The position numbers were made by a program, and so were the translations under genes. Shown here in pieces: positions 1 to 53,298 of a stretch of 53,298 bases of DNA. The DNA is taken from NCBI GenBank assembly GCA_903884235.1, contig CAISEB010000035.1:1-53298 (forward strand), in the 5' to 3' direction. Source of the stretch: an uncultured Pseudomonadota bacterium (GTDB lineage Bacteria; Pseudomonadota; Gammaproteobacteria; Steroidobacterales; Steroidobacteraceae). The notes under the pieces are model-generated. The model did no database searches, had not been told where the DNA came from, and saw nothing but the letters and a program-made list of their open reading frames with translations. The first letter of the stretch is position 1. The number at the start of each line of letters is the position of its first letter.

Positions 1-63
1 CGCCAGTCGCATCAGCTCCTGACGTTGCTTTCCATCCAGTTTGATCTCGGTTGCGACTCTCAT
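1..63 (-). mobile_element. IS630-family transposase, N-terminal fragment cut by the window edge
   Basis: Reading the minus strand from the ATG at 63 gives 21 codons beginning MRVATEIKLDGKQRQ and running off the window. This start resembles the N-terminus of IS630-family transposases (MR-A--I-L---ER-EL-RLAR), just ahead of their winged-helix DNA-binding domain. Only the first residues are visible, so the DDE catalytic domain and intactness cannot be judged. The 145 bp between this start and the kinase gene at 209 should contain one terminal inverted repeat. I could not define it without the other end of the element. The same region is less GC-rich than the rest of the window. Confidence 0.55.
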
Positions 64-208
64 GGCAGTGCCTCGATGGTGACTGCTCATGAGACAACAG
101 CGCAACTATTAAGTTCTGAGACTTCCGAAGCATAACACTAGGGAATGCGGCGCGTGGGGTGGCGACCGCAGGGTCGCCGCTCGCCGCGTGCCGGAGGACT
201 CGGGCGAT

Positions 209-1567
209 TCAGGCCGGCTTCGAGCCTGCCGCCGCCCGCCGTGGAGCCGAACGCACCTCGGCCAACGCCTGGCGCCCCAAGACCCGGAACTCGTGCGACA
301 GGCGGTCATCCGCCACGATCCGTTCCCAGTAGGCTTCCGCGAGCTTGCTCGCCCTCGGCCATGCCGGGAGAGTCTCCGCGGTGGGGTTCGGCGCTTCGAA
401 TGCACGGTCGACGATCTGGTCGTTCGCCGGAGCAAAGAGCATCGGCAGCATGTCGTACACCGGCGCGAGGTCGAACCGGCCGTCGTAGCGATCGAACAGT
501 CCGAGATTGCCGAAGTGACGGTCCGTGTTCGCGATCAACCGCCCAAATGCCTCCAGCAGCCGGATCCGATCGACGTCCTCCTGGGAGAGGACCCGGTCCG
601 CGGCCAGTCTGATCGCGCAGTTCGGCCAGCGATCCAGCAGTCCGTAGCGAGCGACATCCAGCGCGAGGAGCGAGATGACGCCTCGGCGTCCCGCGGCGCC
701 GACCCGATCGAACCGCTCGACTTCCAGGAAGGACCGGCCGCCGAAGTCGAGGACGGAGGAGCGGCACGCTGGAATCCCGTGCGCCGCGAGATGCTCGTGC
801 GCGATGTGTTCGGCCAACAGCAGGTCGGCCCATCGCTGGCCGACGCGTGTCGCGCGAGGTGGCGAAAACTTCACGATGACCTGGGTCCCGGCCGCGCCGT
901 GGCCGACCAGTGCCGTGAACTTCGGATGCTCGCCATGCGCCGACGATCCCGGCGCGCTGCCGGCCATGGCCGCGTCTGCGAGCGCGGGATACGCCGATGC
1001 GCGGTCCCGAGCCGGAATCGCTTGCCGGGTGCGTATCGAGTCCAGGTGCCGCTCCAGCGCTTCGGCGCCCATGATCAGGTCGCTGACGGTGTCGGTGCCC
1101 CGTCGCGTGAGGTACGCGAGGTAGTGATCGTCGGTCCAGTCCACGGGTCGCGGCGGTAAAGCGAGCTCCGGCCAGGCGCTCGGTACCGTTCGACCGAGGA
1201 ACCCGCCGGGCCGCTGGTCCTGCAGGAAGTAGGGGATGCTGTCAGCGAGGCCACGGAGGCAGGCATTCCCGCTGTCGAAGTAGTAGTGGCGAGGCTCGAG
1301 GGCGTGGAGCCGCCCGAGTTCGGCGATGACGCCGTGTTCGTCGACCCGGAATACGGGCCAGCTGGAGCCGGAGCCGAGGATCGCGCGGCGCAGGCCATAC
1401 CGTGTACTGCGCGCGGCGCCGATCCGGACGACGCGACCTGCCCGCAGCGGCGGCTGCATCGCGCGGGATAGGACAGGCTGGGAAATCCCGAGCGCGCCGG
1501 TCAGCGCTGCCGCGCTGGCGGGGCCAGCGGCCAGCTGCTCGAACAGCGCCGACTCATGCCGTGTCAT
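209..1567 (-). CDS. Solitary HipA-like serine/threonine kinase with N-terminal HTH (YjjJ type)
   Basis: A 452-residue protein with a winged-helix-like N-terminus (about residues 1-65, AALTGALGISQPVLSRA) joined to a HipA-type kinase. HipA hallmarks are HPKFTALV (ATP-binding loop region), VKFSPP, the catalytic loop LIANTDRHFGNLGLF, and DLAPVYDMLPM in the metal-binding position. Architecture and length fit E. coli YjjJ, a one-gene HipA relative in which DNA-binding and kinase parts are fused, rather than a HipB/HipA pair. No antitoxin gene lies beside it. HipA proteins phosphorylate translation components such as glutamyl-tRNA synthetase; the target here is unknown. It sits next to an IS630 fragment and has an AT-rich promoter unlike its surroundings, which suggests acquisition. 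The ATG at 1567 is the only good start. Confidence 0.85.
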   Translation of the reverse strand: MTRHESALFEQLAAGPASAAALTGALGISQPVLSRAMQPPLRAGRVVRIGAARSTRYGLRRAILGSGSSWPVFRVDEHGVIAELGRLHALEPRHYYFDSGNACLRGLADSIPYFLQDQRPGGFLGRTVPSAWPELALPPRPVDWTDDHYLAYLTRRGTDTVSDLIMGAEALERHLDSIRTRQAIPARDRASAYPALADAAMAGSAPGSSAHGEHPKFTALVGHGAAGTQVIVKFSPPRATRVGQRWADLLLAEHIAHEHLAAHGIPACRSSVLDFGGRSFLEVERFDRVGAAGRRGVISLLALDVARYGLLDRWPNCAIRLAADRVLSQEDVDRIRLLEAFGRLIANTDRHFGNLGLFDRYDGRFDLAPVYDMLPMLFAPANDQIVDRAFEAPNPTAETLPAWPRASKLAEAYWERIVADDRLSHEFRVLGRQALAEVRSAPRRAAAGSKPA

Positions 1568-1582
1568 GGATAGATAATAGAA

Positions 1583-1613
1583 TAGATTATAGAATAAATC
1601 TATGTATTATAAA
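1583..1613 (-). promoter_or_regulatory. Promoter and dyad operator of the HipA-like gene
   Basis: Read on the minus strand, a perfect TATAAT -10 lies at 1591-1586, about 19 bp before the ATG. A weak TTTATA -35 lies at 1613-1608, 16 bp away. An inverted repeat with arms TAGATT (1583-1588) and AATCTA (1597-1602) straddles the -10, which is the layout expected for autorepression by the protein's own HTH domain. The stretch 1568-1620 is almost all A/T in a GC-rich window. Its use as an operator is inferred. Confidence 0.5.
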
Positions 1614-1771
1614 TCAATAACTTATATCCATAACGGCGTGATTATTGAATAGATACTCGTCCGCCCTCCCGCTGACTGGGAGGCTCGGCTCCCCCCGCGG
1701 CCCTGACGCAACCGACGGCCTCGCGGCAGCTCGTATGGCGGGGAGGACCGAATCGACGGTCCCGGTCGCAA

Positions 1772-2962
1772 CTAGTCCTTCTTCCCCAGCGCAGCGCCCA
1801 CCCGACGATAGGCCTCGCGGAACGGAATGCCTTCCTCGACGACGAGGCGATTGGCCTGCTCCGCCGCATGGATGGCCGGATCGAGGGCGATGTTCCCGGG
1901 CCGGAACGCGACGCCGGCCAGCGCCGACGGCAGGATGTCGAGCGTCTGCAGCGCGAGGTCGATGCCGCGGAACAGGGGCGCCTTCAGCAACTGCAGGTCG
2001 CGCTGGTAGCCGCTCGGCAGCTTCGCGATGAGGCCGAGTGCCTCGGCGAGGCAGGCCTGCGCGGACATCGTGCGCCCGCGGATCAGCTCGAACACGTCCG
2101 GGTTGCGCTTCTGCGGCATGATCGAGGAACCCGTCGTGAACGCGTCCGGCAGCGACACGAATGCGAACTCCTGCGTATAGAACAGCAGCAGGTCCGAGGC
2201 GAGCCGCCCGAGGTCGGTCATCAGCAGCGCGATCTCGAACAGCACCTGCGCCTCGGCCTTGCCGCGCGACAGCTGCACGGCCGTCACCGGTTCGTGGTTG
2301 ACCGGGAAGTGCAGTGCCGCGCGAGTCACGTCGCGATCGAGCGGCAGGCCCGGGGTACCGTAGCCGGCCGCCGAGCCGAGCGGGTTGCGGCCGATCCGCC
2401 GGTGCGCGAGGCGCAGCCCCTCGGCGTCGTCGTGCACCTCGGCGGCGAAGCCGCCGGCCCACAGCGCCACGCTCGAGGGCATCGCCTGCTGCATGTGCGT
2501 GTATCCGGGTAGCGCGACGTCGCCGTGACGGGCCGCGAGCTCGTGCAGTGCGTCGGCGACGCCCTGCGCGCCCGCGCGCAGCTCCTCGACGGCGTCGCGC
2601 AAGTAGAGGCGAAGTGCGGTCAGCACCTGGTCGTTGCGCGACCGACCGAGGTGGATGCGGCCACCCGCCTCGCCCACCTTCGCCGTCAGCAGCGACTCGA
2701 TCGCGGTCTGGCCGTCTTCCTGCTCGAGCGTAACCCGCCACTCGCCACGCGCGTGCGACGCGGCGATCTCGCGCAGCGCCGCCGTCAGCGCCTCGAGATC
2801 CTCCGTCGCGAGCAGTCCCGCGGCGTGCAGGCCGGCGGCGTGCGCGATCGAGCCCTCGACATCGTAGGCGACCAGGCGATCGTCGAGCGCGTGGTCCTCG
2901 CCCGCGGTGTAGCGCAGGACCTTCGCGTCGAGCGGGGCGCCCTTGTCCCAGAGCCGTGTCAC
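1772..2962 (-). CDS. argH: Argininosuccinate lyase (short C-terminus)
   Basis: Last step of arginine synthesis: argininosuccinate to arginine plus fumarate. The 396-residue product shows the fumarase/ASL superfamily motifs: GRSRNDQV, LPGYTHMQ (catalytic His region) and the signature loop GSSIMPQKRNPD with the catalytic serine. The GTG start at 2962 overlaps the argB stop as GTGA, so translation is probably coupled. The protein ends shortly after PFREAYRRVGAALG. The E. coli enzyme (457 residues) continues about 50 residues further, so the small C-terminal region is missing or replaced. No frameshifted continuation is seen downstream. It is the last gene of the arginine operon. Confidence 0.93.
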   Translation of the reverse strand: MTRLWDKGAPLDAKVLRYTAGEDHALDDRLVAYDVEGSIAHAAGLHAAGLLATEDLEALTAALREIAASHARGEWRVTLEQEDGQTAIESLLTAKVGEAGGRIHLGRSRNDQVLTALRLYLRDAVEELRAGAQGVADALHELAARHGDVALPGYTHMQQAMPSSVALWAGGFAAEVHDDAEGLRLAHRRIGRNPLGSAAGYGTPGLPLDRDVTRAALHFPVNHEPVTAVQLSRGKAEAQVLFEIALLMTDLGRLASDLLLFYTQEFAFVSLPDAFTTGSSIMPQKRNPDVFELIRGRTMSAQACLAEALGLIAKLPSGYQRDLQLLKAPLFRGIDLALQTLDILPSALAGVAFRPGNIALDPAIHAAEQANRLVVEEGIPFREAYRRVGAALGKKD

Positions 2963-3894
2963 GGCACGGACCCGGGCTGCTGTTCCGCCGGCGACAGCGC
3001 CTTGACGTCGGCGACGATCAGCGTGCCGAGCCCCTCGTTGGTGAACACCTCGGCGAGCAGTGCGTCGGTCGACTTGAACGAGATCACGTGGACGCGGCGC
3101 ACGCCGCCGCGGATGGCGGCCTCGATCGCGTTCGCCTTCGGCATCATGCCGTCGGAGAAGCTGCCGCCCGCCTCGAGGCGCTTGAGTCCGGCGAGATCCG
3201 TGTAGGAGACGAGCGTCGAGGGGTCGGTGATGTCCTCGAAGATGCCCGTCGCGCCCGTGCACAGCAGCAGCTTCTCGGCGCCGAGCGCGGCACCGATGTT
3301 CGCGGCCACCGTGTCGGCGTTGATGTTGAGGAGGTTGCCCTTGTCATCGCACGACAGCGGGCTCACGACGGGCATGTAGCCGGCATCGAGCAGCTTCTCC
3401 AGGACGTCCGGATTGATCGCGTCGATGTCGCCGACCTGGCCGTAGTCGATGACCTTGCCGTCGGCAAGCTTGACCGGCGCGCGCTTGTGCGCCGCCACGA
3501 GCCCGCCGTCGACCCCGGAGATGCCGACCGCCTGGATGCCGAGGTCGCGGCAGATCCCAAGCAGGCGGGTGTTGAGCAGGCCGTTGAGCACCATCACCGT
3601 CACCTCGACGGTCTTCTCGTCGGTGACACGGCGGCCGTCGACCATCTTCGGCTCGAGCCCGAGCGAGCGCTGCATGTCGTCGAGCTGCGGGCCACCGCCG
3701 TGCACGAGCACGACGCGGATGCCGGTCTGGTGCAGGATCGCGACCTGCTCCATCAGCGAGCGGGTGGCGGCTTCGCTGGCAAAGATCGCGCCGCCGACCT
3801 TCACGACGAACACCTTGCCCTTGTACATGCGGATGTACGGGGCGGCATTGCGCATGGCACGGATCGCGACGGCTTGTTCGGGGCGGTAGCTCAT
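2959..3894 (-). CDS. argB: N-acetylglutamate kinase (possibly N-acylglutamate kinase)
   Basis: Amino-acid kinase family protein of 311 residues that phosphorylates the gamma-carboxyl of N-acylglutamate. Visible motifs are VVKVGGAIF (phosphate-binding), VLVHGGGPQLD (acyl-glutamate and ATP loop), NINADTVAANIGAALGAEKLLLCTGATG and the C-terminal SDGMMPKANAI. About 25 residues precede the first strand, comparable to the N-terminal helix that mediates arginine feedback in hexameric kinases, so feedback control is possible. In Xanthomonas this kinase is fused to an N-acetylglutamate synthase. Here it is a single-domain protein with no GNAT extension. It lies 47 bp after argF' and overlaps argH by 4 bp. 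Confidence 0.92.
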   Translation of the reverse strand: MSYRPEQAVAIRAMRNAAPYIRMYKGKVFVVKVGGAIFASEAATRSLMEQVAILHQTGIRVVLVHGGGPQLDDMQRSLGLEPKMVDGRRVTDEKTVEVTVMVLNGLLNTRLLGICRDLGIQAVGISGVDGGLVAAHKRAPVKLADGKVIDYGQVGDIDAINPDVLEKLLDAGYMPVVSPLSCDDKGNLLNINADTVAANIGAALGAEKLLLCTGATGIFEDITDPSTLVSYTDLAGLKRLEAGGSFSDGMMPKANAIEAAIRGGVRRVHVISFKSTDALLAEVFTNEGLGTLIVADVKALSPAEQQPGSVP

Positions 3895-3941
3895 GGAGGC
3901 CTCTGAGGTGGCGGTCTCGGTTCGAAGTTCGGTGAGTGGCG

Positions 3942-4943
3942 TCAGGCCAGCAGGCGGTGCAGCACCGCCATCTGGACCACGAGCCGGTTGTGCGCCTCGT
4001 GCAGCACGACGCTGCGAGGTCCGTCGAGCACCTCCTCGGCGACCGCGACGTTGCGGCGGACCGGGAGGCAGTGCATCAGGTGGCAACTGGCGGCGGCGTC
4101 CTCGAAGGTGCGTCCGGTGACCTGCCAATGGCCGAGGTCGGCACGCAGGCGCGCGTCGCCGTCCGCATCGCCATAGTGGGTCGTCGAGCCCCACTCCTTG
4201 GCGTACAGGACCTGGGCGCCGGCGAGCGCCGTCGCGCGATCGTCGGTCTCGGTGACCGAGCCGCCGGAGAGCGCGGCCGCCGCGCGTGCCTTGTCCATCA
4301 CGGCCGCGGGCAGCGCGTAGCCCTCGGGGCGCGCGACGACGACATCGTGCCCGCGCAGCGCGGCCATGTGCAGCGCCGCGGCCGGCACCGCGAGCGGCAG
4401 GGCACGGGGGTGCGGTACCCACTGCAGCACGAACTTCGAGCGCGGCGCGACCGCGAGGTCGTCCAGCGTCTTCCAGTCCGCGAGCGCCTGGCACGGATGG
4501 TTGATGGCCGATTCCAGGTTGATGAGTGGCTTGTCGATGAGCGTCGCCATCGCCTTGAACCCCGCGTCCGAGACATCCGCGTCGAGGTTCTTGCCCTCCG
4601 CGAATGCGCGGATGCCGAGTGCGTCGCAGTACGAGGCGAGTACCGGCAGGCCCTCGCGGATGTGCTCCGCGGCGCCGCCGTCCATCGCGACGCCGAGTCG
4701 CGTCTCGAGCGCCCACGTGCCCTGGCCCGGCGTGATCACGAACGAGTTGCCGCCGAGGCGCGCCATGCCGGCCTGGAACGAGGCCAGCGTGCGCAGCGAC
4801 GGGTTCAGGAACACGAGGCCGAGGATCCTGCCGGCCAGCGCCTTCGGCTCCGGGTGCTGCTGCAGCCGGTCGGCGAGCGCGAGCAGGTCGAGGACCTCCT
4901 CGCGGCTGAAGTCAGCGAGATCGAGGAAGCGGGCGAGACTCAT
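3942..4943 (-). CDS. argF': N-acylornithine carbamoyltransferase (N-acetyl- or N-succinyl-ornithine type)
   Basis: A 333-residue transcarbamylase of the branch that carbamoylates N-acylornithine instead of ornithine, known from Xanthomonas (AOTCase) and Bacteroides (SOTCase). Carbamoyl-phosphate contacts are SLRT (49-52) and HPCQ (149-152), with HCLP at 291-294 and the family blocks VAMDGGAAEHI and NRLVVQMAVLHRLL. From memory of the Xanthomonas campestris sequence, residue 92 there is Glu and sets acetyl specificity. The gap-free equivalent here is Ala92, and Ala at that site was reported to switch the enzyme to N-succinylornithine. The lysine that becomes carboxylated in Xanthomonas (Lys302) is Ala300 here. 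The start overlaps the argD stop as ATGA. The substrate is therefore likely succinylornithine, but this is not proven. Confidence 0.9.
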   Translation of the reverse strand: MSLARFLDLADFSREEVLDLLALADRLQQHPEPKALAGRILGLVFLNPSLRTLASFQAGMARLGGNSFVITPGQGTWALETRLGVAMDGGAAEHIREGLPVLASYCDALGIRAFAEGKNLDADVSDAGFKAMATLIDKPLINLESAINHPCQALADWKTLDDLAVAPRSKFVLQWVPHPRALPLAVPAAALHMAALRGHDVVVARPEGYALPAAVMDKARAAAALSGGSVTETDDRATALAGAQVLYAKEWGSTTHYGDADGDARLRADLGHWQVTGRTFEDAAASCHLMHCLPVRRNVAVAEEVLDGPRSVVLHEAHNRLVVQMAVLHRLLA

Positions 4944-6103
4944 GCGGGCAGGTCCTTGAGGGCGGCCGCGAGCGCATCGACATGCGCGGCCTCGAGGGTG
5001 AACGGCGGCAGCAGGCGCACGATGTTCGGGTCGGCCGCGGTGCCGGCGAAGATGCCGCGCGCCATCAGCTCCTGCTGCACCTGCTTGGCCGGACGCGTCG
5101 TGCGCAGCCCGAGCAGGAGTCCCGCGCCCTGCACGCCGGTCACGGGACCCACGATGCAGCGCTCGCGGATCAGGCTCGACATGCGCTTCACGTTGTCGAG
5201 CAGGCCCTCGGACTCGATGATGTCGATGACCGTCTCGACGATCGCGCAGGCGAGCGGTCCGCCGCCGAACGTCGTGCCCATGTCCTCCGTCTTCAGTCGC
5301 GCCGCGACGTGCTTCGCGAGCAGCATCGCCGACACCGGGAAGCCGGCGCCGAGCGCCTTGGCGGTCGTCAGGATGTCCGGCGTCACGCCGGCGCGGTTCG
5401 CGCCGAACGGCCATCCGGTGCGGCCGACGCCGCACTGCACCTCGTCGAAGATCAGGTAGGCGCCGACTTCGTCGCAGCGGCGACGCAGCGCCTGGAGCAC
5501 CGCGACGGGCACCTCGTAGGCGCCGGCGAGGCCCTGTACCGGCTCGACGATCACGCACGCCGTGTCCTCGTCGATGCCGGCGACCGCGGCGTCGGGGTCG
5601 CTGCGCGACACCCAGCGCACGTCGAAGGGCGCCTGCGGGAACCCGTACCACTTCTCGCGCGCGCCCCACGTCACCGCGCCCGAGGCCGCGGTGCGGCCGT
5701 GCCAGCCCTGCTCGAGTGCCACGGCGGTACGGCGACCGGTGGCGCGGAATGCGAGGCGCAGTGCGTTCTCGTTTGCCTCGGCGCCGGAGTTCACGAAGAA
5801 GACGTCGTCGAGGCCCAGGCCGGCGAACCGCACCAGCCGCTCGGCGGCACGCTCGCGCACCGCCATGGGGATGGCGTTGGTCTGGAACAGCACCTCGCGT
5901 GCCTGGCGCTCCAGCGCCGCGACCCAGCGCGGGTGGCCGTAGCCGAGCGCGGCGACCGCATGGCCGCCGTAGTAGTCGAGGATCCGGCGGCCGTCGCGGG
6001 TCGTCAGCCAGACGCCTTCGGCGTGCACGACCTCGAGCGGGTACTGGGAGAACACGCGCGCGAGGTGGCTGGCGGCTGCGGATGGGGTCGGTGATGCGGC
6101 CAT
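4940..6103 (-). CDS. argD: Acetyl- (or succinyl-) ornithine aminotransferase
   Basis: Class III PLP aminotransferase of 387 residues converting N-acylglutamate semialdehyde to N-acylornithine. Motifs: VNSGAEANENALRLA (phosphate loop), IVEPVQG, YLIFDEVQCGVGRTG, and the PLP-binding lysine in TPDILTTAKALGAGFP (Lys249). The ATG at 6103 is preferred because AGGAAC lies about 8 bp upstream. A longer reading adds residues with no family similarity. It begins 22 bp after argC and overlaps argF' by four bases. Enzymes of this family accept both acetylated and succinylated substrates, so the sequence does not decide the acyl group. Confidence 0.92.
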   Translation of the reverse strand: MAASPTPSAAASHLARVFSQYPLEVVHAEGVWLTTRDGRRILDYYGGHAVAALGYGHPRWVAALERQAREVLFQTNAIPMAVRERAAERLVRFAGLGLDDVFFVNSGAEANENALRLAFRATGRRTAVALEQGWHGRTAASGAVTWGAREKWYGFPQAPFDVRWVSRSDPDAAVAGIDEDTACVIVEPVQGLAGAYEVPVAVLQALRRRCDEVGAYLIFDEVQCGVGRTGWPFGANRAGVTPDILTTAKALGAGFPVSAMLLAKHVAARLKTEDMGTTFGGGPLACAIVETVIDIIESEGLLDNVKRMSSLIRERCIVGPVTGVQGAGLLLGLRTTRPAKQVQQELMARGIFAGTAADPNIVRLLPPFTLEAAHVDALAAALKDLPA

Positions 6104-6125
6104 CGGGACGTTCCTGGAGAGACGC

Positions 6126-7193
6126 TCAGGTCCAGCCCGGCGCCGGTGCGGCCAGGCCCGTCGCCGGATCCCAGCCATGGATGCGGTTCAGCCACTGCAC
6201 GGCGCCGCCGGCGGCGCCCTTGGTGAGGTTGTCGAGCACGCTCATCACGGCCAGGGTCTTGCCGTTGGTGGTCGCCGAGAGCTCCGCGTAGTTGCTGCTG
6301 ACGACGTCCTTCATGCGCGGGGCATCGGCCTTCACGCGCACGAACGGATGGCCCGAGTAGAACCCGGCGAGTGCCTCGCGCACGTCCGCGCCCGACATCG
6401 GCCTGACGAGCCGCGCCTGCGTGGTGGCGTGGATGCCGCGCGCGAACGGACCCGAGTGCGGCACGAAGTTGAGCTCCGGCCGCAGTCCGGTGAGCCGCTC
6501 GACGATCGACACGACTTCCGGGGCATGCCTGTGGCCGAGCGCACCGTACGAGTACAGATCGCTATGGCGGCGCGGGTGGTGCGTGCCCTCGACGGGATTG
6601 CGGCCGGAGCCGGTGCTGCCCGTGACGGCACTGACATAGAACTCGGGCTCGACGAGGCCGAGCTGCGTCAGCGGCACGAGTGCGAGCAGCATCGCGGTCG
6701 CGAAGCAGCCCGGGTGTGCCACGTGCGGCGTCGTGAGCGTCGCCAGGTGCTCCGGTACAGCGCACGTGAATTCGGCCAGCCGCGCCGGGGCGCCGTGGGC
6801 GTGCCCGTAGACCGCGGCGTACGCGGCCGGATCCGCGAAGCGGTAGTCGGCGGAGATGTCGACGACGCGCGGCCGGGTGCCGGCGCCGGCGGCGGCGTCG
6901 AGCAGGCGGTCGATCAGCGCGGCCGACACGCCGTGCGGCGCGGCGGCGAGGATGGAGCACGCCGGCAGCGTCGTCACGAGCCGCAGGGCCTCCTCGGCGC
7001 CGACGAACGTCGTCTCGGGATAGGCCGGGGCCAGGTGCGGGAACGCCGCCGCGACCCGCTCGCCCGGCTTCGAGTCCGACACGACCGCGACGAGCTCGAG
7101 CCGCGGATGGCCCGCGATGAGCCGCAGCAGCTCGCCGGCGACGTAGCCGGTGCCGCCGAGGACGAGGGTCGGTTCGCGCGCCCTGTCGTTCAT
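6126..7193 (-). CDS. argC: N-acetyl-gamma-glutamyl-phosphate reductase
   Basis: NADPH-dependent reductase of 355 residues that turns N-acylglutamyl phosphate into the semialdehyde. It has an N-terminal Rossmann motif GGTGYVAGE (residues 13-21), the catalytic cysteine in HPGCFATAM (Cys163), SADYRF, and the family block TGSTGSGRNPVEGTHHPRRHSD. The start ATG overlaps the stop of the upstream P-loop gene as ATGA. Length and motifs are those of the normal long-form enzyme, and nothing suggests it is broken. The acyl group it handles in vivo depends on the rest of the operon. Confidence 0.94.
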   Translation of the reverse strand: MNDRAREPTLVLGGTGYVAGELLRLIAGHPRLELVAVVSDSKPGERVAAAFPHLAPAYPETTFVGAEEALRLVTTLPACSILAAAPHGVSAALIDRLLDAAAGAGTRPRVVDISADYRFADPAAYAAVYGHAHGAPARLAEFTCAVPEHLATLTTPHVAHPGCFATAMLLALVPLTQLGLVEPEFYVSAVTGSTGSGRNPVEGTHHPRRHSDLYSYGALGHRHAPEVVSIVERLTGLRPELNFVPHSGPFARGIHATTQARLVRPMSGADVREALAGFYSGHPFVRVKADAPRMKDVVSSNYAELSATTNGKTLAVMSVLDNLTKGAAGGAVQWLNRIHGWDPATGLAAPAPGWT

Positions 7194-8269
7194 TCGGTGG
7201 TCGGCTTGATCGGGAACTTGTCGGCGAGACCGGCGGCCGCGATCACGAGGTCGCCGAGCTCGAGTCCGTTCGTGATCGCGTTGCAGGCCTTGACGTTCAT
7301 CTGCTGCACGATGATGTCGACGCCGACCTGGTTGTCGGTCGCCGGGCCCGTGACCACGGTCGGCTCGACAAGGAACCGCTCGCGCAGCAGCTTCACGCCG
7401 CCCCACGCCGCCACCGGGTCGTTGGCCGACAGGATCACCCCCGTGAGCGCGCTCCTGATGTCGGCCGCCGCGAGGATTGCCTCGACGCCATAGGTCCCAA
7501 GCAGGCCGTCGCCGAGCTCGAACACGATGATGTCCGGCTGGCCCTGCGCCATTTCGGTGAGCATCGCCCGCGTCAGGGCGGGGCCGACCTTCGCGGTCGT
7601 GGTGCCGACGCCGAAGTCGGTGAAGATCATGGTCTTGCGCGCACCGGCATCCTCCATCGCGAGGATGTCACGGCGCAGCGACACGCCGGTCGCCTTGAAG
7701 GCGTGCACGGCGAGGCCGCGGTGGCGCATGCGCGCGATGATCGAGCAGGCGGCCGCGGTCTTGCCGGCTTCCATGCAAGTCCCGGCCAGCGCGATGACCG
7801 GCACGCCCTGGGTGTCGAGGGACGCGGCCAGGTCGAGGGGCCGGTAGCCGATGCGCGCCGGCACGCCGATGCGCTCGCCGAGGTACGGGAACTGCAGCAC
7901 GACGCCGAGCACGCGGCAGTCGAACGGGCGTCCCCGGTCCGGGTTCATCGAGTCGCACACGCCGAGCACGCCACCGATGTTGAGCATCTGGATGACGTCG
8001 CCGGGTTTCACGGCCTCGGGCACGTGCCCCGAGTAGCCGAACAGCGCCTTGCGATGGCCGAGGGCGCCAACGACGATGTCGCCCTTGACGACTTTCGCCA
8101 TGCGGCCGCTGGTGAGCTCGAGCGTGTTGTAGGTGTTCTTGTTGGTCAGCACCTCGACGACGATGACGACGCCCTCCTCGCAGGGGATGTCCTCGGAGAT
8201 GCGCAACTCGTGGCCGAGTCCGCAGGCCTGCGTGATCGAGCCGATCTTGTCGACGACGACTGACTTCAC
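7190..8269 (-). CDS. P-loop protein related to DUF1611/DgcN, inside the arg operon; candidate N-acylglutamate synthase
   Basis: A 359-residue protein that is not a classical arginine enzyme. Residues 1-145 are a beta-rich domain with no family I recognise. The C-terminal half carries a P-loop GTCMEAGKT (163-171), then FKATG (191-195), a DFG at 218-220, and ELGDGLL (251-257). The same order GT-M--GK, F-ATG, DF--G, E-G--LL occurs in the C-terminal domain of DUF1611 proteins. One member, DgcN, is known to acetylate D-glutamate with acetyl-CoA. The gene is embedded between argG and argC with 4-bp overlaps on both sides (GTGA and ATGA), and the operon has no argA or argJ. I infer it makes the N-acyl-glutamate that starts the pathway. 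A regulatory or chaperone role remains possible. Start is GTG at 8269. Confidence 0.6.
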   Translation of the reverse strand: MKSVVVDKIGSITQACGLGHELRISEDIPCEEGVVIVVEVLTNKNTYNTLELTSGRMAKVVKGDIVVGALGHRKALFGYSGHVPEAVKPGDVIQMLNIGGVLGVCDSMNPDRGRPFDCRVLGVVLQFPYLGERIGVPARIGYRPLDLAASLDTQGVPVIALAGTCMEAGKTAAACSIIARMRHRGLAVHAFKATGVSLRRDILAMEDAGARKTMIFTDFGVGTTTAKVGPALTRAMLTEMAQGQPDIIVFELGDGLLGTYGVEAILAAADIRSALTGVILSANDPVAAWGGVKLLRERFLVEPTVVTGPATDNQVGVDIIVQQMNVKACNAITNGLELGDLVIAAAGLADKFPIKPTTE

Positions 8270-9498
8270 TTGCGATCTCCCGCGTTCTGGCCGGCCCGGG
8301 TGTGGAACATCCCGGTGAGTGCCAGCATCTTCGAATAGCCGAGCGCGTCGGCCGGCGACCACTCGCCGGCGGCTTCGCCGTAGACGCCCTTGGACGCGGC
8401 CATCAGCGAGTACGGCGAGGTGACGCCCTCGACGAACAGGCTGCCGGGCCGGAACAGCACCTTGACCTCGCCGGTCACGCGCTGCTGCGAGGAGACCAGC
8501 AGCGCCTCGATGTCGCGGCACACGGGATCCAGGTGGTGACCCTCGTGCACGAGGTCGCCGTACGGCGCCGCGACGAGGTCCTTGATCCGCGTCTGGCGGC
8601 CGGTGAGCACGAGCTTCTCGAGCTCGCGATGCGCCGTCAGCAGCACGTCGGCGGCCGGTGCCTCGAAGGCCACGCGGCCCTTGGTGCCGATCACCGTGTC
8701 GCCGAGGTGGATGCCGCGGCCGATGCCGAACGGCGCCGCGAGCGTCTCGAGCCGCTCGATCAGCGCGACCGGATCGAGCGCGGCGCCATCGAGCGAGCAG
8801 GGCACGCCCTTGTCGAAGCCGATAACATGGCGCTCAGGCGCGCGCGGGTTCGTGAACGCGTCCCGCGACAGCACCCATGCGGCGTCCGGGATGCTGCCGT
8901 CCGAGGTCAGCGTCTCCTTGCCACCGATCGTGACGCCCCAGAGTCCGCGGTTGACCGAGTACGCGGCGCCGTAGGGTGGCACGGGCAGCTTGCGCTCCTC
9001 GAGGAAGGCGAGCTGCTCGGGGCGCTTGAACGCCCGGTCGCGCACCGGCGCGAGGATCTCGAGGCCGGGCGCGAGCGTGCGCAGCGCGACCTCGAAGCGG
9101 ACCTGGTCGTTGCCGGCGGCGGTGCAGCCATGGGCGACGGACGGCGCGCCGAGCGTGGTCGCCATCTCGGCGATCATCTGTGCCTGCAGCACGCGCTCGG
9201 CGCCGACGCAGAACGGGTACAGCTGGCCGCGGCGCGCGTTGCCGATCAGCAGGTAGCGCAGCACGCGATCGAAATACGCGGGCTTCGCGGCGACCAGATG
9301 ATGCGCGCTCGCACCGAGCTCATGGGCACGCGCCTCGAGCGTCGCCGCGGCCGCCGCGTCGATGCCGCCGGTATCGACCGTGACGGTGATCACCGGTCGG
9401 CCGTAGGTTTCCTTCAGCCACGGCACGCAGAACGACGTGTCGAGGCCACCGGAGAATGCGAGCAGGATGGGCTTGGCGCCCGTGTCGGAGGTCGTCAT
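8266..9498 (-). CDS. argG: Argininosuccinate synthase
   Basis: A 410-residue ATP-dependent ligase joining citrulline and aspartate. The N-terminal PP-loop AFSGGLDTS (residues 14-22) binds ATP. Further family blocks are HGCTAAGNDQVRFEV and LAPVRDRAF. The protein is complete. It follows argR by 9 bp and its stop overlaps the GTG of the next gene, so it is the first enzyme gene of the operon. In the acylornithine route the enzyme needs free citrulline, so a deacylase must act on acetyl- or succinyl-citrulline first. None is present in the operon. Confidence 0.93.
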   Translation of the reverse strand: MTTSDTGAKPILLAFSGGLDTSFCVPWLKETYGRPVITVTVDTGGIDAAAAATLEARAHELGASAHHLVAAKPAYFDRVLRYLLIGNARRGQLYPFCVGAERVLQAQMIAEMATTLGAPSVAHGCTAAGNDQVRFEVALRTLAPGLEILAPVRDRAFKRPEQLAFLEERKLPVPPYGAAYSVNRGLWGVTIGGKETLTSDGSIPDAAWVLSRDAFTNPRAPERHVIGFDKGVPCSLDGAALDPVALIERLETLAAPFGIGRGIHLGDTVIGTKGRVAFEAPAADVLLTAHRELEKLVLTGRQTRIKDLVAAPYGDLVHEGHHLDPVCRDIEALLVSSQQRVTGEVKVLFRPGSLFVEGVTSPYSLMAASKGVYGEAAGEWSPADALGYSKMLALTGMFHTRAGQNAGDRK

Positions 9499-9507
9499 GG
9501 GCAGCCT

Positions 9508-10005
9508 TCAGCGGGCAGCGAGGGAGCGGACGCGGTCGAGCAGGGCGCGCTGGCTGCGGGCGCTCTCGGTCGCGATGAAGATCGTGTCGTCGCCGGAGAT
9601 CGTGCCGATGACCTCGGGCCAGCGGGCCCGGTCGATCGCCAGCGCGACACTCTGGGCCGAGCCGATGGTCGTGCGTACGACCGTCAGGTGCGGTCCGGCG
9701 GGCACCGCCTCCTGCACGAACGTGGACACCGCGCGCAGGTCCGCCACCGGCGCCGTCGCGTTCTCGGGCAGCACGTAGCGATCGCCGACCTTGGCGACGC
9801 CGAGGTCGCGCAGGTCGCGGCTGACGCTGGACTGGGTGACGTCGAAGCCCGCACGCTTGAGCAGCCGCACGAGCTCGACCTGCCGCCCGACGGCGCCGTC
9901 GCGGATGATCCGGCGCAGCGCCTCGCGGCGTTCGTCGTGCGCCCGGGTCGAGCCCGGGAAGTGTGGTGAGGCGGTACTATGCATAAAGTTGCAAGAGTCT
10001 TGCAT
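9508..10005 (-). CDS. argR: Arginine repressor
   Basis: ArgR/AhrC family regulator with an N-terminal winged helix (LLKRAGFDVTQSSVSRDLRDLGVAKV) and a C-terminal oligomerisation and arginine-binding domain containing GTISGDDTIFIA. ArgR hexamers bind DNA with arginine as corepressor. Two starts are possible: ATG at 10005 (165 residues) and ATG at 9984 (158 residues). Both sit inside the large dyad operator and neither has a convincing ribosome binding site. The shorter form matches normal ArgR length better. It is the first gene of the operon, so it should control its own synthesis along with the pathway. Confidence 0.9.
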   Translation of the reverse strand: MQDSCNFMHSTASPHFPGSTRAHDERREALRRIIRDGAVGRQVELVRLLKRAGFDVTQSSVSRDLRDLGVAKVGDRYVLPENATAPVADLRAVSTFVQEAVPAGPHLTVVRTTIGSAQSVALAIDRARWPEVIGTISGDDTIFIATESARSQRALLDRVRSLAAR

Positions 10006-10013
10006 ATTTATGC
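9981..10013. promoter_or_regulatory. ARG-type operator over the argR start
   Basis: A 33-bp dyad centred on 9997. The outer arms are GCATAAA (9981-9987) and TTTATGC (10007-10013). The inner arms are TGCAAGA (9990-9996) and TCTTGCA (9998-10004). Both pairs share the same centre and only two of sixteen base pairs are mismatched. It has the AT-rich ends and TGCA content of ArgR boxes but not the exact E. coli consensus. Because it covers both candidate argR start codons, bound repressor would block transcription of the whole operon. Confidence 0.65.
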
Positions 10014-10056
10014 GAATGTCGTCAAGGGGTCGCTCGCCGGCCCCGCCAGCGCGGCC

Positions 10057-10821
10057 TCAGCGGGCGACGGGTAGCGCGAAGCGGCGGTCGAGGAACGGCC
10101 GGCCGAGCGCGTCGTGCGACTGCTCGAGCACGCGGCCGTGGCCGTCGGCGCCGATCACGAGCACGGTCGTGCTGCGCGTGCCGTAGTCGGGGCCCACGAT
10201 GAAGGGCGGCGACAGCGCGCGCTCGAGCGCAAGCCCGACCCCAGTGTCCGGCAGCTCCGCATCCGGCGCCGGCGAGCGTTGCGCGAGGACCGCGAGCAGG
10301 GCCGCGTCGTCCGGCGCTGGTGCGCCGAGGGCGGCGCCGAGGCGCTCGCACGCGATGCGCACCTTGGGCCACGACGCCCCCGGCACGCCGTTGCTGAGCG
10401 CATGGATGCCGGTGGGGGGCGCGTACGCCGGCCGGCCATCGGCATTCGAGAACCACCTGATTCCAGTTCCGTCCCCGACCAGCAGGTTGAAGCCCGCGTA
10501 TCGGCCGGCGTCGGCCTCGAGATCGGCGAGGAAATCGCCGGGTCGCTGGTCGCCGGCGACGAAGCGCGGCACGAGCTCGCCGCGCGATGGCGCGCCGGTG
10601 GGAACGGGCGCGCCGCGCACGTTGGTCACAAGGCCGAAGCGGCCGCGCCCGTCCACCGCGAACCAGGTGCCCCCCGCCATGAGGTCGCGGCCGGCGAGCA
10701 GGGGCGGCGCGGACCACCAGTGCATCGGCGCCGTCGCGCGCGCATGCATCTCGTCGCGATTGGCCACCAGCACGAGCGGCAGGTCTGGGCGGACGCGATG
10801 GGCGATGGCGACGAGGCACAT
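10057..10821 (-). CDS. NRDE/TANGO2 family protein
   Basis: A 254-residue protein starting MCLVAIAHRVRPDLPLVLVANRDE, which contains the family's namesake NRDE motif and the Cys2 typical of Ntn-hydrolase-like NRDE proteins. The family includes eukaryotic TANGO2 and has been linked to heme trafficking and Golgi organisation. The bacterial role is not settled. Motifs WFAVDGRGRFGLVTNVR and GYFNLL-like AGFNLLVGD support the assignment. It lies 6 bp downstream of the TauE-type permease on the same strand and is probably cotranscribed with it and nudC. Confidence 0.85.
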   Translation of the reverse strand: MCLVAIAHRVRPDLPLVLVANRDEMHARATAPMHWWSAPPLLAGRDLMAGGTWFAVDGRGRFGLVTNVRGAPVPTGAPSRGELVPRFVAGDQRPGDFLADLEADAGRYAGFNLLVGDGTGIRWFSNADGRPAYAPPTGIHALSNGVPGASWPKVRIACERLGAALGAPAPDDAALLAVLAQRSPAPDAELPDTGVGLALERALSPPFIVGPDYGTRSTTVLVIGADGHGRVLEQSHDALGRPFLDRRFALPVAR

Positions 10822-10827
10822 GTCGCG

Positions 10828-11604
10828 CTACCGCGGCCCGGTCAGGGCGACCCACGCCGTGCGTGCGATCAGCGTGGCGACGACCCCGATGAAGACGAGG
10901 CGCACGAAGCGCGTGCCGCGCGTCAGGGCGAGGCGCGTGCCCACCTGGGCCCCGGCCACGTTGGCCGCCGCCATGGCAAGTCCGGTCGGCCACAGCACGT
11001 GGCCGCGGCTGCCGAACCAGGCCAGCGCCGCGACGTTGGTGGCCGCGTTCAATACGCGCGCAGCCGCCGCCGCGTTCAGGAAGTCGAAGCCGTAGTGGCG
11101 GATGAACAGCAGCATCAGGAAGCTGCCGGTCCCGGGCCCGAAGAACCCGTCGTAGAAGGCGATCGAGGCGACCAACGCCGCGCCGGTCGCGGCGCCGCGG
11201 CGGTCGAGGCTGCGCGGCGCGTGGGTGGCGCCGAGGTCGCGCTGGGTCAGCGTGTAGAGCAGGACGATCGTGAGCAGCACCGGGACGAGCGGCCGGAATG
11301 CGGCCGCGGCGACGTGGGTGACGGCGACCGCGCCGGCGAGCGCGCCGATGAACGCGATGCCCGCGATCGGCGCGAGACGCCGCCACGGGATGCGCACCGC
11401 GTGGGCGTAGCGCCAGGTCGCGCTCGCGGTGCCGGCGAAGCCGGCAAGCTTGCTCGTGCCGAGCAGCGTCGCCGGCGGGGTCGAGGGCAGTGCCGAGAAC
11501 AGCGCCGGCAGCTGGATCAGCCCGCCACCGCCGACGATCGCGTCGATCCCGCCGGCCAGGAACGCGGCGCCGAGCAGGCCCGCGAGCACGGGATCGAAGG
11601 ACAC
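10828..11604 (-). CDS. TauE/SafE-family membrane permease
   Basis: A 258-residue hydrophobic protein with about seven to eight membrane segments. It opens with the family block GGIDAIVGGGGLIQLPAL and has the internal repeat FYDGFFGPGTGSFLMLLFI, both diagnostic of TauE/SafE (DUF81) permeases, which export sulfoacetate, sulfite or related anions. The substrate cannot be read from sequence. Start is uncertain: GTG at 11604 (used here) or TTG at 11610, the latter overlapping the nudC stop as TTGA in the style of this genome. Confidence 0.85.
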   Translation of the reverse strand: MSFDPVLAGLLGAAFLAGGIDAIVGGGGLIQLPALFSALPSTPPATLLGTSKLAGFAGTASATWRYAHAVRIPWRRLAPIAGIAFIGALAGAVAVTHVAAAAFRPLVPVLLTIVLLYTLTQRDLGATHAPRSLDRRGAATGAALVASIAFYDGFFGPGTGSFLMLLFIRHYGFDFLNAAAAARVLNAATNVAALAWFGSRGHVLWPTGLAMAAANVAGAQVGTRLALTRGTRFVRLVFIGVVATLIARTAWVALTGPR

Positions 11605-11606
11605 GC

Positions 11607-12548
11607 TCAACGCGCCCGCGGCCAGAGTCGCGCGCCCGGCTCCTCCGCAAGCTCGCGCCCGGCGAGGCGGCGGTACCAGTCCGCGATCAGCCTGAACGAG
11701 ATCGACTGGGGCGGCGGCAGCGCCGGCGTGCCGGTGGCGAGCTCCTCTGGCGTGAACCAGCGTGCGTCCTCGAGCTCGCCATCCGGGCAGCTGATGTCGA
11801 GGCTCCGCGCGCGCGCGTGGAAGCCGACCATCAACGACGAGGGAAACGGCCAGGGCTGCGAGGAGTGGTACTCCACCTCGTCGACCTCGACGCTCGTCTC
11901 CTCGCGGACCTCGCGGGCGACCGCGTCCTCGAGGCTCTCGCCGGGTTCGACGAAGCCCGCGATCGTCGAGTAGCGGCCCGGCGGCCAGGACGCCTGGCGA
12001 CCGAGCAGCGCGCGCTCGCCGTCGCTGACCAGCACGATCATCGCCGGATCGATGCGCGGGAAGCTCTGCGTCGCGCACGCGGGGGAGGAGCAGGTCATCA
12101 CGTGCCCGCCGCTCTCGGGCCGGGTCGGCGCCCCGCAGGCGCCGCAGTGCCGGTGGCGCTGTCGCCAATAGAGCATGGCCCGGGCGTAGGCGAGCAGGCC
12201 GGCCTCGTCCGCCGGCAGCAGCGCACCACTCGTGCGCAGGTCCGCATATTCGGTCCCGGGCAGGGGTGGCGACTCGCTGTCCACCTCGATCGCGAAGCAG
12301 GCGACGCCGCGGAACAGCCCGAGCAGCACGACCTGCGCGTCGCCGACCGGTCCGAGGGCGGAGAGTGGCAGCAGCACCGCGGCCGGTTCCGGTTCGAGGC
12401 GCAGCAGGCTGCGCTGGCGCCAGAGGGGGACGAACCGCGAGCGGTCGTCGGCAAGCGCGGCGGCGAGCCACGCCGCGTCCTTGCGCAAGCCGCTGCTGCG
12501 GTCGACGTAGGGGCCGGCGTAGACGTTGGGGGCGCGGTGCGTAGGCAT
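11607..12548 (-). CDS. nudC: NAD+ diphosphatase (NADH pyrophosphatase)
   Basis: A 313-residue Nudix hydrolase. A zinc ribbon (CGACG and CSSPAC region) precedes the Nudix box GFVEPGESLEDAVAREVREE. The NADH-specific signature SQPWPFPSSLM follows it. The enzyme cleaves NADH or NAD+ to NMN and AMP, and removes NAD caps from RNA. The ATG at 12548 begins MPTHRAPN; upstream residues in frame look non-coding. Downstream genes (permease, NRDE) follow with almost no gap. Confidence 0.93.
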   Translation of the reverse strand: MPTHRAPNVYAGPYVDRSSGLRKDAAWLAAALADDRSRFVPLWRQRSLLRLEPEPAAVLLPLSALGPVGDAQVVLLGLFRGVACFAIEVDSESPPLPGTEYADLRTSGALLPADEAGLLAYARAMLYWRQRHRHCGACGAPTRPESGGHVMTCSSPACATQSFPRIDPAMIVLVSDGERALLGRQASWPPGRYSTIAGFVEPGESLEDAVAREVREETSVEVDEVEYHSSQPWPFPSSLMVGFHARARSLDISCPDGELEDARWFTPEELATGTPALPPPQSISFRLIADWYRRLAGRELAEEPGARLWPRAR

Positions 12549-12576
12549 GGTGGGGCGCGCGGGGCGCCACGCCATT

Positions 12577-13137
12577 CTAGCCGGGTTCCCCGCCGCGCTT
12601 CTCGCGTTCGCAGAGCGAGCAGTCGGCGCCCTGGGCGCGGAGCGTGTCGACGACCATGAAGGCACCGCAGGACGGGCAGGCGCCCGGCCTGAGCTCGCCG
12701 CGCGCCTGCAGCGCCTGCAGCAGCGAGCAGGCGTGCTCGAACGAGATCCGGTGCGGCTGGTTCAGCTCCACGTAGGTCTCGTAGGTGCGGCAGAACTGCT
12801 CGCCCCACTGCAGCGCGCCCTGGCCGGCCACGCGCGTCGTCGGCGGCGCCTTCGCCAGCAGGCCGAGGATCGAGTAGAGCCCGCCGAGCGCCGACGCATG
12901 CCGACGGGCCTCGAGGTTCTTGAGGAAGTAGCCGACGTGGCTCGGCGACTTGCCGCGCCGGCGCTTCACGTCGGGGCCCAGATCCGCAACATAGGACCGG
13001 TACAGCTTGCGGATGCGGTCGTCCGTCAGGCCCGTCCAGGTTCGGATCGTGCAGGTGCGGGCCTCGTGCCGGATCATCCGGAGCGCGAGGTCGAAACGTT
13101 GCCGGTCGCGGCTGTAGCGATCGTCCGTGATGCGCAT
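12577..13137 (-). CDS. FlhC-like transcription activator, without FlhD
   Basis: A 186-residue protein resembling the flagellar master regulator subunit FlhC. The N-terminal part ARTCTIRTWTGLTDDRIRKLYRSY matches the FlhC region that follows its first helices. The C-terminus has the zinc site Cys154-x2-Cys157 ... Cys173-x2-Cys176 (CPSCGAF and CSLCE). FlhC normally acts only as an FlhD4C2 complex, but no flhD or flagellar gene is in the window, so this may be a repurposed stand-alone regulator. It is divergent from the gene at 13263, sharing a palindrome-rich promoter, and precedes nudC by 28 bp. Confidence 0.75.
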   Translation of the reverse strand: MRITDDRYSRDRQRFDLALRMIRHEARTCTIRTWTGLTDDRIRKLYRSYVADLGPDVKRRRGKSPSHVGYFLKNLEARRHASALGGLYSILGLLAKAPPTTRVAGQGALQWGEQFCRTYETYVELNQPHRISFEHACSLLQALQARGELRPGACPSCGAFMVVDTLRAQGADCSLCEREKRGGEPG

Positions 13138-13151
13138 GGTGGTCTTCCCGT

Positions 13152-13199
13152 CGAAAATTTTCGGTCCAATAGTGGACTTTTGGTATTAATTCACCAAAA
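13152..13199. promoter_or_regulatory. Divergent promoter region with three palindromes
   Basis: Between the FlhC-like gene and the divergent gene lie three adjacent inverted repeats. They are the perfect 12-mer CGAAAATTTTCG (13152-13163), GTCCA/TGGAC (13164-13168 and 13173-13177), and TTTTGGT/ACCAAAA (13178-13184 and 13193-13199). They are packed with almost no spacer and are AT-rich. They look like operators, perhaps for the FlhC-like protein itself. No clear -10/-35 pair could be chosen with confidence. Confidence 0.45.
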
Positions 13200-13262
13200 A
13201 CTGTACTCTCGGTCCTGGGTCGAGACCAGACACAATTTCTGCCCAGCTTGGGGAGAAAGGGC

Positions 13263-13922
13263 ATGGAAGAGCACAGCCTCCGGGTCGAGGATGAGCGGGT
13301 CGCCAGCGGCTATGGCGCCCGGGCCGTCCTCGATGCGACGACATTGGATTCGATCCGCGAGGCGAATCTCGCCTTCCTCGCGCTGCTCGCCCCGCCCCGA
13401 CCCGCGGGCCCGGCGGTGGCGGCGTACGGCCTCGACGCCGGCACGGTCGCCGCCGTCGCCAGGCTCGACCCCTTCGCGCGGCGCATCGCCGCGAGCCTGC
13501 CGTACACGCTGTTCAACGCGCGCTTCGAGGACCGGGACTTCTGGCGCGCCGTGGTCCGGGACGCCGCGCGCCCCGGCTCCGCGAGCCTGTCGGACGAGGC
13601 GACCTTCGCGCGCACGGTGGTGTTCCTCGCCTGGCACCTCGTCCATGGCGAGGAACTGACCCCGGCGATGGTGCTCGGCATGGGGCCGACCGTCGCCGAC
13701 GCGTGGCGGGGCCTGCCCCTGTCCGCGATCGACCATGCGGCGACCTGTGCGCTGCCGGTGATGCGGGCGCGATGGGTCGACCACCCGCGCTTCTGGCCGA
13801 AGCTGGCCGCCACGGGTCGGGCCGGCACGCGGCCGGGCAATGTCGCGCTGCGTGATCTCGGCCTGCAACTCCTTGCCGCTCAGGGTCTTGCGCCGGCGCA
13901 GGCGGTCGCGGACGGCGAATAG
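13263..13922 (+). CDS. Unknown protein divergent from the FlhC-like gene
   Basis: A 219-residue soluble protein that I do not recognise. It has no signal peptide or membrane segment and appears mostly helical. Notable stretches are ASLPYTLFNARFEDRDFW, FLAWHLVHGEEL and the C-terminal LRDLGLQLLAAQGL. The ATG at 13263 has a strong GGGGAGAAAGG ribosome site about 4-12 bp upstream and begins MEEHSLRVEDERV. Its position opposite the FlhC-like regulator suggests it is that regulator's target or partner. Confidence 0.8.
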   Translation: MEEHSLRVEDERVASGYGARAVLDATTLDSIREANLAFLALLAPPRPAGPAVAAYGLDAGTVAAVARLDPFARRIAASLPYTLFNARFEDRDFWRAVVRDAARPGSASLSDEATFARTVVFLAWHLVHGEELTPAMVLGMGPTVADAWRGLPLSAIDHAATCALPVMRARWVDHPRFWPKLAATGRAGTRPGNVALRDLGLQLLAAQGLAPAQAVADGE

Positions 13923-14013
13923 GCGCCATCCGGCGAGGTTGCCCCCCGGCGGCCGGGGTCTTACGCTGCGCGCTCGCGGCCGCCCCCCGGTCGCCCGCCG
14001 CCGAAACGAGCCC

Positions 14014-14958
14014 ATGCACGCCCTGTCCATCCGCAAGCTGACCAAGACCTACGGGAATGGCGTCGAAGCCCTCAAGGGCATCGACCTCGACGTCGAACAG
14101 GGCGACTTCTTCGCGCTGCTCGGCCCGAACGGTGCCGGCAAGACCACGACCATCGGCATCATCACCTCGCTGGTCAACAAGACGAGCGGCACGGTCGCGG
14201 TGTTCGAGAACGACATCGATCGCGACATCGGTGCCGCGAAGTCCTGCATCGGCATCGTCCCGCAGGAAATCAACTTCAACCAGTTCGAGTCGGTCGAGAC
14301 GATCCTCGTCAACCAAGCCGGGTTCTACGGCATCCCCCGGCAGGTTGCGCGCGAGCGCACGGAGCGCTACCTCAAGCAGCTGCAGCTGTGGGAAAAGCGC
14401 CGCGCGATCGCGCGGTCGCTGTCCGGTGGCATGAAGCGGCGACTGATGATCGCGCGGGCGCTGGTCCACGAGCCGAGGCTGCTGATCCTCGACGAACCGA
14501 CGGCCGGCGTCGACATCGAGATCCGCCGGACGATGTGGGAGTTCCTGCGCGAGACCAACGAGCGCGGCGTCACGATCATCCTGACGACGCACTACCTGGA
14601 GGAGGCCGAGACCCTCTGCCGCAACGTCGCGATCATCGACAAGGGCCGCATCATCGAGCACGACAAGATGAGCAACGTGCTGCGCAAGCTGCAGACCGAG
14701 ACCTTCGTGCTGAACCTGCGCGAGGCACTGCCGATCGCGCCGTCGCTGCCGGGCTTCGGCGTGACGCTGGTCGATGCGCGCACGCTCGAGATCGAGGTGT
14801 CCAACGGCCACAACCTCAACGACATCTTCGTGCGCCTCGCGGCGCAAGGCGTCGACGTCGTCTCGATGCGCAACAAGGTGAATCGCCTCGAGGAGCAGTT
14901 CATGCGGCTCGTCGGCCGGTCCGGATCGCAGGCCGGCAACGCCGGAGCGCAGTCATGA
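14014..14958 (+). CDS. yadG: ABC-2 exporter ATP-binding protein (YadG-like)
   Basis: A 314-residue ABC ATPase with Walker A GPNGAGKTTT, the signature LSGGMKRR, Walker B LLILDEPTAGVD and the switch histidine in ILTTHYLEEAE. It pairs with the permease that starts within its stop codon (ATGA). Length and the long C-terminal tail match YadG of Enterobacteria and Xanthomonads. The exported substrate is unknown. The longer in-frame reading from upstream is rejected because its residues show no family similarity. Confidence 0.9.
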   Translation: MHALSIRKLTKTYGNGVEALKGIDLDVEQGDFFALLGPNGAGKTTTIGIITSLVNKTSGTVAVFENDIDRDIGAAKSCIGIVPQEINFNQFESVETILVNQAGFYGIPRQVARERTERYLKQLQLWEKRRAIARSLSGGMKRRLMIARALVHEPRLLILDEPTAGVDIEIRRTMWEFLRETNERGVTIILTTHYLEEAETLCRNVAIIDKGRIIEHDKMSNVLRKLQTETFVLNLREALPIAPSLPGFGVTLVDARTLEIEVSNGHNLNDIFVRLAAQGVDVVSMRNKVNRLEEQFMRLVGRSGSQAGNAGAQS

Positions 14959-15755
14959 ACGCGTCCCTTGGCCAGCCCGCATCGCGCTCGCGCACCGACT
15001 GGATCGGCTTCCAGACGATCGTGCTGCGCGAGTTCAACCGCATCCTGCGCATCTGGGGCCAGACGCTGCTGCCGCCGGCGGTCACCGCCACGCTCTACTT
15101 CATCATCTTCGGCAGCCTGATCGGGTCGCGCATCGGCCGGATGGGTGGCTACGACTACATGCAGTACATCGCGCCGGGCCTGATCATGATGTCGGTCATC
15201 ACCAATTCGTACGGCAACGTCGTGTCGAGCTTCTTCGGTGCGCGCTTCGGCAAGCACATCGAGGAGATCCTCGTCTCGCCCCTGCCGAACTGGCTGGTCG
15301 TGATCGGCTACGTCACCGGCGGCATCGTCCGCGGCCTGCTGGTCGGCCTGACCGTGACGATCGTCGCGCTGTGCTTCACGCACCTCGTCGTGAGCAACGT
15401 GGCGCTGATCATCGCGGCCGTGCTCATCACCTCGATCGTGTTCTCGCTCGGTGGCTTCATCAACGCCGTATTCGCGAAGAACTTCGACCACATCTCGTGG
15501 TTCCCGACCTTCATCCTGACGCCGATGACCTACCTGGGGGGCGTGTTCTACTCGATCACGCTGCTGCCGTCGTGGGCGCAGACGCTGTCGCACGCGAACC
15601 CGATCCTGTACATGGTCAACAGCTTCCGCTACGGCTTCCTCGGGGTTTCGGACGTCGACGTCCGGCTCGCTTTCGCGATCATGATCGCCTTCGCCCTGGC
15701 GCTGTTCGGGCTCGCGGTCTACCTGATGGAAAAGGGCATCGGCCTGCGCGACTAG
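14955..15755 (+). CDS. yadH: ABC-2 type permease (YadH-like)
   Basis: A 266-residue inner-membrane protein with six predicted helices and the ABC-2 block LTPMTYLGGVFYSITLLPSWAQTLSHANPILYMVNSFRYGFLG (quoted by its ends: LTPMTYLGGVFYS to RYGFLG). It begins MNASLGQPASRSRTDWIGF and overlaps the ATPase gene by four bases, giving a two-gene exporter. It ends MEKGIGLRD, a form typical of YadH. Confidence 0.9.
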   Translation: MNASLGQPASRSRTDWIGFQTIVLREFNRILRIWGQTLLPPAVTATLYFIIFGSLIGSRIGRMGGYDYMQYIAPGLIMMSVITNSYGNVVSSFFGARFGKHIEEILVSPLPNWLVVIGYVTGGIVRGLLVGLTVTIVALCFTHLVVSNVALIIAAVLITSIVFSLGGFINAVFAKNFDHISWFPTFILTPMTYLGGVFYSITLLPSWAQTLSHANPILYMVNSFRYGFLGVSDVDVRLAFAIMIAFALALFGLAVYLMEKGIGLRD

Positions 15756-15966
15756 CCCGCTGGGAGCGGCGCTGGCCGGATGCCGCGCAATCGATGTTCC
15801 GCAGACGCTGCGGCCGGCGGCTTCGCGTACGCGGCGCGCGGGCCGCAGCTGCGGGCCTGTCCGAGCGACCCGCCCGGCACGGTCGACGGCCGTCCTGCGC
15901 GACCCTGGCGATCGTCGTCGACCGGGCCGATCCCCCCCGGGGCCCCGCCCGGCAACCGATGATGCG

Positions 15967-15994
15967 TTGCCGCGCCGCGCGGCTGCGCTACACT
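15967..15994 (+). promoter_or_regulatory. Probable promoter of the receiver-domain gene
   Basis: TTGCCG at 15967-15972 and TACACT at 15989-15994, separated by 16 bp, lie about 38 bp before the GTG at 16033. The same TACACT hexamer stands upstream of the CurA-like gene (31668-31673) and the terminal lipoprotein gene (53121-53126), so it may be the usual -10 form in this genome. The rest of 15756-16032 shows nothing else. Confidence 0.5.
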
Positions 15995-16032
15995 CAGGCT
16001 TTCCCTGATATCGCTGGGTTCGTGAGGTCGCA

Positions 16033-17472
16033 GTGACGCCGAAGCGAGCGCTGATCGTCGACGATTCGAAGTCGGCGCGGGTCGTTCTGTCCCGCCTTCT
16101 GGAAAAGCACGACCTCACGGTCGACATGCGCGACTCCGCGGAGGCCGCGCTGCAGTACCTGCGCGACAACCGGCCCGACGTGATCTTCATGGACCACGTG
16201 ATGTCGGGCATGGATGGCCTGAGCGCGGTGCAGGCGATCAAGAACGACCCGAGCACCGCGTCGATTCCCATCATGATGTACACGTCCCAGGACGGCGAGC
16301 TCTACGCCGGCGAGGCGCGCGCGATCGGCGCGGCCGGCGTGCTCGCCAAGCAGATGGCACCCGGTGACATCGCCGCGGTACTGATGCAGCTGCAGGTGCT
16401 TCCCGACCGGCGCGACGGCACGCCGCGCGAAGTGCCGCTGACGACCGTGCCGGCGGGCTTCGACCAGGTGCAGTTGCCGGCTGCGGAGCCCGGCGGTGGC
16501 GCGATCGCGGGCATCGTGGTGCCGTCCGCGCCCGTGACCTGCGAGCCGTCCTCGAGCGGCAACGAAGCCGCCACGCCTCCGCCGCCCTCGCTGACCGCGG
16601 CCGATGTCCGTGCGATCGTCGAGCCGCTGCTGCAGGAGCAGGGCATCGACCTGCGGCGCTTCGTCGTCGCGAGCCTCGATGGCGTCGGCGGCCGCGTCGT
16701 CACCGAGGTGGGCGAGCGCGTGCAGCGCGCCGTCGCCGACCTGAACGCGACGATCGCCAAGGCCACGGAACCGGTGCCCGTGCCGGAGCCCCCTCCGCCG
16801 CCGCGACCCGTGGGCTGGATCGCCCTCGCGGCGGTCGCGCTCGTCGCGGCGCTCGGGTTCGGCGTCCTCGCCTGGCAGCAGCACGCCGAGATCGCGGTGC
16901 TGAAGGCCGTGCCGGCGGCGCCGGCCACCGTCCCCAGCGCCTCTGCGGGCGAGGCCGAGACCGCGCCGCCGGTTCCCTCGGCCGCCACCGCAGCGCCGGC
17001 GCACGCGAGCGCGCCGGCCGCGCAGCGCGTGCCGATCGCCTACGGCGAGGCGCCGTTTTCGCCCGGCCGGATCGACGCGCTGGCGTCGTGGCTGTCCGGC
17101 CTCGAGCACCGCGGCTTCGCGGGCACCGCCCGCGTCACCGTGGTGGCGGGGGAGTACTGCCTCACGGGCAATCCCACCGAGGGCTATGCGCCCGCTCCGG
17201 CCGACATGCCGGCGAACCGCTGCGACGTGGTCGGCAACCCCGCCGACGAGGCGTTGCGCGCCAACCCGGCCGAGCCGCCGGCGCTCGGCGCGATCATCGC
17301 CGGCGTGCGCGAGCGCAGCCACGGCGCGATCGAGGTGCGCGTCACCTACGCCACCCGCAGCGGCTCGCAGGGCTACCCGTCCGCCGCGGATGCGAACGCC
17401 GGGCAGTGGAATGCCGTGGCGGCGGCCCGCAGCTACCTCGAGTTCGCGGCGGACGCGCGACCGACGTCATGA
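16033..17472 (+). CDS. Membrane-anchored response-regulator receiver protein with a periplasmic C-terminal domain
   Basis: A 479-residue protein of unusual order. Residues 1-125 are a CheY-like receiver (DD at 10-11, phospho-acceptor Asp54 in IFMDHVMSGMDG, Lys106). Residues 126-255 form a Pro/Ala-rich linker with a helical segment around 186-245. A single membrane helix spans about 260-281, and the remaining ~200 residues would lie in the periplasm. The C-terminal part (SWLSGLEHRGFAGTARVTVVAGEYCL) suggests a compact alpha/beta domain, perhaps OmpA- or SPOR-like, but I cannot name it. Most response regulators are soluble, so this one could carry a phosphorylation state across the inner membrane. 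The GTG start is read at 16033, and the stop overlaps the next gene (ATGA). Confidence 0.8.
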   Translation: MTPKRALIVDDSKSARVVLSRLLEKHDLTVDMRDSAEAALQYLRDNRPDVIFMDHVMSGMDGLSAVQAIKNDPSTASIPIMMYTSQDGELYAGEARAIGAAGVLAKQMAPGDIAAVLMQLQVLPDRRDGTPREVPLTTVPAGFDQVQLPAAEPGGGAIAGIVVPSAPVTCEPSSSGNEAATPPPPSLTAADVRAIVEPLLQEQGIDLRRFVVASLDGVGGRVVTEVGERVQRAVADLNATIAKATEPVPVPEPPPPPRPVGWIALAAVALVAALGFGVLAWQQHAEIAVLKAVPAAPATVPSASAGEAETAPPVPSAATAAPAHASAPAAQRVPIAYGEAPFSPGRIDALASWLSGLEHRGFAGTARVTVVAGEYCLTGNPTEGYAPAPADMPANRCDVVGNPADEALRANPAEPPALGAIIAGVRERSHGAIEVRVTYATRSGSQGYPSAADANAGQWNAVAAARSYLEFAADARPTS

Positions 17473-18515
17473 GCTGGATGATCTACGGCGCGAACGGCTA
17501 CACCGGTGAGCTGCTCGCGCGCGAGGCCGTGCGCCGCGGCCAGCGCCCGGTTCTCGGCGGGCGATCGCACGGCGCCGTCACGCGACTCGCTGCGGAACTC
17601 GGCCTCGAGGCCCGTGTCTTCGCGCTCGAGGACGCCGACCTCGCGACGCCGATGGCCGGCGTCACCCTGGTGCTGCACTGCGCCGGTCCGTTTTCCGCGA
17701 CCGCCGCGACGATGATCCGCGCGTGCCTCGCAGCGCAGGCCCACTACCTCGACATCACCGGCGAGGTGTCGGTGTTCGAGCACGCGCAGGCGCAGAACGC
17801 CGCCGCGCAGGCGGCCGGCATCGTCGTCTGCACGGGCGTCGGGTTCGACGTCGTGCCGACCGACTGCGTCGCGCGCGCGCTCAGCGAGGCGCTGCCGTCG
17901 GCCACCCATCTCGCGCTCGGATTCGACGGGCGTTCCAGCTGGAGTCGCGGGACCGCGCGCACCATGGTCGAGGGCCTGGGGCAGGGTGGCTGCGTGCGCG
18001 AGCGCGGCGTGTTGCGCCGGGTCCGCCTCGGCTACCGCGACCGGCGCATCGATTTCGGTGCCGGGGAAAAGCTCGCGATGACGATTCCCTGGGGCGACGT
18101 GAGCACGGCCTTCCACACGACCGGCATCCCCAACATCGAGGTCTACGTGCCGATGTCGCCGGCGCGCCTGCGTGCGCTGCGCCGCCTCAACCTCGTGCGC
18201 TGGCTGCTCGGCCTCGGATTCGTGCAGCGCCGCCTGAAGGCGAAAGTCGATCGCCAACCGCCGGGCCCGGACGATGCGGAGCGGGCGACGACTCCGACGC
18301 ACGTCTGGGGCGAGGCGCGCGACGCTGCGGGCCGTACCGTCACCGCCCGGATCGAGACCGCGAACGGCTATACGGTCACCGTCCAGGCCGCCCTCGGCGT
18401 CGTCGAGCGGCTGCTCGCGCGACCCGCGGAGCCAGGCGCCACGACACCGGCACGCCTGATGGGCGCACGCTACGTCGAGTCGCTGCCCGGCAGTGGACCG
18501 ATCCGCATCTCGTAG
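17469..18515 (+). CDS. Saccharopine-dehydrogenase-like NAD(P)-binding protein (trans-acting enoyl reductase family)
   Basis: A 348-residue protein with an N-terminal Rossmann fold (IYGANGYTGELLAREAVRRG), LVLHCAGPFSATA and HYLDITGEVSVFE, which mark the saccharopine-dehydrogenase-like family that includes mycobacterial trans-acting enoyl reductases and eukaryotic SCCPDH. The substrate is unknown; lipid or polyketide reduction is a family guess. The start ATG lies in the stop of the receiver-domain gene. Confidence 0.85.
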   Translation: MSWMIYGANGYTGELLAREAVRRGQRPVLGGRSHGAVTRLAAELGLEARVFALEDADLATPMAGVTLVLHCAGPFSATAATMIRACLAAQAHYLDITGEVSVFEHAQAQNAAAQAAGIVVCTGVGFDVVPTDCVARALSEALPSATHLALGFDGRSSWSRGTARTMVEGLGQGGCVRERGVLRRVRLGYRDRRIDFGAGEKLAMTIPWGDVSTAFHTTGIPNIEVYVPMSPARLRALRRLNLVRWLLGLGFVQRRLKAKVDRQPPGPDDAERATTPTHVWGEARDAAGRTVTARIETANGYTVTVQAALGVVERLLARPAEPGATTPARLMGARYVESLPGSGPIRIS

Positions 18516-18522
18516 TCCGCGC

Positions 18523-19506
18523 ATGCCGCCGACCCAATTCGCGCCGCCGCGCTGGCTGCGCAACCCGCACCTGCAGTCGATCCTCACCAGCGTGCTGCCA
18601 CGCCGCTGGTTCGTCGCGCGGCGATCGCGCGCGCTCGTCGCGGCGAGCCGCGACGAGCTGGTGGACTGCGGTGACGGCGTGCGGCTGCTCGGGCACTACG
18701 CGCCGTGCCCCGATGGCCGCGGCGAGCTGGTGGTGCTGCTGCACGGCTGGGAAGGGAGCGCCGAATCGCAGTACGTGCGCTCGGTGGCCACGGAGCTGCG
18801 CGGCGCCGGCTATGACGTCTTTCGCCTGAACCTGCGCGACCACGGGCCCACGCACCACCTGAATCCCGAGCTCTTCCATTCGTGCCGCATCGCCGAAGTC
18901 GTCGGCGCGATCGCCGAGATCGCGCGCCGCTTCCCCTCGCGGCGGCTCGCGCTGGTCGGCTACTCGCTGGGCGGCAATTTCGCGCTGCGCGTCGCGGTGC
19001 GCGCGCCGGCGGCCGGGATCCCGCTTGCCCAGGTCATCGCCATCTGCCCGGTCCTCGATCCGGCGCACACGATGCAGCGCCTGGAGCACGGCACTTGGAT
19101 CTACCGCAACTACTTCGTGCTGAAGTGGCGCCGCTCGCTGCTGCGCAAGCGGCGCGCGTGGCCGGACCTGTACGACCTCGATGAGTTGCTGGAAAGCCGG
19201 CGCCTGACGGCGATGACGGCGCAGTTGGTGCGTCGCTACAGCGGCTATGCCGACATCCACAGCTACCTCGCCGGCTACGCGATCACCGGCGCCGCGCTCG
19301 CGCCGCTCACCGTGCCCTGCCACCTGCTGATGGCACTGGACGACCCGATCATCCCGGCGGGAGACCTCACGCGCCTCGCGGCGCCGGCGGCGCTGACGGT
19401 CGAGACCGTCTCGCGGGGCGGTCACTGCGGTTTCCTGGACTCCCTCGGCGGGCCGAGCTGGGCCGACCGCCGGGTACTCGAGATCCTGGGCGGTGCAGGC
19501 GCGTGA
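18523..19506 (+). CDS. Alpha/beta hydrolase of the YheT/EMB8 family
   Basis: A 327-residue hydrolase. It opens with the family's typical FAPPRWLRNPHLQSIL, has VLLHGWEGSAES (oxyanion region), the nucleophile elbow GYSLGGNF, the acid in LLMALDDPIIP and the histidine in RGGHCGF. The order and the NPHLQS start are diagnostic of YheT-like esterases. The ATG at 18523 is used. A GTG at 18493 in the same frame would overlap the previous gene by 23 bp. Confidence 0.88.
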   Translation: MPPTQFAPPRWLRNPHLQSILTSVLPRRWFVARRSRALVAASRDELVDCGDGVRLLGHYAPCPDGRGELVVLLHGWEGSAESQYVRSVATELRGAGYDVFRLNLRDHGPTHHLNPELFHSCRIAEVVGAIAEIARRFPSRRLALVGYSLGGNFALRVAVRAPAAGIPLAQVIAICPVLDPAHTMQRLEHGTWIYRNYFVLKWRRSLLRKRRAWPDLYDLDELLESRRLTAMTAQLVRRYSGYADIHSYLAGYAITGAALAPLTVPCHLLMALDDPIIPAGDLTRLAAPAALTVETVSRGGHCGFLDSLGGPSWADRRVLEILGGAGA

Positions 19507-19571
19507 CGGGCTTGCGGCTGCGCGGCCGGTGGGTCGATGATGGCGCCCCACTCAGGACGAGGAGACCCCCG

Positions 19572-20339
19572 ATGCGCAGGATCCGTGTCATCGCAGCGTG
19601 CTCGCTGCTGGCCATCTCCACGACGATGATCGCGGCGATCGCGGCCGCCGCCCCGGCAAAGGTGTACACGACGGCCGTCGCCTCGCCCGATCGCAGCGAC
19701 AAGGACCGCGAGCGCGATCTGCGCGAGCATCCGGCGGAGGTCCTCGCGTTCGCCGACTTCAAGCCCGGCATGACCATCGCAGACCTGTTCGGTGGCGGTG
19801 GCTACTACAGCGAGATCCTCTCGCACGTAGTGGGCCCGCGCGGCAAGGTGCTGCTCGTCAACGATCCCGCCTACGCGGCATTCGCGAAGGACGACCTCGC
19901 GGCCCGATTCCATGACGGGCGGCTGCCGCGGATCGAGCGCCTCGTCGTTCCCAACGAGAAGCTCAACCTCGGAACCGCGACACTCGACGGGGCCCTGTTC
20001 GTGATGTCGTACCACGACCTGTACTACGCGAACGGCGACGATTTCCCGCGCATCGACGCGTCCCAGTTCCTCGACCAGGTGCACGCCGCACTGAAGCCGG
20101 GTGCACGCCTGCTGGTCGTCGACCACGTCGCGGTCGCAGGCAGTGGCAGCGCGCCGGCGCAGACGCTGCATCGGATCGACGAGACGTTCGCGATCAAGGA
20201 CTTCGAGTCGCACGGCTTCGATCTCGCCGGTCGCTACGACGGCCTGCACAACACGACCGACGATCACACGAAGCTGGTCTTCGATCCGGCCGTCCGCGGC
20301 CACACCGACCGCTTCGTGCACGTCTACGTGCGGCGCTAG
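19572..20339 (+). CDS. Exported protein with class I methyltransferase fold
   Basis: A 255-residue protein with an N-terminal signal peptide (MRRIRVIAACSLLAISTTMI, cleavage near AAA-AP) followed by a SAM-methyltransferase-like core. Motif I is ADLFGGGGYYSEILSHVVG, and the motif II region is ALFVMSYHDLYY. A methyltransferase fold behind a signal peptide is odd because SAM is cytoplasmic, but this family of predicted exported methyltransferases is common in gammaproteobacteria. The ATG at 19572 follows an AGGAG site. It is convergent with the bactofilin gene, and the two TAG stops interlock in one CTAG. Confidence 0.85.
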   Translation: MRRIRVIAACSLLAISTTMIAAIAAAAPAKVYTTAVASPDRSDKDRERDLREHPAEVLAFADFKPGMTIADLFGGGGYYSEILSHVVGPRGKVLLVNDPAYAAFAKDDLAARFHDGRLPRIERLVVPNEKLNLGTATLDGALFVMSYHDLYYANGDDFPRIDASQFLDQVHAALKPGARLLVVDHVAVAGSGSAPAQTLHRIDETFAIKDFESHGFDLAGRYDGLHNTTDDHTKLVFDPAVRGHTDRFVHVYVRR

Positions 20340-20761
20340 CCGGTACCGCCTTCCTCGGGAAGGCGACGCCGGTCGGTGAAGCGCACGACTGGCGTCTCCC
20401 CGGTGACCTCGATGTCGCCATCGACGACGGCGCCATCGGCAATCGCGACGAGCGCGGCCCGCACCGTGCCGTGGACGACGGCCGTGCGGCCGAGTTCCAG
20501 CGTCGTCGCCACTTCGAGCGTGCCGCGCAGTTCGCCGAGGACCACCGCGGCATGCGCGCGCAGGTGGCCGTGCCAGATCCCCGTGCGCCCGATCGTCAGC
20601 ACGCCGCCGACCTCGCCGTCGGCGACGATCGTCCCGCTGACCGCGAGGGGGCCCGGTATGGACACATGGCCCTCGACGCGGCCGCCGTCGCCGAGCAGGG
20701 TCGGGGTGCCGCCGGGGCTGTCGAGGAAGCGTCGCCGCGGGGGCGAATCGTCTGAGGTCAT
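20336..20761 (-). CDS. Bactofilin
   Basis: A 141-residue protein with a short disordered N-terminus (MTSDDSPPRRRFLDSPGG) and a bactofilin (DUF583) core of repeating beta-helix rungs: GRVEGHVSIPGPLAVSG, GEVGGVLTIGRTGIWHGHL, ATTLELGRTAVVHGTV. Bactofilins polymerise without nucleotide and help cell shape, stalks or motility. No peptidoglycan hydrolase partner is adjacent. The ATG at 20761 is chosen; an upstream in-frame extension is arginine-rich and not family-like. Confidence 0.88.
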   Translation of the reverse strand: MTSDDSPPRRRFLDSPGGTPTLLGDGGRVEGHVSIPGPLAVSGTIVADGEVGGVLTIGRTGIWHGHLRAHAAVVLGELRGTLEVATTLELGRTAVVHGTVRAALVAIADGAVVDGDIEVTGETPVVRFTDRRRLPEEGGTG

Positions 20762-20875
20762 GGCCGGGCTCCTGGACAGCCGGCGCGGTTCATCGCGCCG
20801 TCGACCATCATAGGAAGCGGGTCCGGGGGCTGATGGGACGCAGGTCCCGCCCGGGCGGACCCTCCGCGACGCTGA

Positions 20876-20903
20876 GCGCGTCAATTACTGACGCGCCGCG
20901 TCA
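20876..20903. promoter_or_regulatory. Array of CGCGTCA half-sites, probable enhancer for the sigma-54 promoter
   Basis: Three copies of the same heptamer in alternating direction: CGCGTCA at 20877-20883, TGACGCG at 20889-20895, CGCGTCA at 20897-20903. The first two form a perfect 8-bp inverted repeat with a 5-bp spacer. The last two form a perfect 15-bp dyad with a 1-bp centre. They lie 65-92 bp before the -24 element, the usual distance for NtrC-type activator sites. A perfect 10-mer GCCACGTGGC at 20924-20933 follows. Which activator binds is unknown. Confidence 0.55.
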
Positions 20904-20967
20904 CCTGGACCGGCACCGAGTGCGCCACGTGGCTCGTAGCTCATTGTTTTTATTGATACTCAAGAGT

Positions 20968-20983
20968 TGGCACGGCCCTTGCT
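20968..20983 (+). promoter_or_regulatory. Sigma-54 (RpoN) promoter
   Basis: TGGCACG at 20968-20974 and TTGCT at 20979-20983 match the -24/-12 consensus (TGGCAC-N5-TTGC), with the invariant GG and GC dinucleotides exactly 10 bp apart. The predicted start is about 20994. No coding gene begins within 200 bp, but a stem-loop unit ending in a terminator starts immediately. An AT-rich patch at 20943-20960 between enhancer array and promoter could bend DNA; it matches an IHF site only partly. Confidence 0.8.
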
Positions 20984-20993
20984 AGGTATTCAT

Positions 20994-21067
20994 CGCTAGT
21001 CTCATTTCCCCTGTGGTTAGAAATCTTGGCGCCGACGAGCTCCCCCCGCTCCCGGCGCCTTTTTTTT
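20994..21067 (+). ncRNA. Candidate sigma-54-dependent small RNA with two C-rich loops
   Basis: The predicted transcript is about 74 nt. Stem-loop 1 has arms CTAGTC (20996-21001) and GGTTAG (21015-21020), six pairs including two G-U, around a 13-nt loop that exposes TTTCCCC. Stem-loop 2 is the terminator (21028-21059), whose tip is closed by GAGC/GCTC around the loop TCCCCCC, followed by eight Ts. The transcript would begin two bases before stem 1. C-rich loops are the targeting elements of sRNAs such as Xanthomonas sX13, which pair with G-rich ribosome binding sites. There is no open reading frame with a start codon inside. I do not recognise the family. Confidence 0.65.
21028..21067 (+). terminator. 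Rho-independent terminator of the small RNA
   Basis: GGCGCCG (21028-21034) pairs with CGGCGCC (21053-21059). A further 4-bp helix lies inside, and the T8 run is at 21060-21067. It is one of only two terminators in the window with a proper T-tract. Confidence 0.85.
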
Positions 21068-21201
21068 GGGACCCGCCGCGTTCCAGCGGCCCGTTCGGGC
21101 GGTTCGTCGCGCCGACTTCACGCTTCGTCTCTTTGACCGGGCGCTAGGGGTTTCCCCCGGTAGACTCTCGCTCCCAAGTCCCCGACCTGAAGCGCACCAC
21201 C

Positions 21202-22371
21202 GTGAACGAACACGCCCGCACCCGCCTCGACGAACTGACCGCCGCCACGGTTCCGGCCCGCGGGCTCGTCTCGCGCCGCGTCCTCATCGGGGGACTCGTG
21301 CTGCTGCTCGCAGGTCTCGGCTACCTGATCGTGCACCGCGCGGCGAACAAGCCGGACGCCGCCGCGAACGCCGCGCCGCTGGTCAGCGCGACCGCCCCGG
21401 GACGCACTCCCTACACCCTGTCGGTCAGCTTCACCGGCGCGATCGTGGCCCGCTATGACATGCCGATCGGCATCGACGGCGAAGGTGGCCGGGTCTCCGC
21501 GGTGCTCGTCGAAGTCGGCGACACTGTGCAGCGCGGCCAGGCGCTCGCGCGCCTGGACACCTCCGTCCTCGCGCCGCAGGTCGCCAGCTTGCGCGCCTCG
21601 CTCGAGCAGAGCCGCGCCGAGGCCGTGCTCGCCGACGCCGAATACCAGCGCGCCGTCGCGATCAACGGGTCGGTGGTTGCCGCGCTCTCGAAGGCCGAGG
21701 TCGAGAAGCGCCGTTCCCAGCTCGCGACCGCGAACGCGCACGTCCACGCCTCCGAGGCACAACTCGCCGAAGCCGAGGCCCGCCTCGGCCGCACCGAACT
21801 GCACGCACCCGCCGACGGCATCGTGCTGACGCGCGCCGCCGAAGTCGGCCAGGCCGTGACCGCCGGGACCGCGCCACTGTTCCGCCTCGCGCGCGGTGGC
21901 GAGGTCGAGATGAAGGCGATGGTCGCCGAGCAGGACCTGCCGAAGCTCAAGGTCGGGCAGACTGCGCAGGTCAGCATCACGGGCGTCCAGACCCCCTACA
22001 CGGGAACGATCCGGCTGCTGCCCGCCGTGATCGACCCGATGTCGCGGCTCGGCGAAGTACGCGTGACGCTGCCGCACGATCGCAATCTGCGACCGGGCGC
22101 ATTCGCCCGCGGCGAGGCGAAGGTCGCCACGGACGTTCGGCCGATCGTGCCGCAGACGGCGTTCCTCGCGGACTCCCGCGGCAGCTACGTCTACGTGGTC
22201 GGCGAGGGCGAGCGGGTCGTGCGCAAGCCGGTGAAATTCGGCGGCGCCCAGCCTAGCGGCATCGTCATCGCCGAGGGCCTCGATGGCAGTGAGCGTGTGA
22301 TCACCACCGCCGGTGCATTCCTGCACGAGGGAGAGCAGGTGCGCGTCGACTCCGCGAAGGCGACGCCGTGA
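21202..22371 (+). CDS. RND efflux periplasmic adaptor (membrane fusion protein)
   Basis: A 389-residue HlyD/AcrA-type adaptor. One N-terminal membrane anchor (VLIGGLVLLLAGLGYLIV, about 27-45) is followed by a barrel-sandwich hybrid domain (SFTGAIVARYDMPIG ... VGDTVQRGQALARLD). An alpha-hairpin rich in Glu/Ala follows (about 125-205), then the second lipoyl half (LHAPADGIVLTRAAEVGQAVTAG) and a beta-barrel. The GTG start at 21202 is read. The stop overlaps the transporter's GTG as GTGA. No outer-membrane TolC gene is nearby, so the pair probably borrows one. Confidence 0.92.
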   Translation: MNEHARTRLDELTAATVPARGLVSRRVLIGGLVLLLAGLGYLIVHRAANKPDAAANAAPLVSATAPGRTPYTLSVSFTGAIVARYDMPIGIDGEGGRVSAVLVEVGDTVQRGQALARLDTSVLAPQVASLRASLEQSRAEAVLADAEYQRAVAINGSVVAALSKAEVEKRRSQLATANAHVHASEAQLAEAEARLGRTELHAPADGIVLTRAAEVGQAVTAGTAPLFRLARGGEVEMKAMVAEQDLPKLKVGQTAQVSITGVQTPYTGTIRLLPAVIDPMSRLGEVRVTLPHDRNLRPGAFARGEAKVATDVRPIVPQTAFLADSRGSYVYVVGEGERVVRKPVKFGGAQPSGIVIAEGLDGSERVITTAGAFLHEGEQVRVDSAKATP

Positions 22372-25300
22372 AGAACATCTCCGCATGGGCGATCAAGCAC
22401 CCGATCTTCCCGCTCGTGCTGTTTATGGTGCTGACCTTCGTCGGCATCGTCGCGTTCGTGCGGCTGCCGATCAACCTCAACCCCGACGTCTCGTTCCCGA
22501 TGGTCATCGTGAGTGTTTCGCAGCCGGGCGCGGCGCCGACCGAGATGGAGGCGCAGATCCTCCAGAAGATCGAGGGCTCGGTCGCCAGCGTCGGTAACGT
22601 CCATAACATCACGTCGCGGGCCACGGAAGGCCAGGCGATGATCTTCGTGGAATTCAACATCGGCGCGCCGATCGACCGCGCCGTCAGCGACGTGCGCGAT
22701 GCGGTGGCGCGCGTGCGCAGCGACCTGCCCGAAGGCATCCAGGAGCCCAACGTCCAACGCATGGACGTCGATGGCAACGCGATCGCCTACTACGCCCTCA
22801 GCACCACGAAGCTGACGCCGGAGCAGCTCAGCTGGTTCGTCGACAACACGGTCACGAAGCGATTGCTGGCGATCGGCGGCGTGGCGCAGGTCAATCGCGG
22901 CGGCGGCGTCAACCGCGAGATCCGCATCGAGCTCGATCCGGCCCGCATGCAGGCGCTCGGCATCACGGCAGTGCAGGTCAACCAGCAGCTGCGCTCGTTG
23001 AACCTCGATGCCCCGGGCGGCCGCGCGCAGCTCGCCGGGGGCGAGCAGTCGATCCGCGTGCTCGGCGGCGCGCACAGTGCCGGCGAGCTCGGCGCGACGC
23101 AGATCCAGGTCGGTGGCGGGCGGGTCGCGCGCCTCGACGAGATCGCCGAAGTCCATGATGGCGTCGGCGAGATCCGGGCGGTCTCGCGCCTCAACGGGCG
23201 CGACGCGACGACCTTCGGTGTCTCGAAGGCCAAGGGCGCGTCCGATGTCACGACGCTCGCTCGCGTCGAGAAGGAGCTCAAGGCGATTCTCGAGGAGAAC
23301 CCGGGGATTTCCGCGAAGATGGTCTTCACGACCGTCGATGCGACCAAGAAGACCTACAACTCGGCGATCGAATCGCTGCTCGAGGGCTCACTGCTCGCGG
23401 TCGCCGTGGTCTGGCTGTTCCTGCGCGAGTGGCGCGCGACGGCGATCTCGGCGCTGGCGATCCCGCTGTCGGCGATCCCGACGTTCGCGTTCATGTCGTG
23501 GATGGGCTTCACGCTCAACGGCATCAGCCTGTTGGCGCTGTCGCTGGTCGCGGGCGTGCTGGTGGACGATGCCATCGTCGAGATCGAGAACATCGTGCGC
23601 CACATCCGCATGGGCAAGTCGCCCTACCAGGCCGCGCTCGATGCCGCCGACGAGATCGGCCTCGCGGTCGTCGCGACCTCGGCGACCATCATCGCGGTGT
23701 TCATCCCGGTCAGCTTCATGGGCGGGATCACCGGCCAGTTCTTCAAGGAATTCGGCCTGACGGTCGCGGTCGCCGTGTTCTTTTCGCTGCTGGTGGCGCG
23801 CCTCGTGACGCCGGTCATCGGTGCTTTCGCCCTCAAGCCCGAGGGCGCGAAGGCCCACCTCGAGGGCCGCCTGATGACCTGGTACCTCGGCTTCCTGCGC
23901 GTCTGCGTGCGCAATCGCTGGAAGACGATCGCCATCGGCATCGCGTTCTTCGTGCTCTCGATCGTGGGCCTCTTCTTCATGCCGAAGACGGGTGTGCCGA
24001 GCGGCGACTTCGCCTCGAGCACGGTCACGATCGAGTTGCCGCCGGGTGTGCGGCTCGAGCAGACCGCGGCGGTGTCGGCCCGGGTCACCGAGATCCTGCG
24101 CCGCCACAAGGAAGTCACCGACGTCGTCGAGTCGATCGGCGAGAGCGACGACGCGAGCGTGCGCACCGGCAACCTATACGTGTCGCTGGTGCCCTCGAGC
24201 CAGCGCAAGATGTCGCAGAAGGCCTGGGAGGACTCGGTCCGCCCCGAGCTCGAGGCGATCCCCGACGCGCGCATCTCGTTCTCGTCGCAGGGCGGCTTCG
24301 GCGATCACGACTACACGATCTACGTGACCGGTGACGACCCGGTGCTGCTCGACACGCACGCGCGCAAGATGATCGACGAGTTGCGCACCGTCAAGGGGCT
24401 GCGCGATCCGCGGATCAGGGGTGACCTGCCGCGACCGGAGCTCGTCATCCACCCGCGGCTCGACCAGGCGGCCGAGCTCGGCGTCACCGTCCAGGCGATC
24501 AGCCAGACCATCCGCATCGCGACGCTCGGCGACATCCCGCAGAACGCCGCGAAGTTCTCGCTGGCCGACCGCCAGGTGCCGATTCGCGTCAGCCTGCGCG
24601 AATCCTCGCGTGAGGACCTGTCGACGATCGAGAACCTGCCGGTGCCGACGCTGAGCGGTGGTGCGGTGCCGCTGAAGTCGGTGGCCGACATCAGCTTCGG
24701 CGAGGGCCCGACGGCCGTGCGCCGCTACAACCAGAGCCGGCGCGTGATGATCGAGGCGGACTTCATGCCGGGCACGGTGACGAGCCAGGCACTGGCGAAG
24801 ATCAACGAGCTGCCGGCGATGAAGAACCTGCCGACCGGCCTGCGCATCGTCAATCAGGGCAATAGCGAGCTGATGGAGGAACTGGCCCGCAACTTCATCC
24901 TCGCGATCAGTGCCGGCGTGCTGATGGTGTTCGCGGTGCTGGTGCTGCTGTTCGCGCGGTTCTTCCAGCCCATCACGATCCTGTCGGCGCTGCCGCTCTC
25001 GCTTGGCGGGGCGCTGGCCGCGCTGTTCCTGTTCAACATGCCGTTCTCGCTGCCGGTCGTCATCGGCCTGCTGATGCTGATGGGCATCGTCGCCAAGAAC
25101 TCGATCCTGCTGGTCGACTTCGCAATCGAGGAGATGCGGGCCGGCAAGGACCGGATGACGGCGCTGGTCGAGGCCGGCCACAAGCGCGCCCAGCCGATCG
25201 TCATGACCAGCGTCGCGATGATTGCGGGCATGCTGCCGACCGCACTCGGCATCGGCGACGCGTCCGCGTTCCGCTCGCCGATGGCGGTCACCGTCATCGG

Positions 25301-25466
25301 CGGCATCCTCACGTCCACCGTGCTGACGCTGGTGATCGTCCCGGCCGGCTTCACGATCATCGACGACATCGAGCGCTGGCTCGCGCCCGCGTTCCGCAGG
25401 CGCCTGAACCAGGCCCCCCAGGCCGGCGGTGTCGCGCCGGTGACGGGCCCCGCCGCGGCGGAGTGA
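22368..25466 (+). CDS. RND family efflux transporter (inner-membrane pump)
   Basis: A 1032-residue proton-driven pump with the normal two-fold repeat of 12 helices and two large periplasmic loops. The proton-relay aspartates are present in GVLVDDAIVEIENIV (helix 4), and the partner lysine in MGIVAKNSILLVDFAIEEM (helix 10). It opens MKNISAWAIKHPIFPLVLFM, as in the HAE1-like group that takes metals, detergents or small organic toxins. Substrate is not predictable. A 12-bp perfect hairpin lies just after its stop. Confidence 0.93.
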   Translation: MKNISAWAIKHPIFPLVLFMVLTFVGIVAFVRLPINLNPDVSFPMVIVSVSQPGAAPTEMEAQILQKIEGSVASVGNVHNITSRATEGQAMIFVEFNIGAPIDRAVSDVRDAVARVRSDLPEGIQEPNVQRMDVDGNAIAYYALSTTKLTPEQLSWFVDNTVTKRLLAIGGVAQVNRGGGVNREIRIELDPARMQALGITAVQVNQQLRSLNLDAPGGRAQLAGGEQSIRVLGGAHSAGELGATQIQVGGGRVARLDEIAEVHDGVGEIRAVSRLNGRDATTFGVSKAKGASDVTTLARVEKELKAILEENPGISAKMVFTTVDATKKTYNSAIESLLEGSLLAVAVVWLFLREWRATAISALAIPLSAIPTFAFMSWMGFTLNGISLLALSLVAGVLVDDAIVEIENIVRHIRMGKSPYQAALDAADEIGLAVVATSATIIAVFIPVSFMGGITGQFFKEFGLTVAVAVFFSLLVARLVTPVIGAFALKPEGAKAHLEGRLMTWYLGFLRVCVRNRWKTIAIGIAFFVLSIVGLFFMPKTGVPSGDFASSTVTIELPPGVRLEQTAAVSARVTEILRRHKEVTDVVESIGESDDASVRTGNLYVSLVPSSQRKMSQKAWEDSVRPELEAIPDARISFSSQGGFGDHDYTIYVTGDDPVLLDTHARKMIDELRTVKGLRDPRIRGDLPRPELVIHPRLDQAAELGVTVQAISQTIRIATLGDIPQNAAKFSLADRQVPIRVSLRESSREDLSTIENLPVPTLSGGAVPLKSVADISFGEGPTAVRRYNQSRRVMIEADFMPGTVTSQALAKINELPAMKNLPTGLRIVNQGNSELMEELARNFILAISAGVLMVFAVLVLLFARFFQPITILSALPLSLGGALAALFLFNMPFSLPVVIGLLMLMGIVAKNSILLVDFAIEEMRAGKDRMTALVEAGHKRAQPIVMTSVAMIAGMLPTALGIGDASAFRSPMAVTVIGGILTSTVLTLVIVPAGFTIIDDIERWLAPAFRRRLNQAPQAGGVAPVTGPAAAE

Positions 25467-25472
25467 ACCGAT

Positions 25473-25499
25473 TCGGCCGCGGCAGGTTGCCGCGGCCGA
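25473..25499 (+). terminator. GC hairpin after the RND operon, no T-tract
   Basis: Perfect 12-bp stem, TCGGCCGCGGCA (25473-25484) against TGCCGCGGCCGA (25488-25499), with a 3-base loop. It starts 7 bp after the stop codon but is followed by TCTCCCCC rather than a T run. It is probably a 3'-end stabiliser or a non-canonical terminator. Confidence 0.5.
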
Positions 25500-25564
25500 T
25501 CTCCCCCTCGATCAACTGCGCCGCGCCCCTCCGGGCGCACGCTGCGCACCCGGTGCGCGCGAAG

Positions 25565-25628
25565 ATGCTGCATTGCAGCAGGTCTGCTGCGGCGCAGCAT
25601 TGACCGGGCTTCGGCCGTTCTTCATAGT
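25565..25628 (+). promoter_or_regulatory. gltB promoter with an upstream nested dyad
   Basis: A -35 TTGACC (25600-25605) and -10 CATAGT (25623-25628) are 17 bp apart, placing the start near 25635 and a leader of about 40 nt before the ATG at 25674. Touching the -35 is a nested dyad. The outer arms are ATGCTGC (25565-25571) and GCAGCAT (25594-25600), and the inner arms are GCAGCA (25575-25580) and TGCTGC (25585-25590). It is a plausible site for a nitrogen or amino-acid regulator such as Lrp or NtrC. Confidence 0.55.
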
Positions 25629-25673
25629 GCGGTCTCGAACCAGATGCCCGCGGTACGGGTGCGAGGACGGGAG

Positions 25674-31624
<5,951 letters not shown>

Positions 31625-31630
31625 GCTTGC

Positions 31631-31659
31631 GGCGCCGCGGCGGGCTCCGCCGCGGCGCC
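31631..31659 (+). terminator. GC hairpin after gltD, no T-tract
   Basis: Perfect 13-bp stem with a 3-base loop (31631-31643 against 31647-31659), placed 6 bp after the gltD stop. No T run follows, and 8 bp later the TACACT of the next gene begins. Confidence 0.55.
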
Positions 31660-31702
31660 GATCCAAGTACACTCTGGGCCCCTTGCCTACAGGTTGCCCC
31701 CC

Positions 31703-32722
31703 ATGTCCGCGACCCATCGCCGCATCGTCCTCGCCTCCCGTCCGGCAGCCGAGCCCTCCGTCGACAACTTCCGCCTCGAGACCGTGCCGGTCCCGACCGC
31801 CGGCCCCGGCGAGGTGCTGGTGCGCAACCACTACCTCTCGCTCGATCCGTACATGCGCGGTCGCATGAGCACGGCGAAGTCCTATGCGCCGCCGCAGCCG
31901 CTCGACGAGGTCATGATCGGCGGCACCGTCGGCGAGGTCGTCGCGAGCAACCATCCTGGATTCAAGCCCGGCGACGCGGTGGCCGGCTTCGGCGGCTGGC
32001 AGGAGTACTCGGTGGTCGGTGCCGCCGGCCTGCCGATGCTGCAGAAGGTCGACACGCGCCAGGTGCCGTTGTCGGCGTACCTCGGCCCGGTCGGCATGCC
32101 CGGCATCACGGCCTGGTTCGGGCTGTCGAAGATCATCGAGCCGAAGCCCGGCGAGACCGTCGTGGTCAGTGCCGCGGCGGGTGCCGTCGGCAGCGTCGTC
32201 GGCCAGCTCGCCAGGTCGCGCGGCTGCCGCGCGGTCGGCATCGCCGGCGGTCGCGACAAGTGCGACTACGTCGTCAAGGAACTCGGCTTCGACGCCTGCA
32301 TCGACTACAAGGCGGCGGCCGATGCCGCGGCGCTCGATGCGCTGCTCGCGGATGCCGTGCCGAACGGCATCGACGGCTACTTCGAGAATGTCGGCGGCAT
32401 CACGCTCGACGTGGTCCTCAATCGCATGAACGCGTTCGGTCGCATCGCGGTCTGCGGCATGATCGCCGGGTACAACGGCGAGCCCGTGCCGATCAGGAAC
32501 CCGACCGTGATCCTGCGCTCGCGCCTCAAGATGCAGGGCTTCATCGTGTTCGAGAATCCGGCGATCGTGCCGTGGGCGATCTCGGAACTCTCCGCGCAGG
32601 TCGCCAGTGGCCGGCTCAAGTACCGCGAGACGATCGCGCAGGGCCTCGAAAACGCGCCCGAGGCGTTCCTCGGCCTGTTGAAGGGCCGCAACCTCGGCAA
32701 GCAGCTGGTGCGTCTGGTCTGA
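31703..32722 (+). CDS. NADP-dependent oxidoreductase of the CurA/prostaglandin-reductase group
   Basis: A 339-residue zinc-independent medium-chain reductase. Motifs: LSLDPYMRGRMS, the nucleotide loop AAAGAVGSVVGQLA, DGYFENVGGITLDVVL and ICGMIxxYN-like CGMIAGYNGE, all typical of YncB/CurA and leukotriene B4 12-hydroxydehydrogenase relatives that reduce alpha,beta-unsaturated carbonyls. The ATG at 31703 begins MSATHRRIVLASRP. A TACACT -10 lies at 31668-31673. It stands alone between two hairpins. Confidence 0.9.
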   Translation: MSATHRRIVLASRPAAEPSVDNFRLETVPVPTAGPGEVLVRNHYLSLDPYMRGRMSTAKSYAPPQPLDEVMIGGTVGEVVASNHPGFKPGDAVAGFGGWQEYSVVGAAGLPMLQKVDTRQVPLSAYLGPVGMPGITAWFGLSKIIEPKPGETVVVSAAAGAVGSVVGQLARSRGCRAVGIAGGRDKCDYVVKELGFDACIDYKAAADAAALDALLADAVPNGIDGYFENVGGITLDVVLNRMNAFGRIAVCGMIAGYNGEPVPIRNPTVILRSRLKMQGFIVFENPAIVPWAISELSAQVASGRLKYRETIAQGLENAPEAFLGLLKGRNLGKQLVRLV

Positions 32723-32731
32723 GCTTCGCCG

Positions 32732-32763
32732 CCGTGACCGGGCGCCGCTGCCCGGTCACGGCA
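32732..32763 (+). terminator. GC hairpin after the CurA-like gene, no T-tract
   Basis: Perfect 13-bp stem, 32732-32744 against 32751-32763, with a 6-base loop, 9 bp after the stop. It has the same design as the hairpins after the RND and gltBD operons. Confidence 0.55.
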
Positions 32764-32909
32764 ACCGATCGCGTCGCCGCCCGGGGCGGGGTCGGGGTTC
32801 CGGGTCGATCCTGTTTGGGCTCTAATGGAGCGCAAGGTGCGGGGCGGTCGCGGCGGGCGGGGCCTTGCCGGGTCGATGTCGCTGTCCGCGCGGAAGGGGA
32901 TCGGCACGG

Positions 32910-34712
32910 ATGAACACCGCCCTCATCTACCTCGACCCGGGCAGCCCGCTGACGCTGCAGAACCAGATCCGCGAGCAGCTGGTCGGGCTGATCGTCTCCG
33001 GCGTCGTGGCGCCGGGCACCCGGCTGCCCTCGACGCGGGGCCTCGCCGACCAGCTCGACGTGTCGCGCACGACCGTCGTGCTCGCCTACCAGCAGCTGCT
33101 CGCCGAGGGCTTCCTGATCACCCGCCAGCGCAGCGGGATCTACGCCAATCCCGCCATGGTCGGCGAGCGTTGCGAGCGCGAGATCGGCGGTGACCCGCGG
33201 CGCGTGGACTGGCGCCAGCGCCTGCGCGAGCCCCGTCCAACCGCCGCACCGCCGGCCGTGGCGCGCGGCGAGGATTCGTTCCTCGACGGCAGTGTCGATG
33301 CATCGCTGTACCCGCTGGCGCAGTGGCGCGAGGTGTCGCGGCTCGCGCTCGCCTCGCGCGAGATCCGCGAGTGGTCGGCCCGCAACCGGGATGCGGACGA
33401 CCCGATGCTGATCGAGCAGGTCCGCACCAAGATCCTGCCGCGGCGCGGCATTCGCGCCGCGCCCGAGGAGATCCTGATCACCGTCGGGGCGCAGCAGGCG
33501 CTCGGCCTGCTGGTGCAGCTGCTGGCCGATCGCGGTGTGCGGGTGGCCGTCGAGGAGCCCGGCTATCCCGACTTCCGGGACCTGCTGTCATTGCGGGACG
33601 CCAGCGTCGTGCACCAGCCCGTCGACGATGAGGGGTTGCAGGTCGACCAGCGCCTGGATGGCTGCCAGCTCATCTACACGACGCCCAGCCACCAGGTGCC
33701 GACCGCGGTGACGATGTCGACCGCGCGTCGTGAGCAACTGCTGGCGAAGGCGATCGAGCAGGACGCCATCATCATCGAGGATGACGCCGACTCGGAGCGA
33801 AACTACCTCGGCCAGCCCCACCCCGCGCTGCGCGGCATGGATCGGGGCGGACGGGTTGTCTACGTCTCGAGCCTGTCGAAGGTGCTGGCGCCCTGGCTCA
33901 GGCTCGGCTTCATGGTGGCATCGCCGGAGCTGATCGCGGCGGCGCGGGAGCTGCGCCGCATCACGGTCCGCCATCCCCCGCCGCACGACCAGCGTGCCGC
34001 CGCGCTGTTTCTCGCCCTTGGATACTACGACTCGATGCTGGTGCACCTCGGGCAGGTCTTCCGCGACCGCTGGGTCGCGATGCGGGACGCGCTGAACCAC
34101 TACCTGCAGCGCTCGGTCGTCACCGCGCCGGCGACCGGCGGCACGACGTGCTGGGTCCAGGGCCCGCCGGAACTGGACGCGCGCAACCTCGTGTCCCAGG
34201 CGGCGCGCCGCGGCGTCCACGTCGAGGAGGTGTCGCGGTACTTCGCGGGTCCCGGCCAACCACGCAACTGCTTCAGGATGAGCGTGCGCGGCATCCCCGT
34301 CGGCCGCATCCGCCCTGCCGTCGCGAAGCTGTCCGAACTCATCCGGGACATCGATGGCGGGCTCGCGGAGCGACTCGAGGCCGCGCGCGGCACCTGGTTG
34401 CGCGGCGCAGACCTGCATCGGGCCATGTGCGGATCCCGGGTCCGGCTCGACACCGTCTACGGCGACCCGTGCACGATCGACCTGATGGCGGACGGCACGA
34501 TGGTGGGGCGCGCCGGCTACGCCGACGAGGACTGCGACACCGGCCGGTGGTGGGTCGACGGCGACCGCTGGTTCCGCCAGTGGAAGGGCTGGGCGTATGC
34601 CGAGGCCGTGGGGTATTTCACGGTGCTGGACGGGACCACGATCAAGTGGTTCAACGAGGACGGTCGCCTCGTCAACCGCGCCAACCTGGAGCCCGCGGGC
34701 GCCGGCGGCTGA
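32910..34712 (+). CDS. MocR/PdxR-type regulator with an extra C-terminal domain
   Basis: A 600-residue protein. A GntR winged helix (residues about 10-78, STRGLADQLDVSRTTVVLAYQQLLAEG) is joined to a fold-type I aminotransferase domain (about 120-485) with TPSHQVPTAVTMS and the PLP lysine in VVYVSSLSKVLAPWLRLGF (Lys324). In GabR-like proteins the conserved motif is EDDYDSE. Here it is EDDADSE, so the Tyr that contacts PLP is Ala293. MocR proteins normally end near residue 490. This one has about 100 more residues (500-595), rich in Trp/Gly/Asp (GRWWVDGDRWFRQWKGWAYAEAVG), which I do not recognise. It likely controls the nitrilase and TonB-receptor genes that follow. The ATG has GGAAGGGGA upstream. 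Confidence 0.88.
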   Translation: MNTALIYLDPGSPLTLQNQIREQLVGLIVSGVVAPGTRLPSTRGLADQLDVSRTTVVLAYQQLLAEGFLITRQRSGIYANPAMVGERCEREIGGDPRRVDWRQRLREPRPTAAPPAVARGEDSFLDGSVDASLYPLAQWREVSRLALASREIREWSARNRDADDPMLIEQVRTKILPRRGIRAAPEEILITVGAQQALGLLVQLLADRGVRVAVEEPGYPDFRDLLSLRDASVVHQPVDDEGLQVDQRLDGCQLIYTTPSHQVPTAVTMSTARREQLLAKAIEQDAIIIEDDADSERNYLGQPHPALRGMDRGGRVVYVSSLSKVLAPWLRLGFMVASPELIAAARELRRITVRHPPPHDQRAAALFLALGYYDSMLVHLGQVFRDRWVAMRDALNHYLQRSVVTAPATGGTTCWVQGPPELDARNLVSQAARRGVHVEEVSRYFAGPGQPRNCFRMSVRGIPVGRIRPAVAKLSELIRDIDGGLAERLEAARGTWLRGADLHRAMCGSRVRLDTVYGDPCTIDLMADGTMVGRAGYADEDCDTGRWWVDGDRWFRQWKGWAYAEAVGYFTVLDGTTIKWFNEDGRLVNRANLEPAGAGG

Positions 34713-34813
34713 CCCGCGCCGGACTGGACCGATCGACGGCGGCCAACTGGCGCTATCCCCTGCGATGGGGCACTGCCAGCATCGACCCCACCATCAGTCG
34801 GGGTCCCCGCACC

Positions 34814-35680
34814 GTGCCCACCTTTACCGTCGCCGGCCTGCAGCTCGAACTTCCCAACGCGGACAACATCGATCTGTGCGAGCACGAGATCCGGCTCGCG
34901 AAGAGCCGCTATCCGTGGCTCGACATGATCCTGCTGCCGGAGCTGGCGACCTTCGGCACGGCCCTCGATCGCGCCCAGCCGATGCCGGGCCCGGCCGAGC
35001 GGCGCTATGCGGCACTCGCGCGGGAGCTCGGCACCTGGCTGCTCCCCGGCAGCCTCTATGAACGCCGCCGCGGGCAGATCTTCAACACGGCGCCGGTCAT
35101 CGCGCCGGACGGGCGGGTCGTCGCGCGCTATCGGAAGATGTTCCCGTGGACGCCGTATGAACGAGGCGTGACGCCAGGGCGGGAATTCGTGGTCTTCGAC
35201 GTCCCCGGCGTCGGCCGCTTCGGGGTCTCGACCTGCTACGACGGCTGGTTTCCCGAGGTCACCCGTTCGCTGGCGTGGCTCGGTGCAGAGGTCATCCTCC
35301 ACCCCACGCTCACCAGTTCGATCGATCGCGACGTCGAGCTTGCCGTCGCGCGGACGAACGCGGCCTCGAACCAGTGCTATTTCCTGGACCTGAACTGCGC
35401 GGCGCCGCTCGGCGTCGGGCGCTCGATCTTCTGTGGCCCCGGCGGCGAGGTGCTGCACCAGTCGGCGACCAGCCGTGAGGTCATCGCCGTCGAGCTCGAT
35501 CTCGAGCTGGTGCGGCGCTGCCGCCGGACGGGCTGGAATGGCCTCGGCCAGCCCCTCAAGAGCTTTCGCGACAGTCGCGTGAAGTTTCCCTGCTACGGCG
35601 CCGCCGTGCGCCCGTCGCCTGCACTTGCGCGCCTCGGCCCGATCCGCAGCCCGACTCCGGCGCGCAAGAAGGTCCGCTGA
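34814..35680 (+). CDS. Nitrilase-superfamily carbon-nitrogen hydrolase
   Basis: A 288-residue amidohydrolase with the complete catalytic triad Glu43 (LLPELATFG), Lys108 (RYRKMFPWTPYERG) and Cys141 (STCYDGWFPEV). The KMFPW and CYDGWFPE contexts resemble aliphatic amidase or formamidase-like branches, but the substrate cannot be fixed. The start is GTG at 34814 (MPTFTVAGLQLELP). The much longer open frame upstream overlaps the MocR gene and is not real. It sits between the MocR gene and the TonB receptor, so it may release nitrogen or an acid from the imported compound. Confidence 0.87.
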   Translation: MPTFTVAGLQLELPNADNIDLCEHEIRLAKSRYPWLDMILLPELATFGTALDRAQPMPGPAERRYAALARELGTWLLPGSLYERRRGQIFNTAPVIAPDGRVVARYRKMFPWTPYERGVTPGREFVVFDVPGVGRFGVSTCYDGWFPEVTRSLAWLGAEVILHPTLTSSIDRDVELAVARTNAASNQCYFLDLNCAAPLGVGRSIFCGPGGEVLHQSATSREVIAVELDLELVRRCRRTGWNGLGQPLKSFRDSRVKFPCYGAAVRPSPALARLGPIRSPTPARKKVR

Positions 35681-35699
35681 CCCTTGCAAGGGATGCAAG
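35681..35699. promoter_or_regulatory. Palindrome before the TonB-receptor gene
   Basis: The perfect 12-mer CCCTTGCAAGGG (35681-35692) is followed by a second TGCAAG (35694-35699), so the hexamer occurs as an inverted and a direct repeat 55 bp before the receptor ATG. MocR proteins often bind such repeats. The 56-bp gap gives no clear -10/-35. Confidence 0.3.
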
Positions 35700-35736
35700 A
35701 CATGAACCACACCATGGAACCCAGGGGAGCCCCGAC

Positions 35737-38148
35737 ATGACCAGCACGGCACGACCCGCCACCAACTACACGCTCGCCGCGGCCATCGTCGGCGTCCTCG
35801 CGGCCGCACCGGTCCTCGCCGAGACCGCCGCGCCCAACGAGCTCGCCGAGATCGTCGTCACGGCGACACGGCGCAGCACGACGGTTCTCGACGTGCCTTA
35901 CAACATCAGCGCCATCAGCGGCGCCCTGATCGAGCAATCGCACGTCCTCGATACCGCTGAATTGATGCGCAGCGTGCCGGGCGTCTCCGTCGTGGACCGG
36001 GGCGACCGGAACTCGAGCGTCGTCAGCGGCATCCGCATCCGCGGCCTGAACGTCGACAGCTCGGCGCTGGGCGATTACGCCGTGTCGGCGTCGGCGACGG
36101 TGTCGACCTACGTCAACGACACGCCGCTGTTCGCGAACTTCCTGCTCACCGACATCGACCGGGTCGAGGTGCTGCGCGGGCCGCAGGGCACGCTGTACGG
36201 CTCCGGCGCGATCGGCGGCACCGTGCGCTACATCCTCCGGGAGCCCGAGCTCGGCAAGTTCGACGGCTCGATCAGCGCGTCCGCCTCGAAGGTGACCGGA
36301 TCGGGCAGCGTCGGTGGATCCGGTACGCTGACGCTCAACCTGCCGATCGGCGAGACCCTCGCGCTGCGCGTGACCGCGACGCAGAACCAGTTCCCGGGCG
36401 TGACCGACTACGTCAACCTCTACCAGCTCGATGCGCACGGGATCCCCGTCGCCCCGAACGGCGTCCTCGACCCGGCAGCCGCCTATCGGGTCCAGAAGGA
36501 TGCCGACTTCTCGCATCAGTCCTACGCCCGTGCCGCGCTGAAGTGGAAGCCGCGTGACGGCCTGGACGTCACCCTCAGCCTCACCGGCCAGTCCGATCGA
36601 TACGGCGGGCGGCGCGCGACGTCCCTCGGCACCGACGGCAATGGCGTGCCGTACACCGACAACCAGGTGGGCTCGGTGCAGCTTGAACCCGCTTCGCGCA
36701 ACGTGTACCTCGCGGCACTGGAGGCGAACATCGATCTCGGCTTCGCGACGCTGACCTCGAGCACGTCGCAGTACAACCACCACGGCGACATCACCAGCGA
36801 GAACACGGGCTTCTATGCCCAGAACGGATGGCTCGCCAACTTCTACTACAACTATCCCCGACCGATGGCCTCGGCGGTGCGCACCTATGGTGACAAGGCC
36901 GTCATCGAGGAGTTGCGCCTCGTGTCCACCGCGGGCAAGGCCGTCGACTGGGTCGTCGGCGCCTATTACCAGAACCAGAGCCTGTCGAGCACGCAGGACA
37001 GCTACCTGCGCGGCTTCAAGCAGTGGTGGGACGCCGCGCTGCCGGCCTATGCGAGCGCCGTCATCAGCGACCAGGATTACCTCTATCGCCAGGACGAGCA
37101 CTTCCGGGATGCCGCGCTCTATGGTGAGTTGACCTACCACGTCACGCCGGACTTCCAGGTCACCGCCGGCGTACGCAGCTTCGATGACAAGTCCGTCGTC
37201 AACGTGCACCAGGAGACGGGCCTCTACGCCGCCATCTTCGACTCGTCCGACTCCAAGGGCGAATTCGGCGAGTCGAAGACCATCTTCAAGGGCAATGCCT
37301 CGTGGCGGTTCGCCGCGAACAACCAGTTGTATGCCACGGTGGCCCAGGGCTACAGGCGCGGCGGGTCGAACGGCACGCCGACGACCGGCAATTTCGCCGA
37401 GAATCCGGCGTGGACGAAATTCCGCGCGGACACCGACATCGACTACGAAGTCGGCGTCAAGGGCGCCTCGCAAGGAGGCCTGACCTACAACGCCGACGTG
37501 TTCTTCATCGACTGGACACATCCGCAGATCAACAGCGCGACGACGAACTGGGGCTTCTTCGCGGTCCAGAACGGCGACAAGGCGCAAAGCAAGGGCATCG
37601 AACTGCAGCTGAACGGCGCGATTGGAACCGCATTCCACTACGGTTTGGGATACACCTACACGGACGCGCACCTCACGGCCGACGCCATCGCCGCGGATGG
37701 CACGTACACGATCAACACCAACGGCGCGCAATTGCCCGGCGTGCCCAAGAATACGATCAACGTGTCGGGGAGCTACGCCGTGCACCTGGCGAACGGCACG
37801 CTCACGTTCCGCGCCGATGGCTACAATCAGTCCGAGACCCAGGACACGCTGTATTCGGCGGCGATCTTCGGCAATCACGCGCCGCCTCCCAGCGCCTACA
37901 CCGGCCAGCCGAAGTATTACTACCCGATGCAGGGCTTCTGGCTGTGGAATGCATCGACGACGTATGCGACCAGCTCCTGGGACGCCACGCTGTGGATCAA
38001 GAACATCAGCAATGACCGGGGCGTCACCGGCGTCTACACGCCGGCCTACATGGGCACCGCGCCCAACCAGAACTACTACGGCAATGGCTCGAAGGCCCTG
38101 ATCACGCTGCCGAGAACGGTGGGCCTCACGATGACATATCGGTTCTGA
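35737..38148 (+). CDS. TonB-dependent outer-membrane receptor
   Basis: An 803-residue receptor. A signal peptide ends near PVLA-ET. The TonB box region NELAEIVVTATRR follows, then a plug domain (MRSVPGVSVVDRG, RVEVLRGPQGTLYGSGAIGGTVRYIL) and a 22-strand barrel ending in the required aromatic residue (TYRF). It belongs to the large iron- and organic-substrate receptor group with no sign of siderophore specificity. The barrel is Tyr/Trp-rich. The next gene's ATG shares a base with its stop, so receptor and sulfotransferase are made together. Confidence 0.94.
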   Translation: MTSTARPATNYTLAAAIVGVLAAAPVLAETAAPNELAEIVVTATRRSTTVLDVPYNISAISGALIEQSHVLDTAELMRSVPGVSVVDRGDRNSSVVSGIRIRGLNVDSSALGDYAVSASATVSTYVNDTPLFANFLLTDIDRVEVLRGPQGTLYGSGAIGGTVRYILREPELGKFDGSISASASKVTGSGSVGGSGTLTLNLPIGETLALRVTATQNQFPGVTDYVNLYQLDAHGIPVAPNGVLDPAAAYRVQKDADFSHQSYARAALKWKPRDGLDVTLSLTGQSDRYGGRRATSLGTDGNGVPYTDNQVGSVQLEPASRNVYLAALEANIDLGFATLTSSTSQYNHHGDITSENTGFYAQNGWLANFYYNYPRPMASAVRTYGDKAVIEELRLVSTAGKAVDWVVGAYYQNQSLSSTQDSYLRGFKQWWDAALPAYASAVISDQDYLYRQDEHFRDAALYGELTYHVTPDFQVTAGVRSFDDKSVVNVHQETGLYAAIFDSSDSKGEFGESKTIFKGNASWRFAANNQLYATVAQGYRRGGSNGTPTTGNFAENPAWTKFRADTDIDYEVGVKGASQGGLTYNADVFFIDWTHPQINSATTNWGFFAVQNGDKAQSKGIELQLNGAIGTAFHYGLGYTYTDAHLTADAIAADGTYTINTNGAQLPGVPKNTINVSGSYAVHLANGTLTFRADGYNQSETQDTLYSAAIFGNHAPPPSAYTGQPKYYYPMQGFWLWNASTTYATSSWDATLWIKNISNDRGVTGVYTPAYMGTAPNQNYYGNGSKALITLPRTVGLTMTYRF

Positions 38149-39752
38149 TGGGCGAGGCGGACGACCGGCTCGCGACATCCGGGAGCGACACGGAGCTCGA
38201 CGAACACCTGCGGGTCGTCGAATCCCTGCTCCGCGCGGGCAGGGGCCCGGCGGCGCTCGACGTGGCCCAGGCGCTGGCGGCGTGCTGGCCCGAGCGCGCC
38301 GAGCCCCGCATCCTGCTCGGCCGGGCGCACCAGTCCGTCGGCCGGATCGACGAGGCGACCCGCGCCGCGGCGGACGCGGTCGCGCTCGCGCCGCGACACC
38401 CTGCCGCGAGGATGCTCCAGGTCGAGATCGACCTCCTCGCCGGGCGCACCACGGCGGGCCTCGCGAGGCTCCGTGCGCTCGCAGCCGAGCCGCAGACGCA
38501 GGGCCGCCTCCTGCAGGACGTCGGCCGGCTGCTCACGCATCTGAACCTGCACGCGGAGGCGGAGCAGTGCTTTGCGCGCGGAGCCGGCATGGCACCGACG
38601 GATCCGGAGGTGCTGTACAACTGGGCCACGGCATTGACGGCCATCGGGCGGCTCGAGGACGCCGAGCGCACGCTCGATCGGGTCGTCGAGCTCGATCCGG
38701 GCGATGGCGACGCGTACTACAACCGGGCGACCCTGCGCCGGCAGACGCCACAGCGCAACCATGTCGCGGCGCTGGAGGCGCGGACCGGCCAGCCCCCTGC
38801 GGATCCCGCAGCGCGCCTCGCGATCGACTTCGCGCTCGCCAAGGAGCTGGAGGACCTCGGCGAATACCCGCGCGCATTCGCCGCCCTGCGCCGCGGTGCG
38901 GGTCTCAGGCGTCAATTGCTGCGCTATCGCGTCGAGGACGACGTGGCGGCGATGGCCTCGATCGCCGCGGCGTTCGGTGCCGGCTACCTCGCGCAGGCGC
39001 AGGTCGGCTGCATGGACGAGCGCCCGACATTCATCGTCGGCCTGCCCCGCAGCGGCACGACGCTGGTCGATCGGATCCTCAGCTCGCACAGTTCAGTCTA
39101 CAGTCGCGGCGAGTCGAGCGATCTCGCGGCGGTCGTCATGCGCCACGGCGCGCCGGCAGGGAGCAAGGAGCAACTGATCGCGCGGACCGCCGCGGCGCCA
39201 CCTGCCACGATCGGCGCGGACTACTGCGCCCGCCTGCCTCCGGTCGAGGCGGCCCGCATCGTCGACAAGACGCCCCTCAACTTCCTCTACGTTGGGCTGC
39301 TGCGGGCGGCCTTGCCAAGGGCGCGCATCATCCATGTCCGCCGCCATCCGCTCGAGGTCTGCTACGCGATCTACAAGACGCTGTTCAGGATGGCCTATCC
39401 GTTCTCGTACTCGCTCGAGGACCTGGGCCAGTACTACCTGGCCTACAGCAGGTTGATGGCGCACTGGCGGGCGACCGACCCGACCGGGATGCTCGAGGTC
39501 GAGTACGAGGATCTCGTCCTCAACCAGGAGGCGGTCACGCGGCGACTGGTGGACTACTGCGGACTGCCCTGGCAGGACGCCTGTCTCGCCTTCGAGCGGA
39601 ACGCGCAGCCCACGCTGACGGCGAGCGCGGCCCAGGTGCGCCAGCCCATGTACCGGTCCTCGCTCGAGCGGAGCCGGGTGTACGCCGCGGAGCTCGAGCC
39701 GCTGGCGCGCCTGCTGCGGGAGGGTGGCGTCGATCCCGGGGCGCGGTGGTGA
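38148..39752 (+). CDS. TPR-repeat sulfotransferase
   Basis: A 534-residue cytoplasmic protein. About residues 15-210 are tetratricopeptide repeats (GRAHQSVGRIDEATRAAADAVALAPRHPAA, LYNWATALTAIGRLEDAERTL by their ends). From about 300 comes a sulfotransferase domain with the PAPS phosphosulfate loop FIVGLPRSGTTLVDRILSSH and the 3'-phosphate motif RRHPLEVCYAIYK. TPR-sulfotransferases beside TonB receptors recur in sphingomonads and related gammaproteobacteria, but their substrate is unknown. The stop overlaps the next gene's GTG (GTGA). Confidence 0.9.
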   Translation: MGEADDRLATSGSDTELDEHLRVVESLLRAGRGPAALDVAQALAACWPERAEPRILLGRAHQSVGRIDEATRAAADAVALAPRHPAARMLQVEIDLLAGRTTAGLARLRALAAEPQTQGRLLQDVGRLLTHLNLHAEAEQCFARGAGMAPTDPEVLYNWATALTAIGRLEDAERTLDRVVELDPGDGDAYYNRATLRRQTPQRNHVAALEARTGQPPADPAARLAIDFALAKELEDLGEYPRAFAALRRGAGLRRQLLRYRVEDDVAAMASIAAAFGAGYLAQAQVGCMDERPTFIVGLPRSGTTLVDRILSSHSSVYSRGESSDLAAVVMRHGAPAGSKEQLIARTAAAPPATIGADYCARLPPVEAARIVDKTPLNFLYVGLLRAALPRARIIHVRRHPLEVCYAIYKTLFRMAYPFSYSLEDLGQYYLAYSRLMAHWRATDPTGMLEVEYEDLVLNQEAVTRRLVDYCGLPWQDACLAFERNAQPTLTASAAQVRQPMYRSSLERSRVYAAELEPLARLLREGGVDPGARW

Positions 39753-41938
39753 GGGAACAGGTCCTGGCCGCGCTGTTGCTGGGTTGCGCCCAGCTCGCAC
39801 CGGCGCACGCGGAGACGCTGCTGCGCAGCGGATTCGAGGACGGAGTCGTGGCGCCCTGGCACGCCGTCGGCCTCGTGCCCGTGGCGATCACCCGCTACGC
39901 TGGCAATGCCTCGCTCAGGATCGGGTCCGGTGGCGCCGCGCAGGCGAGTGCGTCGACGCGCGGCCTTTCGGGCGTGTCGGTCACCCTCTCGTTTGCCGCG
40001 CGGGCGCTCGGTCATGGCGGGCGCTGCAGTGCGGACGTCTCGGTCGATGCAGGGCGCCACTGGACCGAGGTCCATGAGCTGCGGGCCGGGGCCGACGATG
40101 GCGTCACGCTGCACCGCGGCGGGCGGGTCGTGGCCGACCTCGCCGATCGGGAGCTGGTCTGGGTGCGCCTGCGCACGCTCGCGCGGGGCGACGAGGCCAC
40201 CTGCTGGGCCGACGACATCGAGATCACCGGCGATCGGCAGCAGGGCGCGGAGATCGCAGGCGACGCGGCCAGGGCAGCCGCGCTTGCCGTCGCCGCGGCG
40301 GTGACCGGGACGGCCCGCGGTCCCTGGCCGATGGCGGCGTTCCAGGTGCCACCGCAGGCGCTCATGCCACGACGGCGCATCGAAGGGCACCTGGCACTCG
40401 GCGCGATCCGGGACGGACAGGTACGGGTGCTCAGCGACCGCTTCGGGCTCGCGGCCGCCGATCACGGTGCCGCAGCGACACTGCCTGCCGTGGCGCTGGA
40501 CCTCGTCGGCGACGGTACCTCCCTGCTGCCCGTCCGGCGCGGCACGATCCCGGGTTCGCATCCGGCGTGGGACTGGGTGTTCGAGCCCGGCCGCGCGTGG
40601 AGCGACCCGGACACGCCCGCCATCACGCGCGCCGTCCTGCCGTTCTCGGTCGAGGAGCGGAACGCCAACTGCCTGCACAACGGGCTGCTGGCATTCACGA
40701 TGGACGAGACCGGGACGGTGTCGGAGGCCGCGTTCCAGATCGCCAGTGAAACCTGCGCGTACTTCCAGTTCGACCAGTGGGGCCTGCTGCAGGCGTCGTT
40801 CGAGGCGGCCACGGTGCCGGCGGCCGCGGCCGTCGCCGCGGCCCGCCGCCGCGAGCTGGCCGCGCGCCTGCCCGTGCGGCCGATCCGGCAGCTGGCGATC
40901 GACCACCGCGGCAGCGACCCGACGCGATTCGGCGCCGCCGCCGAGGTCGCCCCGTCCGCCATGACGGCCTACGGCGTCGTCGTCGACGGCATCCACTACG
41001 TCGGCGACTGCCCGACGCGGGCCGGCACGCACCCGGACTGCGACGAACTGGCGCTGCCGTCGTACTCGCTGGCGAAGTCGCTTGTCGCGGGCCTTGCGCT
41101 GATGCGGCTCGAGCGGCTGCATCCGGGCACCGCGGCGCTCGGGCTGGCGGACCTCGTGCCCGAATGCGATGCGCGCGCCTGGCGTGGCGTCACGTTGCTC
41201 AACCTGCTCGACATGAGCTCCGGTCACTACCTTTCATCGGCCGACCAGGCCGACGAGGATGGCGCGGACCTGCTGCCGTTCTTCGACGCCGAGGATCACG
41301 CCACCCGACTCGCGTTCGCGTGCAACCACTACCCGCGCCGCGAGGGCCCCGGGCTGCGCTGGGTCTATCACACCAGTGACACCTACCTGCTCGGAACGGC
41401 GCTCGCGCGGGCGTACCGCCGGCACGCCGGCGAGAACGCGGATTTCTATGCCGACCTCCTCGTCCACGACCTCTTCGCACCGCTCGACCTGAATCCCGCG
41501 CTGGCCGAGACGCGGCGCACGAGCGACCCGGCACGGCAGCCCTTCACCGGGTATGGACTGACGCTGCATCGGGACGACGTCGCGCGCCTCGCGCGCTACC
41601 TGCAGGGTGCCGCCGACCCGCAGGCCGGCGACGGCCTGCTGGATGCGACCTTGCTGCGCGAGGCGCTGCAGCGCGACCCGGCGCACCCAGGGCTCGCGGC
41701 GCCGGGGCCGGGGATGCGCTACCAGCACGGCTTCTGGGCGTGGAACGCGGGCCCGACCCTCGGCTGCGGGCAGGACGCCTGGGTGCCGTTCATGTCCGGG
41801 TACGGCGGCATCGTCGTCGCGATGTTCCCGAACGGCGTCGTCTACTACTACTTCAGCGACGGCGGCGACTTCCGCTGGGCGGAGGCGGCGCGCGAGGCGA
41901 ACCGCCTGAAGCCGTTCTGCACGGCAGGCCGGCCATGA
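39749..41938 (+). CDS. Exported serine hydrolase with N-terminal beta domain (beta-lactamase/transpeptidase fold)
   Basis: A 729-residue protein starting at GTG 39749. A signal sequence (VREQVLAALLLGCAQLAPAHA) could be cut at AHA-E or, given LLGC, be lipidated. Residues about 22-170 look like a jelly-roll or carbohydrate-binding-like module (SGFEDGVVAPWHAVG, CWADDIEITG). The C-terminal half is a class C beta-lactamase-like hydrolase with the Ser440-x-x-Lys443 dyad (SLAKS) and a YHTSDTY element in the second-motif position. It could hydrolyse peptides or esters of the compound brought in by the TonB receptor. Substrate unknown. Confidence 0.83.
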   Translation: MREQVLAALLLGCAQLAPAHAETLLRSGFEDGVVAPWHAVGLVPVAITRYAGNASLRIGSGGAAQASASTRGLSGVSVTLSFAARALGHGGRCSADVSVDAGRHWTEVHELRAGADDGVTLHRGGRVVADLADRELVWVRLRTLARGDEATCWADDIEITGDRQQGAEIAGDAARAAALAVAAAVTGTARGPWPMAAFQVPPQALMPRRRIEGHLALGAIRDGQVRVLSDRFGLAAADHGAAATLPAVALDLVGDGTSLLPVRRGTIPGSHPAWDWVFEPGRAWSDPDTPAITRAVLPFSVEERNANCLHNGLLAFTMDETGTVSEAAFQIASETCAYFQFDQWGLLQASFEAATVPAAAAVAAARRRELAARLPVRPIRQLAIDHRGSDPTRFGAAAEVAPSAMTAYGVVVDGIHYVGDCPTRAGTHPDCDELALPSYSLAKSLVAGLALMRLERLHPGTAALGLADLVPECDARAWRGVTLLNLLDMSSGHYLSSADQADEDGADLLPFFDAEDHATRLAFACNHYPRREGPGLRWVYHTSDTYLLGTALARAYRRHAGENADFYADLLVHDLFAPLDLNPALAETRRTSDPARQPFTGYGLTLHRDDVARLARYLQGAADPQAGDGLLDATLLREALQRDPAHPGLAAPGPGMRYQHGFWAWNAGPTLGCGQDAWVPFMSGYGGIVVAMFPNGVVYYYFSDGGDFRWAEAAREANRLKPFCTAGRP

Positions 41939-43119
41939 ACCGCCGCACTGCACGTCCGGACGGGGTTCCCGCGGCGATCCTGCTCGGGCTGCTCGGCACC
42001 GCCGGCATGTTCTACGTGAACCTGATGCCGGCCATCGTCTCGGGCCTTCGCGATGCGCTCGGCTACAGCAACGCCGAGGCCGGCTATGTCGCCGCCGCGA
42101 ACGTCTATGGCGCATCGGCCGGCGCCCTGACCGCGGTCTTCCTGGTCGGACGACTTCCCTGGAAGCGGGTCCAGGTCGTGGCGTTGCTGCTGCTCGCCGC
42201 CATCGACGCCGCCTCGGTCGGCGTATCCCGGCTCGAGCCGCTCATCCTGCTGCGCGCGTTGCACGGCCTGTGCGGCGGCGTCTCGATCGGCATCGCGCTC
42301 GCGGTGATGGCGCGCACCCGGATCCCGCAGCGTGCGTACGGCGCTCAGTTCACGATGCAGGTCCTGCTGGGCGGCATCGGCCTGATGTTCCTGCCGGAGG
42401 CGGCCGCACGGCACGGGACCGGCGTCCTGTTCGTGACGCTCGGCGCGCTGGCGCTCGCGGCGCTCGCGGCGTTGCCGTTCCTGCCCGACTACCCGGCCGT
42501 GCCCGTGCCGACGCTGGCGACGGCCGGTGCACCGCGATGGCAGCCGCTGGCCGCGACGCTCGGTGCCCTGTTCCTGTTCCAGTCCGCGAACATGGCGCTG
42601 TTCGCGTTCATCATCCCGCTCGGCCGCGCGTATGGCCTCGCGCTGCCGTTCATCGACGGCGCGCTCGGTGCGGCGAACTGGATCGCCGCGGCAGGCTCCC
42701 TCGCGGCGATGTGGGCCGGCGATCGGTTCGGGCGGCGACGCCCGCTGCTGGTGGCGGCGGGTGCGGCGGTCGCCGGCACGTGCGCGTTCATCTGGAGCGC
42801 GTCACCGCTCGTGTTCATGCTCGCCAACGTCGTCACCGGGATCGCCTGGTCCTTCACCGTGCCGTACCTGTTCGGCATGTGCGCGAAGTTCGACGGCGCC
42901 GGTCGCGCGGCCACGCTCGGCGGATTCTGCTCGAAGATGGGACTCGCCTCGGGTCCCCTCGTCGCGCCGTGGGTCATCGGCGCCGACCGCTACGGCATCC
43001 TGGTCGCCTGGGCGGTCGGCGCGCTGATGCTCTGCGCGATCCTCGCGTACCGACCTGCAGGGCAGCTTGATCGCCGCGACGGCGCCGCCACGGCCGGTGC
43101 CGGCGTGCCGTCCGACTAG
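41935..43119 (+). CDS. MFS transporter
   Basis: A 394-residue protein with 12 predicted membrane helices and a major-facilitator layout: loop 2-3 region GRLPWKRVQ, the C-half loop GDRFGRRRPLLVA, and the intermediate charged segment. It starts inside the stop of the hydrolase gene (ATGA), completing the TonB receptor-sulfotransferase-hydrolase-MFS set. It probably moves the processed product across the inner membrane. Its TAG stop shares a CTAG with the convergent gene. Confidence 0.9.
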   Translation: MNRRTARPDGVPAAILLGLLGTAGMFYVNLMPAIVSGLRDALGYSNAEAGYVAAANVYGASAGALTAVFLVGRLPWKRVQVVALLLLAAIDAASVGVSRLEPLILLRALHGLCGGVSIGIALAVMARTRIPQRAYGAQFTMQVLLGGIGLMFLPEAAARHGTGVLFVTLGALALAALAALPFLPDYPAVPVPTLATAGAPRWQPLAATLGALFLFQSANMALFAFIIPLGRAYGLALPFIDGALGAANWIAAAGSLAAMWAGDRFGRRRPLLVAAGAAVAGTCAFIWSASPLVFMLANVVTGIAWSFTVPYLFGMCAKFDGAGRAATLGGFCSKMGLASGPLVAPWVIGADRYGILVAWAVGALMLCAILAYRPAGQLDRRDGAATAGAGVPSD

Positions 43120-43832
43120 CAGGCCTGTGCCGCGCCACGGCGGCGCGCGGTGAATCCGAGGAGACCTGCGCCGGACATCAGCAACCACGCCGCTGCGGGC
43201 AGCGGTGTTGCCGTGAGCTGCACCGCGCCGCCGTACATGCCGCCGCTCGAGCCCGACGGCAGGCCGGCGATGTCGAGGATGTAGGTGCCCGCGGCGATGT
43301 TGCCGAAGGTCGCCGAGATGGTCGCCGTGCCGGGATTGGCGAGGCCGGTCCACGCGCTCACGACCGTGCTGCCGGCCGGCAGGCCCACCGGGATCGGTGC
43401 GGTCGAGCTGCTGACGACCGCGTAGAGGCGGAACTGCAGGTTGGACAGGTCGAGCGTCGGCGTGGGCGCGCCCGGGAACTGCAACTGCAGCGAGGCCGTC
43501 AGCACGTCGCCGCTCGCACCCTGCGCGATCGTGAACACGTAGCTGTCCTGGAACGAATAGCTGCCGACCTGCGTGCTCGTGCCGAGCGTTCCCGCGGGCG
43601 TCCCGAGCGTGTTCGAGAACGTGTAGGTGCCTGGCACGCCGAGCTGGTACGTGGAGCCGGTCAGCGTCGAGTATCCGCTCGCGTTCGCGAGGAACTCATA
43701 GGAGTAGGTCATCTGGCCCGAGCCTGCGAGCGGGACCGTGGCGGCGTCGGCCGCAGTCGGTGCGAGCGACGCGCCGAGCGCAACGGTCAGGATCGCGAAG
43801 CCTTGGAGGATGTGGCGGAGAACCGTGTTCAT
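43116..43832 (-). CDS. VPLPA-CTERM-like sorted surface protein
   Basis: A 238-residue secreted protein. A signal peptide (MNTVLRHILQGFAILTVALG ... AADA) precedes a Ser/Thr/Gly-rich beta body. The C-terminal sorting signal reads TPLPAAAWLLMSGAGLLGFT followed by ARRRG: a short P-L-P-A motif, one membrane helix and an arginine tail. This is the VPLPA form of the PEP-CTERM class, recognised by exosortases. No exosortase is in this window. Such proteins are usually linked to exopolysaccharide. The ATG at 43832 with GAGG upstream is chosen. Confidence 0.82.
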   Translation of the reverse strand: MNTVLRHILQGFAILTVALGASLAPTAADAATVPLAGSGQMTYSYEFLANASGYSTLTGSTYQLGVPGTYTFSNTLGTPAGTLGTSTQVGSYSFQDSYVFTIAQGASGDVLTASLQLQFPGAPTPTLDLSNLQFRLYAVVSSSTAPIPVGLPAGSTVVSAWTGLANPGTATISATFGNIAAGTYILDIAGLPSGSSGGMYGGAVQLTATPLPAAAWLLMSGAGLLGFTARRRGAAQAC

Positions 43833-44111
43833 TCGAGCCTCGGGCATGCGGCGCAACCTAGCGGAGCTCTACGGTGCCCTGTGAATATGACAAATTTCGG
43901 GCGCCGGCATGACGCCCACGCACCGCCCGCCGGGTCCAGTACCCGCGGCGCGATGGCGGTCGCGAAAATCATCGCTCGAACGCTGGATTCGTTCTTAGAT
44001 CAACGGCTTGCGGTCCGCCCGCTTGGATGCCGGTGGCCGGCGCTGGTACCCTTGCGTCCTCATTCGGCCGGCCCTTCGCGCCGGCCGGTCCACCAGGGAG
44101 CACCGCACGCC

Positions 44112-45422
44112 ATGACCACGAACGCCGACCTTCAGAAGATCCGTGAAGCGGCCGTGCCGCGCGGCGTGTCGAACATGCTGCCGGTGTTCACCGAGCGCGC
44201 CTCGAACGCCGAGCTCTGGGACGTCGAGGGCAAGCGCTACATCGACTTCGCCGGTGGCATTGCCGTGCTCAATACCGGCCACCTGAACCCGACCGTCAAG
44301 GCCGCGGTCGCGGCCCAGCTCGAGCGGTTCTCGCACACCTGCTTCCAGGTCACGCAGTACGAAAGCTACGTGCGCCTCGCCGAGCGCCTCAACAAGCTCG
44401 CGCCGGGCCCCACGCCGAAGAAGACCATGTTCCTGACGACCGGCGCCGAGGCCGTCGAGAACGCGGTCAAGATCGCGCGCTCGTACACGAAGCGCAGCGC
44501 CGTGATCGCATTCTCCGGCGCGTTCCACGGCCGCACGATGCTGACCATGGGCCTGACCGGCAAGGTCGCGCCGTACAAGCTCAGCTTCGGCCCGATGCCG
44601 GCCGAGGTCTTCCATGCGCCGTTCCCGTGCGAGTACCTCGGTGTCTCGCAGGCGCAGTCGCTCGCCGCCCTCGACACGCTGTTCAAGGCGGACGTCGATC
44701 CCGCGCGCGTCGCCGCCATCATCATCGAGCCGGTGCAGGGCGAAGGCGGCTTCTACGCGGTGCCGGTCGAGTTCATGCGCGCACTGCGCAAGATCTGCGA
44801 CCAGCACGGCATCCTGCTGATCGCCGACGAGGTGCAGACCGGCTTCGCGCGCACCGGCAAGCTGTTCGCGACCGAGCACTCGGGCATCGAGCCGGACCTG
44901 ATGACGATCGCCAAGAGCCTCGCCGGCGGTTTCCCGCTGTCCGGCGTGATCGGCAAGGCCGAGATCATGGACGCACCGGCCCCGGGCGGCCTCGGCGGCA
45001 CCTATGCCGGCTCGCCACTGAGCTGCGCCGCCGCGCTCGCGGTGCTGGATGTCATCGAGAAGGAAGGCCTCTGCGCGCGCGCCAACGTGATCGGCGACCT
45101 GCTGAAGAAGCGCCTCTCCGGCCTGCACGGCCGCCTCGCGACGAACTGCGTCGGCGACGTGCGCGGCCTGGGCGCGATGATCGCGCTCGAACTCGTCAAG
45201 AACGGCGATGTCGGCCAGCCGGATGCGGAACTCACCAAGGCGCTGGTCGCGAAGGCCGCCGCGAACGGGCTGCTGATCCTGTCGTGCGGGACGCGCGCGA
45301 ACGTGATCCGCTTCCTCGTGCCGCTGACCGCGAGCGACGCCATCATCAACGAGGGCCTCGACATCCTCGAGCGCTCGCTCGTCGAGCTCGTCGGCGCGGC
45401 GGCCGAGGCCAAGCGCGCCTGA
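44112..45422 (+). CDS. gabT: 4-aminobutyrate aminotransferase
   Basis: A 436-residue class III PLP aminotransferase moving the amino group of GABA to 2-oxoglutarate. Motifs: FLTTGAEAVENAVKIARSYT, AFSGAFHGRT, IIIEPVQGEGGFY, LLIADEVQTGFARTGKLFA and the PLP lysine in MTIAKSLAGGFPLSG. The match to GabT is closer than to ArgD (for example the HTCFQVTQYESYVRLAERLN block). No gabD is adjacent. The 280 bp upstream contain a possible TACCCT -10 near 44046 and otherwise nothing clear. It ends at a good terminator. Confidence 0.93.
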   Translation: MTTNADLQKIREAAVPRGVSNMLPVFTERASNAELWDVEGKRYIDFAGGIAVLNTGHLNPTVKAAVAAQLERFSHTCFQVTQYESYVRLAERLNKLAPGPTPKKTMFLTTGAEAVENAVKIARSYTKRSAVIAFSGAFHGRTMLTMGLTGKVAPYKLSFGPMPAEVFHAPFPCEYLGVSQAQSLAALDTLFKADVDPARVAAIIIEPVQGEGGFYAVPVEFMRALRKICDQHGILLIADEVQTGFARTGKLFATEHSGIEPDLMTIAKSLAGGFPLSGVIGKAEIMDAPAPGGLGGTYAGSPLSCAAALAVLDVIEKEGLCARANVIGDLLKKRLSGLHGRLATNCVGDVRGLGAMIALELVKNGDVGQPDAELTKALVAKAAANGLLILSCGTRANVIRFLVPLTASDAIINEGLDILERSLVELVGAAAEAKRA

Positions 45423-45446
45423 GCGCTGCCTGACGGCGCCTGCACG

Positions 45447-45484
45447 GGGCCCGCGCGCCGGTGGCGTGCGGGCCCTTTGTTTTC
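45447..45484 (+). terminator. Rho-independent terminator of gabT
   Basis: GGGCCCGC (45447-45454) pairs with GCGGGCCC (45468-45475), then TTTGTTTT. It also separates gabT from the convergent M20 gene. Confidence 0.8.
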
Positions 45485-45506
45485 TAGAGCTGCGGCGACG
45501 CCGCGC

Positions 45507-46916
45507 TCACTGGTCGGCGTACAGCTTCACGAGTCGGTACAGGAACGTGCGGCCGTCGTAGACCGACTTCACCGGGATGCGTTCGTTCAGGCCGTGGATG
45601 TGGCCGCCGTCCGCATCCGTGAACAGGCCCGTGACGCCGTAGGTCGGGATGCCCGCCGGGTTCAGGAACTGGGCGTCCGACGCGCCGGGCTCCAGCGCCG
45701 GCACGACGGGCACGCCGGGCCAGATCTCCCCGGCCACCTGCTCGATCGGGCCCATGACCCGGCGGGTGAGCGGCGCCGGCGGCGCGATCGGGCCGCGCAC
45801 CTCGGGGATCGTGACGGCGACCGCCGGGTCGTCGGCCAGCTTCGCCAGCTGCAGCCGCACCTCCTCGCGCGACACGCCCGGCACGATGCGGCAATTGATG
45901 TTGGCGCGCGCCCGCTGCGGCAGGGCGTTCGTGGCGTGCCCGGCCGACAGCATCGTCGCGACGCAGGTCGTGCGCAGCATCGCGTGCCAGTTGGGCTCCC
46001 GGTCGAGCACGGCGACCGCGGCCGCATCCATCGGGTTCCTGACGACCGCCGCCATCGCGGCGCCATCCGCGCCGCCGATGATCTTCGACATGCCCGTGAA
46101 GAACCCGCGGCTGGCGTCGCCGAGATCTACCGGGAACTCGTAGCGGCTGACCCGGTCGACCGCCCGCACCAGGTGGTATATCGCGTTGTCGGGGAGCGGC
46201 CGCGAACTGTGCCCGCCCGCGTTGGTCACCTCGAACGTGTAGTTCTGCGAGATTTTCTCCGCTGCGAGGATGCCGAGCGAGACCGGCTTGCCCTTCTCGT
46301 CGAGCGTGCCGTCGACGCCCTCGGTCAGCGCGAACTCCGCGTCGATCGCCTCGCGCGCGTGCTGAGTCAGCCACTCGGCACCGTTCAGGGCGCCGTTGGT
46401 CTCCTCGCCGCAGGTCAGCGCGAGCTTGATCGTGCGCTTCGGCCGGAAGCCCGACTCGCGGTAACGGATCAGGTTGTCGACCCAGATCGCGGCCTGCGCC
46501 TTCATGTCCGCCGTGCCGCGGGCGTAGAAGTAGCCGTCCTCCTCGATCAGCGTGAACGGATCGCGCGTCCAGTCCTCGCGCTTCGCCTCGACGACGTCGA
46601 CGTGCGCGAGCATCAGGATCGCCTTGGCGTCCGGCTTCGAGCCGTGCAGCACGGCGATCAGCCCGCCTTCCTTCGGGTGGCCGTCCGGGACGAAGATCCT
46701 GAGGTCCTCGTCCGGGTAGCCGGCTGACTTCAGTCGCGCGGCCATGCGTGTCGCGGCGAGCGTGCAGTCACCGGACGACAAGGTCGTGTTCGTCTCGATG
46801 AGTTCCTTGTAGATCGCGCGGAAACGGTCGCGCCCGTCGGCATCCGCCGTTGGTGCGGCATGCGCCGTCGAGGACGCCAATGCGACCAAGGCCAGCAGGA
46901 TCGATCGGCTCGTCAT
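45507..46916 (-). CDS. Exported M20-family metallopeptidase
   Basis: A 469-residue zinc peptidase with a signal peptide (MTSRSILLALVALASSTAHA). The M20 ligands and catalytic residues are visible in LAHVDVVEA, RGTADMKAQAA and LTCGEETNG, and a lid domain contains AGGHSSRP. M20 includes carboxypeptidases, aminoacylases and ArgE/DapE, but the signal peptide argues against a cytoplasmic ArgE role. It is the last gene of the ThDP-NAT-M20 minus-strand group. Confidence 0.9.
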   Translation of the reverse strand: MTSRSILLALVALASSTAHAAPTADADGRDRFRAIYKELIETNTTLSSGDCTLAATRMAARLKSAGYPDEDLRIFVPDGHPKEGGLIAVLHGSKPDAKAILMLAHVDVVEAKREDWTRDPFTLIEEDGYFYARGTADMKAQAAIWVDNLIRYRESGFRPKRTIKLALTCGEETNGALNGAEWLTQHAREAIDAEFALTEGVDGTLDEKGKPVSLGILAAEKISQNYTFEVTNAGGHSSRPLPDNAIYHLVRAVDRVSRYEFPVDLGDASRGFFTGMSKIIGGADGAAMAAVVRNPMDAAAVAVLDREPNWHAMLRTTCVATMLSAGHATNALPQRARANINCRIVPGVSREEVRLQLAKLADDPAVAVTIPEVRGPIAPPAPLTRRVMGPIEQVAGEIWPGVPVVPALEPGASDAQFLNPAGIPTYGVTGLFTDADGGHIHGLNERIPVKSVYDGRTFLYRLVKLYADQ

Positions 46917-46972
46917 GGATGCTTCCCCTGTTGTGAATGTCGGTCCGGCGCCGCGTGACGGCGCCGCTGTCC

Positions 46973-47770
46973 TCAGCTCGTCGCATCGAACAGTCTGATG
47001 GCCTCCGCGTCCGTGACGCGGACGCCGAGTTCAAGCTCGAGCAGGCGGCGCAGCTGCGCGGCACTGGTGAGCGGCGTCCTCGACGCGCCCTCCGGCGTGA
47101 TCACCCAGTAGTCGCGGTTGCGCAGCGAGCGGACCTCGTCGGGCAGGATCCTCGACGCCACGAGGTTGTTCACGAACACGGCCTGCGGATGCCGATGCGA
47201 ATAGAAGTGCCCCATCTCGCAGTCGGCCGGGAGATGGTCGCCCGGCGTGAACCGATACAGCGAGAAGTCGCCGCCATCCTTGAATGCCTGCAGGTGGAAC
47301 TCGCCCGGCCTTCGTTCATGGACCCGGAAGGTCCGCTCGTCGCGCAGCGGCGGGCGCTCGGCCAGGCTCACCGGCACCGGCGGGCCCAGGGGCCCGAAGC
47401 CGACGTCGCCGACGTAGTCCTGTCGGTCGAGGCGCACGAGGTTCATCCGGTGCGTCAGCGGCGGATCGATGTCCTGGTTGTAGATCACGCGTGCCAGGCA
47501 CAGGCGGACCTCGAAGCCGAGCTCTTCCAGCACGGCATGGAACAACGCGTTCTGCTCGAAGCAGTAGCCGCCGCGTGCCCGGATGACGATCCGGTCGTAG
47601 AGCGATCCGAGTTCCAGCGGCAGTGACTCGCCGAGGCGCGGACCGACGCTGCAGAACGCGAATCGCGCGACGTGGCGGCGCACCAGTTCCTGCAGGAAGG
47701 GCAGTTGCGGCGCCGCGCGAGCGAGGCCGAGCGCGTCGAGGTACCCCGCGGTCACGTCGGCGCGATCCAC
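46973..47770 (-). CDS. Arylamine N-acetyltransferase
   Basis: A 265-residue NAT enzyme with the cysteine-protease-like triad Cys70 (RARGGYCFEQN), His107 (LTHRMNLV) and Asp122 (YVGDVGFGPLGPP). NATs move an acetyl group from acetyl-CoA to arylamines or hydrazines. The GTG at 47770 begins MDRADVTAGYLDALGL and lies 11 bp after the ThDP gene's stop, so the two are likely cotranscribed. Confidence 0.92.
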   Translation of the reverse strand: MDRADVTAGYLDALGLARAAPQLPFLQELVRRHVARFAFCSVGPRLGESLPLELGSLYDRIVIRARGGYCFEQNALFHAVLEELGFEVRLCLARVIYNQDIDPPLTHRMNLVRLDRQDYVGDVGFGPLGPPVPVSLAERPPLRDERTFRVHERRPGEFHLQAFKDGGDFSLYRFTPGDHLPADCEMGHFYSHRHPQAVFVNNLVASRILPDEVRSLRNRDYWVITPEGASRTPLTSAAQLRRLLELELGVRVTDAEAIRLFDATS

Positions 47771-47781
47771 GTCCCCGCCCG

Positions 47782-49455
47782 TCAGCCGGTGGCGAGCGTC
47801 GACAGCCGCCGGCCCGGTGCGATGTCCTCGAGGCTCGTGACCACCTCGATCAGCCGCGGCCCGTCCGCCGCGAGGGCGGTCGCGAGGGCGGGCCCGAATT
47901 CCGCCGTGGTGCGCACGCGCGCGGCCTTCACGCCGCAGGACTCTGCCAGCGCGACGAAGTCCGGGTTCACGAGGTCGGTGGCGACCACGCGGCCCGGGTA
48001 GCGTCCCTGCTGGTGCATGCGGATCGTGCCGTAGGCGCCGTTGTTGAGCACGAGGAACACGACCTGGGTGCCCGCGGCCCGGGCGGTGACGAGATCGTTG
48101 ACGGCCATCATGAAGCAGCCGTCACCGGCAACCGCCACGACCTTGCGGTCCGGGTGCAGGATCGACGCGGCAATGGCGGCGGGCACGCCGTAGCCCATCG
48201 CGCCGCTCTGCGGCGCGAGCTGGGTGCGGAAGCGGCGGTGCTCGAAGAAGCGGTGCAGCCAGGCGGCATAGTTGCCGGCGCCATTGGTGACGATCGCGTC
48301 GTCCGGGAGCTGGCGGCGCAGCTCGCGGAACACCTCGCCCGGGTTGACCTCGCCCGTCACCTGCACCGGCTCGAGATCGCGCTCGTATCCGGCCCGTGCG
48401 CTGCGCGTCCAGTCGCCCCAGCGCGGGGTGGTGGGCGGCGACAGCGCGTCGAGCGCGATGGCCGCGGCATCGGGCGAGGCGCTCGCGCGCAGCGACACCG
48501 GGAACACGCGGCCCGCGTCTTCCGGGCGCATCGCCACGTGGATCACGCGTTCGACGCTGGTGCGCGGGTCGAGGCGCGTGTAGCCGCCGGTCTCGACGTC
48601 GCACAGGTTCGCGCCAATCGCGAGCACGAGGTCCGCTTCGTTGAGCGAGCGCATCGCGCCGCTGCCCGCGGAGAAGCCGAACTCGCCGACATAGCTCGCG
48701 TGGTCGTTCGGGAACACGTCCTTCCTGCGGAACGACGTCGCCACCGGCAGTTGCCAGCGCTCGGCGAAGCGCCTGAGCGCGGCGGTCCCGTCCACGGTCC
48801 AGCCGCTGCCGCCGACCCACACGAGCGGCCGCGAGGCCGCCGCGAGGCGCGCGGCAATGGTGTCGACCACGCCGACCTCGAGCGGTGTCGCGATGCGCTC
48901 GACGTACGGCCCGGGCGGGAGCTCGCAGGCCTCCTCGAGCACGTCCTCCGGCAGGCTCACGACCACCGGCCCGGGGCGGCCGTTGATCGCGATCGCGAAT
49001 GCGCGCGTGACGAGTTCCGACATGCGCGCCGGCTCGTGAACCTCCACGACCCACTTGGCGACCGTGCCGAACATCGCGCCGAAGTCGATCTCCTGGAACG
49101 CATCGCGACCGAGGTCCTGGCGCGCCACCTGGCCGACGAACAGCACCATCGGCGTCGCGTCCTGCTGGGCGGTGTGCACGGCGATGCTGGCGTGCGTCGC
49201 GCCGGGCCCGCGCGTCACGAAGCACACGCCGGGGCGACCGGTCAGCTTGCCGACCGCCTCGGCCATGTTCGCGGCGCTGGCCTCGTGGCGGCAGGTCACG
49301 ACGCGCAGCCGGTCGCGCGTCTCGTAGAGCGCGTCCAGGACGGCGAGGTAGCTTTCGCCCGCGACGGTGAATGCGGTGGTGACGCCCTGCGCGAGCAGGC
49401 AGTCGACGAGGGCGCGCGCAGCGGTGCGCGGCGGGAGGGCGGGGGACGTGTTCAT
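47782..49455 (-). CDS. Thiamine-diphosphate enzyme of the acetolactate-synthase type
   Basis: A 557-residue ThDP enzyme. It has the Pyr-domain glutamate (VTCRHEASAANMAEAVG), a central domain, and the PP-domain motif GDGCFMMAVNDLVTARAAG ... LNNGAYGTI. It lacks a regulatory partner gene (ilvH), and details such as FTVAGESYLAVLD point to the broad group of acetolactate-synthase-like or benzoylformate/oxalyl decarboxylase relatives, not biosynthetic IlvB. Its neighbour NAT gives no clear pathway. Confidence 0.88.
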   Translation of the reverse strand: MNTSPALPPRTAARALVDCLLAQGVTTAFTVAGESYLAVLDALYETRDRLRVVTCRHEASAANMAEAVGKLTGRPGVCFVTRGPGATHASIAVHTAQQDATPMVLFVGQVARQDLGRDAFQEIDFGAMFGTVAKWVVEVHEPARMSELVTRAFAIAINGRPGPVVVSLPEDVLEEACELPPGPYVERIATPLEVGVVDTIAARLAAASRPLVWVGGSGWTVDGTAALRRFAERWQLPVATSFRRKDVFPNDHASYVGEFGFSAGSGAMRSLNEADLVLAIGANLCDVETGGYTRLDPRTSVERVIHVAMRPEDAGRVFPVSLRASASPDAAAIALDALSPPTTPRWGDWTRSARAGYERDLEPVQVTGEVNPGEVFRELRRQLPDDAIVTNGAGNYAAWLHRFFEHRRFRTQLAPQSGAMGYGVPAAIAASILHPDRKVVAVAGDGCFMMAVNDLVTARAAGTQVVFLVLNNGAYGTIRMHQQGRYPGRVVATDLVNPDFVALAESCGVKAARVRTTAEFGPALATALAADGPRLIEVVTSLEDIAPGRRLSTLATG

Positions 49456-49502
49456 GCCGCGATTCTAGAGAACCGGCCGCGTCCTTGCAGCCTTGCGGCC
49501 GG

Positions 49503-50114
49503 TCACCGGGCGACCGGTCCGCACCAGCCCGGCAGGTAGCTTGCCGCCTCGCTGCGGGCAAGCTCGAGCGACTGCGCCAGCGCCGCGCTGAAGCGCGTGT
49601 CGATCTGCCGGCGGCCGATGCGCCGGCGCAGGAAGTCGGCCCACAGGAACTCGCTGAACGGGGTCGTGTCCTTGGCGAACCCGCCGATGCGGCGCAACTG
49701 CCCGGCGAGGCTTCGGTACGGATCGTCCTCGAGCTCCGCGACGCGCCGCGGCAGGTCGGCCCAGTCGCGGCGCCGGCCCGCCGCGTCGTACGGGTGCAGC
49801 CAGCCGCGGTTGTCGAGGAACGTCCAGAACTCGCGCTTGCCGAGCCGCCTGAGGTCGGCGACGACCGTGATCGCGATCTCGGCGACGCCCTCGTCGTGCA
49901 GCGCGCGGGCGAGGTGGTGGTGGTCGATGAGGTAGTAGCGTTCCTTGTAGCCGTGGAGCACCGGGATGAGGTGGCTGCCGAGGAACTCGCCGGGGTTGTC
50001 GACGGAACGCCAGTGCCGGCGCTTCTCGCGCACCTCGCGCATGCCGACGGTCCACTGCGTGGGCCTGAGGGCGTCGATCGCCACGGTGCTGAGACGCGGT
50101 TCGCGGATCGTCAT
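49503..50114 (-). CDS. ParB-like (ParBc_2 family) protein
   Basis: A 203-residue protein with a ParB/sulfiredoxin-like fold: VAIDALRPTQWTVGMREV, then IPVLHGYKERYYLIDHHHLARAL (the ParB catalytic-box equivalent). No helix-turn-helix or ParA neighbour is present, so it is not a partition protein. Members of this stand-alone family are of unknown function. A GGAGGC ribosome site precedes the ATG at 50114. Confidence 0.8.
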   Translation of the reverse strand: MTIREPRLSTVAIDALRPTQWTVGMREVREKRRHWRSVDNPGEFLGSHLIPVLHGYKERYYLIDHHHLARALHDEGVAEIAITVVADLRRLGKREFWTFLDNRGWLHPYDAAGRRRDWADLPRRVAELEDDPYRSLAGQLRRIGGFAKDTTPFSEFLWADFLRRRIGRRQIDTRFSAALAQSLELARSEAASYLPGWCGPVAR

Positions 50115-50192
50115 CGTTGCCTCCCTGCGGCCACGGGGGCGCGGCCGCGATCGATTGTGCGTCGCCGGCGCGCCTGCGCGCCAGCGAGGCGG

Positions 50193-51251
50193 TCAGCGTG
50201 GTGCCGCCACGAGCACGGTGAACGTGTCCGGCAGCGGTTGCGCCCGCGGGTGGGGCTGCTCGGGCGTCGGCTCCGGAACCGGCCCGAAGTCCGCGGTCAC
50301 GAGGTAGGCGCGCCCGCTGTCGGCATCGAGCGCCATCGTCCGCGCACCCAGCTGGGTCGGCACCTCGGCGACCGGCCGGTAGTCGTCGGCGCTGACCTGG
50401 CTGAGCACGGACAGGGTCCCGGCGCCGTTCGAGCTCAGCACCAGGCGTCGGCCGGCGTCGTACTCGACCGCATCCGGATGCTCGCCGATCGGCACCCGCG
50501 CGACCGCGTGCCCGTCGTCGAGGTCGGTGACCGCGAGCACGCGGTTCGCGCAGGTCGAGAACGCGCGCCGTCGCTCGCGGTCGAGCGCGAGCCCGGTCGG
50601 CGTCGTGCACCCGGCCATCGGCCACGTCGCGCCGATCGTCGGGCCCGCGGTGTCGATGCGCAGCAGCTGGCCCTCCTCGGTCTCGATGTTGACGTACACG
50701 TGGCCGCGACCGTCCACGGCCGCGAACTCCGGCTTGCCCGGCATCGGCAGGGTCGCGATCACCGCGAGCGTTGCCGCGTCGAGCACGATCGCGTCGTGGC
50801 TGCGCGCGTTGAATGCATACAGTCGCCGCTGGGTCGGCTCATAGACCATCGCGTCCGGCGTCTCGCCCGGGATCTTCGCCTCGCGCACGATCGCGAGCGA
50901 GGCCAGGTCGAACATGGTGATGGAGTTGCTGCGCCCGTTCGTCGTGTAGCCGCGGCCGAGCTCCTGTGCGAGGACCACGGCGTGCACGCCCGCCGTGCCG
51001 CCGATCGTGTGGAACACGCGACCGCTGATCGTGTTGAGCACCTCGACGCGATCGCCCCGGGTCAGGTACAGGCGGCCGCGGCCGGGCTCCGCCGTCACGT
51101 AGTCCCAGCCGCCTTCGCCGGCCAGCTTCCAGCGCGTGTCCACCCGGTATTCGGGGGCCGCGACCGGCGTCGCCGCCAGCGTCGCGCCGGCACCGATCAG
51201 CGAGGCGATCACGGTAATGCAGGTTCGAAGGCGAGCGGTGCGGTCGCGCAT
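50193..51251 (-). CDS. Exported YVTN/YncE-like beta-propeller protein
   Basis: A 352-residue protein with an uncleaved or cleaved signal sequence (MRDRTARLRTCITVIASLIG) and about seven blade repeats of the 40-residue YVTN type (DRVEVLNTISGRVFHTI, SNSITMFDLASLAIV, AIVLDAATLAVIATL). Such propellers bind DNA, metals or ligands in the periplasm, but function here is unknown. It starts only 21 bp from the divergent HDAC-like gene if that gene's first ATG is used. Confidence 0.85.
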   Translation of the reverse strand: MRDRTARLRTCITVIASLIGAGATLAATPVAAPEYRVDTRWKLAGEGGWDYVTAEPGRGRLYLTRGDRVEVLNTISGRVFHTIGGTAGVHAVVLAQELGRGYTTNGRSNSITMFDLASLAIVREAKIPGETPDAMVYEPTQRRLYAFNARSHDAIVLDAATLAVIATLPMPGKPEFAAVDGRGHVYVNIETEEGQLLRIDTAGPTIGATWPMAGCTTPTGLALDRERRRAFSTCANRVLAVTDLDDGHAVARVPIGEHPDAVEYDAGRRLVLSSNGAGTLSVLSQVSADDYRPVAEVPTQLGARTMALDADSGRAYLVTADFGPVPEPTPEQPHPRAQPLPDTFTVLVAAPR

Positions 51252-51272
51252 GGAGGGTTCCGGCAGAGGGGG

Positions 51273-52292
51273 ATGCCCGCCATCAGACCACAGCGGCGCG
51301 TCCCGCGCCCGGCCTTGACGCTGCCTCGCACCGCGGCGAGGATCGCGCCGGTCGCGCCGCAGCCGGCGCCCACGGGACCTGCCTTGCGCGTCAGCTACCA
51401 TCCGGACTATCGCGTCGACCTGCCGCCGACGCATCCCTATCCGATGGGCAAGTACCCGCTGCTGCACGGCCTGCTGCGCGAGCGCGGGCTGCTCGCGGCG
51501 CCGGACATCATGGTGCCGGAGGAGGCGCCGCTCGAGATGCTCGGGCTCGTGCACGAGCCGGCGTACCTCGCGCATCTCGCCGCGGGCACGCTGCCCGCCG
51601 CCGACGTGCGTCGGCTCGGCGTGCCGCTGACGCCGCGCCTGTGGCGCCGGTCCCGGCTCGCGGTACACGGCACGTGGCTCGCTGCGCGCGCGGCGCTCGC
51701 CGACGGGCTCGCCGCGAACGGCGCCGGCGGCACACACCATGCGTTCGCCGCCCATGGCGAGGGCTTCTGCGTGCTGAACGACGTCGCGGTCGCGATCGGC
51801 GCGCTGCGCGCGAGCGGCGAGATCCGTCGTGCGCTGGTCATCGACCTGGACGTGCACCAGGGCAATGGCACGGCGGCGATCTTCGCGGGGGATCCGGACG
51901 TCTACACGCTGTCGCTGCACGGCGAGCGCAACTATCCGGCCCGCAAGGCCCGTTCCACCCGCGATGTCGGCCTGCCCGACGGCACCGGCGACGCGGACTA
52001 CCTGGCGGCGCTCGGGCCGGCGCTCCACGTGGCGCTCGGCGCGGCGCGTGCCGACGTCGCCTTCTACGTCGCTGGCGTCGATGTCGTCGCGGGCGATCGC
52101 TACGGGCGGCTCGCGCTCAGCGAGGAGGGCCTGCGGCGGCGCGAGCGCCTCGTGCTGGCCGCGGTGCGCGAGGCCGCCGTGCCGCTCGCCATCGTGCTCG
52201 GCGGCGGCTACGCCCCCTCGACGCTGCGCACGGCGGAGCTGCATGCGATCGTCTTCGAGGAAGCCCGGGCCGCGCGGGCGGGGGCCGGCTGA
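51273..52292 (+). CDS. Histone-deacetylase superfamily hydrolase (acetoin-utilisation/deacetylase type)
   Basis: A 339-residue zinc hydrolase. Family residues are the His pair in GGTHHAFAAHGEGFCVLND, the zinc ligands in VIDLDVHQGNGTAAIF and AGVDVVAGDRYG, and GGGYAPS near the end. Bacterial members deacetylate polyamines, acetyl-lysine or acetoin pathway proteins. The ATG at 51273 with AGAGGGGG upstream adds 37 residues before the family start (VSYHPDYRVDLPPTHPYPMG). A TTG at 51384 is an alternative that would leave 132 bp for divergent promoters. Confidence 0.87.
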   Translation: MPAIRPQRRVPRPALTLPRTAARIAPVAPQPAPTGPALRVSYHPDYRVDLPPTHPYPMGKYPLLHGLLRERGLLAAPDIMVPEEAPLEMLGLVHEPAYLAHLAAGTLPAADVRRLGVPLTPRLWRRSRLAVHGTWLAARAALADGLAANGAGGTHHAFAAHGEGFCVLNDVAVAIGALRASGEIRRALVIDLDVHQGNGTAAIFAGDPDVYTLSLHGERNYPARKARSTRDVGLPDGTGDADYLAALGPALHVALGAARADVAFYVAGVDVVAGDRYGRLALSEEGLRRRERLVLAAVREAAVPLAIVLGGGYAPSTLRTAELHAIVFEEARAARAGAG

Positions 52293-52399
52293 ATACCCGG
52301 CCGGAGGGGGTGGCCTCGGTCCCGGTTCCCGGGCATCATTGCCCGCCCGGCCGGGCCTTGGCGGCCGCCGGGCTCCCCGACCACCCGACTGGACATCGC

Positions 52400-52600
52400 A
52401 TGACCCGCAAGCGCGCCCACCACGGGCACGGTTGGACGCCGTCCGACCTTCGCAAGCTGAAGACGCTCGTCGGCCGCGACACGCCCCGCGCCGAGATCGC
52501 AAGGGCGCTCGGACGCACGGTCTCCGCGGTCTACCAGCGCATCGTCACGGAGCAATTGAGCCCGCGCACCGCCGCGGCGTCGCGGCGCCGCCCCGACTGA
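52400..52600 (+). CDS. Small HTH/SANT-like protein
   Basis: A 66-residue basic protein with a predicted three-helix fold (WTPSDLRKLKTLVGRDTPRA followed by EIARALGRTVSAVYQR), similar to SANT/Myb or sigma-region-4-like HTH. It probably binds DNA. Codon use fits the window. It is isolated, between the HDAC-like gene and a convergent membrane-protein gene. Confidence 0.7.
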   Translation: MTRKRAHHGHGWTPSDLRKLKTLVGRDTPRAEIARALGRTVSAVYQRIVTEQLSPRTAAASRRRPD

Positions 52601-52606
52601 TGCCGC

Positions 52607-53062
52607 TCAGCGGCGCAGGCCCGCGCCGCGGAATGCCGCCGCCAGCAGCCACAAGGGACCGATCAGCAGGAACTGCAGGTCCTTGAAGAACGACGGTCGT
52701 TGGCCCTCGACCGCGTGGCCGATGAACTGGCCGATCCAGGCGATGACGAAGATCGCGAGGCAGGATTGCCACAGCGGCGGTCCGGCGGCCGCGAGCGCGC
52801 GCAGCGCCAGCGCGAACGCGCCGAGCACCGGCAGCATGCCGAGCCCGAGCCGCCACGACAGCCGCATCCAGTAGCCGAGTGCGAGCAGCGCCGCGACGCC
52901 CGCCCAGCCGCCGGCGGCAAGCGGAGCCGGCGCCGGCAGCGCTGCGAGCGCACCGAGTACTGCGAACACGATCAGCGGCACGCAGATCCAGTGCAGTGCC
53001 TTGTTGACCGGATTGCGGTGGCTCTGGGCGTAGTCGTCCAGCCAGTCGTCGAGCGTGCGCAT
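52607..53062 (-). CDS. DUF962/Mpo1-like membrane protein
   Basis: A 151-residue inner-membrane protein with about four helices. It opens MRTLDDWLDDYAQSHRNPVNKALHWICVP (quoted by its ends: MRTLDDWLDDY and HRNPVNKALHWICVP) and contains WIGQFIGHAVEGQRPSFFKD, which are the conserved blocks of the DUF962 family. Its yeast member Mpo1 is a 2-hydroxy fatty-acid dioxygenase; the His residues involved (H15-like, H-x in IGHAVEG) are kept. Confidence 0.87.
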   Translation of the reverse strand: MRTLDDWLDDYAQSHRNPVNKALHWICVPLIVFAVLGALAALPAPAPLAAGGWAGVAALLALGYWMRLSWRLGLGMLPVLGAFALALRALAAAGPPLWQSCLAIFVIAWIGQFIGHAVEGQRPSFFKDLQFLLIGPLWLLAAAFRGAGLRR

Positions 53063-53156
53063 GGTTCTCCACCGGGCCTGGGGGCCCACTCTAGCAGCGC
53101 CGCGCCGCCCGGTGCCGCGATACACTGCGCTTGAGCTCGAGGAAGGAGGGGACGCC

Positions 53157-53298
53157 GTGCCCATGCGCTTTGCCGACTATCGTGCCTGTGTCGCCGTGCT
53201 CGGGCTGCTCGCCGGCTGCGCCGGGCCCGCGCAGCGCGTCGCGGCACCGGCCGCGCCGGTGGCCGCGGCACCGGCCAGCCGGCCCGCCGCGGCCGTGC
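53157..53298 (+). CDS. Lipoprotein, N-terminal part (cut by the window edge)
   Basis: An open frame from GTG 53157 (or ATG 53163) runs off the end. A strong AGGAGG site at 53144-53149 favours the GTG. The first residues form a lipoprotein signal with lipobox LLAGC, followed by a Pro/Ala-rich linker. The product cannot be named. A TACACT hexamer at 53121-53126 may be the -10. Confidence 0.65.
   Translation, partial: MPMRFADYRACVAVLGLLAGCAGPAQRVAAPAAPVAAAPASRPAAAV

Follow-up and report, generated by a model that had tools for sequence, protein, structure and literature searches.

A P-loop protein between argG and argC as a candidate N-acylglutamate synthase of arginine biosynthesis in Steroidobacteraceae

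The arginine operon of an uncultured member of the Steroidobacteraceae contains, between argG and argC, a gene (here called X) for a P-loop protein that is probably the first committed enzyme of arginine synthesis, acylating the amino group of L-glutamate, most likely with succinyl. The operon lies in the window, by which is meant the whole stretch of 53,298 nucleotides analysed. The evidence is computational, and consists of gene order, co-occurrence, the absence of the known synthases tested, succinyl-type residues in the carbamoyltransferase of the operon and the P-loop fold of X. A sequence-only reading of the same DNA had already proposed that X is an N-acylglutamate synthase, a role that appears very probable from linkage, displacement and operon context.

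According to Pfam and NCBIfam models, the operon consists of argR, argG, X, argC, an argD-type gene, a member of the N-acetylornithine carbamoyltransferase family, argB and argH (Table 1). No acetyltransferase match was found in the 305 residues of ArgB that were scanned. The sequence-only reading was right that an acyltransferase is absent from the operon but overlooked that a deacylase is absent as well, leaving two gaps and one unexplained gene. As synthase and deacylase are both missing from X operons, X could be either. In the proposed route, X would cap the amino group of L-glutamate with an acyl group, most likely succinyl; ArgB would phosphorylate and ArgC then reduce the N-acylglutamate, the aminotransferase would produce N-acylornithine and the carbamoyltransferase N-acylcitrulline, the cap would be taken off by a deacylase, perhaps DapE, whose gene lies elsewhere, and ArgG and ArgH would complete arginine. 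What is inferred here is the reaction of X, its use of succinyl and the donor of the acyl group, which may be succinyl-CoA or ATP plus succinate. A HipA-like protein adjoins argH (209-1567, minus strand; HipA_C 73.6 bits), and elsewhere in the window a small protein at 12577-13137 (minus strand) has a weak FlhC-like match of 25.3 bits (cut-off 27).

Table 1. Features of the arginine operon in the window, and loci of full-length relatives of X
Feature	Position	Strand	Remarks
argR, arginine repressor	9508..10005	-	first gene of cluster
argG, argininosuccinate synthase	8266..9498	-	stop overlaps X start
Gene X	7190..8269	-	359 aa, GTG start; candidate N-acyl- (probably N-succinyl-) L-glutamate synthase
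X, N-terminal beta-rich domain	7835..8269	-	residues 1-145
X, C-terminal P-loop domain	7193..7810	-	residues 154-359; CTP synthase / DUF1611 / dethiobiotin synthetase fold group
X, Walker A motif GTCMEAGKT	7757..7783	-	residues 163-171
argC, N-acyl-gamma-glutamyl-phosphate reductase	6126..7193	-	start overlaps X stop
argD-type class III aminotransferase	4940..6103	-	
N-acylornithine carbamoyltransferase (AOTCase/SOTCase type)	3942..4943	-	succinyl-type Ala92/Pro185, Xanthomonas numbering
argB, N-acylglutamate kinase	2959..3894	-	without acetyltransferase domain
argH, argininosuccinate lyase	1772..2962	-	
P1, conserved gene set	L200:8399-11246, L209:5824-8661, L312:8133-10341		
P2, full-length X relative with ABC transporter nearby	L205:6688-9476, L207, L204, L180		

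Gene X has the coordinates first given for it, and lies on the minus strand, which the sequence-only reading left unsaid (a plus-strand reading has a stop). The translational overlaps described there are present, the GTG start at 8269 falling in the argG stop (GTGA) and the stop of X in the ATG of argC (ATGA), and so are the motifs at the residues claimed: G163-T-x-M166-xx-G169-K170-T171, F191-K192-A-T-G195, D218-F-G220 and E251-x-G253-D-G255-L-L257. Since an alignment of 81 orthologs (the window and 80 loci) shows no variation at G163, M166, G169, K170, T171, F191-G195, D218, G220, E251 and G253-G255, these motifs are not due to chance. The N-terminal domain (1-145) has no Pfam match over cut-off; it is as conserved as the C-terminal domain, and is also present in two further clades of relatives, P1 and P2.

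The expected linkage to argC and argG was borne out in 80 loci from public genomes, which are related to one another and in some cases repeat one genome, so that the counts are not independent: argC lies no more than 400 bp after X in 80/80, and argG no more than 400 bp before it in 78/80; of the other two, L059 has no match to argG, and in L057 the matched segment is 434 bp away. The Povalibacter uvarum ortholog is at L042:10001-11080. Two metagenome records titled Klebsiella pneumoniae (L052 and L086) carry an X-type arginine operon; these titles look wrong. In a sample of the class, 28 of 369 genomes match X, and nine of these, including the window's own, are of the arginine type. Four of these nine are more divergent, at 41-43% identity across the full length of X. 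In all four, X stands between argG and argC; the operon is rearranged, and its complete order (argD-argF-argB-argH-argG-X-argC, argR being divergent) is legible in three, while the fourth contig is too short. The remaining 19 matches show 27-33% identity, like a second family, called P; the neighbourhoods of part of them were examined. The phylum sample (398 genomes) gave 27 matches, of which two are strong (the window's genome and G673, from another class), three, scoring 90 to 148 bits, resemble family P, and the other 22 reach at most 23 bits over part of the P-loop region. G673 has a minimal cluster, argR-X-argC-argB (L311:7089-10739), with argD, F, G and H not alongside, an arrangement that links X with the opening three steps of the pathway. 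In the tree, its X nests with Steroidobacteraceae sequences where support is full, and this suggests that the first three steps may have been transferred horizontally into G673 as a unit.

X appears to displace known synthases. Orthologs (E below 1e-140) are present in 48 of 60 related genomes, the window's own included, and the NAT domain in nine; none of the 60 has both, and three have neither (G045, G048, G058), these also being without a good match to the operon's carbamoyltransferase. Fisher's test, with shared descent uncorrected, gives this exclusion a p of 1.5e-8 when genomes are counted and 0.007 when family labels are. Two genomes beyond the 48 (G039, G043) have an X match of the family-P kind only. 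In the class sample, NAT is over cut-off in 4 of 369 genomes, none of them among the nine with X. The relatives without X perform the first step with a Xanthomonas-type bifunctional NAGS-K (ArgB-NAT, PF04768), which is also encoded between argG and argC; unlike X, it is a fused kinase-acetyltransferase, and it goes with carbamoyltransferase residues of the acetyl type and with a gene for an M20 deacylase. The ArgJ model matches 0/60 related genomes, the window's own included (10/14 control genomes are matched), and the ArgA model is over cut-off in 0/60, again with the window's own (and in 1/14 controls only). Matches to ArgA under the cut-off occur in 57/60, mainly via kinase parts; its acetyltransferase part is matched at scattered sites in 15 X genomes and has no match in the other 33 of the 48 (E 0.001), and the four distant X genomes show just unfused kinase matches or short sub-cut-off acetyltransferase matches. 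Nor do ArgA, ArgJ or NAT-type synthases appear among the Pfam and NCBIfam matches of X itself.

X is found, then, in arginine operons of genomes that lack the three kinds of known synthase looked for, ArgA, ArgJ and NAT-type. ArgA2 (BT3761) of the Bacteroidetes is a proposed N-succinylglutamate synthase, and resembles X in the proposed step and the succinylated arginine route, but is a GNAT-family protein where X is a P-loop protein (PMC9026213; PMC7311316). The window's genome has 28 GNAT matches, and an unrelated GNAT, like the ArgA2 proposed for Bacteroides, may be the synthase. Other replacements for the first step include ArgA3, a deacetylase homolog (PMC9026213), and another type of enzyme in C. 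glutamicum (PMC3827942). No P-loop enzyme for glutamate N-acylation in arginine synthesis was found in the literature searched, so that X, if correctly assigned, would be a first-step enzyme on a fold without a report for that step there. The opening reaction of a core pathway would then have been displaced along with the acyl group, the deacylase and the carbamoyltransferase specificity. With automated annotation, this reaction would appear to be missing, or these bacteria would be labelled arginine auxotrophs.

The assignment of X to DUF1611 in the sequence-only reading stood only in part: motif order and P-loop fold agree with it, while the PF07755 score is below threshold and there is no PF17396 match. 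No Pfam or NCBIfam family is over cut-off, and the best models are P-loop ones, MobB (16.8 bits) and DUF1611 (PF07755; 13.4 bits, under the Pfam gathering threshold of 25 bits); two distant members score 16.8 and 15.9 bits against PF07755 (threshold 25). DUF1611_N (PF17396) and the NCBIfam DgcN model NF041892 are absent from the matches of X up to E 10. In profile to profile comparison, X and DUF1611 share the P-loop stretch only (probability 12.8%), and X matches family P over its full length (probability 100). The nearest solved sequence to a ten-member X alignment is dethiobiotin synthetase (E 0.33), aligned over Walker A up to Lys192. The structural likeness was confirmed by computation, the C-terminal domain of X having the P-loop fold of the DUF1611 C-terminal domain.

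With DgcN and other DUF1611 proteins (PF07755; structures 7xrj, 2obn, 2g0t), X has in common the C-terminal P-loop fold and the motif order GT..GK, F[KR]ATG, E.G.G. It differs in its beta-rich N-terminal domain, that of DgcN being the Rossmann-like DUF1611_N, in its operon, and in Thr171 and Lys192, which a weak profile alignment places opposite Lys and Arg of a DgcN-like protein. The window's genome has a DgcN-like/DgcA pair apart from the arginine operon (contig C23, L189:6991-8978), with 417.2 bits to NF041892 (cut-off 480) and 80.5 bits to DUF1611_N for the former and 405 bits (cut-off 400) for DgcA. Because of this separate pair, and because the P-loop stretch alone is shared with DUF1611, X is judged by its sequence not to be DgcN. 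The common motif order and fold would also suit a conventional DUF1611/DgcN protein, serving D-glutamate catabolism and lying in the operon by chance; this is hardly credible for a protein under the family cut-off, lacking a DUF1611_N match and an adjoining DgcA, in a genome with such a pair elsewhere.

X shares the fold of the BioD / CTP synthase class, with a canonical Walker A (GxxxxGKT), and its fold group includes DgcN (titled N-acetyltransferase), CTP synthase and dethiobiotin synthetase. DgcN catalyses N-acylation of glutamate, and the other two form C-N bonds using ATP. BioD and the synthetase domain of CTP synthase differ from X in pathway and N-terminal domain, and share no sequence-level family membership with it. 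Since maturation proteins such as HypB and MobB are also among the related P-loop folds and profiles, X could be imagined as an accessory or regulatory protein of the arginine enzymes that makes no N-acylglutamate; it is, however, a catalytic domain that X exclusively replaces, and its ligase-like active-site set is fully conserved, which makes such a role very unlikely.

The nature of the acyl group is suggested by the carbamoyltransferase. In X. campestris numbering, the acetyl enzyme is marked by Glu92, Asn185 and Lys302, and the succinyl enzyme by A/S/P/V/Q at 92, P at 185 and V/I/E at 302 (PMC4581275); GapMind takes S, P, A or V at the first of these sites to cause preference for the succinylated compound, and assigns the Bacteroidetes on this basis (PMC7311316). 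These residues were counted in 76 X operons whose carbamoyltransferase match exceeds 250 residues, three distant X operons and 12 NAT operons. The 76 uniformly have Ala at 92 and Pro at 185, with Ala (68) or Val (8) at 302, where the succinyl rule has V/I/E. The distant three have Pro, Pro and Val at 92, Pro at 185 and Glu at 302 (3/3 each for the last two), and the NAT operons Glu at 92 and Asn at 185 (12/12 each) with Lys (11) or Gln (1) at 302. The window's enzyme reads Ala/Pro/Ala, fitting the succinyl rule at 92 and 185 and having neither Lys nor V/I/E at 302. As residues 92 and 185 match the published succinyl rule in X operons, a succinyl cap is favoured and appears more likely than an acetyl one. 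That X is an N-acetylglutamate synthase, using acetyl-CoA as DgcN does, seems rather unlikely, positions 92 and 185 being succinyl-type in 79/79 X operons counted. Position 182 of the carbamoyltransferase, which we take to be equivalent to Arg178 of the B. fragilis enzyme, is Arg in 64/76 X operons, Lys in 11/12 NAT operons and Lys in 3/3 distant X operons. In B. fragilis, Arg178 anchors the succinyl group (PMC4581275). The window's carbamoyltransferase exceeds the cut-off of the acetyl-enzyme model, and scores closer to the acetyl enzyme (216 vs 185 bits). This overall score, residue 302 and Lys182 in the distant group are the weak points of the succinyl reading. Two NAT genomes, G040 and G051 (loci L213 and L214), have a second carbamoyltransferase-like gene, atypical at several substrate positions. 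If the succinyl reading is true, most sampled relatives (Povalibacter, Peristeroidobacter and many uncultured bacteria) would use the succinylated arginine route described for Bacteroidetes (PMC9026213; PMC7311316).

NAT operons have an ArgE-like M20 deacylase gene between argG and argB in 12/12 loci. Of 91 X loci, many of them short and some ending before the neighbourhood is shown, six contain M20-like matches (L009, L010, L013, L015, L017, L018), all about 2.4 kb or more past argH. Given that X operons lack this M20 gene and that X occupies the argG-argC stretch where it lies in NAT operons, X might itself deacylate N-acylcitrulline or N-acylornithine, with an unrecognised GNAT elsewhere as the synthase. 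This is improbable: X has a P-loop fold with a conserved Walker A and is not a metallohydrolase, its P1 relatives adjoin an M20 hydrolase of their own in eight loci, as if its partner, and in G673 X lies beside argB and argC only. A desuccinylase is also at hand, since six of the seven X genomes searched for M20 (G000, G024, G041, G050, G344, G098) proved to encode DapE (succinyl-diaminopimelate desuccinylase), the seventh, G176, being left unclassified. That DapE serves as the desuccinylase of N-succinylcitrulline is a guess that fits. In the 1.6 Mb genome G041, the sole M20 match besides DapE is a 488-residue protein with a signal sequence by eye. G344, of the distant group, has a true ArgE besides DapE, which counts against the preferred reading. 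The window's genome has 14 M20 matches, the majority unclassified; one M20 peptidase match, with an apparent signal sequence by eye, lies in the window at 45525-46610 (minus strand), distant from the arginine operon.

Under the preferred reading as a glutamate N-acylating enzyme, X would offer a first clue to function in a P-loop superfamily that comprises at least three clades, whose tested members are all below Pfam and NCBIfam cut-offs. One further proposal, drawn from analogy with BioD and CTP synthase and put forward tentatively as a minority possibility, is that X may be an ATP-dependent N-succinylglutamate ligase, converting succinate to an acyl phosphate that is joined to L-glutamate, with P1 and P2 as further amide ligases. 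Arginine synthesis would then start with an amide ligase, not a CoA-dependent acyltransferase, and P1 (by an M20 hydrolase) and P2 (by an ABC transporter) would belong to the same unnamed superfamily. P2 is possibly an enzyme that makes an exported compound. Among 24 P loci, an ABC transporter is near in 14, and neither it nor an M20 hydrolase in two; the eight with the hydrolase are those of P1, a full-length relative of X, and seven of these also have a flavin-reductase-like protein. One branch each separates X, P1 and P2 in an unrooted tree built from 40 sequences.
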